Shown here: positions 1-64,000 of the stretch, piece by piece
Position numbering within the stretch: position 1 is the first letter of the stretch
How the letters are laid out: every line of letters begins with the position of its first letter
Source: Candidatus Bathyarchaeota archaeon
GTDB lineage: Archaea; Thermoproteota; Bathyarchaeia; Bathyarchaeales; Bathycorpusculaceae
Assembly: GCA_026414485.1 (NCBI GenBank)
Contig: JAOAIX010000004.1
Location: 10,824-74,823, forward strand
Length of the DNA stretch: 64,000 bases
Direction of reading: 5' to 3'
Notes under the pieces: model-generated
Database searches by the model: none
Told to the model about the DNA's origin: nothing
What the model saw: only the letters and a program-made list of their open reading frames with translations
Position numbers and translations under genes: made by a program

Positions 1-1
1 C

Positions 2-169
2 GCCGAGATACTTTTGGTTCCTGACGTTCAAATGATGAATGAGGCGATTGAAAAACACGTAGAAGAACACGTGTCAAATTCCCTTCAAAAGGGTAGTTCA
101 GATGATATACAAAAAATTCGTGACCATTTGATTAGCCAAATTTTTGAAAAAGCAAGCGAACTCGGGTAG
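2..169 (+). CDS. C-terminal end of an unidentified protein (partial)
   Basis: The frame is open from the window edge to a TAG at 167-169 and gives 55 residues, rich in Glu, Lys and His with helix-like heptads (for example AEILLVPDVQ, then EAIEKHVEEHV). No start is visible because the gene begins before the window. I do not recognise a family. The even charge and hydrophobic spacing and clean stop suggest real coding sequence rather than chance, and the next 400 bases are non-coding, so this is the end of a transcription unit. Confidence 0.5.
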   Translation, partial: AEILLVPDVQMMNEAIEKHVEEHVSNSLQKGSSDDIQKIRDHLISQIFEKASELG

Positions 170-577
170 CCTTTGAGGTAGACAAGGAAGGGTGCTTGTC
201 TTAAATTGTTGCCTGCCTATTTTCTAACACGTCTCTAAAGGGTTCGATGAACCAAAAATTGTCTGAGAACACAAAAGTGTGAATAACCTTCTGGCCTTTT
301 CGTCGTTCAGTAATAAAACCTTGATTTTGTGAGGTTAGTGGTTCTGTTTAATAACTCATAAGCTACTGGAGGTTATTATCTCAAGATTAACTTTCTCAAT
401 TTGTGGTGTTGAGGAGGCTATCCTGTAAACAGCTGACAACTTTGTAATACTCCCATAAGAGATTCATAAAAGGCGAAAGAACCTGTTCATGTTGTGAGGT
501 GGAACATTTCTGGCTTGAGACTGCTGAAAATTAAGTAGAGGTGTCTTCGCTTGATCTAGGATTAATTGACAAAAAGT
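170..577. other. Intergenic stretch without recognised gene
   Basis: About 400 AT-rich bases between the end of the first gene and the tRNA-Ala gene. No frame longer than about 30 codons with a plausible start was seen on either strand. A CGATGAA/CTGA pair near 246-270 resembles C/D-box elements, but the boxes are imperfect and no terminal stem is evident. Confidence 0.5.
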
Positions 578-654
578 TGGTGGACTGGGGGGGATTTGAA
601 CCCCCGACCTCTTGAGTGCAAGTCAAGCGTTCATGCCAACTGAACTACCAGCCC
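578..654 (-). tRNA. tRNA-Ala (anticodon TGC)
   Basis: On the minus strand a full cloverleaf can be folded: acceptor GGGCTGG (648-654) pairs with CCAGTCC (582-588), including the G3-U70 wobble that marks alanine tRNAs. The anticodon stem CTTGA/TCAAG encloses loop CTTGCAC, so the anticodon is TGC. The T-stem is GGGGG/CCCCC with TTCAAAT. The 3' CCA is encoded in the DNA (578-580). No intron is present. Confidence 0.95.
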
Positions 655-853
655 GTAAGCGAGTTTTCTGAATGTTAAAGTGGTTCTTTGATATTTAGTT
701 TTTGTCTGCTTTCCGTGGTAACCACAATCTTTTGCTTTCACTATATTTCTGCGTTTTTCTGCTGCCATAGTTTTGCCAAAACTCTCTACATGGAGAGAAA
801 CCGTAAAACCTAAAGAACCACGACACCACATTAACTTTTAGAGGCGCCTGAAA

Positions 854-1339
854 ATGGAGTTAAGAATAGTTAAAATTGATCTGCCCAAAGACGCCAACCT
901 TATCCTTGGACAGGCACACTTCATTAAAACGGTAGAAGACCTAGCTGAAGCTCTTGTCAACGCGGTACCAAACATAAAATTCGGCTTATCCTTCTGCGAA
1001 GCTAGTGGACCTTGCCTTGTTCGGCATGAAGGAAACGATGAAGAGCTCCGAACGGCAGCTGCCCAGCGAGCATTCGAGTTAGGTTGTGGTCACAGCTTCC
1101 TGATTTTCATACGTAACGCTTATCCTGTAAACGTTCTTGCACACGTTAAGAAAGTACCTGAAGTTTGCACAATTTATTCTGCCACAGCCAACCCACTGGA
1201 AGTAATTGTCGCTGAAACTTCACAGGGCAGAGGCATCGTGGGCGTGATCGACGGTTTCAAGAGCAAAGGCGTAGAAACCACTTCTGACATAAAAGAACGT
1301 CGTATGTTCCTCAGGAAAATAGGGTATAAATTCAGTTGA
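854..1339 (+). CDS. Adenosine-specific kinase-like protein (DUF355 family)
   Basis: 161 residues matching the small family annotated as adenosine-specific kinase (COG1839, Pfam Adenosine_kin) along its whole length: N-terminal [28 protein letters not shown], then the conserved [10 protein letters not shown] and RHEGND segments, [10 protein letters not shown], and the [10 protein letters not shown] loop near residues 124-133. The name rests on structural work on homologues; the cellular role is not well established. ATG at 854 is the only good start. It stands alone, with tRNA-Ala upstream on the other strand and a 400-base gap downstream. Family assignment is firm, function less so. Confidence 0.85.
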
Positions 1340-1740
1340 AACTCGCCGGCTTGCTGAACCTAAGGCAAAACTCATCCAAAAACGAACTCCTTGTATGTTC
1401 TCCCTTCTACTAAATTCTCAATTGTAACTCTAACCACCACATGAGCGTGCTCTCTTACGTAACCTGCGTTTTTTTCCTTCTTTTATGGAAGGACCTATTT
1501 TCACTCAGGTTAGCAAAACTGTACTTTAACCCTTTCAGATCAAACTCTGAATTATCAATCTGACCTAAGCTACTTTCTGCATTTACCCGTTTACTTCAGC
1601 AGATTGTCACTTAACGGTAAAAACCCTGCTGATTTCATGACCTATCAGTGATCCAAATTGTTTTAATGCCGCAAAAACCTTTTTAGCGCAGTTTACCCTC
1701 AAACACTAACCTCTCAACTCACAATCAAAAGGTTATTTTC
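1340..1740. other. Intergenic stretch with a possible broken small gene
   Basis: About 400 bases between the adenosine-kinase-like gene and mrp. The minus strand carries one protein-like run (see 1372-1504). The end nearest mrp is T/A-rich and probably holds its promoter (CCTTTTTAGCG near 1677-1687). Nothing else is recognisable. Confidence 0.4.
1372..1504 (-). pseudogene. Possible frameshifted small ORF of about 43 codons
   Basis: On the minus strand a GTG at 1504 opens MKIGPSIKEGK and, after a one-base slip in a run of seven A (minus strand; T run at 1469-1475), continues in another frame as NAGYVREHAHVVVRVTIE and on to a TGA at 1372-1374. The second part has an alternating hydrophobic/charged pattern that looks like a real beta strand. 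I cannot name a family. It could be a remnant, a sequencing slip in the homopolymer, or chance. Confidence 0.25.
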
Positions 1741-2616
1741 ATGGGTACCCCCAACCAATCACAAAGTTCAATTGATTTTCATAGACAAAAATTTCTTCAA
1801 CAACAGCAGACTCTCCGCGAACGAATGCGCAAAATCAAGTACAAAATTGCCATCATAAGCGGCAAAGGCGGCGTGGGTAAGAGTACTGTAACCGTGAATC
1901 TCGCCGCAGCTTTCGCACAGCATACTAAACTTAAGAACGTAGGCGTACTTGACGCTGACATACACGGTCCTAGTGTTCCTCGCCTTTTGGGCTTGACCGG
2001 ACAAAAAGTGAAAGTTGGTCCGCCAGGCGCTTTCCCAGTTGTAGGAGCCTTGGGTATCAAAGTTGTCTCTATAGATTTCTTTCTGTCAGAGGAGACTCCA
2101 ACAATCTGGCGTGGTCCACTGAAAATGGGTGCCATACGCCAGTTTCTTCAAGACATCGTTTGGGGCGAACTTGACGTACTCTTTATTGATTTGCCACCTG
2201 GTACAGGCGATGAACCTCTAAGTATAGCTCAACTTCTGCCCGAAATTGACGGTGTCATCGTGGTAACTATGCCCAGTGAACTTTCTAGTACCATAGTTAA
2301 GAAAGCCATAACTTTCGCCAATCGCCTCCACATGCCAGTTATAGGTGTTGTTGAGAATATGAGCGGGTTTGTGTGCCCGCACTGCGGAGAAAAAATTGAC
2401 CTTTTCAGATCTGGTGGCGGCAAAAAAATCGCTGAAGAAGCGCAAGTGCCTTTTTTAGGTAGCATCCCAATAGACCCCCAAGTTGGCGTGGACGCAGACA
2501 AAGGTTTACCATTTGTGCTCTCTAACCCAAATTCTGCTGCGGTAAAGGCCTTCTTGGAAATTGCAGAAAAAGTTGAGGAATACCTCTCAGAGAGGGACGA
2601 CCTGAAAGAAACATAA
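1741..2616 (+). CDS. mrp: Mrp/NBP35 (ApbC) family Fe-S carrier ATPase
   Basis: 291-residue deviant-Walker P-loop ATPase of the Mrp/Nbp35 family, which binds a transient [4Fe-4S] cluster at a dimer interface and passes it to apo-proteins. Visible: P-loop GKGGVGKS at residues 41-48, the switch segment VLDADIHGPSVPRLLG, Walker B FIDLPPGTGDEP, and a C-terminal CPHC pair (C212, C215) that ligates the cluster. The N-terminus before the P-loop (about 35 residues, Gln-rich) lacks the four-cysteine ferredoxin motif of eukaryotic Nbp35. ATG at 1741 follows a weak AAAGG. It converges on alba. The many Fe-S proteins in this window are plausible clients (inference). Confidence 0.93.
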   Translation: MGTPNQSQSSIDFHRQKFLQQQQTLRERMRKIKYKIAIISGKGGVGKSTVTVNLAAAFAQHTKLKNVGVLDADIHGPSVPRLLGLTGQKVKVGPPGAFPVVGALGIKVVSIDFFLSEETPTIWRGPLKMGAIRQFLQDIVWGELDVLFIDLPPGTGDEPLSIAQLLPEIDGVIVVTMPSELSSTIVKKAITFANRLHMPVIGVVENMSGFVCPHCGEKIDLFRSGGGKKIAEEAQVPFLGSIPIDPQVGVDADKGLPFVLSNPNSAAVKAFLEIAEKVEEYLSERDDLKET

Positions 2617-2685
2617 ATGGTAAGAAAGTGTAGAAAGAGTTGGAGAAAACGAAAAAGTGTTTTCGTTGCTCCGCTGGGTTTCTAT

Positions 2686-2973
2686 TTATTTGCTTATGGT
2701 TATTTCTATCGTGGAAACCATTCTGGATTTGGTCTCGCCTTCACGTGGTGGCATCTCAGCAGTTCCAATTTCTATCTTTGTGACTTTGAGGTCTTTGATA
2801 AAGCGGCTCCGAGCGATTTCTGCAACGTCGACTGCGGTGGTTATTGCTTGCCCGCGTGCCTTCAGCGTAATTTCTTTTTGGTTGCCTGAAGAGAAGGCAG
2901 TTATGATTGCCAGCACGTAGCTCATAGGGGGTTTGTTTCCAACGAATATAACATCTTGGGGTTTTTCAGCCAT
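2686..2973 (-). CDS. albA: Alba family DNA/RNA-binding chromatin protein
   Basis: 95 residues from ATG at 2971-2973, which sits 8 bases after a strong GGAGG; an upstream in-frame methionine at 3027 would place that Shine-Dalgarno inside the gene, so it is rejected. Typical Alba sequence: DVIFVGNKPPMSYVLAIITAF, GQAITTAVDVAEI and RFIKDLKVTKIEIGT, matching the dimeric Alba fold that coats DNA and RNA. The lysine acetylated in the Sulfolobus protein has no obvious exact counterpart, since the N-terminus is MAEKPQD. Single-gene unit, with a TATA element at about 3059-3067 on the minus strand. Confidence 0.95.
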   Translation of the reverse strand: MAEKPQDVIFVGNKPPMSYVLAIITAFSSGNQKEITLKARGQAITTAVDVAEIARSRFIKDLKVTKIEIGTAEMPPREGETKSRMVSTIEITISK

Positions 2974-3058
2974 TTTTTTTCCTCCTTTTTCTGTTGGTAA
3001 GTTACGTTCTGTGTTTCTTTGCAACAAAGAACGCTTATTGGATTATTAGCTGAACTAG

Positions 3059-3067
3059 TTTATAAAT
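3059..3067 (-). promoter_or_regulatory. TATA element of alba
   Basis: ATTTATAAA read on the minus strand, about 90 bases before the alba start. Transcription would begin near 3036 and leave a leader of about 60 bases containing GGAGG just before ATG. Called from sequence only. Confidence 0.45.
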
Positions 3068-3257
3068 TCGCTTAGATTTAAACCAATGGTTAATACTGTT
3101 TGTTTTAAAATAGTTGTCGCTTTTCTGGTTCTTTGTTTTTCAGTTTGGAAAAACCATGTTGGAATGGCTATCTATTTAAGGCTCTCCATTTCCATATTAT
3201 TTTGAGGGGCGAGATTAAACGACTCCAAAAGCAGATGCGCTGATTGCCTACAATGTT

Positions 3258-4724
3258 TTGAAAAAAAAGATAGTCGATAATGGATTTTGCACTTTATGCG
3301 GAGCTTGTGAAGCCGCTTGTCCTGTGGGCGCATTACAGGTTGACTCTGAAAAAGTCAACCGTTTACATGAGTGCTCTGAAGACTTAGACCTGTGCCCCAT
3401 CTGCTATGAGCTTTGTCCCCATTCCGAAGCTCTTCTACTTAGAACCTTAAAGTTTGTGTCTGATTCTCCCGTAAAAAATGAAGCCTTAGGATACTACCGG
3501 AAAATTGTTCTTGCTCAGGCCGTTGACCCAAAACTCAGAGAACAAAGCCGCGGTGGCGCAGTGGTGACTTCGCTTTTGACGTATGGTGTTGAAAAGAAAA
3601 TTTTCGACAGTGCCATTGTCTCCAAAGCGGAGGTTGACAATCCAACTAAACCTCAAGCTTCAGTTGCTCTGGTGCCTGACGATATTCTTTCCGCAGTTGG
3701 CAGCAAGTTCTTTCCTTCGTCGGTAGCTAAGGCTTATGGTAGCGCAGTTTACGGTTACGGAAAAAGCAAAATTGCCTTTGTAGGTGTGCCTTGCCATGTT
3801 CTTGCTCTGCGCAAGATGGAAGCTTGGCAACACAAGATAGGTAACAACTTGGCTATAACACTGGGCTTGTTCTGTTTTGGCTCTTTTTCTATGCTGCCAT
3901 TGTTGGATTATCTGGAAAAGAATTACCGAGTTAAACCCTCTGAAATTAAGCAGATGCGTTTATCCTCTAAATTTGTGGTTCAAACCGATAAAGAGGTTCT
4001 CAAAATTCCTATAAGTGAAATTGAAGGTCATATCTTGCCCAGCTGCAGAACCTGCACAGACTTCACAAATGAACTTGCAGACATATCCGTGGGTAGCGCC
4101 TACCCGCTGGAAGATTGGTCCACCGTGATTATCCGAACTAAAGCCGGTGAAGACTTCTTTTATGACGCAGTCGAGAACGGTGTTATAAACACATGGGTCA
4201 TACAGCAGGAACCTATGGTTTACGAACGCGTGGTTCGCGCCGCGATGGAAAAACGCAAAGCTGCACTTGCCGAAGCCAAGAAGATGGAGGAAACCTACGG
4301 TTACTTGCCAGTGTTAATGTTACGCGAAACTGATGCCCTAGTAAAAGTCAAAGTAGAAGACATAATGACGCGCAACGTAAAGACTGTGTCTCAAAGCATG
4401 ACTATCAGCGAACTGTTGGAGTTAATGGTCAAACAGCACCATATCGGATACCCAGTCATAGATGACGAAGGCAAACCTGTAGGGATGATAACTCTCGAAG
4501 AAGCATCTCAGGTAGACAAGGAACAAAGAAACAACGTAAGCGTCAAGCAAGTAGTTCATAAAAAACCTGTGTTCGTTCATCCAGGCGAAACCGCCTTAGA
4601 CGCATTCAAAAAGATGAGTAAACACGAAATTGGCCGTGTTCTTGTCGTTGACCCTGCCAACCCCAGGCAGATACTGGGCATGATAACCAAGACCGACCTG
4701 ATGCACATACTGATTGCGCAATAG
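3258..4724 (+). CDS. F420-hydrogenase beta (FrhB)-like Fe-S flavoprotein fused to a C-terminal CBS pair
   Basis: 488 residues. Residues 11-21 hold CTLCGACEAAC and residues 39-53 a second cysteine set (C39, C46, C49, C53), the N-terminal ferredoxin part. The middle (about 70-350) is the FrhB/FdhB fold that binds FAD and reduces F420 or a similar carrier, with GVPCHVLALRKM, LFCFGSF and the CRTCTDFTNELADISVG Fe-S loop. From about 365 to the end are two CBS motifs (DIMTRNV, then QVVHKKPVFVHPG and GMITKTDL), adenine-nucleotide sensors. The redox partner is not encoded next to it, so the substrate is unknown. TTG at 3258 is the first accepted start; the frame is open back to 3219 without ATG, so the N-terminus may be longer. 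A CTATTTAAG element lies near 3171-3180. Confidence 0.85.
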   Translation: MKKKIVDNGFCTLCGACEAACPVGALQVDSEKVNRLHECSEDLDLCPICYELCPHSEALLLRTLKFVSDSPVKNEALGYYRKIVLAQAVDPKLREQSRGGAVVTSLLTYGVEKKIFDSAIVSKAEVDNPTKPQASVALVPDDILSAVGSKFFPSSVAKAYGSAVYGYGKSKIAFVGVPCHVLALRKMEAWQHKIGNNLAITLGLFCFGSFSMLPLLDYLEKNYRVKPSEIKQMRLSSKFVVQTDKEVLKIPISEIEGHILPSCRTCTDFTNELADISVGSAYPLEDWSTVIIRTKAGEDFFYDAVENGVINTWVIQQEPMVYERVVRAAMEKRKAALAEAKKMEETYGYLPVLMLRETDALVKVKVEDIMTRNVKTVSQSMTISELLELMVKQHHIGYPVIDDEGKPVGMITLEEASQVDKEQRNNVSVKQVVHKKPVFVHPGETALDAFKKMSKHEIGRVLVVDPANPRQILGMITKTDLMHILIAQ

Positions 4725-4874
4725 CACATTTGCTATGCGACGTCTTGCCCCTCCCCTCTGTGGGTCAAACCCTGATTTTTATTGGCGGTGTAGTTCCCAT
4801 TTGAGTTTTTCTTCTGTACACTGCAGCATTGACGCTTGAAAGAAGGCTGATTTTAGATGGTGAGACTTAAATCT

Positions 4875-4890
4875 GGGATTATTTAATCCC
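4875..4890 (+). promoter_or_regulatory. Palindromic TATA-like element before the aconitase gene
   Basis: GGGATTATTTAATCCC is a perfect inverted repeat (7-bp arms, TT centre). Its core ATTATTTAAT also serves as a TATA-like box, and a start about 25 bases downstream would leave a leader of about 30 bases before the aconitase ATG at 4940. Symmetry overlapping the TATA box suggests an operator, but no regulator is known. Confidence 0.45.
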
Positions 4891-4939
4891 TAAACTAAAG
4901 AATTGGCCTTCGTGGTCCATTTAATGGCGGAAACACTTA

Positions 4940-6865
4940 ATGAACAAAACTTTGTCAGAGAAAATCTTTGCGAATCATCTTGTAGAAGGAAAACTTAAAG
5001 CCACCGAGCATGTGGGTTTAAAAATCGATCACACCCTAACACAAGACTCCACAGGAACGTTAGCATATTTAGAGTTTCAAGCAATGGGTGTTTCAAAAGT
5101 CAAGACCCAACTTAGCCTCAGCTTTGTAGATCACAACATGCTGCAAAATGACTTTCGAAACGCCGACGACCACCGCTACCTGCAAAGCGTAGCTGCTAAC
5201 TATGGCATTGTGTTTTCGCGACCAGGCAACGGAATATGCCACCAAGTTTACTTAGAGCGGTTCGCAAGACCAGGTTTTACTCTCCTAGGCAGTGACAGTC
5301 ACACTCCCACCGCAGGCGGCATGGGCATGATCGCCATCGGCGCAGGTGGTTTAGATGTTGCAGCAGCCATGGCTGGCGAACCCTTCTATCTAGAAATGCC
5401 CGAGATTGTCGGAATAAAATTAACTGGGACTCTTTCGCCGTTTGTTTCCGCCAAAGACGTTATCCTCTCAATCCTGAAAAGGCTTACTGTCAAGGGCGGC
5501 GTAAACAAAATTCTTGAGTACTTCGGCGAGGGAGTGAAAACTTTATCGGTTCCTGAAAGAGGGACCATCACTAACATGGGTACAGAAACAGGCGCTACAA
5601 CCTCAATTTTTCCCTCTGACGAAGTTACCCGACTATTCCTTAAAAGTCAAGACCGAGAAAATCAGTGGGTACCTTTAACTGCAGATCCAGATGCTGTGTA
5701 CAGTGAGGTGATTGATTTAGACTTAAAAACAGTGGAGCCTCTAATCGCCCTGCCTCACAGTCCCGATAACGTCAAAACCGTAAGCGAAGTTGAAGACACA
5801 CCTGTAGATCAAGTTTGCATAGGAAGCTGCACTAACTCTTCTTTGCACGATTTAAAGTTAGTTGCAGCGCTCTTAAAAGGAAAAAAAATCAGCGATCGCG
5901 TCAGCCTTACAATTTCGCCCGGTTCAAGACAAGTTCTGGAAAACTTGGCTGCAAGCGGAGATCTAATTCACCTCATACGGGCAGGTGCTCGAATCATTGA
6001 AAACGCTTGTGGACCATGTATTGGTATTGGGCAGGCGCCTTCAAGTGGGGCAGTCTCGTTAAGAACGTTTAACCGCAACTTCAAAGGTAGGTCAGGTACA
6101 CAGGATGCCAAGGTTTACTTGGTAAGTCCTGAAACGGCGGTAGCCGCTGCGCTCTACGGCAAAATAGTTGATCCAAGAAAACTCGGCGACTATCCCCAGT
6201 TGAGTATGCCCGATAAACTGTTTGTTAATGACAACATGTTCATCTTCCCAACTCCTGAAACTATTGGTAAAACAGAAATTATTATGGGACCGAACATAAA
6301 ACCGTTACCTGCTTTCTCACCTCTGCAAGGCACGCTGAAGGGTGAGGTTTTGCTAAAAATAGGGGACAACATTTCCACCGACGACATCTTGCCCGGTGGT
6401 TCAGAAATAATGGCTTTGAGAAGCAACATACCTGAAATTAGCAACTATACCTTCTGCCGTCTTGACGCTGACTTCGCTAAACGGGCTCTCCAGAAAAAAG
6501 GAGGTTTCATTATAGGCGGCGAAAACTATGGTCAAGGCTCCAGTCGCGAACATGCTGCTTTAGCCCCAAAATATTTAGGTATAAAAGCGGTAATCGCTAA
6601 AAGTTTTGCACGCATCCATTTGGCTAACTTGATTAATTTTGGAATTTTACCTTTGACCTTTGCAGACAAACAAGATTATGACGGCATAGCACAAGGTGAC
6701 TCGTTGGAGCTAGATACTGGAAAATTAGAGAGAACCCTCACAGTGAAAGATACCACAATAGGTTTGACTTTCCAGGTGGAACTAGACATAAGCGAACTTG
6801 ATAAAGCTATGATTCAAGCAGGTGGAAAACTGGCAGCTATAAAACAAAAACAGCAATCTTCTTAG
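4940..6865 (+). CDS. acn: Aconitate hydratase, single-chain (putative aconitase of Aquifex/archaeal type)
   Basis: 641 residues, shorter than bacterial AcnA (about 890) and matching the short 'aconitase, putative' group (TIGR01342). It isomerises citrate and isocitrate through a [4Fe-4S] cluster. Cluster ligands are visible as C297 in CIGSCTNSS and C357/C360 in ACGPCIGIG; LLGSDSHTPTAGGMG is the substrate-binding segment. After a linker near 460, the swivel domain holds GDNISTDDILPGG and GENYGQGSSREHAALAP. Fusion of the large and swivel domains argues against isopropylmalate or homoaconitate dehydratase, which are two-subunit enzymes. Monocistronic, with a palindromic promoter element upstream; it converges on the acyltransferase gene with a 6-base gap. 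Confidence 0.9.
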   Translation: MNKTLSEKIFANHLVEGKLKATEHVGLKIDHTLTQDSTGTLAYLEFQAMGVSKVKTQLSLSFVDHNMLQNDFRNADDHRYLQSVAANYGIVFSRPGNGICHQVYLERFARPGFTLLGSDSHTPTAGGMGMIAIGAGGLDVAAAMAGEPFYLEMPEIVGIKLTGTLSPFVSAKDVILSILKRLTVKGGVNKILEYFGEGVKTLSVPERGTITNMGTETGATTSIFPSDEVTRLFLKSQDRENQWVPLTADPDAVYSEVIDLDLKTVEPLIALPHSPDNVKTVSEVEDTPVDQVCIGSCTNSSLHDLKLVAALLKGKKISDRVSLTISPGSRQVLENLAASGDLIHLIRAGARIIENACGPCIGIGQAPSSGAVSLRTFNRNFKGRSGTQDAKVYLVSPETAVAAALYGKIVDPRKLGDYPQLSMPDKLFVNDNMFIFPTPETIGKTEIIMGPNIKPLPAFSPLQGTLKGEVLLKIGDNISTDDILPGGSEIMALRSNIPEISNYTFCRLDADFAKRALQKKGGFIIGGENYGQGSSREHAALAPKYLGIKAVIAKSFARIHLANLINFGILPLTFADKQDYDGIAQGDSLELDTGKLERTLTVKDTTIGLTFQVELDISELDKAMIQAGGKLAAIKQKQQSS

Positions 6866-6871
6866 GAGTTC

Positions 6872-7948
6872 TTAGCCAATTAGCTTCTTCACAGCGGGAA
6901 TTTTTTTTGCCGCATAAATTACGCTGAGGCAGATAAAGAGCGTAAGTAAAGTGAGTAAAGGTGCTTCCAATATGGGATTCATTGTGGTGATGCTTATTCT
7001 GAATCCAAAGAAGCCTTTTTGCAACGATTCCAAAACCATTACATGAAACAGGTAAATCGGCAAGGTGTTTTGGCTTATCTGAGTCAGCAGGCGGTTGAGT
7101 GGAGCGCAGCATTTTTGACTTTTGTCGGCTGGGAAGTTAGCTAAAAACATAAAGAGCGCAATTGAGGCTACAATAACACTGACGCTAGTGGGTTCATAGA
7201 AAATTTGACCGAACCGCTCGCCGATGGTACCTGTTACAATGTAAGCGCCAATTATCGTCCAAGTGGTTCCCGCCAAAAACAAAAGAAACAAAAACCACCG
7301 ACGGGGACGTATCCTTAGAAGGTATGGCCCCACAAGAAAATAGCCAATTCCCCCCGTCATGATGAAAACTAAGCCAAGGAGGTTAAATTTTTCAGTCATG
7401 TTGAGGACAGGAAGTATGGCGGTTCCTATAACCCACAATCCCAGAAAATACCTTATGATTTTCCAGTCGGCATAAGCGACTATTATACGCAGTAACGGCG
7501 TTACTAGGTAAAGCCCAGTAATTAAGTAAAGAAACCAAAAGTGAAGGTATGGTCCAGTCAATATGCTATGCAGCACAGAGTTAAAAGTCAACACTTCATT
7601 GTTGACAAAGGCGCGCCATGCAAAGTAGGCTAAACTCCAAAAAAGAAACGGAGGACCTATTCGGGCTAAGCGTTTTTTAAAGAACACTCGTAATGGCTCA
7701 TTTAACTTGGAAGGTTGAAGTAAAAGTGCTCCACTTAACATGATAAACATGGGCACTGCGGGTCGTGCAAGAGAACTGTAGATGTTTGATACCCACCATC
7801 GTGTGACTTCTTCTGAAGCCATTATGTCGCTGACTTCGTGAGGTTCGGTGGCGGCGTGGAGAAAAATCACAAAGGTTATCGCTACTACACGGATAAGATC
7901 GGCGTTAAGGAAAAAGTCGCCACTCTTTGTGTTCCCATTCTTATCCAT
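6872..7948 (-). CDS. Acyltransferase-3 family membrane O-acyltransferase
   Basis: 358-residue integral membrane protein with about ten hydrophobic segments. The N-terminal RVVAITFVIFLHAATEP carries the His of the acyltransferase-3 family, and PAVPMFIMLSGALLL is the second conserved block. These enzymes move acyl groups, usually acetyl, across the membrane onto glycans or other surface polymers. The adjacent SGNH esterase gene on the same strand fits a surface glycan O-acylation job, since bacterial OatA/OafB join both domains in one chain. Start ATG at 7948. The acceptor is unknown. Confidence 0.85.
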   Translation of the reverse strand: MDKNGNTKSGDFFLNADLIRVVAITFVIFLHAATEPHEVSDIMASEEVTRWWVSNIYSSLARPAVPMFIMLSGALLLQPSKLNEPLRVFFKKRLARIGPPFLFWSLAYFAWRAFVNNEVLTFNSVLHSILTGPYLHFWFLYLITGLYLVTPLLRIIVAYADWKIIRYFLGLWVIGTAILPVLNMTEKFNLLGLVFIMTGGIGYFLVGPYLLRIRPRRWFLFLLFLAGTTWTIIGAYIVTGTIGERFGQIFYEPTSVSVIVASIALFMFLANFPADKSQKCCAPLNRLLTQISQNTLPIYLFHVMVLESLQKGFFGFRISITTMNPILEAPLLTLLTLFICLSVIYAAKKIPAVKKLIG

Positions 7949-8038
7949 TTTATCAAATATTCTGTTAATCCAAGATTACTTATAAAATTTAACTTATATC
8001 CCCCCTTCTATTAGCTGCGAAAAAGTGAACTTGAAAAA

Positions 8039-8701
8039 TCAGTTATTTGCAGCGTTTAATGCTTCGCTTACTTCATTAGCTATGACTTCTGCGCCTTCAC
8101 TTGTGGGGTGAACTCCATCAACAAAATGTTCAGGACTGTTAACCAGAGCAGAATACACGTCGATTAGCGGTAGAGAAAGCTCGTTAGCTACCTGTTCAAT
8201 TTTGGGGATGACCCCTTGCTCCAAGTTTGTGTCTACGGGTCCTAGAGTATTGTCGAAAATTGGTGGCGGTTTTACTATCCAGATCTGTGGTTTAGTTGGT
8301 AACTTTTGGAATTCAGCAATTAGCTGCTTGTAATCCTCTGCTAAGCTATCAGCGTGCTGGTAGACGCTTGATATTGCATCGTTGGTTCCAAGCATAATAA
8401 CCACGATGTGTGGCAGAAAATCTTTAGCTTGATGGAAAGCCGACTGATTTATGTAGGGTTTGTAGGACTTCAACGAAATGGTGGAGCCGCCGACACCAAA
8501 GTTACCGACTCTATAATCTGAACCAAGTCGTTTCCATAACTCATTGGGGTATCCATAGCCTTCTGTGATGCTGTCGCCAACGCAGGCAACGCGAATTGGT
8601 GTGGGGTTGCTGCCTAACTTGCCTATGAATAGTGCGCTTGCAACTAAGGTTGATGTAAAAATTATGGCTCCCAAGAGTAAGAGTCTATTTTTTTTCAGCA
8701 T
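8039..8701 (-). CDS. Membrane-anchored SGNH/GDSL-family esterase
   Basis: 220 residues. An N-terminal hydrophobic stretch (residues 6-27) is a signal anchor, so the catalytic domain faces outside. All four blocks are present: GDSITEGYG with the nucleophile Ser, GVGGSTIS, LGTNDA, and DGVHPTSEG with the catalytic Asp and His. Likely an O-acetyl esterase or acyltransferase acting on surface carbohydrate. ATG at 8701 has AAAAGGAAAAG before it. It lies downstream of the beta-helix gene and upstream of the acyltransferase-3 gene on the same strand. Confidence 0.87.
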   Translation of the reverse strand: MLKKNRLLLLGAIIFTSTLVASALFIGKLGSNPTPIRVACVGDSITEGYGYPNELWKRLGSDYRVGNFGVGGSTISLKSYKPYINQSAFHQAKDFLPHIVVIMLGTNDAISSVYQHADSLAEDYKQLIAEFQKLPTKPQIWIVKPPPIFDNTLGPVDTNLEQGVIPKIEQVANELSLPLIDVYSALVNSPEHFVDGVHPTSEGAEVIANEVSEALNAANN

Positions 8702-8766
8702 AGTCTTTTCCTTTTATGCGTAAACTGTTTTTCAGCGAACTTTGAGGGTTATAGAGTTGCCGGGGT

Positions 8767-9732
8767 TTATCTTTTGCTATATAGTTTACGTTCAAACAAT
8801 GTTAAAGTCAGCTTTCTTTTTTGGATGTAACGCCAAGCGACAAAAACTGCGAGTACCACGCCTGTGATTGTTAAACCTGCTGCTATTATCCACAGAGTTG
8901 GCTCCGACCGTGGTGTTGGTGGTTTAGCCTCTGGACGTATTAGGGGAAACCTGTCTTGGTTCTGGGGGTCAATCACGTATGGCTCATCGCCTATGCCGTC
9001 TCCGTTTATATCCGCACCTCTGTAGTCGCTCCAGTAGTTGCCTCTGTTTCCGTCATCCCACGTGTGAACCGCTTCTTGTGGGTTATAGGTTTCACAGAAG
9101 CAACCGCTAAATTGTACAACGTTTTCCACAAAACTGTTATACGTAAGCACAATGTTGAGTGGCTCGTTGCCAGGAGTGTTAACTCCGAAGAAAATGCCTT
9201 GTTCGTTGTGTGCAATGTAATTTTTTGTAATTGTGTTGTAATCTCCTGAAAGCAAAATCCCCACGATATTGTCGGTTATAGAGTTGCCTATGATTGTGTT
9301 GTTAGAACTCCAGATGTACATCCCAACATAGAAGTTTTTGATGTTCAAATTTTTCACCGTCAAGTTGTATCTGCCTTTGCTTGCGATGTCTACCCCTATA
9401 GTCCAAGGTGTAGTGCTGGTTTCCTGATTGGGGCCTTCGCCAACTACCCAGTTGTCGGCGCGTGTCCCGTTATATGTACCTCGCAGCGTGTAGCCTGCAC
9501 CGTCGATTACTACGTTGTCTCTGTCCACAACAATCGAGGCGTCAATGTTGCCTGTGAATGTGTAGACGTCACCATTACGTTGAATCGGCACATTGCTTGG
9601 CTCAAGGCTGCCGTTTGAGTTTATACGGATCGTTGGTGCATTATTCGCTGCATCTGTCTTTTCGATGGTTGGCATTGCCAAAAATATTATCAACACAACA
9701 AACCAGGCTTTCATAAACTTAGTTTTTTTCAT
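8767..9732 (-). CDS. NosD-like secreted right-handed beta-helix protein with C-terminal membrane anchor
   Basis: 321 residues. A signal peptide (about residues 7-27), then strand repeats typical of the NosD/pectate-lyase beta-helix: NTIIGNSITDNIVGILLSGDY and NTITKNYIAHNEQGIFFG. The later WDDGNRGNYWSDY and DINGDGIGDEPYVID are the conserved archaeal NosD end. A single transmembrane helix (about 282-302) and a basic tail anchor it outside the cell. ATG at 9732 lies inside the last codons of the polyferredoxin gene (14-base overlap), so the two are translationally linked. Substrate unknown; no nitrous-oxide reductase is nearby. Confidence 0.85.
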   Translation of the reverse strand: MKKTKFMKAWFVVLIIFLAMPTIEKTDAANNAPTIRINSNGSLEPSNVPIQRNGDVYTFTGNIDASIVVDRDNVVIDGAGYTLRGTYNGTRADNWVVGEGPNQETSTTPWTIGVDIASKGRYNLTVKNLNIKNFYVGMYIWSSNNTIIGNSITDNIVGILLSGDYNTITKNYIAHNEQGIFFGVNTPGNEPLNIVLTYNSFVENVVQFSGCFCETYNPQEAVHTWDDGNRGNYWSDYRGADINGDGIGDEPYVIDPQNQDRFPLIRPEAKPPTPRSEPTLWIIAAGLTITGVVLAVFVAWRYIQKRKLTLTLFERKLYSKR

Positions 9733-11404
9733 CTTTTTGCCCTTCTTTGTTTGGTGTGCTAAACGCTTTGCTGTTTAACCAGTTTCTAGATTTACAGGCA
9801 GTTTTTCCTGCAACCTTGAATTTGAGGCAGTTTTCTTCTGGGCACATCTCCACACATCGTAAACACAGCAAACACTTTGAAGTTGTCACGTCTCCCCCTT
9901 TCACCTCGTAAACTTCAGTTACTTGAGTTGGGCAAACCCGTTTACAGACGCCACATTTGGTGCATTTTTCCTCTGCCTTTTCCAAACGTACTCCTGAGAT
10001 CCACTTAAATGGCGGAAATCTGTTAAAGAGTGCAATTAAACCGCCAAGTGGGCAAATCCTGCACCATGAGCGCCTGAAGAAAAACGCTGCCACCGTAACC
10101 AACACTAGAATTGCTATGTTCAGCGAAGTTAAATATTGACCCAGATGCCAAAAATTCCCCGTGGTTGTTTCAGTCATCCACTCCCATTTTATAACGCCCA
10201 GCGATCCCTGAGCTAAAAGGCAAAGTGGCTTCATGGGGCAAACTTGACAGAAAGGTGCAGAGAAATACTGGTAAACAAACCCGCCTTTTTCCGTGCCAGG
10301 TACCAATTGTGTACTCGCGATGGCTTGAGCTCCAAAGACTATACTGATTACGAGAAGTAACGCTAAAATTACATAGCTTGACTGGTGAACTTTCTCATTG
10401 AAGTTTTTAGAAAAATTGCGATGTTTAATCTTGAGCGCTTTACGTATGCGCGTAACTACATCCAAGTATAGACCAAAAGGGCAAACCCATCCACACCACC
10501 ATCTGCCCAAAAAAGCTGAAGCCAAAATTACTATGCCAAAAACTATAGCCAGTCTCTCTAAGCCAGGTAAAATGTAGTACACTCCCCAGCCGCGCCCCAC
10601 ATTCCAGAACGGATAAATGTAAGTTTGCATCTGCCACAGCGGACACGTTATGGTTCTGCCGCAAGGATACCAGCAGCCGAAAACAGGAATCGGCAACCCA
10701 TCAGGCAAAGGTCCCAGTGTATCAGTTCCTATCAGAAACTCGTGGGGTGCAATTTGTTCAGCTGGCACAGGTATGTTTTGGTGGTCGATGAAGACGCCAA
10801 AGAAAATCAGAAACACAAACAGAACCTGAACAAAGAGGCGTAAGCCGCTGATTTTACGAGTTTTGTTTCTGGCGCCAACTACTAATGTTGCCACCCCAAT
10901 GCTGAGCGAAACACCTGCCACAACAAACACTGCATAGTTGGGCTTGAAAGGTGGAAGCGGATTAGGTGTTACGGGCGTAGCTTGCGGGTTAGGATCGGTG
11001 ACGTTAACATAAAGGCGGTCGCTTATGTGTCCGTAAATTGGAAAGATATTCCAGAACCCTGCCATATCCAACTTCTGCGTCACCGTGAACAAACCAGTTT
11101 GATTGTTGGGAACCACGTAATGGTCTATCCACGTGTAGTCAGGACGGGTGAATGTGACGCGTATGGTGACATTGTCGACTGGAGGACAAATTTCTCCTAC
11201 AACAGTTACTTCTTGATTAATGAGAACTTGGTTGCTGCTTATATTCGCAGTTATACATGGACCATAACAGGGAAACGGCGTCTCTTTTTTGCCTTCAAAA
11301 GTGTATGACTGCTGACTTAAGCCCAAGGTGGCTGGCAGCATAAATGACAAGAAAACGAGAAGTACAGATGCCAAAATCAACTTAAACAGTTTATTCATAA
11401 GCAT
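9719..11404 (-). CDS. NosR/NapH-like membrane polyferredoxin with an exported N-terminal domain
   Basis: 561 residues. A signal-like N-terminus is followed by a beta-rich exported domain (about 30-140, with VTVVGEICPPVDNVTIRVTF). Then come several membrane helices with paired cysteine motifs CGWVCPFG (C304, C308) and CRICPLGG as in NapH/NosR/RdxA proteins, plus extracytoplasmic CWYPCG and CQVCPMKPLC. The cytoplasmic end carries two [4Fe-4S] motifs: C481-C484-C487-C491 and C511-C514-C517-C521. It should move electrons across the membrane, but neither donor nor acceptor is encoded here. First gene of the minus-strand surface operon; ATG at 11404. Confidence 0.85.
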   Translation of the reverse strand: MLMNKLFKLILASVLLVFLSFMLPATLGLSQQSYTFEGKKETPFPCYGPCITANISSNQVLINQEVTVVGEICPPVDNVTIRVTFTRPDYTWIDHYVVPNNQTGLFTVTQKLDMAGFWNIFPIYGHISDRLYVNVTDPNPQATPVTPNPLPPFKPNYAVFVVAGVSLSIGVATLVVGARNKTRKISGLRLFVQVLFVFLIFFGVFIDHQNIPVPAEQIAPHEFLIGTDTLGPLPDGLPIPVFGCWYPCGRTITCPLWQMQTYIYPFWNVGRGWGVYYILPGLERLAIVFGIVILASAFLGRWWCGWVCPFGLYLDVVTRIRKALKIKHRNFSKNFNEKVHQSSYVILALLLVISIVFGAQAIASTQLVPGTEKGGFVYQYFSAPFCQVCPMKPLCLLAQGSLGVIKWEWMTETTTGNFWHLGQYLTSLNIAILVLVTVAAFFFRRSWCRICPLGGLIALFNRFPPFKWISGVRLEKAEEKCTKCGVCKRVCPTQVTEVYEVKGGDVTTSKCLLCLRCVEMCPEENCLKFKVAGKTACKSRNWLNSKAFSTPNKEGQKDEKN

Positions 11405-11803
11405 CTCATCTTTAAACTGAAGCGATCAACCACAAGTTTACCTGCGTTTTTAGCGAAGGAATAGTTCGCATTATGGCTTAAAAATTTTGGGTACGTCAAA
11501 AGGTTTGAAACTGCAGGCTACAACTTGTTAAAGCAAAATTTTTGTGTATTAAGAAAACTTTTTAGCTTCTCAAATGAAATTTGTCTTTTTACCTTTAAAA
11601 GTGCCTTTTGCCTTCAAAAACGGGAAGTTTAGCTTTGGCTGTGACTTAGGCTGTGTTAGTTTTCTTAGTTCAACCCTGTCGGCTCTTTTTAGACTTGCTT
11701 AGCGCTTCCTCATAAGTCTGTGAATAGTTTGCCTTGCAGGTTTTAAAGAACTTCACCAAAATAAAAGGCAGAACGCTGGGAAGGGAACCGCAACTTGAGG
11801 GAT
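11405..11803. other. Intergenic stretch upstream of the polyferredoxin operon
   Basis: About 400 AT-rich bases between the polyferredoxin start and tRNA-Leu, both on the minus strand. Several TTTTTA/TTAAAA tracts could be promoters for the operon, but none is clearly placed. No coding frame of note was seen. Confidence 0.4.
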
Positions 11804-11891
11804 TGGTGCAGGGGGTGGGATTCGAACCCACGAACGCCTACGCGATAAGGTCCTAAGCCTTACTCCGTTGACCAGGCTTGGAGACCCCTGC
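11804..11891 (-). tRNA. tRNA-Leu (anticodon TAG)
   Basis: Minus-strand cloverleaf with long variable arm (class II), 88 nt. Acceptor GCAGGGG (5') pairs with CCCCTGC (11808-11814). Anticodon stem TAAGG/CCTTA encloses loop CTTAGGA, giving anticodon TAG. The T-loop is TTCGAAT, and the 3' CCA is encoded (11804-11806). No intron is seen. Confidence 0.95.
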
Positions 11892-11963
11892 ACATCACAT
11901 AATTCAGAGAAGATAGTTGCACCCTACAATATTTATTTTAACCTTTCCACTCCTGCGGTGGTT

Positions 11964-13037
11964 TTAGCAAATTCTGGGCACTGGGTCGCCTACGGGTCTG
12001 GCGATGATACGTTTGCCTCCAACTGCAGTCTGCATAGCTACCCCCACAAAGTCCGATGTTGCTTCACCTATTATCTGTGCATCTTTGCCTTCAACTGTAC
12101 TATTGAGAAAATTTTGCACTTCCTGGGCTTTCTCCCGAACAACACCAACTATAATTTTCCCTTCGTTGCCAATTTCCAGAGGATCCAACCCCAGCATTTC
12201 ACACGCTGCCCGTACATCGTTTCGAATGGGCACTTTATCTTCGCGAATGAGTATGCCCACTTTAGATTTTTCTGCAAATTCATGCAACGCATCTGCCAGT
12301 CCGCCCCGTGTGGCATCTTTCATGGCAACTACCCCACCCACGCTACCAAGCAAACGCTGAATGACGCGGTTGAGAGGTTTCACATCTGACTTTATTTCGC
12401 TGCCAAACTTCAAGCCCTCTTGCGCTGAAAGCACCGCAACACCATGATCACCTATCGTGCCCGACAGGATAATTTTGTCGCCTGCCCTCAGGTTGCTATC
12501 CAGAATCCAACGCGCCGAAAAATCACTCCTGTACCGTTTGACAACAGCAATATTGTGCTCTAACGCAGGCGTTCTTCTACCTATACCTGAAACATTCATG
12601 ACACACCCACCCAATACGCCCTTTTCAACAACTTTTGTGTCTCCTGTTACTATGTTGACACCTGCCTCTTCACACGCCTGCCGCATACTCAACAAAATCC
12701 GCTCAAAATCCGAGAACAACAACCCCTCTTCCAAAACAAAACCACACGCCAACGCAAACGGTTCCGCACCAAGCACCGAAACATCATTAACAGTACCAGA
12801 AACCGCCAAACGCCCAATGTCACCACCAGGAAAGAAAATTGGCTTAACAGCATGGCTGTCACTTTTAAAGACTATATCATCTACCACCGCCGCGTCATCC
12901 ATAGCTTCAAGCGAAATCTCAGCAATGTTGGGGGCTGCACCCACAAAATGTTTAACCACATAATTTTTCACAAGGTCATGCATAACCGTGCCGCCCGCCC
13001 CATGCAACATAGTAATGTAACCATCTTTAGCGACCAA
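11964..13037 (-). CDS. hypE: Hydrogenase maturation protein HypE
   Basis: 357-residue PurM/AIR-synthase-fold protein that dehydrates a carbamoyl group on its C-terminal cysteine to the thiocyanate giving the CN ligands of [NiFe] hydrogenases. Diagnostic features: HGAGGTVMHDLV near the N-terminus, DDAAVV, the GRLAVSGTVNDVSVLGAEP and GDTKVVEKG phosphate/nucleotide loops, MKDATRGGLADALHE, and the exact C-terminal PRIC ending with the active cysteine. TTG at 13037 follows GGAGAA. No other hyp gene is adjacent, so the rest of the machinery lies elsewhere. The hydrogenases at 57-64 kb are likely clients. Confidence 0.95.
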   Translation of the reverse strand: MVAKDGYITMLHGAGGTVMHDLVKNYVVKHFVGAAPNIAEISLEAMDDAAVVDDIVFKSDSHAVKPIFFPGGDIGRLAVSGTVNDVSVLGAEPFALACGFVLEEGLLFSDFERILLSMRQACEEAGVNIVTGDTKVVEKGVLGGCVMNVSGIGRRTPALEHNIAVVKRYRSDFSARWILDSNLRAGDKIILSGTIGDHGVAVLSAQEGLKFGSEIKSDVKPLNRVIQRLLGSVGGVVAMKDATRGGLADALHEFAEKSKVGILIREDKVPIRNDVRAACEMLGLDPLEIGNEGKIIVGVVREKAQEVQNFLNSTVEGKDAQIIGEATSDFVGVAMQTAVGGKRIIARPVGDPVPRIC

Positions 13038-13406
13038 ATCCGCTTTCTCCTATCATTTATAACCGCAATAGACTACCCAACACCTGTAACATAAACACAT
13101 CGCACAACCCCACAGAAATCATTTGTAAACCTTTATCAAATACCACACACGCCCCAACTACACTACCGAACCAAAAAACCACAACGCCTACAATTAACAA
13201 CACAAAAAACAAACCAAACAACAACCAAACTAGAAAAAACTATAAAAGCACAATTCCCCTCCACAACTACTACACCTCACAGCTCGAATTCACCCGCACA
13301 AACGGGAACAAACCCACTGCATTTTATCGAAAAAATAGCCCTGATACGGAAAGCCATATAAATCGCCTCTACGCTTTTGTGTTGCGCACATGGAGAAGAT
13401 TGAAAA
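13038..13406. other. G-poor intergenic leader region of the ribosomal operon
   Basis: About 370 bases between the divergent hypE and L22 genes. The + strand is very poor in G: by count, 13081-13260 holds 9 G against 59 C. No protein frame with a sensible start was found. It carries ACTATAAAAG (about 13229-13238) and CATATAAAT (13355-13363), the latter placed for the ribosomal operon. Confidence 0.6.
13355..13363 (+). promoter_or_regulatory. TATA box of the ribosomal protein operon
   Basis: CATATAAAT about 50 bases before the L22 start; transcription would begin near 13385. It is the closest and best TATA match upstream of the operon. Confidence 0.55.
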
Positions 13407-13889
13407 ATGCCAAAATGGGGATACTCCATAATAGCTGAAGAACTGGACCCTGAAAAGACCGTCAAAGCAAGCGGTCGCGAAATTAGGGTATCCCATAAGC
13501 ACGCACGTGAAGTGTGCAAAACAATCAAAGGTATGACGCTCACCAAAGCTAAAGAATACCTCATGGATGTAATGGACAAAAAGAAACCTGTCCCCTTCAC
13601 CCGCTATAACAAAAAAGCCGGACACAAAGGTGGACTAGAAAAAACCTTTGCAGGCAGATATCCAATTAAAGCCGCCCAACGTGTTCTAAAAATCCTCAAA
13701 AACGCTGAAGCAAACGCAGAAAACAAAGGGCTAGACACAGACAAACTCCGCATAATCCACACCGCAGCATACCCAGGCATGAAAATAAAACGCTACACCC
13801 CCCGGGCACACGGCAGAGCATCACCAAAATATGAAACTCTCACTCACATCGAAATCGTCCTAGAAGAAAACGCTGGGCAAGGAGAATAA
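13407..13889 (+). CDS. rplV: Ribosomal protein L22 (uL22)
   Basis: 160 residues, archaeal-length uL22, which lines the exit tunnel of the large subunit. Recognised by KWGYSIIAEELDPEKTVKASGREIRVSHKHAREVC, the GGLEKTFAGRYP loop and the C-terminal YTPRAHGRASPKYETLTHIEIVL. First gene of the cluster: L3, L4, L23, L2 and S19, which usually precede it in archaeal S10 clusters, are absent upstream. ATG at 13407; S3 begins 6 bases after its stop. Confidence 0.97.
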   Translation: MPKWGYSIIAEELDPEKTVKASGREIRVSHKHAREVCKTIKGMTLTKAKEYLMDVMDKKKPVPFTRYNKKAGHKGGLEKTFAGRYPIKAAQRVLKILKNAEANAENKGLDTDKLRIIHTAAYPGMKIKRYTPRAHGRASPKYETLTHIEIVLEENAGQGE

Positions 13890-13894
13890 ACTGC

Positions 13895-14716
13895 ATGTCC
13901 ATAGTCAAACGATTTATATCAGAATCCATTAAAAACACAGAAATTGATGAATTTTTACAAAAAAAACTTGAACGCGCCGGATACGGCGGAGTCAACCTCT
14001 CCAAAACTCCTCTGGGCACGCACGTGGTCATATATGCTATGCGCCCTGGCTTAGTAATTGGGCGCGGAGGAGAAACCATCCGCGAACTTGCAAGCATTCT
14101 CGAGCAACGTTTCAAAGTTGCAAACCCCCAGATCTCTGTCTCTGAAATCGAAGTTCCTGAATTTAACGCGCATGTTGTTGCATCACGTGTAACAGCCGCA
14201 CTGCAAAAAGGAATCCACTTCCGCCGCGCAGGTTTCTGGGCCATGAACCAAGTCATGGAAGCAGGCGCATTAGGCTGCGAGATTGTAATAAGCGGCAAAC
14301 TTCGCACTGAACGTGCAAGATTCGAAAAATTCCGCGCAGGCTACTTCCCCAGGTGCGGCGATCCTGCTCTAAAATACATGCGCAAAACCGAAGCTCATGT
14401 TTTACTTAAACCAGGCATGTTTGGAGTAAAAGTAAAAATCATGCCCCCAGACGCTCATTTTCCCGACAAAATCAAAATTAAAGCTCCCTCGGAACTTCCT
14501 CAAACTTCTGAACCAGAAGTAGAAATGCTGCCAAAAGAACAACTTGTAACAGAGGAAAAAGAAAAACCAGCAAAAGCATCAGAACCAAAATCCGAATCAC
14601 CTCCACAAGAATCAAAAGAAACCAAAATCTCCGAGGCGCCACCCGCTGAACAAGTAGTTAAAACCGAAAAAACCGCTGAACCAACCGAAACCAAATCTAC
14701 GGAGGCACCAAAGTAA
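13895..14716 (+). CDS. rpsC: Ribosomal protein S3 (uS3) with acidic/lysine-rich tail
   Basis: 273 residues. The KH domain is seen in GTHVVIYAMRPGLVIGRGGETIRELA (about 44-69) and the S3 C-domain in GALGCEIVISGKLRTERAR. uS3 binds the mRNA entry site of the small subunit. Residues from about 205 on are a low-complexity Glu/Lys/Pro/Thr tail not needed for the core fold. The stop overlaps the L29 start (TAATG at 14714-14718). Confidence 0.97.
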   Translation: MSIVKRFISESIKNTEIDEFLQKKLERAGYGGVNLSKTPLGTHVVIYAMRPGLVIGRGGETIRELASILEQRFKVANPQISVSEIEVPEFNAHVVASRVTAALQKGIHFRRAGFWAMNQVMEAGALGCEIVISGKLRTERARFEKFRAGYFPRCGDPALKYMRKTEAHVLLKPGMFGVKVKIMPPDAHFPDKIKIKAPSELPQTSEPEVEMLPKEQLVTEEKEKPAKASEPKSESPPQESKETKISEAPPAEQVVKTEKTAEPTETKSTEAPK

Positions 14717-15000
14717 TGCCGATACTACGTCTCAAAGAAATCGCCAATATGTCCTCAGAAGACCGAACCAAAAAAATTCGCGAACTCAAAACTGAACTTT
14801 CTAGGCTAAGAACTATGATCAACGCAGGCGGAGCAGTGGAGAACCCTGCGCAAGTACGAGACATACGCAAAACCATCGCTCGCTTACTCACCATCGAAAA
14901 CGAATATGCCAAGGGCATCAGGAAAACAGAAGGCAAATCCGACACAAAAAAAGCCACAGTAGCCCCAAATAAGAAACCAAAGGAGCAAAATCAAGAATGA
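14716..15000 (+). CDS. rpmC: Ribosomal protein L29 (uL29)
   Basis: 94 residues. The helical hairpin of uL29 is clear in LRLKEIANMSSEDRTKKIRELKTELSRLRTMINAGG and NPAQVRDIRKTIARLLTIENE. It sits near the tunnel exit, where nascent-chain factors dock. The C-terminal 25 residues are a lysine-rich extension. Starts in a TAATG overlap with S3 and ends in an ATGA overlap with the RNase P subunit gene. Confidence 0.96.
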   Translation: MPILRLKEIANMSSEDRTKKIRELKTELSRLRTMINAGGAVENPAQVRDIRKTIARLLTIENEYAKGIRKTEGKSDTKKATVAPNKKPKEQNQE

Positions 15001-15278
15001 AAATTACTCCTGACATAATCAGCTACGAATTCATCGGCACACAAACCCACGTTGCACAAAGTTCACACACAGGCTACTTAGGCATATCTGGCAGAATCGT
15101 GGACGAAACAAAAAAAACCTTCCTCATTCAGGATGGAAACGAAACAAAACGTATAGTTAAAGACGTAACTGTTTTTCACTTCACATTTTCAGACGGAACA
15201 GTTGTTGAAATAGACGGCAAACTCCTTGTAGGAAAACCTGAAGATCGCCTGAAAAAAACAATCAAGAGGTTATGGTAA
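14997..15278 (+). CDS. rnp1: RNase P protein component 1 (Rnp1/Rpp29/Pop4)
   Basis: 93 residues forming the Sm-like barrel of archaeal Rpp29: [35 protein letters not shown] and the DVTVFHFTF / [18 protein letters not shown] end. It works with Rpp21 in the specificity domain of RNase P for tRNA 5' maturation. Its place between L29 and S17 is the conserved archaeal order. ATG at 14997 overlaps the L29 stop (ATGA), with AAAGGAGC upstream. Confidence 0.94.
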
Positions 15279-15595
15279 TGTCTCTACTATTTAAAAAACC
15301 TAAAAAAACCTGCGAAGATAAAAACTGTCCTTTCCACGGTACCCTCTCTGTAAGAGGTCGCGTACTAGAAGGCACAGTTGTCAGCGCAAAAATGGACAAA
15401 ACCGTGATTGTGGAACGCGAATACATGCAATTCTCTACAAAATACGTAAGATATGAACGCAGACGTGGTCATATCCCCTCACACAACCCACCCTGTATAG
15501 ACGCTAAAGAAGGCGATCGTGTAAGAATTGCTGAATGTCGACCAGTCAGCAAAACGGTATCCTTCGTTGTGGTAGAAAAAATGGAGGCGAAGTAA
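15278..15595 (+). CDS. rpsQ: Ribosomal protein S17 (uS17)
   Basis: 105 residues from ATG at 15278, which shares its A with the stop of the preceding gene; AAGAGG lies 8 bases upstream, while the alternative ATG at 15272 is too close to it. The OB-fold core [22 protein letters not shown] and [32 protein letters not shown] is typical. The N-terminal [10 protein letters not shown] may hold a metal site, as in some archaeal uS17. Binds 16S rRNA. Confidence 0.96.
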
Positions 15596-15598
15596 AAA

Positions 15599-16039
15599 AT
15601 GGCCGCTAAAGCAAAAGGCAGAGGTTTAGTCGCAAAAGGTATGCTTGCGCACGGTCAAAAACTCTCCCGCGGGCTACTAGCAGGCTCCATCCTACGATGC
15701 GCAGATAACACTGGCGCACGTAAACTACGTCTGGTTCAAGCTAACAGCTACAAAGGTCGATTAAGACGCTACCCTACTGCCACAGTAGGCGACAAAGTTA
15801 CCGTTTCAGTTAGGCAAGGCGCCCCTGATATGCGCAAAAAAATATTCCAAGCAGTCATCGTAAGACAAAAAAGACCCTTCCGTAGAGTTGACGGCGTGTG
15901 GGTTCAATTTGAAGAAAACGCAGCAGTCATCATCACACCTGAAGGTGAAATGAAAGGTTCAGAAATTCGCGGTCCAGTAGCACGAGAAGCCGCTGAAAGA
16001 TGGCCAAGAATCGCAAGTGCCGCAAGCACGATAGTATAG
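15599..16039 (+). CDS. rplN: Ribosomal protein L14 (uL14)
   Basis: 146 residues. Core uL14 features: SILRCADNTGARKLRLVQ, VGDKVTVSVRQGAPDMRKKIFQAVIVRQKRPFRR and the C-terminal GSEIRGPVAREAAERWPRIASAAS. It contacts the small subunit and 23S rRNA. ATG three bases after the S17 stop. Length is slightly above the archaeal norm because of a basic N-terminal arm. Confidence 0.97.
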   Translation: MAAKAKGRGLVAKGMLAHGQKLSRGLLAGSILRCADNTGARKLRLVQANSYKGRLRRYPTATVGDKVTVSVRQGAPDMRKKIFQAVIVRQKRPFRRVDGVWVQFEENAAVIITPEGEMKGSEIRGPVAREAAERWPRIASAASTIV

Positions 16040-16049
16040 GTGAAAAAAA

Positions 16050-16610
16050 ATGCAAACCTCAAAGCCCATAAAGAACCCACGAAAACAGCGCAAACTTATC
16101 TTCAATGCGCCTGCTCATAAACGCCATAAACTTATGGTGGCGCCTCTATCCCCCGAACTTTTCGCCCAAAAAGGAGTAAAGGCACTGCCTGTGCGTAAGG
16201 GAGACAGCGTCCGCGTTATGCGTGGAGACCACAAGGGGTTCGAGGGAAAAGTCTCTCGGGTAGACCTCCAAAAATACCGAATTTACCTTGAAGGCTTAAC
16301 TCGTGAAAAAGTCGATGGCTCAACAATCTTTGTCCCGCTTCACCCCTCGAAAGTTATGATTAGAAACCTGAACCTCGACGACAAAACACGAAAGGCTATC
16401 CTTGAACGGAAGAAACTTGTAACTAAAAAAACAGAAAAAACAAAGAAAACAGTTGATCAAGAGAAACCTAGCAAGAAGAAAGTACCTAACGCCACATCAA
16501 CCATAACTACCGAGAAAACCAACACAGGCGCATCTTCTGAAGAGATCCCAAAGGTTGAACAGGCGAAAGAAGCTAAACCTCAGACTCCAAACACTGAAGG
16601 AGGAACATAA
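16050..16610 (+). CDS. rplX: Ribosomal protein L24 (uL24) with lysine-rich tail
   Basis: 186 residues. The KOW motif VRKGDSVRVMRGDHKGFEGKVSRVDL (about 48-73) and the archaeal N-terminal NPRKQRKLIFNAPAHKRHKLM identify uL24, an early assembly protein at the tunnel exit. From about residue 125 onward the sequence is a Lys/Thr/Glu tail (TKKTEKTKKTVDQEKPSKKK) that adds some 60 residues over the usual length. S4e starts two bases after its stop. Confidence 0.96.
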   Translation: MQTSKPIKNPRKQRKLIFNAPAHKRHKLMVAPLSPELFAQKGVKALPVRKGDSVRVMRGDHKGFEGKVSRVDLQKYRIYLEGLTREKVDGSTIFVPLHPSKVMIRNLNLDDKTRKAILERKKLVTKKTEKTKKTVDQEKPSKKKVPNATSTITTEKTNTGASSEEIPKVEQAKEAKPQTPNTEGGT

Positions 16611-16611
16611 T

Positions 16612-17379
16612 TTGGGTAAAAAAGGAAAAACCGCAAGATTGAAACGTAAACCAGCTCCAAAATTCTGGCCCATTCACAGGAAAGAATATCCCTGGGTGGT
16701 TAAACCCTCTGCTGGCCCTCACTGTCTAGAGAACTGCTTGCCGCTAACTTTAGTTCTCCGTGATATACTGGGTGTAGCAGAAACTCGAAATGAAGTCCAG
16801 ACAATAATCAATCAGGGTAAAGTGTTCGTTGATGGAAAAGTAAGTCGCAGAGACGATTTTCCTGTAGGTTTGATGGATGTAATTTCAATCCCTACAGCCG
16901 ACAAATACTATCGGATACTCCCCAACCACAAGGGGCTATGCTTAATCACCATAACCAAAGAAGAGGCAAACTTCAAGCTTTGCCGCATAGAAGATAAAGT
17001 TACCATACGCGGTGGTGTGCAGCTTAATTTACACGACGGCTCAAACCTTCTTATAAAAATCGCTGACCCAAAGAATCCCCAAGAAGATATCTACGAAACT
17101 TTTGATGTACTAAAACTGTCACTTCCTGACAAACAGATACTTGAGCGCGTACCAGTCAAAGAAGGCAACTTTGTAGTCATAACTGGCGGAAAGAACATAG
17201 GCGTTCAAGGAAAAATTGTAGAAATCGAAAAAGCTGTTGGCAAAAAACGACGTAGTGCCCTAGTAATTGTCGAAGACACCAAAGGTTCGCGTTACCAAAC
17301 AATCCTTGACTTTATATTTTCTTTAGGTCAAACTCAATCTCTTGTAACTCTACCAACGGAGGCGGAAGCGGTTGTCTGA
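16612..17379 (+). CDS. rps4e: Ribosomal protein S4e (eS4)
   Basis: 255 residues from TTG at 16612, directly after the L24 stop and 7 bases past GGAGGA; longer in-frame starts would read through L24. The sequence is standard eS4: GKKGKTARLKRKPAPKFWPIHRKE, an S4-like RNA-binding part (VAETRNEVQTIINQGKVFVDGK) and a C-terminal KOW (VITGGKNIGVQGKIVEIE). Archaea- and eukaryote-specific. Its stop overlaps the L5 start region by 8 bases. Confidence 0.96.
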   Translation: MGKKGKTARLKRKPAPKFWPIHRKEYPWVVKPSAGPHCLENCLPLTLVLRDILGVAETRNEVQTIINQGKVFVDGKVSRRDDFPVGLMDVISIPTADKYYRILPNHKGLCLITITKEEANFKLCRIEDKVTIRGGVQLNLHDGSNLLIKIADPKNPQEDIYETFDVLKLSLPDKQILERVPVKEGNFVVITGGKNIGVQGKIVEIEKAVGKKRRSALVIVEDTKGSRYQTILDFIFSLGQTQSLVTLPTEAEAVV

Positions 17380-17911
17380 AGAAGCCATTCTCAAGAAGTG
17401 GGAAGAGCAACCGATGCTTCGACCTCGCATAGAGAAAGTTGTTGTTAACTTGAACGTTGGTAAATCAGGCGAACCCTTAGAAAAAGCCTTCAAAGTTCTC
17501 AAAGAAATTGCAGGTCAAACTCCCGTTAAGAAGAACGCCAAAAAAAGTATACGCGATTTTGGGATTCGCCAAGGCGAACCAATTGCCTGCGTAGTCACAT
17601 TGAGGCGACAGAAAGCAATTGACTTTCTCAAGAAAGTCTTGCCTGTAGTGGACAACAAAATTTCCCGTAAATCTTTTGACGATCGAGGTAACTTCGCATT
17701 TGGTTTAACAGAACATATTGAAATTCCAGGCGTCAAGTATGACCCTGATATAGGCATATTCGGCATGGATATTTGTGTCACGCTCAATCGACCAGGTGAC
17801 CGGGTAAGCGACCGCCGAAAGCAAAGAGCAAAAATTGGTCACAAACACGTTTTGACGGTGGAAGAAGCAATTTTGTTTACCAAACAAACGTTGGGAGTTG
17901 AAATTGTTTAA
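17372..17911 (+). CDS. rplE: Ribosomal protein L5 (uL5)
   Basis: 179 residues from TTG at 17372, preceded by GGAGGCGG and overlapping the end of S4e. Family signatures: [51 protein letters not shown] and the [27 protein letters not shown] block. It binds 5S rRNA and the central protuberance. Confidence 0.97.
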
Positions 17912-17925
17912 TTAGAGGGAAAATA

Positions 17926-18090
17926 ATGGCTAAGCAACAATTGAAGAAAGAAAGGAAATACGGTAAAGGCGCCAGACCCTGTCACCGCTGTGGTGCTTAT
18001 GGTCCAGTTATTCGGCGTTACAATTTATATATCTGTAGACACTGTTTCAGAGAAGCTGCACCGAAACTTGGCTTCAAAAAATATGAGTGA
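17926..18090 (+). CDS. rpsN: Ribosomal protein S14 (uS14), zinc-binding form
   Basis: A short gene of 54 residues beginning ATGGCTAAGCAACAA at 17926 and ending TGA at 18088-18090. It has the four-cysteine zinc motif CHRCG...CRHC and the C-terminal [14 protein letters not shown] typical of archaeal uS14. It lies exactly where expected, between L5 and S8, with AGAGGGAAA upstream. Confidence 0.96.
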
Positions 18091-18101
18091 GGTAGAATGT
18101 A

Positions 18102-18485
18102 ATGGACACTTTAACAAATGGCTTAATCACCATAATAAACAATGAGATGCGTAACAAACGCGAATGTGTAATCAGTCCTGCCTCTAAACTTTTAGGCCGG
18201 GTGCTAAGGATAATGCAGCTTAACGGTTACATAGGGGAATTTGAGTTCATCGATGACGGCCGCTCTGGAAAGTTTAAGGTTCAACTTATGGGCAGAATCA
18301 ACAAATGTGGCTCCATTAAACCACGTTTTCCTGTTCAGGTAGACGAATTTGAAGAGTGGGAGAAAAAGTTCTTGCCCTCAAGAAACGTCGGTATCCTCGT
18401 GGTTTCTACATCAAAAGGTGTAATTGCCCACAAGGACGCACAAGAAAAGAACGTTGGGGGCCGATTGCTAGCTTTCGTTTATTAG
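18102..18485 (+). CDS. rpsH: Ribosomal protein S8 (uS8)
   Basis: 127 residues. [47 protein letters not shown] and the C-terminal [34 protein letters not shown] are typical archaeal uS8, a primary 16S rRNA binder that in several organisms also represses its own operon. ATG at 18102. Confidence 0.97.
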
Positions 18486-18495
18486 GTGAATCATT

Positions 18496-19041
18496 ATGCG
18501 GTTACCAGAAATTTCCAGAACTATTCCAATTCCTGATGGCGTAGTGATCACTGTGGACAACAAAAAAGTCACGGTTAAAGGTAGCAAGGCCACGCTTTGC
18601 CGTGATTTCTCCAACACCAACATCACAATTGAAACTGACGGTAAAACAGTGCGTGTTGGTGCAAAATGGCCCCGTAAAAAAGAATCTGCTTTAGTGGGCA
18701 CGGTCGAATCACATATTAAAAACATGATAGTTGGCGCCACTAAAGGTTTCACGTATAAAATGAAAATTGTGTTTTCTCACTTTCCAATCACTGTAAAAAT
18801 CCAAGGCAAATCTGTTTTAGTTGAAAACTTTACCGGTGAACGGAGAGCACGAAGTGCCAAGATTCTTGGCGATGTTAAAGTAAAACTCGATAACGACGAT
18901 CTGATTATTCAGGGTGCGTCACTGGAAGATGTGAGTCAAACAGCTGCAAACATTGAGAACATGACCAGAGTCACCAATAAAGATCCTCGTGTTTTCTTGG
19001 ATGGCATTTTTGTTTATGAACGGAATGAGGGAATGGATTAA
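18496..19041 (+). CDS. rplF: Ribosomal protein L6 (uL6)
   Basis: 181 residues. Duplicated L6 fold with ISRTIPIPDGVVITVDNKKVTVKGSKATL, the KNMIVGATKGFTYKMKIVFSHFPITVKIQG centre, and the conserved FTGERRARSAKI and NIENMTRVTNKDPRVFLDGIFVYE end. Binds 23S rRNA near the factor-binding site. The L32e start follows its stop by one base. Confidence 0.97.
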   Translation: MRLPEISRTIPIPDGVVITVDNKKVTVKGSKATLCRDFSNTNITIETDGKTVRVGAKWPRKKESALVGTVESHIKNMIVGATKGFTYKMKIVFSHFPITVKIQGKSVLVENFTGERRARSAKILGDVKVKLDNDDLIIQGASLEDVSQTAANIENMTRVTNKDPRVFLDGIFVYERNEGMD

Positions 19042-19042
19042 G

Positions 19043-19573
19043 ATGACTGAGAAGAAAGAGCTTACAGTGAGAAACGCGCTTAAAGTCCGCCTTCGTGCCA
19101 AAAGTAAGAAACCTGCATTTGTACGCCCTGAAAGTTGGCGATATGCCAAGTTCAGTACAAGTTGGCGCCGCCCTCGCGGTTTAGACAATAAAGTTCGACG
19201 TAAAATCAAGGGTTGGCCGCCTGCTCCAAGCACAGGCTACCGTGGTCCAAAAGTTGCGCGCGGTTTACATCCATCTGGATATGAAGAAGTTATTGTCCAT
19301 AATGTTGAGGAGATCAACAAAATTAACATTCAAACGCAGGCAGCACGTATCGCTCACACAGTTGGCAAGAAAAAACGTGTGATGATTATCGCTGAAGCCA
19401 GAAAACTCGGCGTAACTGTACTGAATGCTAAGGAAGTCAAAGAACCTGTTAAAGAAGAAACTGAAGATAAAACCGAAGAAACTACGGCCAAGACAAAGGA
19501 AGCGACAGTCGAGCAAGTGTCGAAAGAAAAATCAAAAAATAATAAAACTCAAAAGGAAGCTGAGAAACAATGA
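19043..19573 (+). CDS. rpl32e: Ribosomal protein L32e (eL32) with charged tail
   Basis: 176 residues from ATG at 19043, one base after the L6 stop; longer versions would overlap L6. The eL32 core is clear in RPESWRYAKFSTSWRRPRGLDNKVRRKIKGWPPAPSTGYRGPK and RGLHPSGYEEVIVHNVEEI. Residues after about 132 are a Lys/Glu/Thr-rich extension. Ends in an ATGA overlap with L19e. Confidence 0.96.
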   Translation: MTEKKELTVRNALKVRLRAKSKKPAFVRPESWRYAKFSTSWRRPRGLDNKVRRKIKGWPPAPSTGYRGPKVARGLHPSGYEEVIVHNVEEINKINIQTQAARIAHTVGKKKRVMIIAEARKLGVTVLNAKEVKEPVKEETEDKTEETTAKTKEATVEQVSKEKSKNNKTQKEAEKQ

Positions 19574-20025
19574 CAAACTTAACTAATCAGAGGCGTTTAG
19601 CCGCTGAAATTATGAAAGTTGGACGCAATCGTGTTTGGATAGATCCAACCCGAATTTCAGATGTTGAATCTGCCATTACCCGCGAAGAAATTCGCAAACT
19701 GGTTCACGAAAAAGTGATTGCTACTTTACCCATTCAAGGTGTCAGTCGCGGTCGCGCTAAAACTATCCAAGCAAAGAAACGTAAAGGACGACGTAAAGGT
19801 CCAGGCAGCAAAAGTGGTACTCCACGGGCAGTGATCTCCAAGAAAGAAGCTTGGATGACCAAAATTCGTTCTCTGCGTCGTCGACTTCGCGAACTCAAAG
19901 ATAGTCGAATTATCACCGAGAGCAATTACAGGGAACTGTACATGATTGCTGGCAGTGGTAGGTTCTCTTCAGTTGCAGACCTAGAACGCTACGTAAAGGC
20001 TCATGATATGTGGAGGAAACGTTAA
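19570..20025 (+). CDS. rpl19e: Ribosomal protein L19e (eL19)
   Basis: 151 residues. NLTNQRRLAAEIMKVGRNRVWIDPTRISDVESAITREEIRKLV and the arginine-rich RGRAKTIQAKKRKGRRKGPGSKSGTPRA are diagnostic of eL19, which forms an inter-subunit bridge. The stop codon is in a TAATG overlap with the L18 start. Confidence 0.97.
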   Translation: MTNLTNQRRLAAEIMKVGRNRVWIDPTRISDVESAITREEIRKLVHEKVIATLPIQGVSRGRAKTIQAKKRKGRRKGPGSKSGTPRAVISKKEAWMTKIRSLRRRLRELKDSRIITESNYRELYMIAGSGRFSSVADLERYVKAHDMWRKR

Positions 20026-20924
20026 TGGCAAAGAGTTCACGTTACAGAGTTCAACTCCGACGTCGCCGAGAGAGAAAAACCGACTACCAAGCACGAAAGG
20101 CCTTTGTTCTATCTGGTAAACCACGGTTGGTTAGTCGCAGCTCCTTAAAGAACACAACAGTCCAAATTATCATAGCTAAACCTCATGGTGATGAAGTTTT
20201 AGCTTCCGCACACACTCACGAACTTGCAAAGTACGGGTGGAAGGCAGCCACAGGCAACCTACCCGCTGCTTATCTAACCGGTTTACTCTGCGGTTTGAAA
20301 GCTAAAGCCAAAGGGGTAACCGAGGCGATCCTCGACATAGGATTAGTTTCACCCACAAAAGGTTCCAAAGTTTTCACAGTGCTAAGTGGAGTTTTGGATG
20401 CCGGAATATCTGTGCCTCATGATGACGAGAAAATTCTCAAGGGGCGCGTTGAGGGTGAACACATTGTTGCGTACGCGGAGAGTTTGGGTGCACCGGAAGG
20501 TTACACCCCTACATTTTCAACGTACATCGCCAAGGGACTTTCACCTTTAACATTAACTGAACACTTAGCCGAGGTCAAAACTGCAATATTGGCTGCTTTC
20601 GGCATTACCTCCAAGGTTGAATCCAAAGCGAAAGCCAAGCCTAAAATTGCTGCTAACCCTGAATCCAAAGCAAAACCTGAAGCAAAAAATGAAGCCAAAC
20701 CTTCACCAAAAAGTGAAATCAAAGCTGAAGCTAAAGTTACCTCTCTGTCTGAGATGAAAGTCGCATCTGAAAGTGACGTCACTGCTCAACCTAAAAAAGC
20801 TAAGACCACTGCTAAGCCAAAGAAAGCTTCAGCTAAAGATGTCAAGCCCGCTGACGGTGAGACCAAATCCAGTCAGAAAAATGGTGTAAAAAAGACTGCT
20901 AAAACTGGTGGGAAGAAGGAATAA
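20025..20924 (+). CDS. rplR: Ribosomal protein L18 (uL18) with long Lys/Ala tail
   Basis: 299 residues from ATG at 20025 (TAATG overlap with L19e). The first ~190 residues are archaeal uL18: RYRVQLRRRRERKTDYQARK, KPRLVSRSSLKNTTVQIIIAKPHGDEVLASAHTHEL, and GLLCGLKAKAKGVTEAILDIG. It binds 5S rRNA. The remaining ~100 residues are low-complexity repeats of KAKPEAKNEAK type, far beyond the usual ~200 residue length. Confidence 0.96.
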   Translation: MAKSSRYRVQLRRRRERKTDYQARKAFVLSGKPRLVSRSSLKNTTVQIIIAKPHGDEVLASAHTHELAKYGWKAATGNLPAAYLTGLLCGLKAKAKGVTEAILDIGLVSPTKGSKVFTVLSGVLDAGISVPHDDEKILKGRVEGEHIVAYAESLGAPEGYTPTFSTYIAKGLSPLTLTEHLAEVKTAILAAFGITSKVESKAKAKPKIAANPESKAKPEAKNEAKPSPKSEIKAEAKVTSLSEMKVASESDVTAQPKKAKTTAKPKKASAKDVKPADGETKSSQKNGVKKTAKTGGKKE

Positions 20925-21571
20925 TGTCACGAGAAAGAGAAGAACGTCCAAAAGTTAACTTAGAAGCGTGGGTTCCAAAAACCCGTTTAGGTAAAATGAT
21001 ACAGGAAGGCAAAATCACTTCGATTGAAGAAGTTTTCCTGAGCGGTATGAAAATCAGCGAACCCCAGATTGTAGATGCACTGATTCCTGATCTGCAAGAA
21101 GAGGTCATAAACATTAACCTAGTTCAGAAGCAAACTGACGCCGGTGAAAAGTCAAGATTTAAAGCTATCGTTTGCGTTGGTAACCGCGACGGTTACCTTG
21201 GTTTAGGACAAGGAAAAGCAAGTCAGGTTCGCAACGCCATAGAAAAAGCCGCAGCGGATGCCCGATTGAACATAGTTCCAATTAAACGGGGTTGTGGAAG
21301 TTGGGAGTGCGGTTGCGGTAGAGGGCACTCCGTGCCTTTCCAGATCGAAGGCAAATGTGGTAGTGTTAGAGTAGTGGTTGTTCCTGGTCCAAGAGGCTTA
21401 GGAATTGTCGCCAGCGAAGTTGCTAAAATCATCATGGGTCTAGCAGGCGTCAAAGACCTCTGGACGCGAACTTATGGCTCAACGCGGACAATTCCTTCGT
21501 TTGCCTGTGCAGTGTTTGATGCTCTCAAGAAGACATATAACTTGATTACTCCAGCGGATTGGGTGAAATAA
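20924..21571 (+). CDS. rpsE: Ribosomal protein S5 (uS5)
   Basis: 215 residues. WVPKTRLGKMIQEGKITSIEEVF, the double-stranded RNA-binding part RFKAIVCVGNRDGYLGLGQGKASQVRNAIEKA, and RVVVVPGPRGLGIVASEVAKIIMGLAGVKDLWTRTYGSTRT match archaeal uS5. The GCGSWECGCGRGHSVPF insertion is normal in archaea. Starts in a TAATG overlap with L18; L30 follows after one base. Confidence 0.97.
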   Translation: MSREREERPKVNLEAWVPKTRLGKMIQEGKITSIEEVFLSGMKISEPQIVDALIPDLQEEVININLVQKQTDAGEKSRFKAIVCVGNRDGYLGLGQGKASQVRNAIEKAAADARLNIVPIKRGCGSWECGCGRGHSVPFQIEGKCGSVRVVVVPGPRGLGIVASEVAKIIMGLAGVKDLWTRTYGSTRTIPSFACAVFDALKKTYNLITPADWVK

Positions 21572-21572
21572 C

Positions 21573-22061
21573 ATGTCAGAACAACAACCTCAGACTTGCA
21601 AATGCCTTATTGTTGTGAAAGTACGCGGTGACATCAGTGCCCAACGTGAAGCAAAAGAAACTTTAGATCTGCTACATCTAAATCACACTAACCACGCGAT
21701 AATAATTGACAACAGACCTGCATTTTTAGGTATGTTACAACGTGCCCACAACTACGTGACTTGGGGTGAGGCGACAAAAGAAACGGTGATGCTCATGCTC
21801 AAGAAACGTGGCAAGTTAACTGGGGGCAAAACATTAACTGAAGAAAACGTGCAGCTGCTGGGCTACAAGTCGATTGACGAACTCGCTGACGCCATATTTA
21901 CCTGCAAAGCACAACAGTGGAAACTTGGGATGCAACCGGTTTTCAAATTACATCCACCCACGAAAGGCTATAAAGGCAAGACCAAAAAAAGCTTCAAAGC
22001 GGGCGGCGAAGCAGGATATCGTGGCGAAGCTATCAACGAGTTAATCAAACGTATGGTCTAG
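21573..22061 (+). CDS. rpmD: Ribosomal protein L30 (uL30)
   Basis: 162 residues, the long archaeal form: KCLIVVKVRGDISAQREAKETLDLLHLNHTNHAIIIDNRPAFLGMLQRAHNYVTWGE, then FKLHPPTKGYKGKTKKSFKAGGEAGYRGEAINELIKRMV. It closes the operon: the L15 and SecY genes that normally follow in archaea are found at 45 kb instead. A T-rich run follows the stop. Confidence 0.97.
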   Translation: MSEQQPQTCKCLIVVKVRGDISAQREAKETLDLLHLNHTNHAIIIDNRPAFLGMLQRAHNYVTWGEATKETVMLMLKKRGKLTGGKTLTEENVQLLGYKSIDELADAIFTCKAQQWKLGMQPVFKLHPPTKGYKGKTKKSFKAGGEAGYRGEAINELIKRMV

Positions 22062-22065
22062 TCCC

Positions 22066-22093
22066 CTATTCTCTTTATTCAGTCAATTTTTTA
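22066..22093 (+). terminator. T-rich terminator of the ribosomal operon
   Basis: Immediately after the L30 stop the non-template strand reads TATTCTCTTTATTCAGTC followed by AATTTTTTAAG, the oligo-T type of archaeal intrinsic terminator, with no hairpin needed. Confidence 0.4.
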
Positions 22094-22197
22094 AGTCAAA
22101 ACTAAGTACCAGTATTAAAAAATAATTCTAAACATTCTTCAAAGCAATTTCTGTGAAATTTGTTAGCTTGAAACTGTGCAGTAAACGGTAAGACACT

Positions 22198-22208
22198 AAA
22201 TATATATG
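22198..22208 (+). promoter_or_regulatory. TATA box of ilvC
   Basis: AAATATATATG about 60 bases before the ilvC ATG; the predicted start near 22230 gives a leader of roughly 35 bases. Confidence 0.5.
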
Positions 22209-22263
22209 AGGATAATTCTTAAATCCCCCACTCTTATACAGTAAACAACTCTGAGGCATCAAA

Positions 22264-23328
22264 ATGGTAAAAATGAACTTCGGCGGAGTAGAAGAAGACG
22301 TCATAACACGCGAAGAATTTCCTATACAAAAAGCACAACAAATTTTAAAAAATGAAGTGGTTGTCTCGCTGGGGTACGGCATTCAGGGCAGAGCACAAGC
22401 CCTCAATATGAGAGACAACGGCATAAAAGTAATTGTGGGCCAAGAAAGTACAGGTGTCCACAAGTCATATTATGACTTGGCAGTCCAAGATGGTTGGGTA
22501 CCTGGTAAAACTCTCTTTTCCATGGAGGAAGCAGCAAAGAAGGGCACAATTAAAATGTTTCTACTTACAGATGCAGGGCAAAAAGAAGCTTGGCCAACCA
22601 TCAAAAAGACTCTCAAAAAAGGGGACGCGCTCTACTTCAGTCATGGTTTCTCCGTCGTATACAAAGAGCAAACAGGAGTTGTGCCTCCCAAAGACATCGA
22701 CGTTATACTTGTTGCGCCAAAAGGCTCAGGTACATCAGTAAGACGTAACTTCGTCGATGGCGCAGGAATAAACAGCAGCTTTGCAGTTTTCCAAGACGCT
22801 ACTGGCAAAGCTGAAGACCGCGCAAAGGCCATAGGCATAGCTATAGGTTCAGGCTACCTGTTTCCCACAACTTTCGAAAAAGAAGTCTACAGCGATCTCA
22901 CAGGTGAACGTGGTGTCCTTATGGGCGCCCTTGCAGGCATAATGGAAGCCCAGTATAACACTCTGCGTGAACGTGGGCACAGCCCCAGCGAAGCCTTCAA
23001 CGAAACAGTCGAAGAACTCACTCAAAGCCTCATCAGGCTAGTTGACGAAAACGGCATGGACTGGATGTACTGTAACTGTAGCGAAACCGCTCGCATCGGC
23101 GCGCTCAGATGGAGAACCCGCTTCCGAGAAGCTACTAAACCCCTGTTTGACTCACTTTACGACTTAGTTGCGGCAGGAGAAGAAACCCGTATTGTCCTCC
23201 AAAAAAGCAAAGACCCAGACTACAGACAGAAACTTGCTGAAGAACTTAAAGCTCTAGGTAATTCTGAAATGTGGCGTGCAGGGGCAACCGTGCGTTCCCT
23301 CAGACCAAAGAAACCTAAAACTGATTAA
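22264..23328 (+). CDS. ilvC: Ketol-acid reductoisomerase
   Basis: 354 residues, class I KARI of branched-chain amino acid synthesis (acetolactate to dihydroxyisovalerate, NAD(P)H and Mg2+). The Rossmann loop is VVSLGYGIQGRAQALNMRDNGIKVIVG; in the KARI domain GIAIGSGYLFPTTFEKEVYSDLTGERGVLMG supplies the metal-binding Asp and Glu. The cofactor loop after beta2 reads GQESTG, so the NADH/NADPH preference is not obvious. No other ilv gene is adjacent, and it has its own promoter. ATG at 22264, with a second ATG four codons on (22276). Confidence 0.96.
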   Translation: MVKMNFGGVEEDVITREEFPIQKAQQILKNEVVVSLGYGIQGRAQALNMRDNGIKVIVGQESTGVHKSYYDLAVQDGWVPGKTLFSMEEAAKKGTIKMFLLTDAGQKEAWPTIKKTLKKGDALYFSHGFSVVYKEQTGVVPPKDIDVILVAPKGSGTSVRRNFVDGAGINSSFAVFQDATGKAEDRAKAIGIAIGSGYLFPTTFEKEVYSDLTGERGVLMGALAGIMEAQYNTLRERGHSPSEAFNETVEELTQSLIRLVDENGMDWMYCNCSETARIGALRWRTRFREATKPLFDSLYDLVAAGEETRIVLQKSKDPDYRQKLAEELKALGNSEMWRAGATVRSLRPKKPKTD

Positions 23329-23332
23329 ACCC

Positions 23333-23351
23333 TTCTTTTCCTTTTTATTTT
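23333..23351 (+). terminator. T-rich terminator of ilvC
   Basis: TTCTTTTCCTTTTTATTTT lies four bases after the ilvC stop, an archaeal oligo-T terminator candidate. Confidence 0.4.
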
Positions 23352-23442
23352 AATTGATCCAAGTTCCTGACTCCTTTCCTACGTTAATCTTTTATACAAC
23401 AACTATGAGCTTTGCTCCACAGAGGTTATACGAGTCGTTCAC

Positions 23443-24797
23443 ATGAACTCAACCACTATAGCAGCATTAGCAATCTTCGCTGTGACTTTAGTTTTGATGA
23501 TTAAACGTCCTCGAGGTTTGAAGCTAGGCTATGCCGCAGGTATAGGTGCCGTAGCCTCTGTTTCTCTGGGAACTGTTTCTTTGGGCGAAGCGGCCACAGC
23601 GTTTATGGATATCTGGGACGCTGCGTTGGCATTCATTGGCATTGTGGCATTATCAGTAACATTGGACGCAATGGGCTTTTTCAAGTGGGCCGCACTACGG
23701 GTGGTAAAACTGGCAGCCGGCAGTGGAATCCGGCTCTACTTTCTATGTTTCACTTTTAACAGCCGCTGTAAGCATATTGTTTGCAAATGACAGTGCCGTA
23801 TTAATTTTGACTACCATTGTGCTGGAAATCGTTAGTCAACTGAAAATTGATGAAAAAGCAGACTTGCCTATCTCTTCTCCGCTGGACTTGTTGCAGATAC
23901 TGCGGCTATGCCACTAATCACAAGTAACCCCGTTAACATCGTAAGCGCTGATTTTTTCAAATACAGTTTTGTTGACCATCTAATTTTCATGGGACCTGTT
24001 GCCGTGGCAACTGTTGCAAGTAGCATGTTGCTGGTTTATGTCTTTTTCAGAAAAAAATTCCCAGAGTCTACGACGTTAAACTTGTAGATGTTTTGATCAG
24101 CGGTTCACAACCCATTGTACCTGCTTTGTTGAAGGTAAGCATCGGTACTTTGATTGCAATTGACGCCGGTTATGTTTTAGCTTCATGGAGTAGAATTCCT
24201 GTTTCGCTGATTATCTGCTCAGGCGCACTGTTTCTTATAGTTTACTGGGTTTCTTTACATGGTGTAACACAGTTTAATGGAGAATGGAAAGGTCTGAAAC
24301 GTTTAGCCAAAGAAATCAACTGGGACATTGTACTTTTTATGCTCAGCATTTTCCTTGTGGTTCAAGGTTTAAAGAATGTAGGAATAACTGGACTGCTATC
24401 ATCAATTTTAATTGCAAGCAGCGTGCTCCCCGCGGTTTTAGGTGTATTAGTCCCAAGTTTGGTAGTGACCATCGGCGCAAGTTTCATGAATAATTGGCCT
24501 ATGACTATCCTAGGTCTGATTAGCATTAAAGAGGCACTAACTATGGCAAACTTAAGTGGTCAGGTCGTAACAGGATTGATCTTCAGTAACATCATTGGCA
24601 ATAACTTGGGACCACACTTTTTCCCACTTGGTTCATTGGCGATCCTTATGTGGTTAGAGTGCATGAAGCGAAAAGGAGTCAAAATAAGCCTTAGAGCCTA
24701 TATCAAAGTTGGAGCTGTGCTGTCTTTAGCTGAAGTTGCAATTGCCTCTTTGGTTCTTTGGATTGAACTGAGTATGGGTTTCAGTTTGCCACTATAA
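23443..24797 (+). pseudogene. ArsB/NhaD-type ion transporter gene broken by three frameshifts
   Basis: The pieces together encode one transporter of about 445 residues of the ArsB/citrate-transporter superfamily. Piece 1 reads in frame 1 to about 23745 (IWDAALAFIGIVALSVTLDAMGFFKWAAL). Piece 2 shifts frame for YVSLLTAAVSILFANDSAVLILT. Piece 3, from about 23866, returns to frame 1 for YLFSAGLVADTAAMPLITS and the NPVNIVSADFF motif, and ends at TAG 24085. Piece 4, from a shift at the A7 run 24051-24057, runs YDVKLVDVL to the normal end with NNWPMTILGLISI and ISNIIGNNLGPHFFPLGS-like segments. Three lesions in one gene, while its neighbours are intact, favour a true pseudogene; assembly error is the alternative. 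Family fits arsenite or Na+/H+ export. Confidence 0.75.
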
Positions 24798-24933
24798 AGA
24801 CGTGGAGGCCCTTTTTCTCTATCAAACGTGCGTTGCAACCCTTACATATGATTAATTCACCACAAAGTATATCTCTCTTGCTAAAACTGCTTAAGCAGTT
24901 TCAAAAATAAACGGTAAGGAGAGCGAAGTTACA

Positions 24934-25641
24934 TTGACCATAAAAGCAGTCATCTTTGACCTCGACGGGACAATTACAGTTTTCAATTTAGACTATAAGA
25001 GGACGCGTGGAGAGGTGCGTAGTTATCTTCTCAATGCAGGTATCCCTGATTCTATGCTTAAAATGAACGAAGGGGTCTTTGAAATGCTCAAAAAAGCCGA
25101 AATTTACCTCGCACACAAAGGTAAACCAACTAACGCTTCAAAAGTCCGTAAAGACGTTCTCAAAATAATTGAAACATATGAGTTTGAAGCTGCCAAACAA
25201 ACAAGTTTACTCTCAGGTACTCTTGAAACTCTAAAAACTCTGAGACACTCAGATTTAAAAATTGGGTTATGCACCATAAATAGCGAAAAGTCCACAACAT
25301 ACCTTCTTGAACGTTTTAAACTCCAAGAATATTTTGATGCAATTGCTTCAAGAGACGATGTTGAAAAAGTAAAACCCAGCCCTGATCATCTCCAGGCAGT
25401 AATCAAAAAGTTAAATGTGACACCCAAAGAAACTGTTGTTGTGGGTGATAGTATAAACGATATGCAGGGCGCAAAAGAACTCAACGCTATAGCGGTTGGT
25501 CTAACTTCTGGTGTTTCTACTCAAAAACAGCTAATTACTTACGGCGCCCACTACATTATCACTTCCATAACCGACTTACCAATTCTAATTGAGAGATTAA
25601 ACAAGTTTGAACCCAATTTAAGCGATGAAGGGCCTTGCTAA
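24934..25641 (+). CDS. HAD-superfamily hydrolase (phosphoglycolate phosphatase-like)
   Basis: 235 residues. Motif I FDLDGTITVF (nucleophile Asp), a helical cap, motif II near LCTINS, motif III lysine in EKVKPSPDHL, and motif IV GDSINDMQGAKE. This is the HAD subfamily IA pattern of phosphoglycolate phosphatase and beta-phosphoglucomutase; the substrate cannot be read from sequence. TTG at 24934 follows GGTAAGGAGAGCG. It converges on a second HAD gene 68 bases away. Confidence 0.85.
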   Translation: MTIKAVIFDLDGTITVFNLDYKRTRGEVRSYLLNAGIPDSMLKMNEGVFEMLKKAEIYLAHKGKPTNASKVRKDVLKIIETYEFEAAKQTSLLSGTLETLKTLRHSDLKIGLCTINSEKSTTYLLERFKLQEYFDAIASRDDVEKVKPSPDHLQAVIKKLNVTPKETVVVGDSINDMQGAKELNAIAVGLTSGVSTQKQLITYGAHYIITSITDLPILIERLNKFEPNLSDEGPC

Positions 25642-25709
25642 ATCACCTTCATTTACTTGGTACACAATTACTAGAAATGGGGGTTACTGCAAGTGGCAAA
25701 GGCGGCGTT

Positions 25710-26381
25710 TTAAGTTGGAACGCTGCCAAAGATGAACTCAAAAATCTTGTCTTTTTCAATTAAAGAATTCACAATTAAGTTAGGCTCTGCAGCTTTAAGC
25801 TCATTTCTAGAATAAACTCCAGTGAGAACTGCAATGCATCCCATTTTTGCAGCCCTTGCAGCCTCAACCCCAAAAATTGAATCTTCAACAACAACACATT
25901 TTTCAGGTTTTGTTCCCAGTTTTAAGGCACATTTAAGAAAAATGGCGGGGTTAGGTTTAGAAACCGCTACTTCTTCTGTTGTAACAACTGTGTTGAAGAA
26001 TGCAGCGGTCTTAGTGGACATAAGAAGGTGTTCTATTACTCTTTTATTGTTCATAGATGCCAAACCTAACTTCACTTTGCTCTGTAACATTTGTAAAAGC
26101 TCAAAAGCTCCTGGAAATAACTGAATTTCGTTGCTCAAATCGATTTCAGCTTGAATTTTTGTGTCCACCAGCTTTTTAATTAATTGTTCATCAAAACTCA
26201 CTTTTTGAGACCGCAATATTTCCCGAAATGTTTCAGCAGCACCTATGCCGATGCGTCGTTCAATGAATTCGTCAGTTACATCACAATGTACTTCATGTAG
26301 AGCTTTATGAAAAGAAACAAGTATAGCTTTCCTTGTATCCGCGAGAGTACCGTCCCAGTCGAAGATTACTGCTTCAAACAT
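25710..26381 (-). CDS. HAD-superfamily hydrolase (beta-phosphoglucomutase/phosphatase-like)
   Basis: 223 residues. Motif I IFDWDGTLADT, cap domain with RRIGIGAAETFREIL, motif II ASMNNK, motif III VSKPNPAIF and motif IV VVEDSIFGVEAARAAKMG. Typical subfamily IA. The second Asp of motif I supports phosphatase or mutase chemistry, with the substrate unknown. Only distantly similar to the HAD gene just upstream, so not a recent duplicate. ATG at 26381; 28 bases separate it from the proC stop upstream on the same strand, so the two may be cotranscribed. Confidence 0.85.
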   Translation of the reverse strand: MFEAVIFDWDGTLADTRKAILVSFHKALHEVHCDVTDEFIERRIGIGAAETFREILRSQKVSFDEQLIKKLVDTKIQAEIDLSNEIQLFPGAFELLQMLQSKVKLGLASMNNKRVIEHLLMSTKTAAFFNTVVTTEEVAVSKPNPAIFLKCALKLGTKPEKCVVVEDSIFGVEAARAAKMGCIAVLTGVYSRNELKAAEPNLIVNSLIEKDKIFEFIFGSVPT

Positions 26382-26409
26382 TTAGAACCATCCAAAATGA
26401 CGGAAACAA

Positions 26410-27222
26410 TTAGGTTACTGCGTCGACAAGTTTCTCTCTGATGAGCTGACTCTTTTTAGCAGCCTCCCCAATTGCCTCCATCAAAGCTTGACGTACCTTG
26501 CTGCCTTCTAACACGTGTATGGCCTCTATAGTAGTGCCGCCGGGAGTCGTTACCATATCGCGTATTTTTGCAGGGTGCTCATTCAGTTCAATCATTAGTT
26601 TTCCTGTGCCTACAACAGTTTGCGCTGCCGCCTTTAAAGCTATATTTCGTGGCAAACCTAGTTTTAATCCAGCGTACATCATAGCCTCCACCACTATAGA
26701 GAGATACCCAGGTCCACTGCCGCTTAGACCTGTAATTGCATCCATGTATTTCTCGTCGACTTCTTCACATATGCCCATGAGGCTGAGTATTTTTTCGATT
26801 TTTTCTTTATCTTTTATCGTTACATCTTTTTCACAACAATAAGCTGTGTAAGATGCTTGTACAAGAATAGCCAAATTGGGCATCACTCTGACAAATTTTG
26901 CTTCAGGAACTGTTCTTTTCAAGAAAGTTAAAGGTAAAGTCGCCGCAGTGGAGACTACAATTTTTCCTTTAATTTCTTTACTGATTTCCTTCAAAAGTTG
27001 CCGAACGTCAGACGGCTTAACACAAACAAACAGAAGGTCTGCTTCAGCGGCCGCATGGCGATTGTTTGTTGTTGCAGACGCCCCTAATTCCTTCATTTCT
27101 TCCACTTTTTCTGCCACAGCGTCTGTGACAATCAAATTGCCTTGATAGCCATTTTTCAGTAAAATTTTAGTTACCGCTCCTCCAATCATTCCTGCACCTA
27201 AAACAGCGATTTTCTCAGTCAT
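26410..27222 (-). CDS. proC: Pyrroline-5-carboxylate reductase
   Basis: 270 residues from ATG at 27222; the frame stays open further upstream into trm1, but the family N-terminus is TEKIAVLGAGMIGGAVTKIL (Rossmann GxGxxG), so the shorter form is right. Later come FVCVKPSDVRQLLKEI, VSTAATLPLTFLKR, VRVMPNLAILV and the signature GLSGSGPGYLSIVVEAMMYAGLKLGLPRNIALKAAAQTVVGTG with TTPGGTTIEAI. It reduces P5C to proline with NAD(P)H. Follows trm1 on the same strand. Confidence 0.95.
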   Translation of the reverse strand: MTEKIAVLGAGMIGGAVTKILLKNGYQGNLIVTDAVAEKVEEMKELGASATTNNRHAAAEADLLFVCVKPSDVRQLLKEISKEIKGKIVVSTAATLPLTFLKRTVPEAKFVRVMPNLAILVQASYTAYCCEKDVTIKDKEKIEKILSLMGICEEVDEKYMDAITGLSGSGPGYLSIVVEAMMYAGLKLGLPRNIALKAAAQTVVGTGKLMIELNEHPAKIRDMVTTPGGTTIEAIHVLEGSKVRQALMEAIGEAAKKSQLIREKLVDAVT

Positions 27223-27271
27223 TAGATAGTTCGCCTTTCGGTTAATAGTTGTGCGTGGTCTCTTTAAACTT

Positions 27272-28486
27272 TTATTGGCTTTCAAGCATTTTTCGCAGAA
27301 CGGCTTGGACATCTTTTGCAGGAGCATTAGTTCTTATTCCCCGGGGGTTAAAATGAGTGTGGGTAGCCAAGTAGCCTTTGTCTCTTAATGCCTGCAAAAA
27401 TGGTACTAAAGGTGGCACAGGTAAACCTAGACTTTGGCTTACTCTGTCAAGAACATAATATGTTATGGGCGCTTCGGCTTCTTCTTGAATTAATGATAGT
27501 AGTTTAGTAATTTTTGCGTGATTTTTAAAGGGGCGATGCATGTTTTCTTTTTGAATGTCTCCACAGAATTTGGCATCAAAAATTTTTCCCAACCACAATG
27601 GTCCTGCAAATTCCATTTTGGCTCCGCAATGTGGGCATTGTAGTGTTTTACCAAAGGGCTTCTGAGTTGTTTCCCTGTGGAGGCATCCAAAGCAATGAAG
27701 TATGTAACCTACATTTCTTAGGCTTTCGTCTGCTTTCTGGGCGCCATAGCTTATCTCAACGTAAACCCTAATGTAGTGATCACTACAATGGCTGAACATG
27801 GGCTGTATACCAATTTCATGTTTCGCCGCAACCGACGCAATACATGCTACCAATAGTCGAATGGCTAATTCATGGCAATATTCCGCCCGTATTGGTTTTC
27901 CTCCATATTTTCGTATGCAGGCTTTGGGATGTACTCCACAAAGAGGCGCCATATCAGTAGCCGTCACAGCAAGTAAGCCTTTATTCCGCAGAGCCCGAAT
28001 TGCCGTATCCAAATATGGTACAGGCGTTCCAAACGGATCAATGTCCACTATTTCAAATCTTTTGTATGGTGCACTGTAATCGCTTAAAATGCGATTGGCA
28101 TCTCCTTGACGTACACTGACCATTTTCTGAACACCATTTAAACCAACATTGTATTCCGCGAGTTTTGCGGAACGCTGATTAATATCGCCGCTTACTACTG
28201 CTTTGACCCCTTCAATTTCAACTGCAAAACGTATGCCTCTGATTCCTGTTCCCGTAAGTGGCTCACAAATCACAATGTCTCTGCCAACTGTTCTTTGGTA
28301 TGCTTGGAAGGCTAAAATTGTTAGATCACGATTGAACTCCATGATAGGATTATAAAAAACGGGTGCCCTGCTTGGCGCGTAATCAGATGGTGTAACTCCA
28401 TAAAATTCCAGCTTTGGTACCACAATTTCAACTTTGCCTTCTGTAATTGTTTCAACTGGAAAATCTATTTTGAACTCACCGCTCAT
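27272..28486 (-). CDS. trm1: tRNA (guanine26-N2)-dimethyltransferase Trm1
   Basis: 404 residues. Start MSGEFKIDFPVETITEGKVEIVVPKLEFYGVTPSDYAPSRAPVFYNP is the archaeal Trm1 N-terminus. The SAM-binding part has EPLTGTGIRGIRFAVE and VVSGDIN, and the catalytic DIDPFGTPVPYLD is intact. A zinc pair follows, CFGCLHRET and CPHCGAKM, with the C-terminal domain after it. It makes m2,2G26 in tRNA. ATG at 28486. Confidence 0.96.
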   Translation of the reverse strand: MSGEFKIDFPVETITEGKVEIVVPKLEFYGVTPSDYAPSRAPVFYNPIMEFNRDLTILAFQAYQRTVGRDIVICEPLTGTGIRGIRFAVEIEGVKAVVSGDINQRSAKLAEYNVGLNGVQKMVSVRQGDANRILSDYSAPYKRFEIVDIDPFGTPVPYLDTAIRALRNKGLLAVTATDMAPLCGVHPKACIRKYGGKPIRAEYCHELAIRLLVACIASVAAKHEIGIQPMFSHCSDHYIRVYVEISYGAQKADESLRNVGYILHCFGCLHRETTQKPFGKTLQCPHCGAKMEFAGPLWLGKIFDAKFCGDIQKENMHRPFKNHAKITKLLSLIQEEAEAPITYYVLDRVSQSLGLPVPPLVPFLQALRDKGYLATHTHFNPRGIRTNAPAKDVQAVLRKMLESQ

Positions 28487-28562
28487 TTATCTGCTCCGTT
28501 TAATTGAAATTAATAGGATATTGAAAAGAAACCCTTCAACATATGAGTTCTGGTTTACACAA

Positions 28563-28949
28563 CTAAATCCAGCTAGTTTTAACCTCTTTTACCGATTTAA
28601 AATGTGGGTCATCTGATAGGCAAGTTGCCCCCAGGATCAGCGCAGTGGCCGCAATTATGCTGTCTGCCACAGATAGACGGTATTTGTGCCTAAGCTCCGC
28701 GCTACTTTTGGCGATTTCTACGTCAATTTTTATGACTTTGAAATCTTTTTCCAGTAACGAGGTTCTCAAAATTGCCGTTTCTCGCCCTTCGTACACCAAA
28801 GTTAGATAGTAAATCTCATGTAAAACAATGGTTGATATGAATCGCTCTTTAACTTTCCGAATGGCATCTTTCGTCTTCTTAAGAACTGCATTTTCACGGG
28901 AATAGTAATGCTCTATGAAGAATCTTGTATCATACACTGTTTTAGGCAT
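28563..28949 (-). CDS. vapC: PIN-domain ribonuclease toxin (VapC family)
   Basis: 128 residues. PIN fold with the first acidic residue in VYDTRFFIEHYY (D7), then the VLHEIYYLTLV Glu and the SVADSIIAATALILGATCLSDDPHF block with the remaining acids. VapC toxins cut tRNA or rRNA. It overlaps its partner by 8 bases, antitoxin first, which is the standard vapBC order. Confidence 0.88.
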   Translation of the reverse strand: MPKTVYDTRFFIEHYYSRENAVLKKTKDAIRKVKERFISTIVLHEIYYLTLVYEGRETAILRTSLLEKDFKVIKIDVEIAKSSAELRHKYRLSVADSIIAATALILGATCLSDDPHFKSVKEVKTSWI

Positions 28950-29172
28950 CTAAGTCCCTTATTTTCTCCAACAGTTTCTTCATTTCTTCAGGCGAAGCAT
29001 ATCTGCCACCTGACCCTGCTAAGTCGAGTGTTGACTGCTTAGGCTTCAAAAGTATGCCGTCGTTGGTGTCAAGAACTTGGAGACGAGTACCCTCTTCTAT
29101 GTTGTATTTTGTACGAAATCGAATAGGAATAGTGGTTTGCCCTTTTCGAGTAACGACAACTTCGTCTTCCAT
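28942..29172 (-). CDS. vapB: AbrB/SpoVT-domain antitoxin (VapB family)
   Basis: 76 residues. Swapped-hairpin AbrB domain: EDEVVVTRKGQTTIPIRFRTKYNIEEGTRLQVLDTNDGILLKPK, which binds DNA as a dimer. The C-terminal GGRYASPEEMKKLLEKIRDLDA would wrap the toxin. Likely represses its own promoter through the inverted repeat at 29184-29207. ATG at 29172. Confidence 0.9.
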   Translation of the reverse strand: MEDEVVVTRKGQTTIPIRFRTKYNIEEGTRLQVLDTNDGILLKPKQSTLDLAGSGGRYASPEEMKKLLEKIRDLDA

Positions 29173-29183
29173 TATAGCTCACG

Positions 29184-29207
29184 GTACTACCATTATGTAA
29201 GTAGTAC
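29184..29207. promoter_or_regulatory. Inverted-repeat operator of vapBC
   Basis: GTACTAC (29184-29190) and GTAGTAC (29201-29207) form a perfect inverted repeat with a 10-base spacer. A third half-site GTACTAC is at 29249-29255. The repeat lies 12 bases before the vapB start, between it and the TATA-like CTTTATAAG (minus strand, 29207-29215), so a bound antitoxin would cover the transcription start. Confidence 0.6.
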
Positions 29208-29215
29208 TTATAAAG
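29207..29215 (-). promoter_or_regulatory. TATA box of vapBC
   Basis: CTTTATAAG on the minus strand, about 40 bases before the vapB ATG and touching the operator repeat. Confidence 0.5.
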
Positions 29216-29656
29216 TATTCTATTAAATTTAATAACTACCAATTGTGAGTACTACAAAAAATAATTCTTACTGGAGGTATTTTCAACAGCCGTTTAAAGT
29301 ATTTACTTTCCTTAAAGATTGCAAATTTTGTTGTTTATGACTGATTGTACTAACTCACATTCATATTAAATTTCAAACTAAATACACTAACTATGCGTTG
29401 AAAAAATAAACCCTCTTGTAAATTTTGTGTTAAAACGTTAAAAAGCGCAAAATGTCTGCTGTTTCAGTAAGCTGGCTTTTAGAATTTTTCTCGATCAGCA
29501 AAGTGGTATTTCGCTCAACCTCTAGTTTTCTGGAAAAACATTTTTCACTTTTATAATTTATATCGGTGTATTTTGAATCTTTAAAATCAGCATCCCATAA
29601 TTGAAAAAGAATGTTTTTATCTAAACCAAAACATACATTTTCAAGGTGTTTGACGT
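29216..29656. other. AT-rich intergenic region before the mevalonate operon
   Basis: About 440 bases between the vapBC promoter and mvk. No coding frame is convincing. TTATAATTTA at 29551-29560 is the best TATA candidate for the mevalonate operon, with the start near 29580 and a leader of about 75 bases carrying AAGGTG at 29643-29648. Confidence 0.45.
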
Positions 29657-30598
29657 ATGGGTAAAGGTTCAGGCTATGGAAAAGTCATTCTTTTCGGTGA
29701 ACACTTCGTCGTTCATGGTGTGCCCGGTATCGTTTCAGCTACTGATGCAAAGACTGATGCCGAGGTCAGGAAGATCCCTCAGGGGATAACCATAAAAGAC
29801 GACCGCAAAGGTTCCAAGGGCTATGCAGAAGAAAAAAAACTTCAACAAATCGAATCTATAGAACGTATGCTCAAAATAATGGGTTTGCCACAAACTACCG
29901 CTATGAGCATTTGGCTTGGTGGTGACTTACCAGGTTTCAGTGGCTTGGGTGCTTCTGCGGCGAGTAGCGTCGCCATTGCCCGAGCTATAGCTGAAGAATT
30001 TACCCTGCATTTTTCTGATGAGCAAATTAACCAGATAGCTTACGAGGCTGAAAAAGCGTATGCAGGCAACCCTTCAGGTATCGACAACACGGCTGCCACT
30101 TTTGGAGGGTTACTTTGGTTCCAAAAAAATATGCGTGGTGGATCTGATATATTCGAAAAAATTCTCATAAAAAAACCTGTAGAGATAATTATAGCTAGCA
30201 CAGGAATTGTAGCTAACACAAAAGCCATGGTAGAGGGCGTGGCTCAAAGAAAGAAAGCAAACCCAGAAAAATACAACCCCTTATTTAAACAGGCCGAAGA
30301 GCTAGCATTTGCAGGTAAAAAAGCGCTTCTGAATTTTGACCTCAAAAAAGTAGGAGAGCTAATGAACGAGAACCATCGTTTGCTGCAGGAAATAGAGGTT
30401 TCGTGTAAGGAGCTCGACTACCTCGTTGATGTAGCCAGACGAGAAGGCGCTCTAGGTGCGAAACTCACGGGAGGTGGTGGTGGTGGTTGCATGACTGCAC
30501 TTACACCTGGTATGGATCTGCAAGAAAAAGTGGCGTCAACCATAGAAAAAGAAGGTTTCCAAGTACTTCGCACCAAAATTGGTGTCCAAAAACTATAA
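29657..30598 (+). CDS. mvk: Mevalonate kinase
   Basis: 313-residue GHMP kinase. GKVILFGEHFVVHGVPGI is the mevalonate-binding N-terminus, PGFSGLGASAASSVAIARA the ATP-binding motif II with the catalytic environment, and KLTGGGGGGCM motif III. It makes mevalonate 5-phosphate, entry to the module that follows. AAGGTG stands 8 bases before ATG. First gene of an operon running to gltX or beyond. Confidence 0.96.
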   Translation: MGKGSGYGKVILFGEHFVVHGVPGIVSATDAKTDAEVRKIPQGITIKDDRKGSKGYAEEKKLQQIESIERMLKIMGLPQTTAMSIWLGGDLPGFSGLGASAASSVAIARAIAEEFTLHFSDEQINQIAYEAEKAYAGNPSGIDNTAATFGGLLWFQKNMRGGSDIFEKILIKKPVEIIIASTGIVANTKAMVEGVAQRKKANPEKYNPLFKQAEELAFAGKKALLNFDLKKVGELMNENHRLLQEIEVSCKELDYLVDVARREGALGAKLTGGGGGGCMTALTPGMDLQEKVASTIEKEGFQVLRTKIGVQKL

Positions 30599-30636
30599 AG
30601 AGATTTATCGCTAAACTGAAGGGTACGGCGAGGAAT

Positions 30637-31944
30637 TTGGGGTTCAGGAACTTTATAGAGCAATTAGATAAAGCTGGAGACCTTACTCATATAACTAAGC
30701 CTGTTTCAACCGAATATGAGTTAGCTAGTGTCATAGAGGCATTAGGTGAGAAACCTGTTATTTTTGAGAATGTCAAGGAATCATGTATACCAGTAGTTGC
30801 AGGTTTAGTTTCTTCTAAAGATCTCATTGCTAGATCTTTAGGCATTAACAAAGAGCAGTTGTTATCTAAACTTTCCAACGCAATAGATCATCCTATACCT
30901 CCCCAACTTGTTGATGTAGGTGAATGCCAAGAAGTGATTGAGACAAATGTTGACCTAACCAAGTTCCCCATTATGCGCTACACTGAAAAAGACGGAGGAA
31001 AATACATACCTTCTGCTATATCCATCGTTAAAGATCCCAAACTGGGCAGAAACATGTGTTTCCACCGTCTTATGCTCTTAGACAAAAACCATTTTGCTGT
31101 ACGTATTGTCGAAGATAGAGGAACTGATACTGCCCTAAAGAACGCAGGGGGCGAACTTGACATAGCCATCTGTATAGGCAATTCAACTGCAGTGCTTCTT
31201 GCTGCCGCCACATCTTTACCCAAAGGCATGGATGAATTAGGTATGGCAAATGCTCTGGAACAAACGAATTTAGTTAAGTGCAAAACGGTTGATTTGGAAG
31301 TACCGAGCAACTGTGAAATCGTACTTGAGGGCAGAATAACAAAAGATAAAACTTCTGAAGGCCCCTTCTTAGATTTAACAGGCACCCTAGACAAGGTTAG
31401 ACAACAACCCATAATAGAAATCAAATGCGTGACCCACAGGCAAAACCCCATTTACCAAACTATACTCGCAGGTAGAAATGAGCATAAATTCTTGATGGGT
31501 ATGCCGAAAGAACCCACAATTTTCAACGAGGTTAACAAAGTTTGTGAGTGTAAAGACGTTTACATAACACTTGGCGGATGTAGTTGGCTTCATGCAATTG
31601 TACAGATAAAAAAGAAAAATGCTGACGACGCCAAAAAAGCCATAACCGCCGCCTTCGAAGGCCACAAATCTTTGAAGCATTGTGTAGTTGTAGACGAAGA
31701 TATTAACATTTACGACCCCCACGATGTAGAGTGGGCAATTGCGACCCGCTTCCAAGCAGATAAAAACCTCGTTATCCTTTCAAATCAGCCTGGCTCTTCA
31801 CTTGATCCATCTGGAGACCTCTCAGAGGGTAAAAAAGCGACTACTGCTAAAGCGGGGTTAGATGCGACTATTCCATTTTCTGCAACAGGTAAGGGCTTCA
31901 AAAAAGAAGAATATCGAAAGGTGGATTTAAGCCAGTTTATTTAG
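30637..31944 (+). CDS. UbiD-family decarboxylase, probable anhydromevalonate phosphate decarboxylase
   Basis: About 435 residues. UbiD-fold protein with LDVGECQEVIETNVDLTKFPIMRY-type motifs, SIVKDPKLGRNMCFHRLMLLDKNHFAVRI, the conserved Glu in DFxEGPFLDLTG-like SEGPFLDLTG, and HAIVQIKKKNADDAKKA. Placement between mevalonate kinase and the two AcnX subunits identifies it with the enzyme that decarboxylates trans-anhydromevalonate 5-phosphate to isopentenyl phosphate (established in Aeropyrum). It would need prenylated FMN; no ubiX-like gene is seen here. The start is uncertain: the family N-terminus GFRNFIEQLDKAGDL favours TTG at 30637, though its Shine-Dalgarno spacing is poor. Confidence 0.88.
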   Translation: MGFRNFIEQLDKAGDLTHITKPVSTEYELASVIEALGEKPVIFENVKESCIPVVAGLVSSKDLIARSLGINKEQLLSKLSNAIDHPIPPQLVDVGECQEVIETNVDLTKFPIMRYTEKDGGKYIPSAISIVKDPKLGRNMCFHRLMLLDKNHFAVRIVEDRGTDTALKNAGGELDIAICIGNSTAVLLAAATSLPKGMDELGMANALEQTNLVKCKTVDLEVPSNCEIVLEGRITKDKTSEGPFLDLTGTLDKVRQQPIIEIKCVTHRQNPIYQTILAGRNEHKFLMGMPKEPTIFNEVNKVCECKDVYITLGGCSWLHAIVQIKKKNADDAKKAITAAFEGHKSLKHCVVVDEDINIYDPHDVEWAIATRFQADKNLVILSNQPGSSLDPSGDLSEGKKATTAKAGLDATIPFSATGKGFKKEEYRKVDLSQFI

Positions 31945-31965
31945 TAATTATTCACGTGATCTATT

Positions 31966-33165
31966 ATGTATTTGACAAAAGAAGAGCAGCGGATGCTTGA
32001 CGGCGAAGAAGGGTACGCTGCACGCAAGAGTATGGAAATCCTTGTTGCACTAGGAGAAATATATGGTGCTGAGCGTCTAATAAAAATTGGTTCAGTACAA
32101 GTTGCAGGTGTCTCTTACCATAACCTAGGCGATGCAGGATTAGAGTTTCTCAACGAACTTGCCAAAGACGGTAAAGTGCGGGTTTTAACCACCTTGAATC
32201 CTGCAGGTATGGATTTGGAAAATTGGAAGACTCTGGGAATAAAAGAGGATTTTGCCGCAAAGCAAAATCTTGTAATAGACGCCTTCCAGCGTATGGGCAT
32301 ACTCATCAGTTGCACCTGCACCCCTTATCTTATAGGTAACTTGCCCCGATACGGGGAACATGTTGCTTGGTCTGAGTCGTCAGCAGTAACTTTTGCAAAC
32401 TCCATTATTGGCGCTAGAACCAACAGGGAAGGGGGTCCATCTGCTTTAGCTGCAGCTTTTGTTGGAAAAACACCGTGTTATGGTCTACATTTAGACGAGA
32501 ACCGTGTGCCTGATGTACATGTGCAGGTAAACGTAGCTCTTACTAAGATTTCTGATTGGGGCGCACTAGGTTATGCTGTTGGAAAGAAAGTGGAAAATAA
32601 AATTCCCTACATCACAGGCATCAAAGAAGCAGAGCTGGACGAATTGAAATCTTTCTGCGCCTCGGTGGTGACCTACGGTACTAAACCACTTTTTTACATA
32701 CGGGGAATCACGCCTGCCGCAGAGAATGTTCAAATTCCAAAAGATACAGTAACCATAGAGCAAATCGATATACAAAATGCGTATGATAGCATAAACGACC
32801 AGGTTACTGACATAGATTTCGTTTGTGTTGGCTGTCCCCACTGTAGTATAAAAGAAATCTCTGAAATAGCTGAACTTATCAAAGGCAAAAAAATCAAGGA
32901 AAACACCGAGTTGTGGGTTGCCACCTCAAGAACTGCCAAGCAGTTGGCGGACAAACGCGGTTATACCCAGATTATCGAGGAGGCGGGGGGAAAATTTGCA
33001 TGCGACACATGTATGGCAGTTGCACCCCTAAAAGGTCGGTTTAAAGCCTTGGCTACAACGTCTGCAAAAGGTTGTTTCTATTCGCGGCAAAACAATATGA
33101 AAACTAAAATAGGTAGCCTCAAAGAGTGCATAGATGCTGCGGTGACTGGAAAATGGAGCAATTAA
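31966..33165 (+). CDS. Phosphomevalonate dehydratase large subunit (AcnX type)
   Basis: 399 residues, the AcnX (aconitase X, DUF521) large subunit. It keeps an Fe-S cluster site: CTCTPYL near residue 120, CVGCPHCS and CDTCMAVAP are the cysteine segments. SESSAVTFANSIIGARTNREGGPSAL is a strong family signature. With the small subunit it dehydrates mevalonate 5-phosphate to trans-anhydromevalonate 5-phosphate. A hypoproline dehydratase role is known for other AcnX proteins, but the mevalonate context decides here. Confidence 0.93.
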   Translation: MYLTKEEQRMLDGEEGYAARKSMEILVALGEIYGAERLIKIGSVQVAGVSYHNLGDAGLEFLNELAKDGKVRVLTTLNPAGMDLENWKTLGIKEDFAAKQNLVIDAFQRMGILISCTCTPYLIGNLPRYGEHVAWSESSAVTFANSIIGARTNREGGPSALAAAFVGKTPCYGLHLDENRVPDVHVQVNVALTKISDWGALGYAVGKKVENKIPYITGIKEAELDELKSFCASVVTYGTKPLFYIRGITPAAENVQIPKDTVTIEQIDIQNAYDSINDQVTDIDFVCVGCPHCSIKEISEIAELIKGKKIKENTELWVATSRTAKQLADKRGYTQIIEEAGGKFACDTCMAVAPLKGRFKALATTSAKGCFYSRQNNMKTKIGSLKECIDAAVTGKWSN

Positions 33166-33539
33166 CTGGTAGAGTTATATACAAGGGCAAAGGTGAAGGT
33201 GAAGCAATAGTCACCACCCAACCCATATCATTTTACGGTGGTGTAGATCCAAATACTGGTGAAGTTATAGAAAAAGGTCACGAACTGCAAGGAAAAAGCG
33301 TCAAGAATAAAATTCTGGTTTTTCCACAAGGCAAAGGATCCACGGTAGGTAGCTACACCCTTTATCGGCTTAAAAAGAATGGTGTGGCACCAACAGGTAT
33401 TATTAATAGTGAATGTGAGACTATCATCGCAGTCGGCGCAATAATCAGCGAGATCCCATGTGTTGATAAGGTAGACATCACCAAAATCAAGACAGGTAAC
33501 CATGTCTTGATAGAAAACGGTGTGGTTACGGTACTTTAA
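33153..33539 (+). CDS. Phosphomevalonate dehydratase small subunit (AcnX swivel domain)
   Basis: 128 residues from ATG at 33153, overlapping the large-subunit gene by 13 bases. The sequence has the swivel-domain features GEGEAIVTTQPISFYGGVDPNTGEVIEKGHELQGKSVKNKILVFPQGKGSTVGSYTLYRL, including the GKGSTVGSY substrate loop. Forms the two-chain dehydratase with the gene before it. Overlap suggests coupled translation. Confidence 0.93.
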   Translation: MEQLTGRVIYKGKGEGEAIVTTQPISFYGGVDPNTGEVIEKGHELQGKSVKNKILVFPQGKGSTVGSYTLYRLKKNGVAPTGIINSECETIIAVGAIISEIPCVDKVDITKIKTGNHVLIENGVVTVL

Positions 33540-33581
33540 TATTACTCTACAAATTCATCATAAACAAGAAAGGTGCAAAAG

Positions 33582-34382
33582 ATGAGCGAAGTGCGACCCA
33601 TAATCTTAAAACTCGGCGGTTCCGCCATCACCGATAAAACCCAAGAATTAGTTGCCAAAACCGAAGTTATCAACCGTTTAGCTGATGAAATTAAGCGTGC
33701 AGATTTAGATAATCTAATTATTGTTCATGGTGGAGGAAGTTTTGGTCACCCCACGGCGCAACGATACGGCATCAAAGAGGGTTATAAAGAACCAACTCAG
33801 AAACTTGGGTTTGCCGAGACTCACCACGTTATGACCATGTTGAATGGTTTAGTTATGGATTCGCTTATACTGCACGAAGTTCCCGCGCTTAGCATTGCCC
33901 CGTCATGTTGTGTAGTGACCGATAACGGCAAGATCAAAATTTTCGAAGAAAACCTGATAAAGCGTATATTAAAAATGGGTTTCACACCTGTTCTCTATGG
34001 GGATGTAGTCTTCGACGAAAAACTTGGTTTCACAGTGCTTTCTGGTGACCAATTAGTAACTTACTTGGCCATTAAACTCAAAGCTGAAAAAATTGTAATA
34101 GGCGTGGATACCGACGGTTTGTTTGATGAGGATCCCAAAGCTAACCCCAACGCAAAACCCTACAGGCATCTTACACTTGAAGAATTAAAGAAAATTCAAA
34201 ATAAGCTAGGTAAATCCTCAGGAACGGATGTGACAGGGGGAATGGCAGGCAAAATTGCTGAACTTATTCCAGCCGTAGAGCACGGTATTCACGTTACTAT
34301 AACAGGTGCAACCAAACCCCTGTCAATTAACAGGGCACTTATAGGTAAAGATGTATTGGGTACTGAAATAGAGAAGGCGTAA
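33582..34382 (+). CDS. ipk: Isopentenyl phosphate kinase
   Basis: 266-residue amino-acid-kinase-fold enzyme that phosphorylates isopentenyl phosphate to IPP. VRPIILKLGGSAITDK is the ATP loop, and VHGGGSFGHP carries the catalytic His (H56) specific to IPK. Further VLYGDVVFD, LSGDQLVTYLA and the GTDVTGGMAGKIAEL motifs are present. ATG at 33582 after AAAGGTG; a GTG nine bases earlier is less likely. Next step after the UbiD-type decarboxylase in the same operon. Confidence 0.95.
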   Translation: MSEVRPIILKLGGSAITDKTQELVAKTEVINRLADEIKRADLDNLIIVHGGGSFGHPTAQRYGIKEGYKEPTQKLGFAETHHVMTMLNGLVMDSLILHEVPALSIAPSCCVVTDNGKIKIFEENLIKRILKMGFTPVLYGDVVFDEKLGFTVLSGDQLVTYLAIKLKAEKIVIGVDTDGLFDEDPKANPNAKPYRHLTLEELKKIQNKLGKSSGTDVTGGMAGKIAELIPAVEHGIHVTITGATKPLSINRALIGKDVLGTEIEKA

Positions 34383-34384
34383 AA

Positions 34385-35485
34385 GTGGCAGAAGAAACCC
34401 AAAGACGAAAAGCGGACCATATTAGAATTTGCTTAAACGAGAAGGCGCAAGCCAAGAAAACAACTTCTGGCTTTGAAGACGTGCATTTTGTGCATAAAGC
34501 TCTTCCAGAGGTTGACAAGAACAAAATTGACCTTTCAACTTACTTTTTAGGTCACAAATTCAATGCCCCACTCATGGTTGGTGCAATGACAGGAGGAACC
34601 CCTCAAGCAGAGAAAATTAATGCCAACATCGCCCAAGCTGTAGAAAAACTGGGATTAGGCATGGGTGTAGGTAGCCAACGTGCTGCGGTAGAGAACGTTC
34701 AGCTTACAAAAACTTTTGCGGTTGCCAGAAAAAAAGCGCCTACAGCCTTTATAGTGGCCAATTTGGGCGGTGTGCAACTGGTTCACGGTTATGGTTTAAA
34801 CGAAATAAAAAAATCCATAGAAATGGTTGACGCCGATGCGGTTGCCATCCACCTAAATGCTTTACAGGAGGCAGTTCAGCCTGAGGGGCAAACAAATTTT
34901 GAAGGCGTCCTTGAAAAAATTAGCGAGATTGCAGATAAACTAGACAAGCCAGTGATTGTAAAGGAAACAGGTTCAGGCATCGCAGCAGAGGAGACAAAAC
35001 AACTGGAAGCTGCAGGCGTGAAAGCCCTTGATGTAGGAGGCGCAGGAGGAACAAGCTTTGCTGCAGTGGAGTATTATCGTACAATAAAAAGTGAAACCGA
35101 CACCCAATCATTGGGTGAAACCTTTTGGGACTGGGGCATTCCAACAGTGGTCAGTATAGTGGAAATTGCTCAAACCTCCAAGATTCCGGTTATCGGTTCA
35201 GGAGGTATCCGCAATGGAACAGACATGGCAAAAGCCATAGCTCTAGGCTCAACGTTGACGAGTGTAACCCAGCCAATTCTTCAAGCCGCAGTAGAAAGTA
35301 CCGAGGCGACTCAAAGACTACTTTCCGTTTTGATGGAAGAATTGAAGACCACGATGTTTCTTGTGGGGTCAAAAAGTGTTCAACAATTAGCCAAGGCACC
35401 AGTAGTGGTTATGGGTAACACTTCTAAATGGCTAGAACTTAGAGGTTTCAACATCAAAGAATACGCAAATAGAGGAGCAAGATAA
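34385..35485 (+). CDS. fni: Isopentenyl-diphosphate isomerase, type 2 (FMN-dependent)
   Basis: 366 residues. TIM-barrel flavoenzyme interconverting IPP and DMAPP: RKADHIRICLNEKAQ, FNAPLMVGAMTGGTPQAEKINANIAQ, GVGSQRAAVEN, HLNALQEAVQPEGQTNF with the Gln/Glu metal site, VIVKETGSGIAAEE, DVGGAGGTSFAAVE and IGSGGIRNGTDMAKAIALG for FMN phosphate. GTG at 34385, two bases after the IPK stop. Confidence 0.96.
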   Translation: MAEETQRRKADHIRICLNEKAQAKKTTSGFEDVHFVHKALPEVDKNKIDLSTYFLGHKFNAPLMVGAMTGGTPQAEKINANIAQAVEKLGLGMGVGSQRAAVENVQLTKTFAVARKKAPTAFIVANLGGVQLVHGYGLNEIKKSIEMVDADAVAIHLNALQEAVQPEGQTNFEGVLEKISEIADKLDKPVIVKETGSGIAAEETKQLEAAGVKALDVGGAGGTSFAAVEYYRTIKSETDTQSLGETFWDWGIPTVVSIVEIAQTSKIPVIGSGGIRNGTDMAKAIALGSTLTSVTQPILQAAVESTEATQRLLSVLMEELKTTMFLVGSKSVQQLAKAPVVVMGNTSKWLELRGFNIKEYANRGAR

Positions 35486-35487
35486 TT

Positions 35488-36558
35488 GTGGATATTGAAA
35501 CTTTTCTTGAAGAAAAAGCACCCCTAATTGACAAGGCAATAGAGAAGTATATCCCAAGAAAATTCACAAAAGACGCTTTGCTGTTCAAGGTCAATCCCCC
35601 AAAATATGGCTACAACCTAGAGACCTTAAACAAGGCAATAGCTGAGCCAATATGGGACATGCTTGACCGAGGAGGCAAACGTTGGCGTCCTGTGCTTTTT
35701 ATGCTAATCTGTGAAGCTTTAGGTAAGAAAGCAGAAGATTTTCTGGATTTCGCAATAATCCCAGAAGTTATACACAATGGCACTTTAGTGATCGATGATC
35801 TCGAGGACTCATCTGAAATCCGCAGAGGTAAACCATGTACTTACAAAATTTTCGGTATAGACATTGCCGTTAACGCCGGCAACACCATGTATTACCTTCC
35901 CCTTCTACCATTTATGGAGCAGAGAGACAAACTTTCAACCAACAAATTGCGGGAGCTCTACGAAATTTATGTACAAGAGATGATTAACCTCAGTATGGGG
36001 CAAGCCATGGACATCGCATGGCACCGCGGGTTAGCCAATGCAGATGATATAAACGAAGAAGATTACTTGCAAATGTGCGCTTATAAAACAGGTACGTTAG
36101 CACGTATGGCAGCTAAACTTGCCGCAGTGCTGGCTGACGCAGACAAAGAACTTGTAGAAAAACTAGGTTGCTTCACAGAAAGCGTAGGCGTTGCGTTCCA
36201 AATGCAAGATGACGTTTTGGATTTGACGGGAAAAGAATTTGCCAAAAATAAAGGTGGCATAGGGCAAGATATAACCGAGGGCAAGAGGTCACTTATGATT
36301 ATATATGCATTAAAAAAAGCCACTCAAAAAGACAGAACCCGTCTTTTGAAAATTTTAAACATGCATACTTCAGATCAAAAGTTACGCGACGAAGCTATAG
36401 CTATACTACAAAAGTACGGTGCTATGGAGTATGTAAAGAATAAGGCTGCAAAAATCGTGGAGGACAACTGGCGAGAGGTTGCCAAGCTTCTGCCAGCGAC
36501 GGAGGGCAAGGAAAAATTAAAAGCCTTCGCAGAATTCTTGATTAAACGAAATATTTAA
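35488..36558 (+). CDS. idsA: Polyprenyl (probably geranylgeranyl) diphosphate synthase
   Basis: 356 residues, somewhat longer than typical trans-prenyl synthases. The first Asp-rich motif is DDLED at 103-107 followed by SSEIRRGKP; the second is DDVLD at 241-245. GGKRWRPVLFMLICEALG is the IPP-binding part. It would make the C20 (or longer) chain for ether lipids. The residues just before the first motif (HNGTLVI) set the chain length, but I cannot read the length with confidence. GTG at 35488, two bases after the fni stop. Confidence 0.93.
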   Translation: MDIETFLEEKAPLIDKAIEKYIPRKFTKDALLFKVNPPKYGYNLETLNKAIAEPIWDMLDRGGKRWRPVLFMLICEALGKKAEDFLDFAIIPEVIHNGTLVIDDLEDSSEIRRGKPCTYKIFGIDIAVNAGNTMYYLPLLPFMEQRDKLSTNKLRELYEIYVQEMINLSMGQAMDIAWHRGLANADDINEEDYLQMCAYKTGTLARMAAKLAAVLADADKELVEKLGCFTESVGVAFQMQDDVLDLTGKEFAKNKGGIGQDITEGKRSLMIIYALKKATQKDRTRLLKILNMHTSDQKLRDEAIAILQKYGAMEYVKNKAAKIVEDNWREVAKLLPATEGKEKLKAFAEFLIKRNI

Positions 36559-36578
36559 CCTCCACGAGCGTAAACACA

Positions 36579-38327
36579 ATGCTTAAAGATAATGATGAAC
36601 TTCGAAGTCTTATTCGAAAAAATGCGCTTATCAACGCTGTTCAGCATGACGGTAAAGCCCAAGCAGGGCCCATTGTAGGCAAAATTTTAGGTGAAAAAGC
36701 TGAATTTCGCACTCAAGTTAAGGAGTTATCAATCCTTATTAACGAAGTACTCTCAGAAGTTAACAGTCTTCCTTTTGGAGTTCAAAAGCAAATTGTAGAA
36801 GAAAACTGGCCTGAAGTCTTCAGAAAAGAGAAAGCTGAAGAAAAACAACTGCCTGCCTTGCCAAACGTCGACAAATACAAACAGGTCGTGACAAGGTTTT
36901 CTCCAAACCCTGACTGCGTATTACATTTGGGTTCCGCCCGCGCAATTCTGTTAAGCCACGAATATGCCCAACTATATAAAGGAAAATTTATACTTAGATT
37001 CGAAGATACTGATCCAAAAGTGAAGAGACCCTCTTTAACGTTTTATGAGAGAATCCGTGAAGATCTAAAATGGTTAGGTTGCAAAGTTGATGAAGAATAC
37101 ATCCAAAGCGACCGCTTACCCATTTACTACGACTATGCTGAACGTCTTTTAACATCAGGTAATGCATACGCCTGCACTTGTATACCTGAAACCTTCAGAA
37201 AGAAAACTATCCATGGTGTACCGTGCCCCTGTCGTAACTTGACACCATCCGAGCATCTGGAGCGTTGGCAACGTATGCTTGACGGTACTTACCAAGAGGG
37301 TACTGCAGTGGTACGCATCAAAACTGATTTATCTCATCCAAACCCCGCAGTACGGGACTGGCCTGCCCTCAGGATTATAGACACAGAAAAGTATCCACAC
37401 CCTCGGGTGGGAAGCAAATACTTGGTTTGGCCCTTGTATAATTTGGCTGCAGGTCTAGATGATCACTTGTTGGGCATAACCCATATTATCCGTGGGAAGG
37501 AGCACTTAACTAACGGTGTTCGCCAAGAATTCATGTATCGGCACTTGGGCTGGGAATACCCACAAGCAATTCATTATGGAAGGCTCAAAATTACAGGAGC
37601 GTTTCTGAGCAAATCTAAAATCATTCAAGGCATAAAAGAAAAACACTTCACAGGTTTTGACGATCCAAGGCTGGCAACTTTTGCAGCGTTAAGAAAGCGT
37701 GGTATAACCCCTCAAGCAATCAAAAAGATGATAATTGATGTTGGACCCAAAACCGCTGACGTAACGTTGAGTTGGGAGAATCTGTATGCTTACAATCGAA
37801 AAATCCTTGATCCACAATGTTCACGATACTTTTTCGTTGCTGACCCTGTACAGTTGAAAGTTAAAGCCGTGCCAAAAACGTTCAAAGTAAACTTGCCAAT
37901 GCACCCCCAACAGGTCGAAAAAGGCACAAGACATCACACAATAACGCCTGAAGGTGAAGAACAAGTAACGGTTTTATGGATTACTAAAAAAGACATGGCT
38001 ACTATGAAGGTAAACAAAGTAGTCAGACTCATGGAACTCTTTAACGTCAAAATCGAAAATACAGATACGAAGGGGGCAGAGGCAGTTTTTATGAGTGACT
38101 CTTATGAGGATGCGCGGAGGGCTAAAGCTCACTTAATTCACTGGATACCTGTTGGTGCAGAATTTCCATGTGAAGTAGTTATGCCTGATTCTTCTCTGAT
38201 TCAAGGCTTTACAGAGAACGCATGCAAAACGTTAAAGGCTGACGATACTATACAGTTTGAACGCTTTGGCTTTGTAAGGGTCGAGTCAGTATCAGAAAAC
38301 TTGCGTGTGTATTTCGGACACAAATAA
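36579..38327 (+). CDS. gltX: Glutamyl-tRNA synthetase, archaeal type
   Basis: 582 residues. An archaeal N-terminal domain of about 100 residues precedes the class I core. The HIGH-like motif is PNPDCVLHLGSAR (HLGS at 116-119) and the KMSKS-like motif FLSKSK lies near 345. RFEDTDPKVKRP is the Glu-binding stretch. The C-terminal beta-barrels (from about 400) are of the GlnRS/archaeal GluRS kind. In lineages without GlnRS it would be non-discriminating. It ends the run started by mvk. Confidence 0.95.
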   Translation: MLKDNDELRSLIRKNALINAVQHDGKAQAGPIVGKILGEKAEFRTQVKELSILINEVLSEVNSLPFGVQKQIVEENWPEVFRKEKAEEKQLPALPNVDKYKQVVTRFSPNPDCVLHLGSARAILLSHEYAQLYKGKFILRFEDTDPKVKRPSLTFYERIREDLKWLGCKVDEEYIQSDRLPIYYDYAERLLTSGNAYACTCIPETFRKKTIHGVPCPCRNLTPSEHLERWQRMLDGTYQEGTAVVRIKTDLSHPNPAVRDWPALRIIDTEKYPHPRVGSKYLVWPLYNLAAGLDDHLLGITHIIRGKEHLTNGVRQEFMYRHLGWEYPQAIHYGRLKITGAFLSKSKIIQGIKEKHFTGFDDPRLATFAALRKRGITPQAIKKMIIDVGPKTADVTLSWENLYAYNRKILDPQCSRYFFVADPVQLKVKAVPKTFKVNLPMHPQQVEKGTRHHTITPEGEEQVTVLWITKKDMATMKVNKVVRLMELFNVKIENTDTKGAEAVFMSDSYEDARRAKAHLIHWIPVGAEFPCEVVMPDSSLIQGFTENACKTLKADDTIQFERFGFVRVESVSENLRVYFGHK

Positions 38328-38347
38328 GCCTATCGGAGTGGAGCTTC

Positions 38348-38656
38348 CTGAGAAAACAAGATAAAGCTATAATCTGGCCAGCATATTTTGATGCGAACAA
38401 AACACGAAAAGAAGGGCGTCGTGTTTCCAAAAATTTGGCCGTGTCCTCACCAAAAATCACAGAAATCCAAGCGGCTGCCGAGAGACTCGGCCTCAAGCCT
38501 CAAGCTGTTTTTGATAAAAACTTTCCCAAGACGCCTTGGGCAAAAACAGGTATGTTGCTTGTGGAAAAGCAGACTCCTAAAGAGCAAGTTATAAACAAAC
38601 TAGCAAAGCAGTTACAGAAAATACGAAGCGACTCTCAACAGCAAGTTCAGAAGTAA
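38348..38656 (+). CDS. srp19: Signal recognition particle 19 kDa protein, apparently with a CTG start
   Basis: 102 residues if begun at CTG 38348, nine bases after GGAG (38335-38338). The family N-terminus (xRKQDKAIIWPAYFDANKTRKEGRRVSKNLAV) is fully present only with this start; there is no ATG, GTG or TTG in frame before it until after the gltX stop, and the next usable start, TTG at 38435, would delete the conserved IWPAYFD and KTRKEGRR segments. Then come KITEIQAAAERLGLKP and a lysine-rich end. It binds 7S RNA so that SRP54 can join. Confidence 0.88.
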   Translation: MRKQDKAIIWPAYFDANKTRKEGRRVSKNLAVSSPKITEIQAAAERLGLKPQAVFDKNFPKTPWAKTGMLLVEKQTPKEQVINKLAKQLQKIRSDSQQQVQK

Positions 38657-38668
38657 CATTGAAAAAAA

Positions 38669-39070
38669 TTAGGATTTTTCTTCTTTGCTGCTAATTAGGA
38701 CAGCGTTTATGACGCCGTCGTTGCCTGGGCGGCTAGTAACCCGTGCTAGTCCTAAGGCAGTTTCAATTTGAGCGCCTTTGGTTATTACGCCTCTGCGGTC
38801 GTAGTCCACGTTTGCTGGGTTTTTTACTACCCTCAAAATTGTGGTTTTTTCTGTTTTGCCGCTTTTGGGGTCTGTAACTGAAGCAAATTTGTCTGTTAAA
38901 ACTTTAAGTTTTAAATTGCCCCCGTAGCCGCGGACAACACGCTTTTTTCGTTCGCCAATTGTGGTTTCTGCGGCGAAGGTACCTTGTTCAAACTTTCGTT
39001 TGCCGCGGTAGCACCGTTTCCTTCCACCTGTGCGTTTCCTTTTTTGCAAATTTCCGTGCCAAACTGACAT
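38669..39070 (-). CDS. rps8e: Ribosomal protein S8e (eS8)
   Basis: 133 residues. SVWHGNLQKRKRTGGRKRCYRGKRKFEQG at the N-terminus and VRGYGGNLKLKVL, then NPANVDYDRRGVITKGAQIETALGLARVTSRPGNDGVINAVLI at the end are classic archaeal eS8. Transcribed opposite to srp19 with 12 bases between stops. Upstream on the same strand is scpB, 79 bases away, so it may have its own promoter. Confidence 0.96.
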   Translation of the reverse strand: MSVWHGNLQKRKRTGGRKRCYRGKRKFEQGTFAAETTIGERKKRVVRGYGGNLKLKVLTDKFASVTDPKSGKTEKTTILRVVKNPANVDYDRRGVITKGAQIETALGLARVTSRPGNDGVINAVLISSKEEKS

Positions 39071-39149
39071 TTCACATTTCCCTTTTATGATATGCTAAAC
39101 TTTGGTGTGTTCAGTTAAAACTGTAGTTTTGAATATAAACATATCCTTT

Positions 39150-39893
39150 CTATGATGAGGGTTCGCCATTGTCGCCAAGGTTTTGTTGATCTTCTTTTAA
39201 GGCTTCACCGAAGATACGTTTTAAATCTCTTTTTAGCGAGGAGGGATCTTGGGTTAAGCCGAAGTAGTCTGCGAAGTAATCAGTAGTTTTGAGGACCAAT
39301 GAGCGCCCCATACGTTCTGTAGCGATTAGTCCCATCTCTTTTAATAGTTTTATATGTGCGTAAGCATGCTGTCCTCGCACTTCAATCACCCGTTTCTGGG
39401 AAAGTGGTTGTCTATATGCTATGTAACTTAGGGTTCGTAATGGACCTGACGAGAGTAGAGGACGGTTTACAAGTTTTTTTACCAGTGGAGTGAACTCAAC
39501 TTTGAGTTGCATAACGTAACGTTCGTCTTTTAATGCCAAAATTTCAAGAGGGGTACGCCTCGCTGAGTATTCCTGCATTAACATTTGAACGTATTGTTGA
39601 ACTCTTTTTTTTGATCGTGTGTTTAAAACAGAACAGATTTCGTTTAGATTCAAGGGTCGACCTGCAACGTAGAGTGCAGCTTCTAGAAGGTTGAGAATCT
39701 GTTGTTTTTTTTCTTGATCCTGTACTTGTTCTTGTGTTGATTCTTGTGTCTGTTGTTCTTGAGTTTGTAGCCGACTTTGAATGGGTGCTTGTATTTTTGC
39801 TTGCTGCTGCTCTTCGAGTGTTGATTGCTGAGCTGGTTGTTCCGAATCAGATTTCAAGTTTGTCTGAGTAGGCTGGGCGTCACTATTTTGCAA
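39150..39893 (-). CDS. scpB: Segregation and condensation protein B
   Basis: 247 residues. The first ~60 are Gln/Glu-rich low complexity. From about 62 (QQILNLLEAALYVAGRPLNLNEICSVLN) the two winged helices of ScpB follow, with RPLLSSGPLRTLSYIAYRQPLSQKRVIEVRG-type core and GLIATERMGRSLVLKTTDYFADYFGL. It is the kite subunit of the SMC complex. It overlaps the end of scpA by 11 bases. The low-complexity start could mean a later true start, but no better one with a Shine-Dalgarno is obvious. Confidence 0.92.
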   Translation of the reverse strand: MQNSDAQPTQTNLKSDSEQPAQQSTLEEQQQAKIQAPIQSRLQTQEQQTQESTQEQVQDQEKKQQILNLLEAALYVAGRPLNLNEICSVLNTRSKKRVQQYVQMLMQEYSARRTPLEILALKDERYVMQLKVEFTPLVKKLVNRPLLSSGPLRTLSYIAYRQPLSQKRVIEVRGQHAYAHIKLLKEMGLIATERMGRSLVLKTTDYFADYFGLTQDPSSLKRDLKRIFGEALKEDQQNLGDNGEPSS

Positions 39894-40563
39894 CTTTCAG
39901 GTTCCCCACTGCTATGTATATTTCTTCTGTTTCCTCATTCTGCCATAAACTCACCAAGCCATCTTGAGCCAAGAAGAGCAGAAGAATGAATGTGCGGACA
40001 GCTTCAATTCTTGTGATGCCTTTAATCAAAGTTGAAAACTCTATTATACCTGTACCTTTGACCATTCCTACGAGGCGTTCATAGAGCTTGTCCATTTGAA
40101 GCTCCAGTTCAGCGATAAACTTGTCGAACTGAGGCATGAGATCAGAGGCTTCGGGAAGAACAGGATGACTTACGACCCTGTCCATGTGCACCAGTTTTTC
40201 GCCTTTCAGAACTTCATCTAAAACTTCCAGTAGATGTTGTATGGTGGTTGATGTCAACTCGTATCGCAGGGGCAGAAAGAGAGGAGGCGGTATGAAGTCT
40301 TTGGATTCTTTGGGTTGTGCAGGCGGCTCTTGGAGGGTAAGTAGCAGTTTTGACTTCATCAAATAAATGAGTGCTGAGGAATCTAAAGCTACGCCTGAAG
40401 CGCGAAAGTCGACTTTGCCTAGTTTTTCCATCTCCAAAAGAAACGATCTAAGCAAATAGGCTATGTTGACGTTCCACGGGGTGAGTTTTTCAAGCTTGCT
40501 GACTTCAAACAGTATGTTCCATGGGGGTCGTAAGTAGAAAGGTTTTTTGTGAATCGTTTCCAT
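39883..40563 (-). CDS. scpA: Segregation and condensation protein A (kleisin)
   Basis: 226 residues. The kleisin N-terminal part WNILFEVSKLEKLTPWNVNIAYLLRSFLLEME binds the SMC neck and the C-terminal winged helix (TLIKGITRIEAVRTFILLLFLAQDGLVSLWQNEETEEIYIAV) caps the SMC head. ATG directly follows the smc stop (TAA then ATG). Together with smc and scpB it forms one operon encoding the whole condensin complex. Confidence 0.92.
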   Translation of the reverse strand: METIHKKPFYLRPPWNILFEVSKLEKLTPWNVNIAYLLRSFLLEMEKLGKVDFRASGVALDSSALIYLMKSKLLLTLQEPPAQPKESKDFIPPPLFLPLRYELTSTTIQHLLEVLDEVLKGEKLVHMDRVVSHPVLPEASDLMPQFDKFIAELELQMDKLYERLVGMVKGTGIIEFSTLIKGITRIEAVRTFILLLFLAQDGLVSLWQNEETEEIYIAVGNLKVAK

Positions 40564-43500
40564 TTATCGAACTGCCTCCATAAATTTTGCTGAAATAACG
40601 GCGGAGACACCATTCCGTTCGTAGACACCATAAACTTTCTGTGCTTTGTTGACCATTTCAGGTTTTAAAGTTATGACTATAAATTGAATTTTGTCGCACT
40701 CCTCTAAGAAGAGTTCGGCAAGTTTAGTTGTGTGGAAGGCGTCCAAGTGGGCGTCAACTTCGTCCATTACATAAAATGCTGCAGGAGTAAATTCTTTTAA
40801 GGCAAAAATGAATGCGACTGCAGAGACCGACCGTTCACCTCCGCTGGCACCGCTTACTACGATAGAAGGCTTATTGGGGAATTGCACAATCATGTCAATG
40901 CCGCCCATGAATGGTTCGTCTGGGTTTTCAAGTTTCAACGAGGCTGTGCCGCCACCAGTTAGCTTCGAGAAGTACTTGGTCAGGTCTGTGTTGATTTTTC
41001 CGAATGCATCCATGAAAACTTTCCGTTTTTTGCCTTCAATTTCGTCCATAAATTGAACTATAGCCTGTTTTTCTCTCTCTAACTCGTTTAAACGTAACGA
41101 AAGTTCACGGTATCTAGAAATTTGCTCGTCATAATGAGCCATTGCAAGTTGATTAACTCCGCCTATGCGCTCTAGTTCAAACTTCATCATCTGCATAATG
41201 GCTTCGGCTTCTTCCACTTGCTTTAGAGTGGTCTCTAGAGGTTGTTCATAATTCAAAGCCTTCAACTGGTTTTGATACTGTGAAAGCTGTAGCCGCGCTG
41301 TTTGAACGTTTAATTGTAACTGATTAAGTAGCGATTCCGCCTGTTCATATTCTTCGTCTAGTGCATGTAGCTCCGCGTCTATGCTGTCGATTTGTGAAGT
41401 AAATTTCTTTGAATTCTCTCGCGCTGAGAGAACCGCGTTTGAGAGTTCTACGCGGTTTTTCTCTAGTAAAGCAATTTCTTGTTTTAGTATTTCCCGTTCT
41501 TGGAGAGCTTCTGCGACTTCTTTTTCGACTTTACGATATTGCTGTTCAACTTTAGAAAGTTGAATTTTGCTGTTTTGGTAACCCGTACGTAAAACATTGT
41601 CAAACTGAGATTGACAAGTGGATATCGCCGTTTGGACTGTGCCTATTTTTTGTCTAAGTGTGATTATTTCTTCAGTTAATTGTTCCCTTTTAATCTCTAG
41701 CTCTTGAATATGAGCAATGTCTGTTTTCTTCCTCAATTCAGACATATCAATTTGAAGCTTTTGGAGCTCTTTTTTGATGGTGTTTCGCTCAGCCTTATGC
41801 AGTGCCATACGTCCCTTTTCCACTTCAATTTCCTTTTCAATGCGGGCGCGGAATTTCTCAATGCGTTTCAAGCTCATTTGGGTACGTTTGACGCTGCGTT
41901 TCACGCGGATCATTTCGCGGTCAAGTGCGCCTATTGCTTCTGAAATGCGGGTGATTTCAATCTTGGAGCGTTCAATTTCTTCTTCAAAATATGATATGTC
42001 ATTTCTACGCTGGTTGAGGTGTGTCTGAAGGGCTTTCACTGCTTCATCTAGACTTTTTATAGCGTTTTCGCTGGGAATAAGGGTGGAGAAGTCAAGTGGG
42101 GCACGGTAGTAGCCGCTTTCGAAGGCGCCGCCGGGCTCATATAAGTCGCCTGCGACTGTCACTGCACGGTAACCTTCGTTTGAAAGGGCAAATGCGACTT
42201 TGTCGTTGGCAACGACGAGGGTGTCGCCGAAAATATAGTTTACGGCTGGTTCATAGGTTTTATCACATTTCACAAATGAGGCTGCTAAACCTATAATTCC
42301 CTCGCGAGTGGGTGTTTTGAACTGTTTAGGCGTTGCTGCACCTTGAAGGGGTATAATTTTGATTCTGCCTAGCTTCATTCTGCGCAAAGTCTCGGCGCAA
42401 GTGAAGGCCGCATCTATATCCTTCACGACTAATGCGTCCATCCAACCCACCGATGCAGCGTCTAGCGCTTTTTTATAGTTTCGGTCAATTTTTATGAGGT
42501 TTTTTACTCGCCCTGCAACACCGTTGATGACACCCAAATGTCCGAGTTCTTCGATGTTTCGAAGAGCTTTTTCTTCGGCTGCAACGGTTTCAGCTAGTTC
42601 TCGTTGAGTGACAAATTCAACAACCGCTTCTTTGGCGCTGCTAGCAATTTTTCCCGCTTCAGCTATTTCTTTTTCTGCAGCATCTTTTTGAGCGGTTTTT
42701 TTCTCTATGGTTTTTTCGAGTATTTTCAGCTGTGCCTTTTGCTCTTTCTGAACACGGTCTAGTTCAGCAAGGGAATTTTCAACTTCAGTAAGTGTCGCTG
42801 TAAAGCGTTCTTTTCGGGCGCTCAGTTCTTTAAGTCTACCTAAACTTGCTTTGACAAAGGTTTTTGATTTAGTATATTCAGCACGTAAAAGAGTGAGCCT
42901 TTTGTTGTAAGTTTCAATTTCCGCTTCAATTTGCCGTATTTTAGCGCTGTTTTCTCCTAGATTGTCCCATAATTGTGTAGTTTCTTGTGCGAGACTGTCA
43001 TGTTCTGTTTGTTTAGAGGCAATCTGACCTTCTAAGACCGAAAATTCGTTTCTCAGTTTACGTATGTTTAAGCGGTTTTGTCGTATTTCATTACGCAGTG
43101 TTTCGTATTGTTGTTGATTGTTTTCCTTTATACGCTTTAGACTTTCAAGGTTAGATTGCCCAGAACTGATTTTGGTTGTAAGTTCTGTTAGTTTAGATTT
43201 AAGTTCTCCAATCTGAATCTGTACCTTCATTACTTGGGAACTGCCGTCTTCCATAACTTCAGAGCTTAATTTCCGCCATTCTCCTTCAATTTCACGCCGT
43301 TTATTTCTTCGTGCGTCACGGATCTCCTTTAGTTTTTCTACTTTTGCTTTCGCTTTTTCTGTTTGCGTAGTCATTTCTTCAAGTTTTTTAGTTAGCTGTG
43401 TTATTTCGTGACTAACTCTGATTGCTTCAAACTTTTTAATTTCAGTTTGTATGAAGTTGGCGCGTTGAAGTTGGTTGCGTTCTCTTTCTAAGTCATCCAG

Positions 43501-44115
43501 TCGTTTTTGAACTTCGTCAATTCTGCCCATTGCAGTACGAATGGAGATGTCAGCGGCACGCAGTTTTTCTTCTGCGTCTGCTTTTTCTGCGTCGTACTGT
43601 GCAATGCCTACAAGATTTTCAATTATTTTTCTGCGTTCTAAGGGGATAATATCGGTGAGGCGCGTGATTGTGCCCTGTGCAATTATGTTCTGGCTTTCGG
43701 CGCTGATAGCACCCATTGACAAAACTTCTAGAAGTTGCTGGCGACTAACGCGGCGTCCGTTAAGCCGATAAATACTCTGGCCATTACGGTAGACTTCTCG
43801 AGAAACTGTGACTGTGGTGGTGTCAACCGCCATAGTGCCATCTGTGTTGTCAAATTGAATTATCACCTTGGCCATTTTCGATTTTTCTAGTCCTGCTTTT
43901 TCGGAGCCATGAAAAATCAGTTTAGCTGCGTTTTCTGCACGGAGCCTTCTTGTGCTAAGTTCACCCAGCGCAAATAAGATCGCGTCCATGATGTTGCTCT
44001 TGCCACTTCCGTTGGGGCCTGTAATTGCGGTGAAGCCCTTATCGAGATTTATTTTAACGGTTTGAGGTCCGAAAGATTTGAAACCTTTAATCTCGATTCT
44101 TTTGAGGTAGGGCAT
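40564..44115 (-). CDS. smc: Chromosome segregation ATPase SMC
   Basis: 1183 residues, full-length SMC. Walker A GPNGSGKS at 33-40, Q-loop region with NVVGIAQYD-like NLVGIAQYDAEK, two long coiled-coil arms, a hinge near 500-660 (GVINGVAGRVKNLIKIDRNYKKALDAASVGWMDALVV), the ABC signature SGASGGERS at about 1088-1096 and Walker B FYVMDEVDAHLD at about 1114-1125. It organises and segregates DNA together with ScpA and ScpB. Its presence separates this organism from Sulfolobales, which use a different SMC-like protein. Confidence 0.97.
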   Translation of the reverse strand: MPYLKRIEIKGFKSFGPQTVKINLDKGFTAITGPNGSGKSNIMDAILFALGELSTRRLRAENAAKLIFHGSEKAGLEKSKMAKVIIQFDNTDGTMAVDTTTVTVSREVYRNGQSIYRLNGRRVSRQQLLEVLSMGAISAESQNIIAQGTITRLTDIIPLERRKIIENLVGIAQYDAEKADAEEKLRAADISIRTAMGRIDEVQKRLDDLERERNQLQRANFIQTEIKKFEAIRVSHEITQLTKKLEEMTTQTEKAKAKVEKLKEIRDARRNKRREIEGEWRKLSSEVMEDGSSQVMKVQIQIGELKSKLTELTTKISSGQSNLESLKRIKENNQQQYETLRNEIRQNRLNIRKLRNEFSVLEGQIASKQTEHDSLAQETTQLWDNLGENSAKIRQIEAEIETYNKRLTLLRAEYTKSKTFVKASLGRLKELSARKERFTATLTEVENSLAELDRVQKEQKAQLKILEKTIEKKTAQKDAAEKEIAEAGKIASSAKEAVVEFVTQRELAETVAAEEKALRNIEELGHLGVINGVAGRVKNLIKIDRNYKKALDAASVGWMDALVVKDIDAAFTCAETLRRMKLGRIKIIPLQGAATPKQFKTPTREGIIGLAASFVKCDKTYEPAVNYIFGDTLVVANDKVAFALSNEGYRAVTVAGDLYEPGGAFESGYYRAPLDFSTLIPSENAIKSLDEAVKALQTHLNQRRNDISYFEEEIERSKIEITRISEAIGALDREMIRVKRSVKRTQMSLKRIEKFRARIEKEIEVEKGRMALHKAERNTIKKELQKLQIDMSELRKKTDIAHIQELEIKREQLTEEIITLRQKIGTVQTAISTCQSQFDNVLRTGYQNSKIQLSKVEQQYRKVEKEVAEALQEREILKQEIALLEKNRVELSNAVLSARENSKKFTSQIDSIDAELHALDEEYEQAESLLNQLQLNVQTARLQLSQYQNQLKALNYEQPLETTLKQVEEAEAIMQMMKFELERIGGVNQLAMAHYDEQISRYRELSLRLNELEREKQAIVQFMDEIEGKKRKVFMDAFGKINTDLTKYFSKLTGGGTASLKLENPDEPFMGGIDMIVQFPNKPSIVVSGASGGERSVSAVAFIFALKEFTPAAFYVMDEVDAHLDAFHTTKLAELFLEECDKIQFIVITLKPEMVNKAQKVYGVYERNGVSAVISAKFMEAVR

Positions 44116-44195
44116 TAATTTGCGCTCTCTTACATGGAAGAGTAACTTGTCTGGTTAAACAATTTCCTCCACATTATTATAAAAGCTTATTCACA

Positions 44196-44300
44196 TTGAA
44201 AACAACGAGTCCTTATCAAAAAATTGTTGAAAAAACGGAGAAAATTGATAAATACGTCGCTGAGAACAAACAAAGAAAAGGTAGTGTGAAGAAGAAGTGA
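44196..44300 (+). CDS. Possible 34-residue basic peptide
   Basis: TTG at 44196 opens 34 codons ending TGA at 44298-44300 and translates to KTTSPYQKIVEKTEKIDKYVAENKQRK plus a short basic end, with coding-like composition. The stop overlaps the start of the next gene (GTGA at 44297-44300). Upstream is TATTATAAAA at 44175-44184, which would put transcription start within the first codons, so the start is doubtful. No family recognised. Confidence 0.35.
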   Translation: MKTTSPYQKIVEKTEKIDKYVAENKQRKGSVKKK

Positions 44301-44506
44301 GTTTTTTCAAGTTCGGTGTAGATAGTGTCCAAGAAATTTTAACGTTAGCACTTATGCTTGTATTCGTATTTGTGCTGCTTTACACTGAAATGAGCTTGAT
44401 GTACAAGTTTGGCATAGGCGCACTAGTTTTTGCTGTGATTTTCATAACAAGCTTAGTTAATCAAGCTCTTAAGCAACAAGAGCAAGAAGCAAGAAAATCA
44501 AGATAA
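44297..44506 (+). CDS. Small two-helix membrane protein of unknown function
   Basis: 69 residues from GTG at 44297. Two hydrophobic helices (about 12-30, ILTLALMLVFVFVLLYTEM, and 35-53, YKFGIGALVFAVIFITSLV) follow an N-terminal SFFKFGVDSVQE, and the C-terminus is a charged NQALKQQEQEARKSR. No family is recognised. It is divergent from smc and about 110 bases ahead of the Hsp20-like gene. Confidence 0.6.
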   Translation: MSFFKFGVDSVQEILTLALMLVFVFVLLYTEMSLMYKFGIGALVFAVIFITSLVNQALKQQEQEARKSR

Positions 44507-44614
44507 ACCTGTGAGAAACATACCCAAATTTTACATCACCACAAGCAGCCTTCCTTGGCGATAGCTTTTATAGTGACGGAGGAAATTGCCTAAATATTCG
44601 GGGGAACAAAAAGC

Positions 44615-45085
44615 ATGAGTGCAAAATGGCGAAGAAGCAAAAAACACCAAAAATGGCTAGACCTCAAAACCCAAAAATTCAAGCCAACCAAGGGTTCAAA
44701 AATTCTGCGCTTAGAAAATCCCAAGATACCGAAAAAAATCCGCCCCCAAAAATACAGATTACCAAAAAAATACGCCAAAGGTAAATGGGTTGAACCCAAA
44801 CCTCTAATAGACATGTTCCAAGATAACAACAACATAACTATAGTTGCTGAACTTGCAGGATTCAACCAGGAAACTGTTAAGGTTGCAATCAAAGATCAAA
44901 AACTTATCCTCGCCGCCCAAGCCAAAGACCGCAAATACTATAAAAGCTTAAATCTGCCAAAAGTAGTCATTCCAGCAATAACACACACAACCTATAAAAA
45001 TGGCGTACTAGAAATAAAGCTGAAGAAAGCAACAAAACAAGAAACCATAAAACAACCTCAAGCGGGAATGAACGATGCCACATAA
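44615..45085 (+). CDS. Hsp20/alpha-crystallin-like protein with basic N-terminal arm
   Basis: 156 residues. Residues 1-65 are very basic (MSAKWRRSKKHQKWLDLKTQ onward; many Lys/Pro). Residues 66-140 are a CS/Hsp20-like beta-sandwich: IDMFQDNNNITIVAELAGFNQETVKVAIKDQKLILAA, then KVVIPAITHTTYKNGVLEIKLKK, the classic GVLxIxLxK edge strand. Its last 11 bases overlap the L15 gene, so it is translated with L15 and SecY. The basic arm could bind ribosome or RNA (inference). ATG at 44615. Confidence 0.75.
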   Translation: MSAKWRRSKKHQKWLDLKTQKFKPTKGSKILRLENPKIPKKIRPQKYRLPKKYAKGKWVEPKPLIDMFQDNNNITIVAELAGFNQETVKVAIKDQKLILAAQAKDRKYYKSLNLPKVVIPAITHTTYKNGVLEIKLKKATKQETIKQPQAGMNDAT

Positions 45086-45497
45086 ATTAAGGAAACACCG
45101 CAAAATGCGCGGTTCGAGAACTCAAGGCTACGGGCGAGTAGGACAACATAGAGATGCAGGCTCAAAAGGATACCGAAAAGTAGGTATGCACAAACATAGA
45201 TGGAGTATAGCCTCCAACATGGAAGAACCCTATTTTGGCAAACACGGTTTCCGCTCACCTCAAGCCTTGCATAGAAAAGAGAAAACCATCAACCTCAAAC
45301 AACTCGATCAGCTTGCCAATAATGGACAAACAAGCATAAATCTGTCAGAAATGGGCTACACAAAACTTTTAGGAACAGGAAAAATAACTAAACCTCTAAT
45401 AATCACCGTTCCATCAGCATCAAAATCTGCAACTGAAAAAATTCAAGCTGCAGGCGGAAAACTTATAATCGAAACGAAACAAGAAGCCGAAGCATAA
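45075..45497 (+). CDS. rplO: Ribosomal protein L15 (uL15)
   Basis: 140 residues. PHKLRKHRKMRGSRTQGYGRVGQHRDAGSKGYRKVGMHKHRWS is the archaeal uL15 start; the C-terminal half has TINLKQLDQLANNG and GTGKITKPLIITVPSASKSATEKIQAAGGKLII. It belongs to the end of the spc operon but sits 23 kb from L30. ATG at 45075 overlaps the preceding gene. Confidence 0.96.
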   Translation: MPHKLRKHRKMRGSRTQGYGRVGQHRDAGSKGYRKVGMHKHRWSIASNMEEPYFGKHGFRSPQALHRKEKTINLKQLDQLANNGQTSINLSEMGYTKLLGTGKITKPLIITVPSASKSATEKIQAAGGKLIIETKQEAEA

Positions 45498-45515
45498 TTA
45501 AAAAAGGGCTAAGAC

Positions 45516-46919
45516 ATGGCAGGTAGATTCCTTAACCTCTTCAAACCCATAGGACGCGTACTCCCAGAAATTAAAGTCCCCGAACGCAAAGTCAAATTCA
45601 ACGAAAAAATTTTCTGGACTGCCCTCGTTCTCATAGTCTACCTGATAATGACTGAAATCCCACTTTACGGCATAACAACCCAAGCAGGCAACGAATTCAA
45701 TGCGCTACGTGTCATTTTCGCCTCCAACAGAGGCACCCTCATGGAACTTGGCATCGGACCTATAGTGACTGCCGGCCTTATTCTCCAACTTCTAGCAGGC
45801 GCTTCACTAATCAAATGTGACATGAGTAAACCAGAAGACCGTGGGCTCTTCACTATAGCTAGCAAAGTCCTCTCCATAGTCCTCACAGGCGTACAAGGTG
45901 GCGCGTACATACTAAGCGGTATGTACGGTAGACTTAGCCCTACAGTTATGCTTGTCATATTTTTCCAACTCATAGCTGCAGGTATAATAGTCATGCTGCT
46001 CGACGAACTAATCCAAAAAGGTTGGGGACTCGGTAGCGGTATAAGCCTCTTCATCATGGCAGGCGTTGCCCAACAAATCCTCTGGCAAACTTTCTCTCCT
46101 TCAAACGGTCTATTCGTGGGTGCCCTCCAACAACTCCTCGCAAACAACATTACCATAATTGAATGGATAGTAGGTACAGGTATCTATCCATCCCTAATAG
46201 GGTTAGTAGCCACAATCGGAGTCTTCATAGTGACAATATACTTAAACGGGGTTAGAGTGGAACTCCCCATAAGCTATGCAGGATACAAAGGGTTCCGAAG
46301 CAAATACCCAATCAAACTTCTTTACGTATCAAACTTGCCAGTAATCTTCGCATCTGCACTCTTCGCTAACATATATGTTCTCGGTCAGTTTCTCTGGAGT
46401 TGGCAAGGCAGCCCTGCGCCAGGCGCCAATCTCCTAACGGATATTTTCGGACAATACAAAAACGTAAATGGAACAATTACCCCATCTGGAGGCTTAGCCT
46501 ATTACGTAACAGCCCCACAAAACCTCCAACACGTTGGAGCAGACCCTTTACGAGCGCTTATATACTTAGGCATACTTGTAGCTTTCTGTGCCTTCTTCTC
46601 GCTTATCTGGCTCGAAGTTGGAGGTCTTGGACCATCCAAAGTAGCACAACAACTCATGGACTCAGGTATGCAGATTCCAGGTTATCGACGTTCACTTGGA
46701 CCAATTGAAACCATGCTGAAGCGATACATTCCAGTAGTAGCCGTGCTAGGCGGTATAATCGTCGCGTTAATCGCAGGTTTTGCTGATTTCTTAGGTGTAT
46801 TTGGCTCAGGTACAGGTATACTCCTCTCAGTAGGCATAATATACCAGTACTATGAACTGTTAATGCGCGAACGCGCTGCCGAAATGTATCCTGCATTTAG
46901 AAGAATCTTGGGTGAATAA
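45516..46919 (+). CDS. secY: Preprotein translocase subunit SecY
   Basis: 467 residues with ten transmembrane helices. Starts GRFLNLFKPIGRVLPEIKVPERKVKFNEKIFWTALVLIVYLIMTEIPLYGI, which includes the archaeal N-terminus and plug region. RVELPISYAGYKGFRSKYPIKLLYVSNLPVIF and GLGPSKVAQQLMDSGMQIPGYRRS are the cytosolic loops that contact the ribosome. Forms the membrane channel with SecE and Sec-beta. Lies 18 bases after L15, and a T-rich run follows its stop. Confidence 0.97.
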   Translation: MAGRFLNLFKPIGRVLPEIKVPERKVKFNEKIFWTALVLIVYLIMTEIPLYGITTQAGNEFNALRVIFASNRGTLMELGIGPIVTAGLILQLLAGASLIKCDMSKPEDRGLFTIASKVLSIVLTGVQGGAYILSGMYGRLSPTVMLVIFFQLIAAGIIVMLLDELIQKGWGLGSGISLFIMAGVAQQILWQTFSPSNGLFVGALQQLLANNITIIEWIVGTGIYPSLIGLVATIGVFIVTIYLNGVRVELPISYAGYKGFRSKYPIKLLYVSNLPVIFASALFANIYVLGQFLWSWQGSPAPGANLLTDIFGQYKNVNGTITPSGGLAYYVTAPQNLQHVGADPLRALIYLGILVAFCAFFSLIWLEVGGLGPSKVAQQLMDSGMQIPGYRRSLGPIETMLKRYIPVVAVLGGIIVALIAGFADFLGVFGSGTGILLSVGIIYQYYELLMRERAAEMYPAFRRILGE

Positions 46920-46920
46920 G

Positions 46921-46946
46921 CTTCTCCCTTTTTACTTTATTTGTTT
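46921..46946 (+). terminator. T-rich run after secY
   Basis: CTTCTCCCTTTTTACTTTATTTG directly follows the secY stop, an oligo-T terminator candidate, with a further 80 bases before the DUF106 gene. Confidence 0.35.
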
Positions 46947-47023
46947 AGCAAGCAAAAATGGTTATATGCGAGCAGATCGAATAGGCATACACAACATCAA
47001 TTAGTCCAAAGAGGAATTGAGAC

Positions 47024-47473
47024 ATGGATATCTCAGTTATACCCACAGCGACGTTCACAATAATGCTAGTAGCCCTTGTAATATCATTCATAAACATGAG
47101 TCTCAACCGTTTGATTATAACAAAAATGGTTGGCTGGCATGAATACAAAGTAATGCAAAAGGAAATTGCTGAATATAACTCTCAACGAATGGCTGCTTTA
47201 CGAGCAAAAGACACCAAGGCATTAGAGCGCCTCAAAAAGAAAGAGTCACAAATTAACGCGATGCAAACAAAAATGTTTAAACCCCAAATGGTTCTTATCC
47301 CTATAACTTTCATTTACCTCTTTATTTGGCCAATCCTTATAGGTTATTTCCCACAACCTGTTGCTTATATTCCATATTTAGGTGCCGTGCCGTTCTTCTA
47401 CTGGTATTTGATTTGCTCTTTCTTTTTTGGGACAATTGCCTCACGTATAATAGGTGTAACGCCTATACAATAG
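47024..47473 (+). CDS. DUF106/EMC3-TMCO1-like membrane insertase
   Basis: 149 residues with three membrane segments: an N-terminal helix (PTATFTIMLVALVISFINMSLNR), a basic coiled coil (YKVMQKEIAEYNSQRMAALRAKDTKALERLKKKESQINAMQTKMFKPQM), and two C-terminal helices (LIPITFIYLFIWPILIGYF, VPFFYWYLICSFFFGTIASRI). This is the archaeal DUF106 fold of the Oxa1/YidC superfamily, which inserts small membrane proteins. The neighbourhood secY-DUF106-cmk is the conserved archaeal order. Confidence 0.9.
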   Translation: MDISVIPTATFTIMLVALVISFINMSLNRLIITKMVGWHEYKVMQKEIAEYNSQRMAALRAKDTKALERLKKKESQINAMQTKMFKPQMVLIPITFIYLFIWPILIGYFPQPVAYIPYLGAVPFFYWYLICSFFFGTIASRIIGVTPIQ

Positions 47474-47494
47474 GCCCTTAGCAAGTGAGATATA

Positions 47495-48109
47495 ATGAGC
47501 GGATCTGAGAAGGCACCAATTTCTAAAGCGAAAAATATTGTCATTTGCATATCAGGCATGGCTGGCACTGGAAAGAGTACTCTAGCAAAGCGGCTCGCCA
47601 AAAAATATGGGCTAAAATATTACTCTGGTGGTGACGCGCTCAGAGATTTGGCGTCCGCTGAAGGCTACCAAGCAAATAGTAATGGCTGGTGGGAAAGCCC
47701 TGAAGGTTTACAGTTTCTTGAAGAAAGAAAGAAAAACCCCAGTTTCGATAAGGCAGTTGACGAGAAGCTCATGGAATACGCTGCTCAAGGTAATGTTCTT
47801 CTGGACAGTTGGACAATGCCTTGGCTGCTCAAAGACGCCTTTAAAATTTGGTTATCAGCTTCATTTGAGAAACAAGCTGAACGTATCGCACAACGGGACA
47901 AAATGACAATTGAAGAAGCAAGGCAGGCATTGCAAGAAAAGGAGTCGCGTACAAAGGCCATCTACAAAAAACTTTATGGCTTTTCCTTAGGTGAGGATTT
48001 TACACCCTTCGACTTCATTTTAGACACAGACACTTTGAGTGCTGAAGAAGTTTTTCAAGTTCTATGCAAAGTAATAGATAATGTAGTTTTCTGTAGAAAA
48101 AGTGACTAA
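47495..48109 (+). CDS. cmk: Cytidylate kinase, archaeal type
   Basis: 204 residues. P-loop NTPase with ICISGMAGTGKSTLAKRLAKKYGLKYYSGGDALRDLA (Walker A GMAGTGKST). A lid arginine-rich loop, ERIAQRDKMTIEEARQALQEKESRTKAIYKKLYGF, follows. It transfers phosphate to CMP or dCMP. The family also covers adenylate-kinase-like members, but synteny with secY-DUF106 supports Cmk. ATG at 47495, 21 bases after the DUF106 stop. Confidence 0.88.
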   Translation: MSGSEKAPISKAKNIVICISGMAGTGKSTLAKRLAKKYGLKYYSGGDALRDLASAEGYQANSNGWWESPEGLQFLEERKKNPSFDKAVDEKLMEYAAQGNVLLDSWTMPWLLKDAFKIWLSASFEKQAERIAQRDKMTIEEARQALQEKESRTKAIYKKLYGFSLGEDFTPFDFILDTDTLSAEEVFQVLCKVIDNVVFCRKSD

Positions 48110-48150
48110 TCTTTTCTATAGATTGCTTCAATGTATAGTTTCTTTTATGT

Positions 48151-49371
48151 TTAGTTAGGGCTGCTGCTTGGTTTCTCATTTTTGAAAAGTTTAAAACTAG
48201 CTGCAACAGCAAGCGACAAGGCAACAACAATAGTCACTATAAAGGGAATCTCAGGAGCAATAGCGTATAATTTGCCCCCTATATACGGCGCAACAATTAT
48301 GGACAGCCGTGTCGTCCATTGGACTACCGAAATCCATCTTGCCCTCTGCGTTAGAGGAGCTGCTGAACCTGCTATCACTCCCATATAAGCCCACATGGGA
48401 AAAGATGCACCTCTGAGAAAAGAGGCGACAACCTGCAAAACAAGATCGCCAGTAAAGATGAATATAAATGAGGCTGTGCTAACTAGAATCATCGAGAAAG
48501 AGATTGCAGTTGCTTTGCTGTATCTGTCTCCAACTCTTCCGATTATTAAAGAAAGCAAAAAAGCCCCAAGATAATTAACTGTGCCTAGGTAGAGCACTCT
48601 CTCAACGTTATAATGGTAGATGTCATTTAGAAATTGTGGAATCACTGTTGAAATTAAAGAAATTATGAACATCATCACTGCAAAAAAAGTTGAAATACCC
48701 ACTAGCTTCCAAATTCCTTGGTTTTTATCAGCAGAACTATTTTTTTGTGGTTCAGTTTGAGTTTTCGTAGGTTGCTGTGATGTAATCTGTGTTAGAGTTA
48801 ACGCAGCTAACAAATAGAAAATGGCTGTAACCATAAAAATTAGGCGTGTGTCTAAAAAAGAAGAAAGTAATCCTGCAACTGCAGGTGAAAAAATATAACC
48901 TATTGCATATGCAGCCCCCAAAGTGGTAAACGCTAATGCCATGGAATTTGCTTGTGAGCGTTCTAAGACGTAAGCGCTAACGGCAGGAGCAGAGAAAGTA
49001 ATACCGTAGATAAACATTGGAATGAGTAACTGCGTCCAATCAGCCGCAAAATAAAACATCAGTGGTATTGGTATCCAAAGTGTCCACCCAATAATCATAA
49101 TTTTTTTGCGATCGTACCTATCTGCTAAAAAACCTCCTGGAATAATTGTTATGGCGGCAGATAACGAGGAAAGCGAATAAAGTAACCCTACATCTTCTGG
49201 TGTAGCGTTTATGCTTCTGATAAATAACGGCAGAAGATAAACAATAAATCCGTCGCCGAATGCTGCTAGAAGGTTAGAGGTGAAGATTATTTTGAGATTT
49301 TTGTCCAGTATATCGTATGCCAAGAATCTCTTAAACTCGATCTTTGCGTTTCGCAACCATGTACCTAACAT
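48151..49371 (-). CDS. Major facilitator superfamily transporter
   Basis: 406 residues from ATG at 49371 (a TTG at 49407 would add 12). Twelve predicted membrane helices, with the MFS loop motif GGFLADRYDRKKIMIIGW between helices 2 and 3 and IGRVGDRYSKATAI between helices 8 and 9. The substrate is unknown; the general shape is of a drug or small-molecule exporter. A TATA-like TTTAATTATTT at about 49422-49432 (minus strand) favours the shorter start. Divergent from the radical SAM gene. Confidence 0.86.
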   Translation of the reverse strand: MLGTWLRNAKIEFKRFLAYDILDKNLKIIFTSNLLAAFGDGFIVYLLPLFIRSINATPEDVGLLYSLSSLSAAITIIPGGFLADRYDRKKIMIIGWTLWIPIPLMFYFAADWTQLLIPMFIYGITFSAPAVSAYVLERSQANSMALAFTTLGAAYAIGYIFSPAVAGLLSSFLDTRLIFMVTAIFYLLAALTLTQITSQQPTKTQTEPQKNSSADKNQGIWKLVGISTFFAVMMFIISLISTVIPQFLNDIYHYNVERVLYLGTVNYLGAFLLSLIIGRVGDRYSKATAISFSMILVSTASFIFIFTGDLVLQVVASFLRGASFPMWAYMGVIAGSAAPLTQRARWISVVQWTTRLSIIVAPYIGGKLYAIAPEIPFIVTIVVALSLAVAASFKLFKNEKPSSSPN

Positions 49372-49475
49372 GAACTTTCTTTTATGTAGTTTCGTCGAAG
49401 TTGTCAAAAAGTTTTTGCCAAAAATAATTAAAACAGCCTAAACCTAATATTCCCTATTCTTTCAACAATTGCTCA

Positions 49476-50510
49476 GTGGACTCATTGACGAAAACATTAG
49501 TTGAAAAAGAAAAACATGAAATACCATCACATATCCGTGTATCTATAGGTACAGCAATGGTTATAGGGCTTTTAGAAGGTAAACTAGATGTTGCGCCAAC
49601 AACCGCCTATCTTATGACGTATAAAGAAGGTAAATGTACAGCGAACTGTGGTTTTTGTCCTCAAGCTCGAACTAGTCAATGCAAAACTGAGTTATTGTCG
49701 AGGGTAACGTGGCCTACGTTTTCAAGTCGAAGTGTAGTATTATGCGTCACCTCAGCATTTCATTCTAGTAAAATTCGTCGTGTTTGTATTCAAGCTCTGA
49801 ACTATCCAACTGTTTTTAGCGACCTCTGTCGCATAGTTAAAGCCTTAAAACAGCAGATAGAGGTTCCTGTTTCTGTTTCATGTCAGCCCTCAAAAAGAGC
49901 TGACCTGCAATGTTTATATGAGGCTGGTGTGAACAGAATAGGTATCCCTCTGGACGTTGCAACCGAGAAACTTTTCGATTTAATAAAGGGCGCAAAAGCA
50001 GGTGGTCCCTACAGGTGGGAGAACCAGTTTAGACAACTCAAGGATGCTGTGGAGTTTTTTGGCAAAGGCAACGTTAGTACGCATCTAATCGTAGGATTAG
50101 GCGAAACCGAGAAAGAAGCGGTCGCACTGATTCAACGGTGCACTGACTTGGGTGTGACTTTGGCACTTTTCGCTTTTACCCCTGTTAGAGGAACAATTCT
50201 ATCAAGTAAACCACAACCCTCTATAGAGACATACAGACGTATCCAACTTGCCAGATACTTAATTGTAAACTGTATGACAAGATTTGAAGATATGCACTTT
50301 GACAAGAAAGAAAAAATAACAGCGTTTGGTGTTCCAAAAGAGAAACTACTTCCTATAATTGAGTCTGGAGAGCCTTTTCTCACCTCTGGTTGCCCAGATT
50401 GTAACAGACCATTCTACAATGAAAAACCCAGTGGGCCAATCTATAACTATCCAAGACGCGTCACTACAAAAGAAGCGTTCTTAATCAGCAAGCAACTTAC
50501 ACTAAAATAG
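49476..50510 (+). CDS. Radical SAM protein related to biotin synthase, candidate lipoyl synthase subunit (LipS1-like)
   Basis: 344 residues. Radical SAM cluster CTANCGFC (C54, C58, C61), a TIM-like barrel and C-terminal extra cysteines in SGCPDCNRPFYNE (C306, C309), a possible second Fe-S site. It resembles the biotin-synthase-like archaeal group that includes the two-protein lipoyl synthase LipS1/LipS2 of Thermococcus (established), and the lipoate ligase gene at 52 kb strengthens that link; the LipS2 partner is not in the window. Alternative: an unrelated biotin-synthase-like enzyme. The TTG start at 49476 follows CTCAGTGGACTCA; no strong Shine-Dalgarno. Confidence 0.72.
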   Translation: MDSLTKTLVEKEKHEIPSHIRVSIGTAMVIGLLEGKLDVAPTTAYLMTYKEGKCTANCGFCPQARTSQCKTELLSRVTWPTFSSRSVVLCVTSAFHSSKIRRVCIQALNYPTVFSDLCRIVKALKQQIEVPVSVSCQPSKRADLQCLYEAGVNRIGIPLDVATEKLFDLIKGAKAGGPYRWENQFRQLKDAVEFFGKGNVSTHLIVGLGETEKEAVALIQRCTDLGVTLALFAFTPVRGTILSSKPQPSIETYRRIQLARYLIVNCMTRFEDMHFDKKEKITAFGVPKEKLLPIIESGEPFLTSGCPDCNRPFYNEKPSGPIYNYPRRVTTKEAFLISKQLTLK

Positions 50511-50527
50511 AAAAGACTATGTAGAAA

Positions 50528-51868
50528 CTAATTTTCTTGCAGTGTTTTTTCCGCTTTATCCTTAGGTTCAGGGAACTTGGGTTTCTGTCTGGTCACCTGC
50601 TCGACAAGCCGCCAGAATTCAGGCATCGCAAGTCCTTTCTGCAAGTCCTTCAGAAGCTTTTTTACTTGGTAGAAAGCCATTTGTGCTTCGCCTTTATCTA
50701 AGTTCTCTTGTGGACCTTTTATATGACGTAATATTTCATCTATCTGCCTAGGCGAAGCACGTATACTTGCTTTCTCCAACAAACTTTGAAGTAAAGTTTG
50801 CCCTGTGTTTCTGCCCACGAACAGCGAAGTTTCGCGCCCGACAATTTCAGGTGGGAACGGCTCAAACATTAACGGGTGAGACAGTGTTCCTTCCACGTGT
50901 TCATCTACTTCATGAGTGAAAGTGTTATCACCAACAATGGGCTTGTGGAACTGTATAGGTAACGCAAAAGATTTTTCAGCTAACTGGGCAAGTCTGTAGA
51001 TGCGTTCTAGGTCTACTCCTGTATCGATGTTGTAGAGAAGTTCTAAGGCGGTTGCTACTTCCTCAAACGGTGCTAGACCCGCTCTCTCACCAAAGCCCAC
51101 GACAGTAGTATGTACATATGTTACCCCTTCCTCCACCGCTGCAAGGGTATTGGCAGTTGCCAAACCGAAGTCGTTGTGGCAGTGAATTGACAACGGCACG
51201 TTCTTTTTAACGGCGTCTGATAAATCATCTCGGACGTGAGAAATAAGATACCGGGTTGCCAGAGGTCTTAGGAAACCTACTGTATCTGCTAAGGATAGTT
51301 TAGTTGCTCCTGCCGCTACTGCTGCTTCAAAAACTTCTATTATGTCTTCCAAGGTGGTTCTTGACCCGTCTGATAGAACAAAATTAACTTTTAAACCATG
51401 TTTTTTGGCGTATTCAATGCTTTCTACTATGCGCCTGCGGGCTTCTTGTTTTGTGATTTTAAGCCTATACTGAAGATTCAAGCCGTTGAATGGAGCTTCG
51501 ATGTTAATTTCTTTCATTCCCACTTCTAAGCAGGCATCAACATGCGCCTTATTTGCTCCTGCTGAGGCAGTGAGTGTTGATTTCTCAAAACTTTCATTCA
51601 CGATGCGTTTGACGGCCCGTTTCTCTTCTTCTGTTAAACCTGGAAAGCCAATGTTTATAACAGCTATGCCTGTTTCATCCATCATTTTGGCAAGTTTAAG
51701 TTTCTCTACGTATGTTAGAAAGACTGTGGGTGCTTTGATGCCTTCGCGGAAACTCTCATCAACCATGTAAACTCTTTCAGGCAGTTTAGGCGGCAGATTT
51801 TTGCGAAGGCGATTATAATTAGCAATTAAGCCTTGAGCTTCCATTTTTTTAAAGATAGTCTTTCTCAT
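50528..51868 (-). CDS. HMGL-family acyl transferase (isopropylmalate/homocitrate synthase-like)
   Basis: About 446 residues from ATG at 51868; a TTG at 51886 and an ATG at 51844 are alternatives. HMGL TIM barrel: [46 protein letters not shown], the metal-binding [47 protein letters not shown], and [16 protein letters not shown]. It condenses acetyl-CoA (or similar) with a 2-oxoacid, as in 2-isopropylmalate, homocitrate or citramalate synthases; the exact substrate is not readable, and the first block reads DESFREG where DxTLRDG is usual. No LeuA regulatory domain is obvious at the C-terminus. Confidence 0.83.
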
Positions 51869-51992
51869 TTTTTGTACACAATCCAATAAATTCTGGATTC
51901 ACAAGGTTTGATTATTATTTTGCGTATATATAAAAATAGCACAAATGCAGTATACAGTTTTTATTGAATATTTTTTCTTGTCTGGCGTGTTC

Positions 51993-52002
51993 AGCTATTT
52001 AT
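51993..52002 (+). promoter_or_regulatory. TATA box of the lipoate ligase gene
   Basis: CTATTTATAG about 50 bases before the lplA ATG; transcription would begin near 52025. Confidence 0.45.
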
Positions 52003-52048
52003 AGTTGCTTGTTCTTAAAGAAGTCATGTTGTTAATGGGTGAAGTTGC

Positions 52049-52861
52049 ATGAGAGTGTGGCGGTTACTTAGGCTTGAAAGTTTTCACCCTTTTATGAATA
52101 TGGCTATCGACGAGGCTATTTTGCGTGCTCGCATTGCGGGGACTGTCCCTGATACGTTGAGGTTTTATCGTTGGCAGCCTTCAGCTGTGTCGATTGGAAG
52201 GTTTCAGAAAATAGAGAATGAGGTCAATTTGGAAAACTGTCAAAGACTGGGGGTTGAAGTTGTTAGGCGAGTTAGTGGCGGCGGCACTGTCTATCATGAT
52301 TCTGAGGGTGAGGTAACCTACAGTGTGGTTGCTAAGACCGAAAATTTGGGCACTAAGGATTTAGCGGAAGTTTACTCAAAAATTTACTCGGCTATGAGCC
52401 ATGCGTTACGATTGATGGGTATAGTTGCAGATTATAATGGAGGTGACTCTAAAAATTGTCCTAATTTGACTGTTAACGGTAAAAAAATTTCTGGGAGTGC
52501 TCAAGCTAACAAAAGCGGCGTTGTTTTACAGCATGGGACATTACTACTAAATGTTGATTTACCAAAGATGTTCACTCTGTTGCGTGTACCTTGGGCGAGT
52601 TCATGTATGCAGGTGGTTAATGTGGCAAAAAATAAAATAACAAGTGTCCAAAACGAGTTGGGTCACACCATTAGGCCTGAGACGGTTGCGAACGCTATGG
52701 CGCATGGCTTCGCAGTGGCGCTTGGGATTCAAGTTGTAGAAGATGTGCAGACAGTCAAGGATGAATTGACCACTGCAGAGCGTGAACTGGCAGAAAAACT
52801 CTATAGGGAAAAGTATGCAACTGACAAATGGAACTTCAACGGTGAAAGCAATTTAGGTTAA
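52049..52861 (+). CDS. lplA: Lipoate-protein ligase (LplA/LipB-like)
   Basis: 270 residues. Biotin/lipoate ligase fold: NMAIDEAILRARIAGTVPDTLRFYRWQPSAVSIGRFQ, the signature RRVSGGGTVYHDSEGEVTYSVV (about 72-93), NLTVNGKKISGSAQANKSGVVLQHGTLLLNVD with the catalytic lysine. It attaches lipoic acid (or a precursor) to an E2 or GcvH-like domain; no target protein is in the window. A C-terminal extension (about 240-270) may be the accessory domain remnant. Convergent with cysS, overlapping by 4 bases. Confidence 0.9.
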   Translation: MRVWRLLRLESFHPFMNMAIDEAILRARIAGTVPDTLRFYRWQPSAVSIGRFQKIENEVNLENCQRLGVEVVRRVSGGGTVYHDSEGEVTYSVVAKTENLGTKDLAEVYSKIYSAMSHALRLMGIVADYNGGDSKNCPNLTVNGKKISGSAQANKSGVVLQHGTLLLNVDLPKMFTLLRVPWASSCMQVVNVAKNKITSVQNELGHTIRPETVANAMAHGFAVALGIQVVEDVQTVKDELTTAERELAEKLYREKYATDKWNFNGESNLG

Positions 52862-54282
52862 CCTTTTTCTTTCTTCCATCTGATACCTTGCGGTGTATCT
52901 TCAAGAGTTATACCCATAAATCTGAGTTTCTGGCGGATTTCATCAGCAGTTTTCCAGTCTTTAGCCTTGCGCGCCTCTTCACGTTGTTTTATGAGTGCTT
53001 CTACTTCTTGAGGTAATTTTTCCTGCTCAGCTTTAGGTATTACTCCTAAAACTTTGTCAAAGTCAGATATGAGTTGGTTAACTTTGACGGCTTCTTCTTT
53101 GGTTATCGCATTGATATCCAGCAAATTGTTGATTTCTCGTACGAAATCAAACAGTTCTGCTAATGCCACGCTGATGTTGAGATCATCATCCATGGCTTCA
53201 CTGAAACCTGCTTGCACTTTGTATATTAGCTGAGTCAGTTTTTCTCCGATAGTTTTACCGTTTGCGTCTTGAAGTCGACGTTGTAAATTTTTGAGTCGTT
53301 CAATGGCGCTTTTTGCAGCGTTTAACCCTTCAAACGTGAAGTTAAACTGTTGGCGGTAATGGGTAGATAAAAGTAAATATCTAATTGCCAATGGATCATA
53401 CCCTTTATTGAGCAGATCCCGAAGGGTGTAAAAGTTGCCAAAACGCTTTGACATTTTTTTTCCTTCAACCAGTAAGTGTTCATTGTGCATCCAATAGCGG
53501 ACGAAAGGTTTACCTGTAGCGGCTTCACTTTGGGCGATTTCGTTTTCATGGTGGGGAAACATATTGTCAATTCCACCGCAGTGTATGTCGAATGTTTCGC
53601 CTAAGTATTTCATGCTCATAGCTGAGCATTCAATGTGCCAACCGGGTCTGCCCTTGCCCAATTCAGTTTCCCAGAAAACGTCTCCATCTTCAGGAGTATA
53701 TGCCTTCCAAAGGGCAAAATCCCGCGCCTCTTCTTTGGCGTACTCGTCTTGTTTCACTCTAGCACCTGCTTTGAGCTTTTGAGTTTTAATGTGACTGAGT
53801 TTACCGTAGGCCAAAAATTTGCTGATGTCATAGTAGATGCTGTTGTCCTCACCTCGATAGGCGATACCTTTTTCGAGAAGAGTTTTGATTATGCTGACCA
53901 TTTCTGGGATGTGCTCAGTTGCTCGTGGATAAACATCAGCTGGTTCAACGTTGAGAGTTTTTATATCTTCAAAGAAGGCTTTAATATAAAAGTCCGTGTA
54001 TTCTTTAAGTGGTTTTCGCTGTTTTTGGCTGCCTCTTATGGTTTTATCGTCAACATCTGTTAAATTCATAACATGTGTAACCTTGAAACCTCTATGTTTC
54101 AACCAACGTTTTAAGAGATCCTCAAAAAGGAAGGCACGAAAATTTCCGATATGGGCATAGTCGTAGACTGTTGGTCCACAAGTATACATACGCACTTTCC
54201 CCTCTTCAAGAGGGGAAAAATTTTCTTTTTGACGTGTAAGAGTGTTAAAAATGCGTATGTTTGATCCTTTTGTTGTGTCCAT
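52858..54282 (-). CDS. cysS: Cysteinyl-tRNA synthetase
   Basis: 474 residues from ATG at 54282 (a TTG at 54303 is weaker). Class I signatures: MYTCGPTVYDYAHIGNFRAFLFEDLLKRWL with the zinc Cys (C35) and the HIGN motif at 44-47, GWHIECSAMSMKYLG, DIHCGGIDNMFPHHENEIAQSEAATG, and KKMSKRFGN near 275. Complete length. Its 4-base overlap with lplA is end to end. Confidence 0.96.
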   Translation of the reverse strand: MDTTKGSNIRIFNTLTRQKENFSPLEEGKVRMYTCGPTVYDYAHIGNFRAFLFEDLLKRWLKHRGFKVTHVMNLTDVDDKTIRGSQKQRKPLKEYTDFYIKAFFEDIKTLNVEPADVYPRATEHIPEMVSIIKTLLEKGIAYRGEDNSIYYDISKFLAYGKLSHIKTQKLKAGARVKQDEYAKEEARDFALWKAYTPEDGDVFWETELGKGRPGWHIECSAMSMKYLGETFDIHCGGIDNMFPHHENEIAQSEAATGKPFVRYWMHNEHLLVEGKKMSKRFGNFYTLRDLLNKGYDPLAIRYLLLSTHYRQQFNFTFEGLNAAKSAIERLKNLQRRLQDANGKTIGEKLTQLIYKVQAGFSEAMDDDLNISVALAELFDFVREINNLLDINAITKEEAVKVNQLISDFDKVLGVIPKAEQEKLPQEVEALIKQREEARKAKDWKTADEIRQKLRFMGITLEDTPQGIRWKKEKG

Positions 54283-54719
54283 TGTTGACCATGTGAAGTA
54301 CAATTTGGATATTATTTAAGCGTTCCAGTAAATTTCTTTTGCTTGATGTTATAACTTTCAATTTGTTAGCTCTTGTTACTTTTCTTCAATAATGTAAGCG
54401 CAAAATACCTGTGTTTTTGTTGTTCATCCTAAATTAACACTAAACAAGTGCCTTTTACTTTTATAATTATCTTATTTTTAAACATAAACGGTATATAAAA
54501 GAATTAGCGGGGATGCGGTAGGGGCAGAGTTAACCTGTTTTGTTCTATCCTTTTGCTTTTATTGGATCCTTTTTTAAGGCGGGCACACCCATCTTCGATG
54601 TTCTTGATTTTTATACAAATGGTTATTTATGGAATATTTATCAAGAAGAGACTGGTTATGTTTACATAACATTTTAATTTCTGCCCTTTCACGACGCTAA
54701 GCTGTAAGGGTGTTTACAG
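54283..54719. other. Long intergenic region with an isolated strong promoter
   Basis: About 440 AT-rich bases between cysS and the acyl-CoA synthetase gene. GGTATATAAAA at about 54490-54500 is a strong TATA with a G-rich tract (GGGGATGCGGTAGGGGCAG) just after it. The next TTG start is 220 bases on, so it drives either a long leader or a small RNA. No conserved protein frame. Confidence 0.4.
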
Positions 54720-57539
54720 TTGGCGACTTTAAACCTCGACAAAATATTTAACCCAAAAAGTGTAGCCATAATTGGTGCAAGCGATACTGAAGGTTCAGTG
54801 GGCTACGCAATAGTAAAAAATTTTACTAACTCAGGCTATCTAGGGAGAGTCTACTACGTCAACATTCGTAAATCTGAAATTCTCGGAGTGAAAACTTATC
54901 CTTCTGTAGAACAAATTCCTGAATCTGTGGACCTCGCCATTATAGCTACCCCTGCAAAAACGGTTCCTGATGTGGTGGAGGAATGTGGTCGTGCAGGGGT
55001 AAAAGGAGTAATTATTGTTTCTGCTGGCTTCAAAGAAACAGGGGCTGAAGGCAAGGCCTTAGAGGAAAAAATTCTTTATGTAGCCAAAAAATATGGTTTA
55101 CGAGTTATAGGTCCCAACTGTATAGGGGTTATTCGTCCTTCAATAAATCTCAACGCTACTTTTGTGGACAAGATGCCAAAACCAGGTAAAGTTGCTTTTC
55201 TTAGCCAAAGTGGCGCGTTGGGTTCCGCAATTCTTGACTGGGCTATTCACGAAAACATCGGCTTCAGCAACTTTGTTTCTGTTGGCTCCATGATCGACGT
55301 GGATTTTGGGGATCTCATTGATTTTTTTGGCACCGACCCTAAAACCAAAAGTATTCTTATGTATGTGGAAGGTATAACAGAAGCCCGAAAATTTATGAGT
55401 GCTGCACGGCACTTTGCAAGAACTAAACCTATTATAGTCGTTAAGTCTGGCCGGTTCAATGAAAGCGCCAAAGCTGCGGCTTCACACACTGGTTCTCTCT
55501 CAGGGGAAGACGCCATCTACAACGCCGCTTTCAAACGCGCAGGGATAGTACGCGTCGACGAGATTGCCGATTTATTTAATGCTGCAGAGGTTTTAGGTAC
55601 GCAGCCTTTACCCCGAGGACCAAGATTAGCTATAATTACAAATGCTGGTGGACCAGGTGTGATGACTACTGACTCTCTGATTGCGCGCGGTGGGCAGTTA
55701 GCTAAGCTGAGTCAGAAAACTTTTGATACCCTCAACAGTGTTTTACCGCCGTTTTGGAGCCGTGGTAATCCCATCGATGTTTTAGGAGACGCTAAAGCCG
55801 ATCGTTATAAAGTTGCAGTTGAAGCTTGTTTAAATGATGAAAACATCGATGGCATACTTGTGATTTTTACCCAACAAGCCGTGTCTGCAGCAGTTGACAT
55901 CGCAAAGAATATTGTTGAGTTAGTTCAGAGCAAGACATACCAAAACAAAACCATTTTGACTAGCTTTATGGGATACGACGCAGTAGATGAGGCAAATCGC
56001 ATCCTCAACGCCAACAACATACCTACTTATTCCACTCCTGAACAGGCCATTAAAACTTATATGTACATGTACCAATATCAGCGTAATCTTGAATTGATCT
56101 ATGAAACTCCTGAAGAATTGTCTGTAGACGTGGCACCGCCAAAACGCCCCATAAACGTCATCCTTAGAAGTGCTGCATTAGAAAATCGAGATGTCCTAAC
56201 TGAAGACGAAGCGAAAAAAATTCTCAAGTACTACAACTTTCCTGTTATAGAAACCGCAGTTGCCAATAATGTAGAGGAAGCCATCGCTTATGCTCAAAAG
56301 ATGGGTTTCCCTGTTGTCTTAAAGATTCTATCTCCACAAATTATACACAAAAGCGACGCTGGCGGTGTAATCCTTAACGTTAACTCTCCTGCTGAAGTAA
56401 GAGAAGCCTTTGGTACGCTGATACAACGTGCCACCGCATACAACCCTGAGGCTCAAATAATTGGTGTGACTGTACAACCAATGGTGCAGAAACAAGGTCA
56501 TGAGATAATAATTGGCGCTAAAACTGACCCTCTTTTTGGTCCTATAATTCTTTTCGGGATGGGAGGTGTTGGTGTGGAACTTTTCAAAGATTATGCCATA
56601 GGTCTTCCACCGTTAAACACAACTCTTATCAGAAGGATGCTGGAGGAAACCAAAGTTTACCAACTCCTTAAAGGTTACCGTAACTATCCACCTGTTGACA
56701 TCAAAAAACTTGAAGAAACTTTATTGTTGTTCTCGCAATTGCTGATGGATTTTCCGCAAATAAAAGAAATAGACGTAAACCCTCTTTTATTAAATGCCAA
56801 TGAAGCCTGCATCTTAGACGCTCGAATTGTAGTTGATAAAGAGCGCTCTTGTAGAAAACTTGAGCCTCATGAACACATGGTCATTAGCCCCTACCCCAAG
56901 AAATATGAAAAACTTTGGTCTCTCAAAAACGGGGAAACTGTCTTACTGCGACCCATAAAACCTGAAGATGAGCCTCTTTGGCTTGAAATGTTTCAAAGCC
57001 TCAGCGAAGAATCCATTCGTTACCGCTTTTTCCAAATGCTCAAAGATACTCCTCATGAAGTTCGCGTGCGCTATTGCAATATAGACTACGACAGAGAAAT
57101 CGCTATTGTGGCAGAACTTACCCAAAAAGGTCAAAGAAAAATCCTTGGCGTCACCCGTCTAAGCATTGAACCTGACGGTAAAAGCGGTGAAATCGCTTTC
57201 CTTGTAGCTGACCCATGGCAGGGCTTAGGGTTAGGCACAAAAATGGTGGATTACGTCTTAGACATAGCTAAAGAAATGAAGGTTGAAACCGTTTACTGCA
57301 TCATGCTGCCTGATAACTATCGTGCATTAAGTTTAACAAAGAAGATGGGTTTTAGCATTGAATATTCAAACGATGGCACGGTGAGAGGTATTTTGGATCT
57401 CAAGGCAGAAGATGCAATAGAACAATGTAGCAACCCTCAAAAATCTGCAGGAAATCAAAATGAAAAAACTAAAAATGGTTTGCTAAAGCAGGAAGAAAAA
57501 GTTGGAGTTAGACAAGCTGAAGGAATAGCTTCCGCTTAA
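54720..57539 (+). CDS. ADP-forming acyl/acetyl-CoA synthetase fused to a GNAT acetyltransferase domain
   Basis: 939 residues. CoA-binding domain (about 1-130, NPKSVAIIGASDTEGSVGYAIVKN), a succinyl-CoA-synthetase-like part with the phospho-His region near 254 (AAASHTGSLSGEDAIYNAAF), ATP-grasp (about 495-700), and a C-terminal GNAT domain (about 735-890, LRPIKPEDEPLWLEMF and the acetyl-CoA loop PWQGLGLGTKMVDYVLD). The first parts make ATP from acyl-CoA, or run the reverse; bacterial Pat proteins have the same order and acetylate acetyl-CoA synthetase. Which role dominates here is open. TTG at 54720; the last ~50 residues are low complexity. Confidence 0.88.
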   Translation: MATLNLDKIFNPKSVAIIGASDTEGSVGYAIVKNFTNSGYLGRVYYVNIRKSEILGVKTYPSVEQIPESVDLAIIATPAKTVPDVVEECGRAGVKGVIIVSAGFKETGAEGKALEEKILYVAKKYGLRVIGPNCIGVIRPSINLNATFVDKMPKPGKVAFLSQSGALGSAILDWAIHENIGFSNFVSVGSMIDVDFGDLIDFFGTDPKTKSILMYVEGITEARKFMSAARHFARTKPIIVVKSGRFNESAKAAASHTGSLSGEDAIYNAAFKRAGIVRVDEIADLFNAAEVLGTQPLPRGPRLAIITNAGGPGVMTTDSLIARGGQLAKLSQKTFDTLNSVLPPFWSRGNPIDVLGDAKADRYKVAVEACLNDENIDGILVIFTQQAVSAAVDIAKNIVELVQSKTYQNKTILTSFMGYDAVDEANRILNANNIPTYSTPEQAIKTYMYMYQYQRNLELIYETPEELSVDVAPPKRPINVILRSAALENRDVLTEDEAKKILKYYNFPVIETAVANNVEEAIAYAQKMGFPVVLKILSPQIIHKSDAGGVILNVNSPAEVREAFGTLIQRATAYNPEAQIIGVTVQPMVQKQGHEIIIGAKTDPLFGPIILFGMGGVGVELFKDYAIGLPPLNTTLIRRMLEETKVYQLLKGYRNYPPVDIKKLEETLLLFSQLLMDFPQIKEIDVNPLLLNANEACILDARIVVDKERSCRKLEPHEHMVISPYPKKYEKLWSLKNGETVLLRPIKPEDEPLWLEMFQSLSEESIRYRFFQMLKDTPHEVRVRYCNIDYDREIAIVAELTQKGQRKILGVTRLSIEPDGKSGEIAFLVADPWQGLGLGTKMVDYVLDIAKEMKVETVYCIMLPDNYRALSLTKKMGFSIEYSNDGTVRGILDLKAEDAIEQCSNPQKSAGNQNEKTKNGLLKQEEKVGVRQAEGIASA

Positions 57540-57549
57540 TAGGTTCACC

Positions 57550-58872
57550 TCAAACGAAATTCACGGTTAAGTAATGGGTAGAACAAGAGATGCATGGGTC
57601 ATAAGCCCTAACTAGCATCTCAAGTGTCAATTCTACCTCTTTAGGTGTTTTATCGAGGATTTTTGGTATGAGTGCTTTCATGTCTAACTCTATGTTACCG
57701 TGGTTCTGATTGGTGGGTATTATGCAATTTGCTTTTGTGCAAACTCCTTTGGCATTGTAGGTGTAGTCGTGGAAAAGTATTCCTCTTGGGACTTCAACTG
57801 CTCCAACACCAGATCCCGCCTTGATTTTTATGTCTAGTTTATGGTATTCTGGCTGTGGCTTTAAACCTGTAGCTTCCAATTCATCTATTAAACGGATTGA
57901 ATCTTCTACACTGTGAGCTATCTCTACAAGTTGTGCAATATTGTTCATGAAGGGGTTGTGGCAAATCGGTTTTAAGCCAAATATCCCTGCTACTTTTTTG
58001 CCAAAAGGCGACAGTTTCTCATAGTTGAGGTTGAACCTCGCGAGTGCACCTACCATGTAAGAGTCACGAGCATGCTTTGCTCTTTTTGCTGTGGATATCG
58101 GTACGATGTACTCATTAGTGTATGAAAGATACTCTTTTACCGGCGCATTACCAGTGTCGGTTGAAGCTAGCTGTCCATCATAGAGTGCATATTCGTCGGC
58201 GCTGGTTAAACCGATGAACTCTGTTTCTCTTTTAAAATCAGGAAACTTTGCGGTACTCTCAACAAGATTAGCCACCGCTTCAATACTTGAAAGCGAATCT
58301 TGAAGTCTCTTGCGCAAAGCTACCAATTCTTTCATCGTTGGTATCTTCGAAAAACCCCCAGGTATTAACCTTTGAGGGTGTGTCGTTCTTCCACAAATAA
58401 CGTTAGACATTTCATTTGCCATTCTGTGCAGGCTCAGAACAGTTTTCACTTCAGTTGGGTTCGATGTTGCCAAGGGGATAACTGAACCTACACCAAGTAA
58501 ATCTGGCAGAACCAAAAACCCAATGTGTAAGATGTGACTCTGCAGGTTTTCAGCGTGCAATGCCAGCTTCCTTAATTTTAGGTCTTGTTCACTTATAGTT
58601 ATGCCCATCGCTGCTTCTGTGGCCTTTAGCGAAGCCAATGTGTGCCCGATGCTGCAGATACCGCATATACGAGAAGTTATGTGGTGCAGTTCGTTCCAGT
58701 GGCGACCCACAACCATAGCCTCAAAAAATCGTGGTGCCTCAGGAATACTCCACTCGCACTTCTCTAATGTACCGTTTTTTACGTTTACATAGATGTTACC
58801 GTGGCCTTCTACTCTTGTAACGTAGTGCACTTTAATTTCCAAATTTTTTTCACAGCCTTTTTCGTCTTTCAT
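57550..58872 (-). CDS. hydA: [NiFe] hydrogenase large subunit, group 3b type
   Basis: 440 residues. Ni ligands: RICGIC (C70, C73) and the C-terminal DPCISCSTH (C427, C430), followed by a short tail YLTVNFV that the maturation protease would remove after His. RVEGHGNIYV starts the fold. The order of genes (Fe-S/flavin, small, large) and the fused electron-transfer partner place it with the bidirectional NAD(P)-linked 3b or sulfhydrogenase class. Its start overlaps the small-subunit stop (ATGA). Confidence 0.92.
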   Translation of the reverse strand: MKDEKGCEKNLEIKVHYVTRVEGHGNIYVNVKNGTLEKCEWSIPEAPRFFEAMVVGRHWNELHHITSRICGICSIGHTLASLKATEAAMGITISEQDLKLRKLALHAENLQSHILHIGFLVLPDLLGVGSVIPLATSNPTEVKTVLSLHRMANEMSNVICGRTTHPQRLIPGGFSKIPTMKELVALRKRLQDSLSSIEAVANLVESTAKFPDFKRETEFIGLTSADEYALYDGQLASTDTGNAPVKEYLSYTNEYIVPISTAKRAKHARDSYMVGALARFNLNYEKLSPFGKKVAGIFGLKPICHNPFMNNIAQLVEIAHSVEDSIRLIDELEATGLKPQPEYHKLDIKIKAGSGVGAVEVPRGILFHDYTYNAKGVCTKANCIIPTNQNHGNIELDMKALIPKILDKTPKEVELTLEMLVRAYDPCISCSTHYLTVNFV

Positions 58873-59606
58873 CGTTTACCCTCCTGCCAACCAAAATACA
58901 ACTTAAACTTGCCAATAGCATCGTCTACTGTAAGTCCATACTTGATCAAAATTTCTTTTTGGCTGTTCTCGTTAGGATTATCAATTAATCCACGACAGCC
59001 CCAGCAAATTGTTCCTTCATTAATGCAGCAGCTGTTACAGCCTGCTCGTGTTACGGGTCCTACACAGAACTGTCCCCTGTCAAACGCACATATGTTCTCG
59101 TTTTTCTTACACTCTACACAAACAGGATAATTGGGTACTTCAGGTTTCTTTCCTAGCAACAAAGATTTTACCACTTGCAGAAACTCATTGCGGTCAATGG
59201 GGCAACCATGTACATATGCGTCCACCGGAATTATAGCGTCTATGGGTCTTGCAGCGTATGTATCAAAAAGTCTAGCACTTTCACCATAAACTATTTGGCG
59301 GACTTCGTCGAGATTTTTGTAGTTTTTAAGAGCGTTTATGCCCCCTATAGTTGCACATGAACCGATGGCAACAACAATTTTAGCGTTTTTTCTGATTTGC
59401 TTCAATCTGTCTTCATCTTGCAGTCTAGTGCAGGAACCTTCAATGAAAGCTATGTCATAGTCTTCGTTATGCTCTTTCATGATCTCTCTGAAACTCACAA
59501 CTTCAACTTGACCAAGTAACGTTAGCAAGTCTTCTTCCAAGTTGGCAACCTGCAACTGGTCTCCCTCGCAACCTGCAAAATCAAAGAAAGCAACTTTCGG
59601 CTTCAT
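58869..59606 (-). CDS. hydD: [NiFe] hydrogenase small subunit, group 3b type, with Asp at a usual cluster cysteine
   Basis: 245 residues. KVAFFDFAGCEGDQLQVA carries only C13 of the usual CxxC of the proximal cluster; the second position is Asp16. Other cluster cysteines are in GSCATIGG, HGCPIDRNEF and the medial/distal set CVECKKNENIC, CVGPVTRAGC and CWGCRGL. It passes electrons from the large subunit to the fused Fe-S/flavin subunit encoded just upstream. It starts one base after that gene's stop (59608). Confidence 0.92.
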   Translation of the reverse strand: MKPKVAFFDFAGCEGDQLQVANLEEDLLTLLGQVEVVSFREIMKEHNEDYDIAFIEGSCTRLQDEDRLKQIRKNAKIVVAIGSCATIGGINALKNYKNLDEVRQIVYGESARLFDTYAARPIDAIIPVDAYVHGCPIDRNEFLQVVKSLLLGKKPEVPNYPVCVECKKNENICAFDRGQFCVGPVTRAGCNSCCINEGTICWGCRGLIDNPNENSQKEILIKYGLTVDDAIGKFKLYFGWQEGKR

Positions 59607-59607
59607 T

Positions 59608-61521
59608 TTATAACGCCTCCGGGACTCCTTTTATTTTTGAATAATTAAAAACGGGGCCATCTTTGCAAACATAGATTTGGTTAATCTGACAGTGACCACA
59701 TTTACCTACACCACACTTCATTCGGCGCTCTAGCGACACAATTATGTGGTCGTCTGGAACTTTGCGAGCTTTCAAGTCAGCAATTACATATTTATACATG
59801 ACCGGTGGTCCGCAGACTATAGCGTAAATTTTGTCCGGGTCAAAAGAGACCTGTGGAATCAGGGTTGTGATTACACCAATGTTTCCACCCCACGATTCAC
59901 CATCAGGGCACCAGTTCACAGTAGCTTTGAACTCCACATCAGGTCTGCGAGCTAACTCCTCCATTTCCTTACTAAAGAGTAATTCTCTTGGTTCTTTACA
60001 TCCATAGAGCAAAACTACATGCCCGAACTCTTTACGTTTATCTACGACGTAATTGAATAGTGACCGCAGCGGTGCAATACCTAAACCTCCTGCTACAAAC
60101 AACAAGTCTTTACCCTTTAAAGCATCCACATCAAAGCCGTTTCCGAAGGGTCCTCTTACGCCGACTTTATCTCCTACTTTAAGTGTATGCAATTTGTTTG
60201 TAACGTTACCCACTTTTCTTACGCAAATTTCAAACGACCCTTTCTTTGTAGGTGGTGAAGAAATTGAGATGGGCGCTTCGCCTATTCCAAAAACTGAAAT
60301 CTCTGCAAACTGGCCGGGTTTGTGTCCCAGTTCTGAACCGTCATCCATCTTGATTTCAAAGAGGGTCTCGTTGGGTGTCATGACTGTTTTGTTGATGATT
60401 GTTGCAAGTCTTGGCACATAGTCGATGTTGCCTTCGGTTTGGATATTAACTTCTGGTGTTTGAGCAGGGCTAACTTTGACTCCTTTGCTGTGAATTTCAT
60501 GGTACATATCGTTGAATAGTTCCACAGGATTTGCGATGTTTGGAAGACAGTTTGATGAGCATCTACCGCAGCCTACGCAGGATATAAAACCGAATCTGTC
60601 AAAAAGGTATTTGCCTTTTTTGAAGTATCGATGTCGATATCTCGTGGGGCGCGTGGGACGGAAGTTTTCTCCTGACGCTATCTTGGCGAAATCTTCGAGT
60701 AAACAGCCATCCCACGTGCGTATGCGTTCGACTTGTTCAAGGGCAAGGTCGGGATTGTCTTTTACGTCAAAGCAGTAACAGGTGGGGCAAACTAGAACAC
60801 AAGAACCACAGGCTAAGCATTTTTCAGCGTGTTTTTCCCAGAAACCACTTTCCTCATAAGTTTCTTTGAGCAATTCAGGGATCATTTCGGTGGAAAAATC
60901 AAATTTCTGTTGAGACATATTCATTATTTCTCGTTTCTTTTGCCCCACCAACTGGATATCGCGGGCAAGAGCGCTGTTGACGTTTTTGGCGTATTTAGAA
61001 AGTAACTCTCCTCCTTTTTGAGATCCTACACTTATGGCATACCTGTTTCCCAAGTCTGTAAGCATCAAATCATAGCCATAATCAACAATGGCGCATCCCA
61101 TATAGGGGGCGAAATTCCATTTAGACATTTTCTGCATGTTGACGCCAATAATTACAGTAGAGTTTCTTTTTTCAAAATAGTGGGGGTCAGATTTGGTGTC
61201 TCTAAAGATTTCATCCATGTGAAACAGGGCTACAATATCATAAGGGTGAACACCGATTATCACAGAAGGTTTAGTTTCAGGGTTTTTGGCAGAAGATCCA
61301 TCAGCTAAGTTATACGTGAAAAGAGTTTCACGTTGAGGAAAAAAGTATTTCTTAGGTGGTAGAAGCGTTACATCATAATCTAAACGAAGCTCGTTGGCGT
61401 TCTCCAGAGGTCCAAAGGCGAATTTGTCGCCTTTAGCTTTGACCCCTATCACGTTCCATTTTTCATCCTTTATCAGTGCATCAACAAAATTGGAAAACTC
61501 ATCTTTTGATATTATTTTCAT
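59608..61521 (-). CDS. Fused hydrogenase Fe-S (beta) and FAD/NAD(P)-binding (gamma) subunit
   Basis: 637 residues. Residues about 1-340 are the HydB-like part with two [4Fe-4S] sets: C235-C238-C241-C245 (CLACGSCVLVC) and C315-C318-C321-C325 (CVGCGRCSSNC). Residues about 365-637 are HydG-like: FAD fold (HKPGQFAEISV, EAPISISSP), NAD(P) loop GGLGIAPLRS (478-487) and a [2Fe-2S] loop CGVGKCGHC with C603, C608, C611 and C619. In Pyrococcus sulfhydrogenase these are separate subunits; here one chain links the H2 site to NAD(P). First gene of the operon; ATG at 61521. Confidence 0.92.
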   Translation of the reverse strand: MKIISKDEFSNFVDALIKDEKWNVIGVKAKGDKFAFGPLENANELRLDYDVTLLPPKKYFFPQRETLFTYNLADGSSAKNPETKPSVIIGVHPYDIVALFHMDEIFRDTKSDPHYFEKRNSTVIIGVNMQKMSKWNFAPYMGCAIVDYGYDLMLTDLGNRYAISVGSQKGGELLSKYAKNVNSALARDIQLVGQKKREIMNMSQQKFDFSTEMIPELLKETYEESGFWEKHAEKCLACGSCVLVCPTCYCFDVKDNPDLALEQVERIRTWDGCLLEDFAKIASGENFRPTRPTRYRHRYFKKGKYLFDRFGFISCVGCGRCSSNCLPNIANPVELFNDMYHEIHSKGVKVSPAQTPEVNIQTEGNIDYVPRLATIINKTVMTPNETLFEIKMDDGSELGHKPGQFAEISVFGIGEAPISISSPPTKKGSFEICVRKVGNVTNKLHTLKVGDKVGVRGPFGNGFDVDALKGKDLLFVAGGLGIAPLRSLFNYVVDKRKEFGHVVLLYGCKEPRELLFSKEMEELARRPDVEFKATVNWCPDGESWGGNIGVITTLIPQVSFDPDKIYAIVCGPPVMYKYVIADLKARKVPDDHIIVSLERRMKCGVGKCGHCQINQIYVCKDGPVFNYSKIKGVPEAL

Positions 61522-61900
61522 ATTTACTTTCTGCCCCAGATTTTAAGTTGCAGATCTATCCTCCCAAATAATCGAAAGGTTAACATTTAATGCTTTCTAA
61601 AAAAATCTCCATAATACACGTTTTTTCATAATTCAGCCACCCCTAAACTATGGGTAAAACAGGGGTGATTAATGGGGTGAATGTCTTTCTCTATGACCGA
61701 ACATTTATGTAGTGGAAATGGGCTTTTTGAACCACTATGCACACACGGTGCTTCAATGTGCTGTCTAAAGTTGAGAATCAAAAGGCGGCTACTTCCCTAT
61801 GCCATTTGCTTTCAACAGTTTTATTAAATTTCGCCATCGTACATGATGGTTGGGTTGGCAACTTGGGTTTACATTGCACCGTTGGGGAGAGTATTGTTTA
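61522..61900. other. Divergent promoter region between the two hydrogenase loci
   Basis: About 380 bases between the minus-strand 3b operon and the plus-strand hdrC. It holds an inverted repeat at 61638-61667, a TTTTATTAAATT element at about 61820-61831 for hdrC, and GGGGAGAG 10 bases before the hdrC ATG. An upstream in-frame start at 61850 for hdrC is judged false. Confidence 0.45.
61638..61667. promoter_or_regulatory. Inverted repeat between divergent hydrogenase and hdr genes
   Basis: CACCCCT (61638-61644) and AGGGGTG (61661-61667) form a perfect inverted repeat with 16 bases between; a third GGGGTG is at 61674-61679. The position between the 3b operon and hdrCB-mvhG suggests a regulator shared by both. 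No binding protein is known here. Confidence 0.5.
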
Positions 61901-62449
61901 ATGACGGAAAACGTAGCAGCATCCTCAAACAAGGAGCCTATTCGTGCTTCAGAGTTTGATCCAAAATTTAAGTATGAACTTATAAAAATGCATGGCGGAG
62001 AGGGCTTGTTAAAATGTTATCAATGTGGAACTTGTACCTCCGACTGCCCTGTTGCAAGGTTTAGTGATGACTACCGACCACGTACCATAATTCGTATGGC
62101 GCAGCTTGGATTAAAAGATCGTATTCTTAAGAGTGGCACCCTCTGGCTTTGCGCTGCGTGTTTTACCTGTACTGATCGGTGCCCTCAAGATGTAGAGGTT
62201 GCTAGTGTTATTCGTGTGCTTCGTAACTTAGCTGCAGAAAACGGTTGTGTTCCCCAAGTTTTCAAAGATCAAGCCTGTAGTATATTGGAGTCAGGTTATG
62301 CGTATAAGATCCCTGACTTGAGAATCAAAAAACGTGAAAGTATGGGTTTACCCCCTCTGCCAAAAGGCAATCCTGAAGCTATACGGAAAAGTCTCAAAGG
62401 TGTAAATTTCATGAGGTACATTGAGAAGAAGAGTGAACGGAATGAGTAA
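61901..62449 (+). CDS. hdrC: Heterodisulfide reductase subunit C (HdrC-like)
   Basis: 182 residues from ATG at 61901. Two [4Fe-4S] motifs: C39-C42-C45-C49 (CYQCGTCTSDC) and C84-C87-C90-C94 (CAACFTCTDRC). DDYRPRTIIRMAQLGLKD and QDVEVASVIRVLRNLA between and after them are family marks. It wires electrons from HdrA to HdrB. The stop overlaps the hdrB start by 8 bases. Confidence 0.94.
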   Translation: MTENVAASSNKEPIRASEFDPKFKYELIKMHGGEGLLKCYQCGTCTSDCPVARFSDDYRPRTIIRMAQLGLKDRILKSGTLWLCAACFTCTDRCPQDVEVASVIRVLRNLAAENGCVPQVFKDQACSILESGYAYKIPDLRIKKRESMGLPPLPKGNPEAIRKSLKGVNFMRYIEKKSERNE

Positions 62450-63335
62450 CAACAGTAAATACTTGATTTTTCTTGGGTGCGCTGTTCCTTACCGTGTTTC
62501 TGCTTATGAAATTTCAGCCCGCAAAGTTCTCGCTAAACTAGGGGTAGAGTTGGTTGAAATGCCTGAGTTTAATTGTTGTGGTCTACCTTTAGACCCAGTT
62601 AGCCACGAGATGATGCTGGTTTTGGCTTCTAGAAACTTGGCTGTAGCGGAAAAAACAGGGCTAAATATACTTACTTTGTGTCCAGGATGTGCAGGCACTT
62701 TAAAGAAAGTTACTAAAATTTTGAAGGACGACAAAGCTTTAAGAGAAAAAATCAACGCGCAGCTAAAGGAGTCAGGTTTGGAATTTAAGGGGACGGTAGT
62801 AACTAAACACATCATGCAGGTTCTCATGGAAGACGTCGGTGTAGACAACATAAAGAAATCTGTGGTTAAACCTCTTACAATGTTGAAAGTCGCTGAGCAC
62901 GTAGGTTGTCATTTGTTACGTCCCAAAGAATACATAGGCTTTGATAACCCTGAAGACCCGCAGACTCTCAAAAAGCTCATCGAGGCTACAGGGGCAACCT
63001 GTTTAGATTATATAGATGAAACTGAATGCTGCGGCGCTCCCAGTGTGGGCGTAAGTGATAAAGTTGCGTTACAGCTAGCTAGGGATAAACTGAATCATGT
63101 GAAGATGGTTGACGCGCAAGCTTTAATAACAATCTGCGCATTCTGCCACATAATGTTCGATACAAACGAGTTGCGAATCGAGAAAATGTTCAACGAAGCA
63201 TACGGTATACCTATTTTGCATTACCCACAACTGCTCGGTTTAGCATTGGGTATGAAGCCTGACGAACTTGCCTTTAACGAACTCAGAGTTGATACCTCAA
63301 AATTATTAAAACAAATAAATGAAGGTGCAAATTAA
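62442..63335 (+). CDS. hdrB: Heterodisulfide reductase subunit B (HdrB-like)
   Basis: 297 residues from ATG at 62442. Two complete cysteine-rich CCG domains: first FLGCAVPYR with FNCCGLPL and LCPGCAGTL, second EHVGCHLLRP with ECCGAPSVG and ICAFCHIMF. These hold the noncubane clusters where disulfide (CoM-S-S-CoB or similar) is split. HdrA is not seen before the window ends, so the substrate cannot be told; in non-methanogens it may be another disulfide. Confidence 0.94.
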   Translation: MSNNSKYLIFLGCAVPYRVSAYEISARKVLAKLGVELVEMPEFNCCGLPLDPVSHEMMLVLASRNLAVAEKTGLNILTLCPGCAGTLKKVTKILKDDKALREKINAQLKESGLEFKGTVVTKHIMQVLMEDVGVDNIKKSVVKPLTMLKVAEHVGCHLLRPKEYIGFDNPEDPQTLKKLIEATGATCLDYIDETECCGAPSVGVSDKVALQLARDKLNHVKMVDAQALITICAFCHIMFDTNELRIEKMFNEAYGIPILHYPQLLGLALGMKPDELAFNELRVDTSKLLKQINEGAN

Positions 63336-64000
63336 ATGAGCCAAAAACTAAAAATAGCCTTTTATTGGGCTGCAAGTTGCGGCGGCTGCGAAATCGCCGT
63401 GTTAGACATCAACGAGAAAATCCTTGATGTAGTTAAAATCGCCGATATTGTGTTCTGGCCTGTAGCCATGGACGTGAAGTATAAAGATGTTGAGGCTATG
63501 CCCGACAAATACATCGATATCACGTTCTTTAATGGTTCTATACGGAATTCTGAGCAAGAACACATGGCGAAGCTTCTGCGCAAGAAATCCAAGACTCTTA
63601 TCGCTTTTGGATCCTGTGCTCACGAAGGTTGCATACCTGGATTAGCAAATCTTCATAACCGCGACGAAATTTTTGAGCAAGTATACCTGAAAGATAAATC
63701 AAATGTCAATCCCAAAGCGGTAGTGCCCAAGACTGAGACAACGGTGAAAGAAGGCACTTTGAAGATTCCCGAGTTCTACGATAGTGTACAAACTCTTGCT
63801 CAAACAGTGGATGTCGACTACTTCTTGCCTGGATGTCCACCTCCAGTCAAGCTAATCAGTAACGCGATAGACGTTATTGCAAAAGGTAAATTGCCTCCAA
63901 AGGGCTCTGTACTTGCACCCCTAAAGGCAGTTTGTGATGAGTGCCCCAGAAAACGCGAAAACAAGAAAATCACAAAGATTTATCGTGTCTACGAAAAAAC
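63336..64000 (+). CDS. mvhG: F420-non-reducing hydrogenase small subunit (MvhG-like), partial
   Basis: ATG at 63336 directly follows the hdrB stop and runs off the end (221 codons visible). IAFYWAASCGGCEIAVLDI has the intact CxxC (C15, C18) of the proximal cluster. FGSCAHEGCIPGL, FLPGCPPPVKLI and CDECPRKRENKKI are the expected later cluster regions of MvhG/VhuG. Next genes should be mvhA, hdrA and mvhD. With Hdr it would bifurcate electrons from H2. Confidence 0.93.
   Translation, partial: MSQKLKIAFYWAASCGGCEIAVLDINEKILDVVKIADIVFWPVAMDVKYKDVEAMPDKYIDITFFNGSIRNSEQEHMAKLLRKKSKTLIAFGSCAHEGCIPGLANLHNRDEIFEQVYLKDKSNVNPKAVVPKTETTVKEGTLKIPEFYDSVQTLAQTVDVDYFLPGCPPPVKLISNAIDVIAKGKLPPKGSVLAPLKAVCDECPRKRENKKITKIYRVYEK

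What the first reader, a model, noticed from the sequence alone, without database searches (positions are those of the whole stretch)
29657..36558. Complete archaeal phosphomevalonate-dehydratase mevalonate module in one operon
Mevalonate kinase, UbiD-type decarboxylase, AcnX large and small, isopentenyl phosphate kinase, type 2 isomerase and prenyl synthase are contiguous in order of use. The pathway is known from Aeropyrum, but such full clustering is useful: it assigns function to the UbiD and AcnX genes by context and rules out the need for phosphomevalonate kinase. Steps before mevalonate and a prenyl-FMN synthase (ubiX) are not in the window.
Basis: partly seen in the sequence, partly recalled or inferred. 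Interest (0 to 1): 0.6.

Follow-up and report, generated by a model that had tools for sequence, protein, structure and literature searches.

The report
Archaeal isoprenoid operon without cofactor gene
This is the ordinary archaeal gene set for making the building blocks of membrane lipids, but the genome and almost its whole family lack the one enzyme known to make the unusual flavin cofactor that a key step should need.

Summary
Seven co-directional, tightly packed genes at 29657-36558 encode mevalonate kinase, a UbiD-family decarboxylase, both subunits of an aconitase-X enzyme, isopentenyl phosphate kinase, type 2 IPP isomerase and a short-chain prenyl synthase; glutamyl-tRNA synthetase follows 20 nt later. 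They are not quite "in order of use": UbiD precedes AcnX. Conserved residues fit phosphomevalonate dehydratase and a prenyl-FMN (prFMN) decarboxylase. The genome holds five GHMP kinases, four with other jobs, and no phosphomevalonate kinase or decarboxylase. HMG-CoA synthase and reductase are on other contigs. So this is the archaea-type mevalonate pathway, the commonest in archaea, and the same seven-gene order occurs in 28 further loci: a new member of a known kind.

The useful part is what is missing. No flavin prenyltransferase (UbiX) exists in the window's genome (92.5% complete). Among 56 AcnX-bearing genomes of the family, all at least 90% complete, UbiX occurs in one. UbiD keeps every prFMN-site residue checked, and in deeper branches of the class UbiX sits beside UbiD and AcnX. 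How this family obtains prFMN is open and testable. The only related flavoprotein in the genome (AfpA) lacks UbiX's catalytic residues.

The parts
29657..30598 (+). mevalonate kinase (GHMP kinase); ATP + mevalonate to mevalonate 5-phosphate
   Evidence: TIGR00549 238.7 bits, over cut-off; best solved relative 2hfs mevalonate kinase, 1.8e-61
30637..31944 (+). [quoted passage not shown] likely TTG start
   Evidence: TIGR00148 391.6 bits; best solved relative 6h6v, 7.5e-81; metal and prFMN residues N139, R144, R156, R161, E200, E241, D246 conserved in about 105 relatives
31966..33165 (+). phosphomevalonate dehydratase large subunit (aconitase X, type IIb)
   Evidence: PF04412 515 bits; 387 bits to T. 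kodakarensis 7CNR against 223 to type I cis-3-hydroxyproline dehydratase; cluster cysteines C118, C290, C349, no site-C cysteine
33153..33539 (+). phosphomevalonate dehydratase small subunit (AcnX swivel domain); overlaps the large subunit by 13 nt
   Evidence: PF01989 121 bits; 7CNR chain B 7.2e-40
33573..34382 (+). isopentenyl phosphate kinase
   Evidence: NF040647 252.6 bits, over cut-off; 3ll9 isopentenyl phosphate kinase 1.5e-52
34385..35485 (+). type 2 isopentenyl-diphosphate isomerase (FMN enzyme)
   Evidence: TIGR02151 418.1 bits, over cut-off
35488..36558 (+). short-chain prenyl diphosphate synthase (GGPP-synthase-like; product length not determined)
   Evidence: PF00348 221 bits; best solved relative 1wy0 GGPP synthase 7.5e-40
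36579..38327 (+). glutamate--tRNA ligase, last gene of the conserved gene string (20 nt after the prenyl synthase)
   Evidence: NF003169 750 bits; present after the seven genes in 28 of 28 full-length loci

Best explanation
A complete lower archaea-type (modified) mevalonate pathway in one operon of a Bathyarchaeia genome. Mevalonate is phosphorylated by MVK. The two-subunit aconitase-X enzyme dehydrates mevalonate 5-phosphate at a [4Fe-4S] cluster to trans-anhydromevalonate 5-phosphate. The UbiD protein decarboxylates that to isopentenyl phosphate using prFMN. IPK makes IPP, IDI2 makes DMAPP, and the prenyl synthase joins them for archaeal lipids. Shown here: the genes, their families, cofactor-site residues, the absence of alternative kinases and decarboxylases, and HMGS and HMGR elsewhere in the genome. 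Inferred: the substrates of AcnX and UbiD. The prFMN must come from a source other than a recognisable UbiX, because none exists in this genome or in nearly all of its family.
For: Family scores. AcnX is PMDh-like: 387 bits to 7CNR against 223 to type I, with the three cysteines that PMC10040528 shows to bind the cluster in A. pernix (C118, C290, C349) in every relative covering them, and no site-C cysteine. The genome has one UbiD and one AcnX, so no paralogue is left for another role. No PMK or DMD. HMGR and HMGS present. MVK-UbiD-AcnX-AcnX(S) in that order in 49 of 80 loci, reaching Thermoplasmatota, Hadesarchaea and Diapherotrites. UbiX absence: class sample 35 of 128 with UbiX against 114 of 128 with AcnX; own family 1 of 56 AcnX-bearing genomes; full-genome HMM search finds only AfpA.
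Against: No assay was done. Substrate specificity of AcnX and UbiD rests on homology and context. The genome is 92.5% complete, so single-genome absences are weak alone; the family-wide count answers this for UbiX but not for every enzyme. Cofactor-residue conservation does not prove that prFMN is used.
Confidence: 0.92

Rival explanations
1. UbiX is really there and only missed: in an assembly gap, or too diverged to be recognised.
For: The window genome is 92.5% complete and is a draft in 33 contigs.
Against: Absent in 55 of 56 AcnX-bearing family members, each at least 90% complete. Found at 1e-83 where present in the same family (G009). A lineage-trained profile finds G009 and G036 at 1e-94 but nothing UbiX-like in G012, G014, G018, G022, G027, G032, G038 (96-100% complete). 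HMM search of all 9,732 ORFs of the own genome with filters off finds only AfpA.
Confidence: 0.15
2. prFMN is made by an unrelated, unidentified flavin prenyltransferase, or prFMN (or a precursor) is taken up from neighbouring microbes.
For: UbiD retains all prFMN and metal residues in UbiX-less genomes. UbiX lies directly beside UbiD and AcnX in deeper branches of the class (L183, L187, L189), so the dependence is ancestral and only the gene is lost. CoaBC, of the same fold and also a cofactor enzyme, is missing too in the own genome.
Against: No candidate gene and no known prFMN importer; argument from absence.
Confidence: 0.65
3. The AfpA-like flavoprotein (C29:66458-67060 of the own genome) replaced UbiX.
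For: Only UbiX-fold protein in the genome; same superfamily (TIGR02699 235 bits, weak UbiX hit); a single PF02441 match of this size in each of the seven genomes of the genus.
Against: It lacks the residues invariant in UbiX: S11 is G, E45 is Y, S72 is A, R104 is N, R121 is V/S/T, Y151 absent. Not found in UbiX-less family members G012, G014, G018, G022 of 96-100% completeness. A UbiX-bearing genome (G036) has a similar protein too.
Confidence: 0.07
4. The AcnX pair and UbiD serve another pathway, such as hydroxyproline or aromatic acid metabolism, and isoprenoids are made by a eukaryote- or haloarchaea-type route.
For: AcnX and UbiD families include such enzymes, and Zhu et al. report phosphomevalonate decarboxylase in some Bathyarchaeia (PMC11052028).
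Against: No PMK, DMD or PMD in the genome; cis-3-hydroxyproline dehydratase model far under its cut-off (306 of 700 bits); conserved operon with MVK and IPK.
Confidence: 0.03

Closest known systems
Archaeal modified mevalonate pathway of Aeropyrum pernix and Methanosarcina mazei (PMDh, AMPD, IPK)
   Same: Same enzyme set; same AcnX type IIb two-subunit enzyme with the three cluster cysteines; single UbiD decarboxylase; IPK.
   Different: Here all lower-pathway genes plus IDI2 and a prenyl synthase form one operon, and no UbiX is present in the genome.
MVA gene clusters of other Bathyarchaeia and other archaea
   Same: Identical order MVK-UbiD-AcnX(L)-AcnX(S)-IPK-IDI2-prenyl synthase-gltX in 28 loci.
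   Different: Deeper-branching families of the class (G047, G048, G055) carry UbiX directly upstream of UbiD; the window family does not.
Thermococcus kodakarensis AcnX (PDB 7CNR/7CNS)
   Same: Closest solved relative of both subunits.
   Different: Protein of a hyperthermophile; sequence diverged.

Membership tests
Archaea-type mevalonate pathway | Both AcnX subunits of type IIb (phosphomevalonate dehydratase) | tested here: met
   PF04412 and PF01989; nearest to 7CNR; C118/C290/C349 conserved, no site C
Archaea-type mevalonate pathway | UbiD-family anhydromevalonate phosphate decarboxylase | tested here: met
   TIGR00148 over cut-off, linked to AcnX and MVK in 49 loci; substrate not assayed
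Archaea-type mevalonate pathway | Mevalonate kinase and isopentenyl phosphate kinase present | tested here: met
   TIGR00549 and NF040647 over cut-off
Archaea-type mevalonate pathway | No phosphomevalonate kinase or diphospho-/phosphomevalonate decarboxylase needed | tested here: met
   Five GHMP kinases, four otherwise assigned and the fifth this MVK; TIGR01240 finds nothing over cut-off
Archaea-type mevalonate pathway | HMG-CoA synthase and reductase upstream | tested here: met
   C27:27917 (a strong homologue, 316 bits, but under the curated cut-off of 353) and C31:27222
prFMN-dependent UbiD enzymes | Metal and prFMN-binding residues and Glu-Arg-Asp network | tested here: met
   N139, R144, R156, R161, E200, E241, D246
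prFMN-dependent UbiD enzymes | Partner flavin prenyltransferase UbiX in the same genome | tested here: not met
   No UbiX in own genome; 1 of 56 AcnX-bearing family members
UbiX (considered for the AfpA-like protein of the genome) | Invariant catalytic and DMAP-site residues of UbiX | tested here: not met
   Most replaced or absent in 11 AfpA proteins
Archaea-type mevalonate pathway | Enzyme activities on mevalonate 5-phosphate and anhydromevalonate phosphate | not testable with these tools
   needs assay

The most novel reading that the evidence does not exclude
A whole family of Bathyarchaeia runs an essential prFMN-dependent step of lipid synthesis without UbiX, so it must hold a second, unrelated flavin prenyltransferase or live on prFMN obtained from other organisms.
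Probability: 0.5. Interest if true: 0.72.

Novelty: new member of a known kind. Interest (0 to 1): 0.45.

Why it matters
The operon gives clean functional assignment of UbiD and AcnX in uncultured archaea but is not new biology. The missing UbiX is. prFMN is known to be made only by UbiX-family enzymes (my own knowledge), and here it should be needed for every membrane lipid. A lineage that lost UbiX while keeping an intact UbiD points to an undiscovered route to prFMN or an unsuspected dependence on neighbours. It may help explain why these archaea are so hard to cultivate.

Tried and rejected
AfpA as a UbiX substitute: catalytic residues missing and not universal among UbiX-less genomes. UbiX hidden as an extra gene in the operon gaps of relatives: the inserted ORFs in L030, L032, L033, L042, L044, L046, L052 and L071 look like a beta-lactamase-fold nuclease, PIN/AbrB pairs, a PadR-like regulator, a restriction-type protein and membrane proteins, read by eye from the translations; none has the UbiX signature. 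Loss of prFMN dependence in UbiD: no consistent residue change between UbiX-bearing and UbiX-less genomes. Detection failure: controls ring in M. jannaschii, S. acidocaldarius and M. acetivorans, and a lineage-trained profile agrees. Literature searches for UbiX absence in archaea or Bathyarchaeia found no report in the open-access papers held; subscription papers, including the original 2018 description, could not be read.

Full report
What is there. The window is part of a 1,530,174-base draft genome in 33 contigs, 92.5% complete. The named loci nearest to its AcnX are Candidatus Bathyarchaeota, up to 90% identical over the best segment. Seven genes run co-directionally from 29657 to 36558 with gaps of -13 to 38 nt, and gltX follows after 20 nt. 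Their families are beyond doubt. The UbiD frame in the ORF list begins inside MVK; homology starts at about residue 53 of that frame and the likely start is TTG 30637. The gene order is MVK, UbiD, AcnX large, AcnX small, IPK, IDI2, prenyl synthase, so 'in order of use' is loose: AcnX acts before UbiD.

Is the pathway assignment right? The AcnX large subunit scores 387 bits against T. kodakarensis 7CNR but 223 bits against type I cis-3-hydroxyproline dehydratase; the small subunit also matches 7CNR best. In A. pernix phosphomevalonate dehydratase three cysteines (122, 297, 356) bind the [4Fe-4S] cluster and the type I site-C cysteine is absent (PMC10040528). The corresponding C118 and C290 are invariant in 91 aligned sequences, C349 in the 83 that cover it, and site C is Ala, Val or Ile. 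UbiD keeps the metal ligands (N139, E200), the flavin-site arginines (R144, R156, R161) and the acidic pair (E241, D246), mapped through the E. coli UbiD alignment; the E. coli residue roles are from my own knowledge. The genome has a single UbiD and a single AcnX. All five GHMP kinases of the genome are accounted for as homoserine kinase, archaeal shikimate kinase, beta-RFAP synthase, pantoate kinase and this MVK; a diphosphomevalonate decarboxylase profile finds only these, weakly. HMGR and a HMG-CoA synthase homologue exist on other contigs (the latter scores 316 bits, under the family's curated cut-off of 353).

Is the clustering new? No. Of 80 AcnX loci fetched from named genomes, 28 carry all seven genes plus gltX in the same order, 20 of them without large gaps, and 49 carry MVK-UbiD-AcnX-AcnX(S), including Thermoplasmatota, Hadesarchaea and Diapherotrites. 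A 2024 survey calls the archaea-type pathway the dominant one in archaea and notes that its genes usually cluster (PMC11052028). The module is a new member of a known kind. It is not universal in the class either: in some genera UbiD and AcnX lie far apart, for example G012.

What is missing. UbiD enzymes need prenylated FMN, made by UbiX (PMC6541611, abstract). Profile searches find no UbiX in the own genome. I then took the whole genome in stretches, rebuilt all 33 contigs (exact total length) and searched its 9,732 ORFs, filters off, with profiles made from Bathyarchaeia UbiX proteins, from CoaBC and from AfpA. One UbiX-fold protein exists, an AfpA (C29:66458-67060, minus strand); nothing else is above noise. 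Assembly gaps cannot explain this. In 128 Bathyarchaeia genomes of at least 90% completeness, AcnX occurs in 114 and UbiX in 35. In the window's own family, 56 of 58 genomes have AcnX and one (G009) has UbiX. Outside the window's order but in the class, 19 of 26 AcnX-bearing genomes have UbiX (my count). In 200 genomes of other classes of the phylum, 156 have it (my count from handles G140-G339). UbiX, where present in this class, scores 1e-68 or better in complete genomes, and a lineage-trained profile confirms the absence in seven further genomes of 96-100% completeness while finding both positive controls at 1e-94.

The dependence looks ancestral. In deeper branches (L183 of G055, L187 of G047, L189 of G048) UbiX sits directly upstream of UbiD, with AcnX next. 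In the window's family that place is taken by MVK. UbiD residues do not differ consistently between UbiX-bearing and UbiX-less genomes, which argues against loss of the cofactor requirement.

Candidates. AfpA is of the UbiX/CoaC fold (TIGR02699; solved relative 3wis). In 11 AfpA proteins the UbiX-invariant Ser11, Glu45, Ser72, Arg104, Arg121 and Tyr151 are replaced or absent, and UbiX-less genomes G012, G014, G018 and G022, 96-100% complete, have no AfpA. It is a poor candidate. Operon insertions in relatives hold no UbiX-like gene. An unrelated enzyme or uptake from neighbours remain. A parallel hint: CoaBC, also of this fold, is missing from the own genome and was not seen in any of seven genomes of the genus, although pantoate kinase and the next-gene PPAT-like protein are present.

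Verdict. The operon is known biology; the family-wide lack of the prFMN synthase is a real, testable gap that I could not find described in the open-access papers searched. What is shown is absence of recognisable UbiX and integrity of UbiD; that prFMN is used and comes from an unknown source is inference.

Noticed in passing
own genome, all 33 contigs (outside the window); L005: No CoaBC (neither the decarboxylase nor the ligase domain) in the own genome, and no CoaBC-sized PF02441 match in any of seven genomes of the genus, although pantoate kinase and an adjacent PPAT-like gene are present: an unexplained gap in coenzyme A synthesis.
   Followed up: partly
genomes G041-G046 (family f10 of the same class): Six Bathyarchaeia genomes (92-95% complete) have neither AcnX nor UbiX; possibly the lineage that uses a haloarchaea-type phosphomevalonate decarboxylase as reported in PMC11052028.
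   Followed up: no
29657-30598: The mevalonate kinase is closer to the structure 2hfs (212 bits; putative mevalonate kinase, from a kinetoplastid as I recall) than to the mevalonate kinases 6mde and 4hac (about 130 bits; archaeal as I recall), and it scores below the cut-off of the model NF003036.
   Followed up: no
28563-29180, minus strand: PIN-domain protein with an apparent AbrB-like gene just upstream: a VapBC-type pair next to the operon; the antitoxin was read by eye only.
   Followed up: no
L042:11571-14691, L071:11604-15082, L030:6248-8660: Relatives carry insertions inside the operon, between AcnX(S) and IPK or between MVK and UbiD: a glycosyltransferase-like membrane protein, a restriction-type gene, a beta-lactamase-fold nuclease (read by eye).
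   Followed up: partly
39150-44115, minus strand: Three adjacent genes that look like ScpB, ScpA and SMC by size and sequence; not scanned against a library.
   Followed up: no
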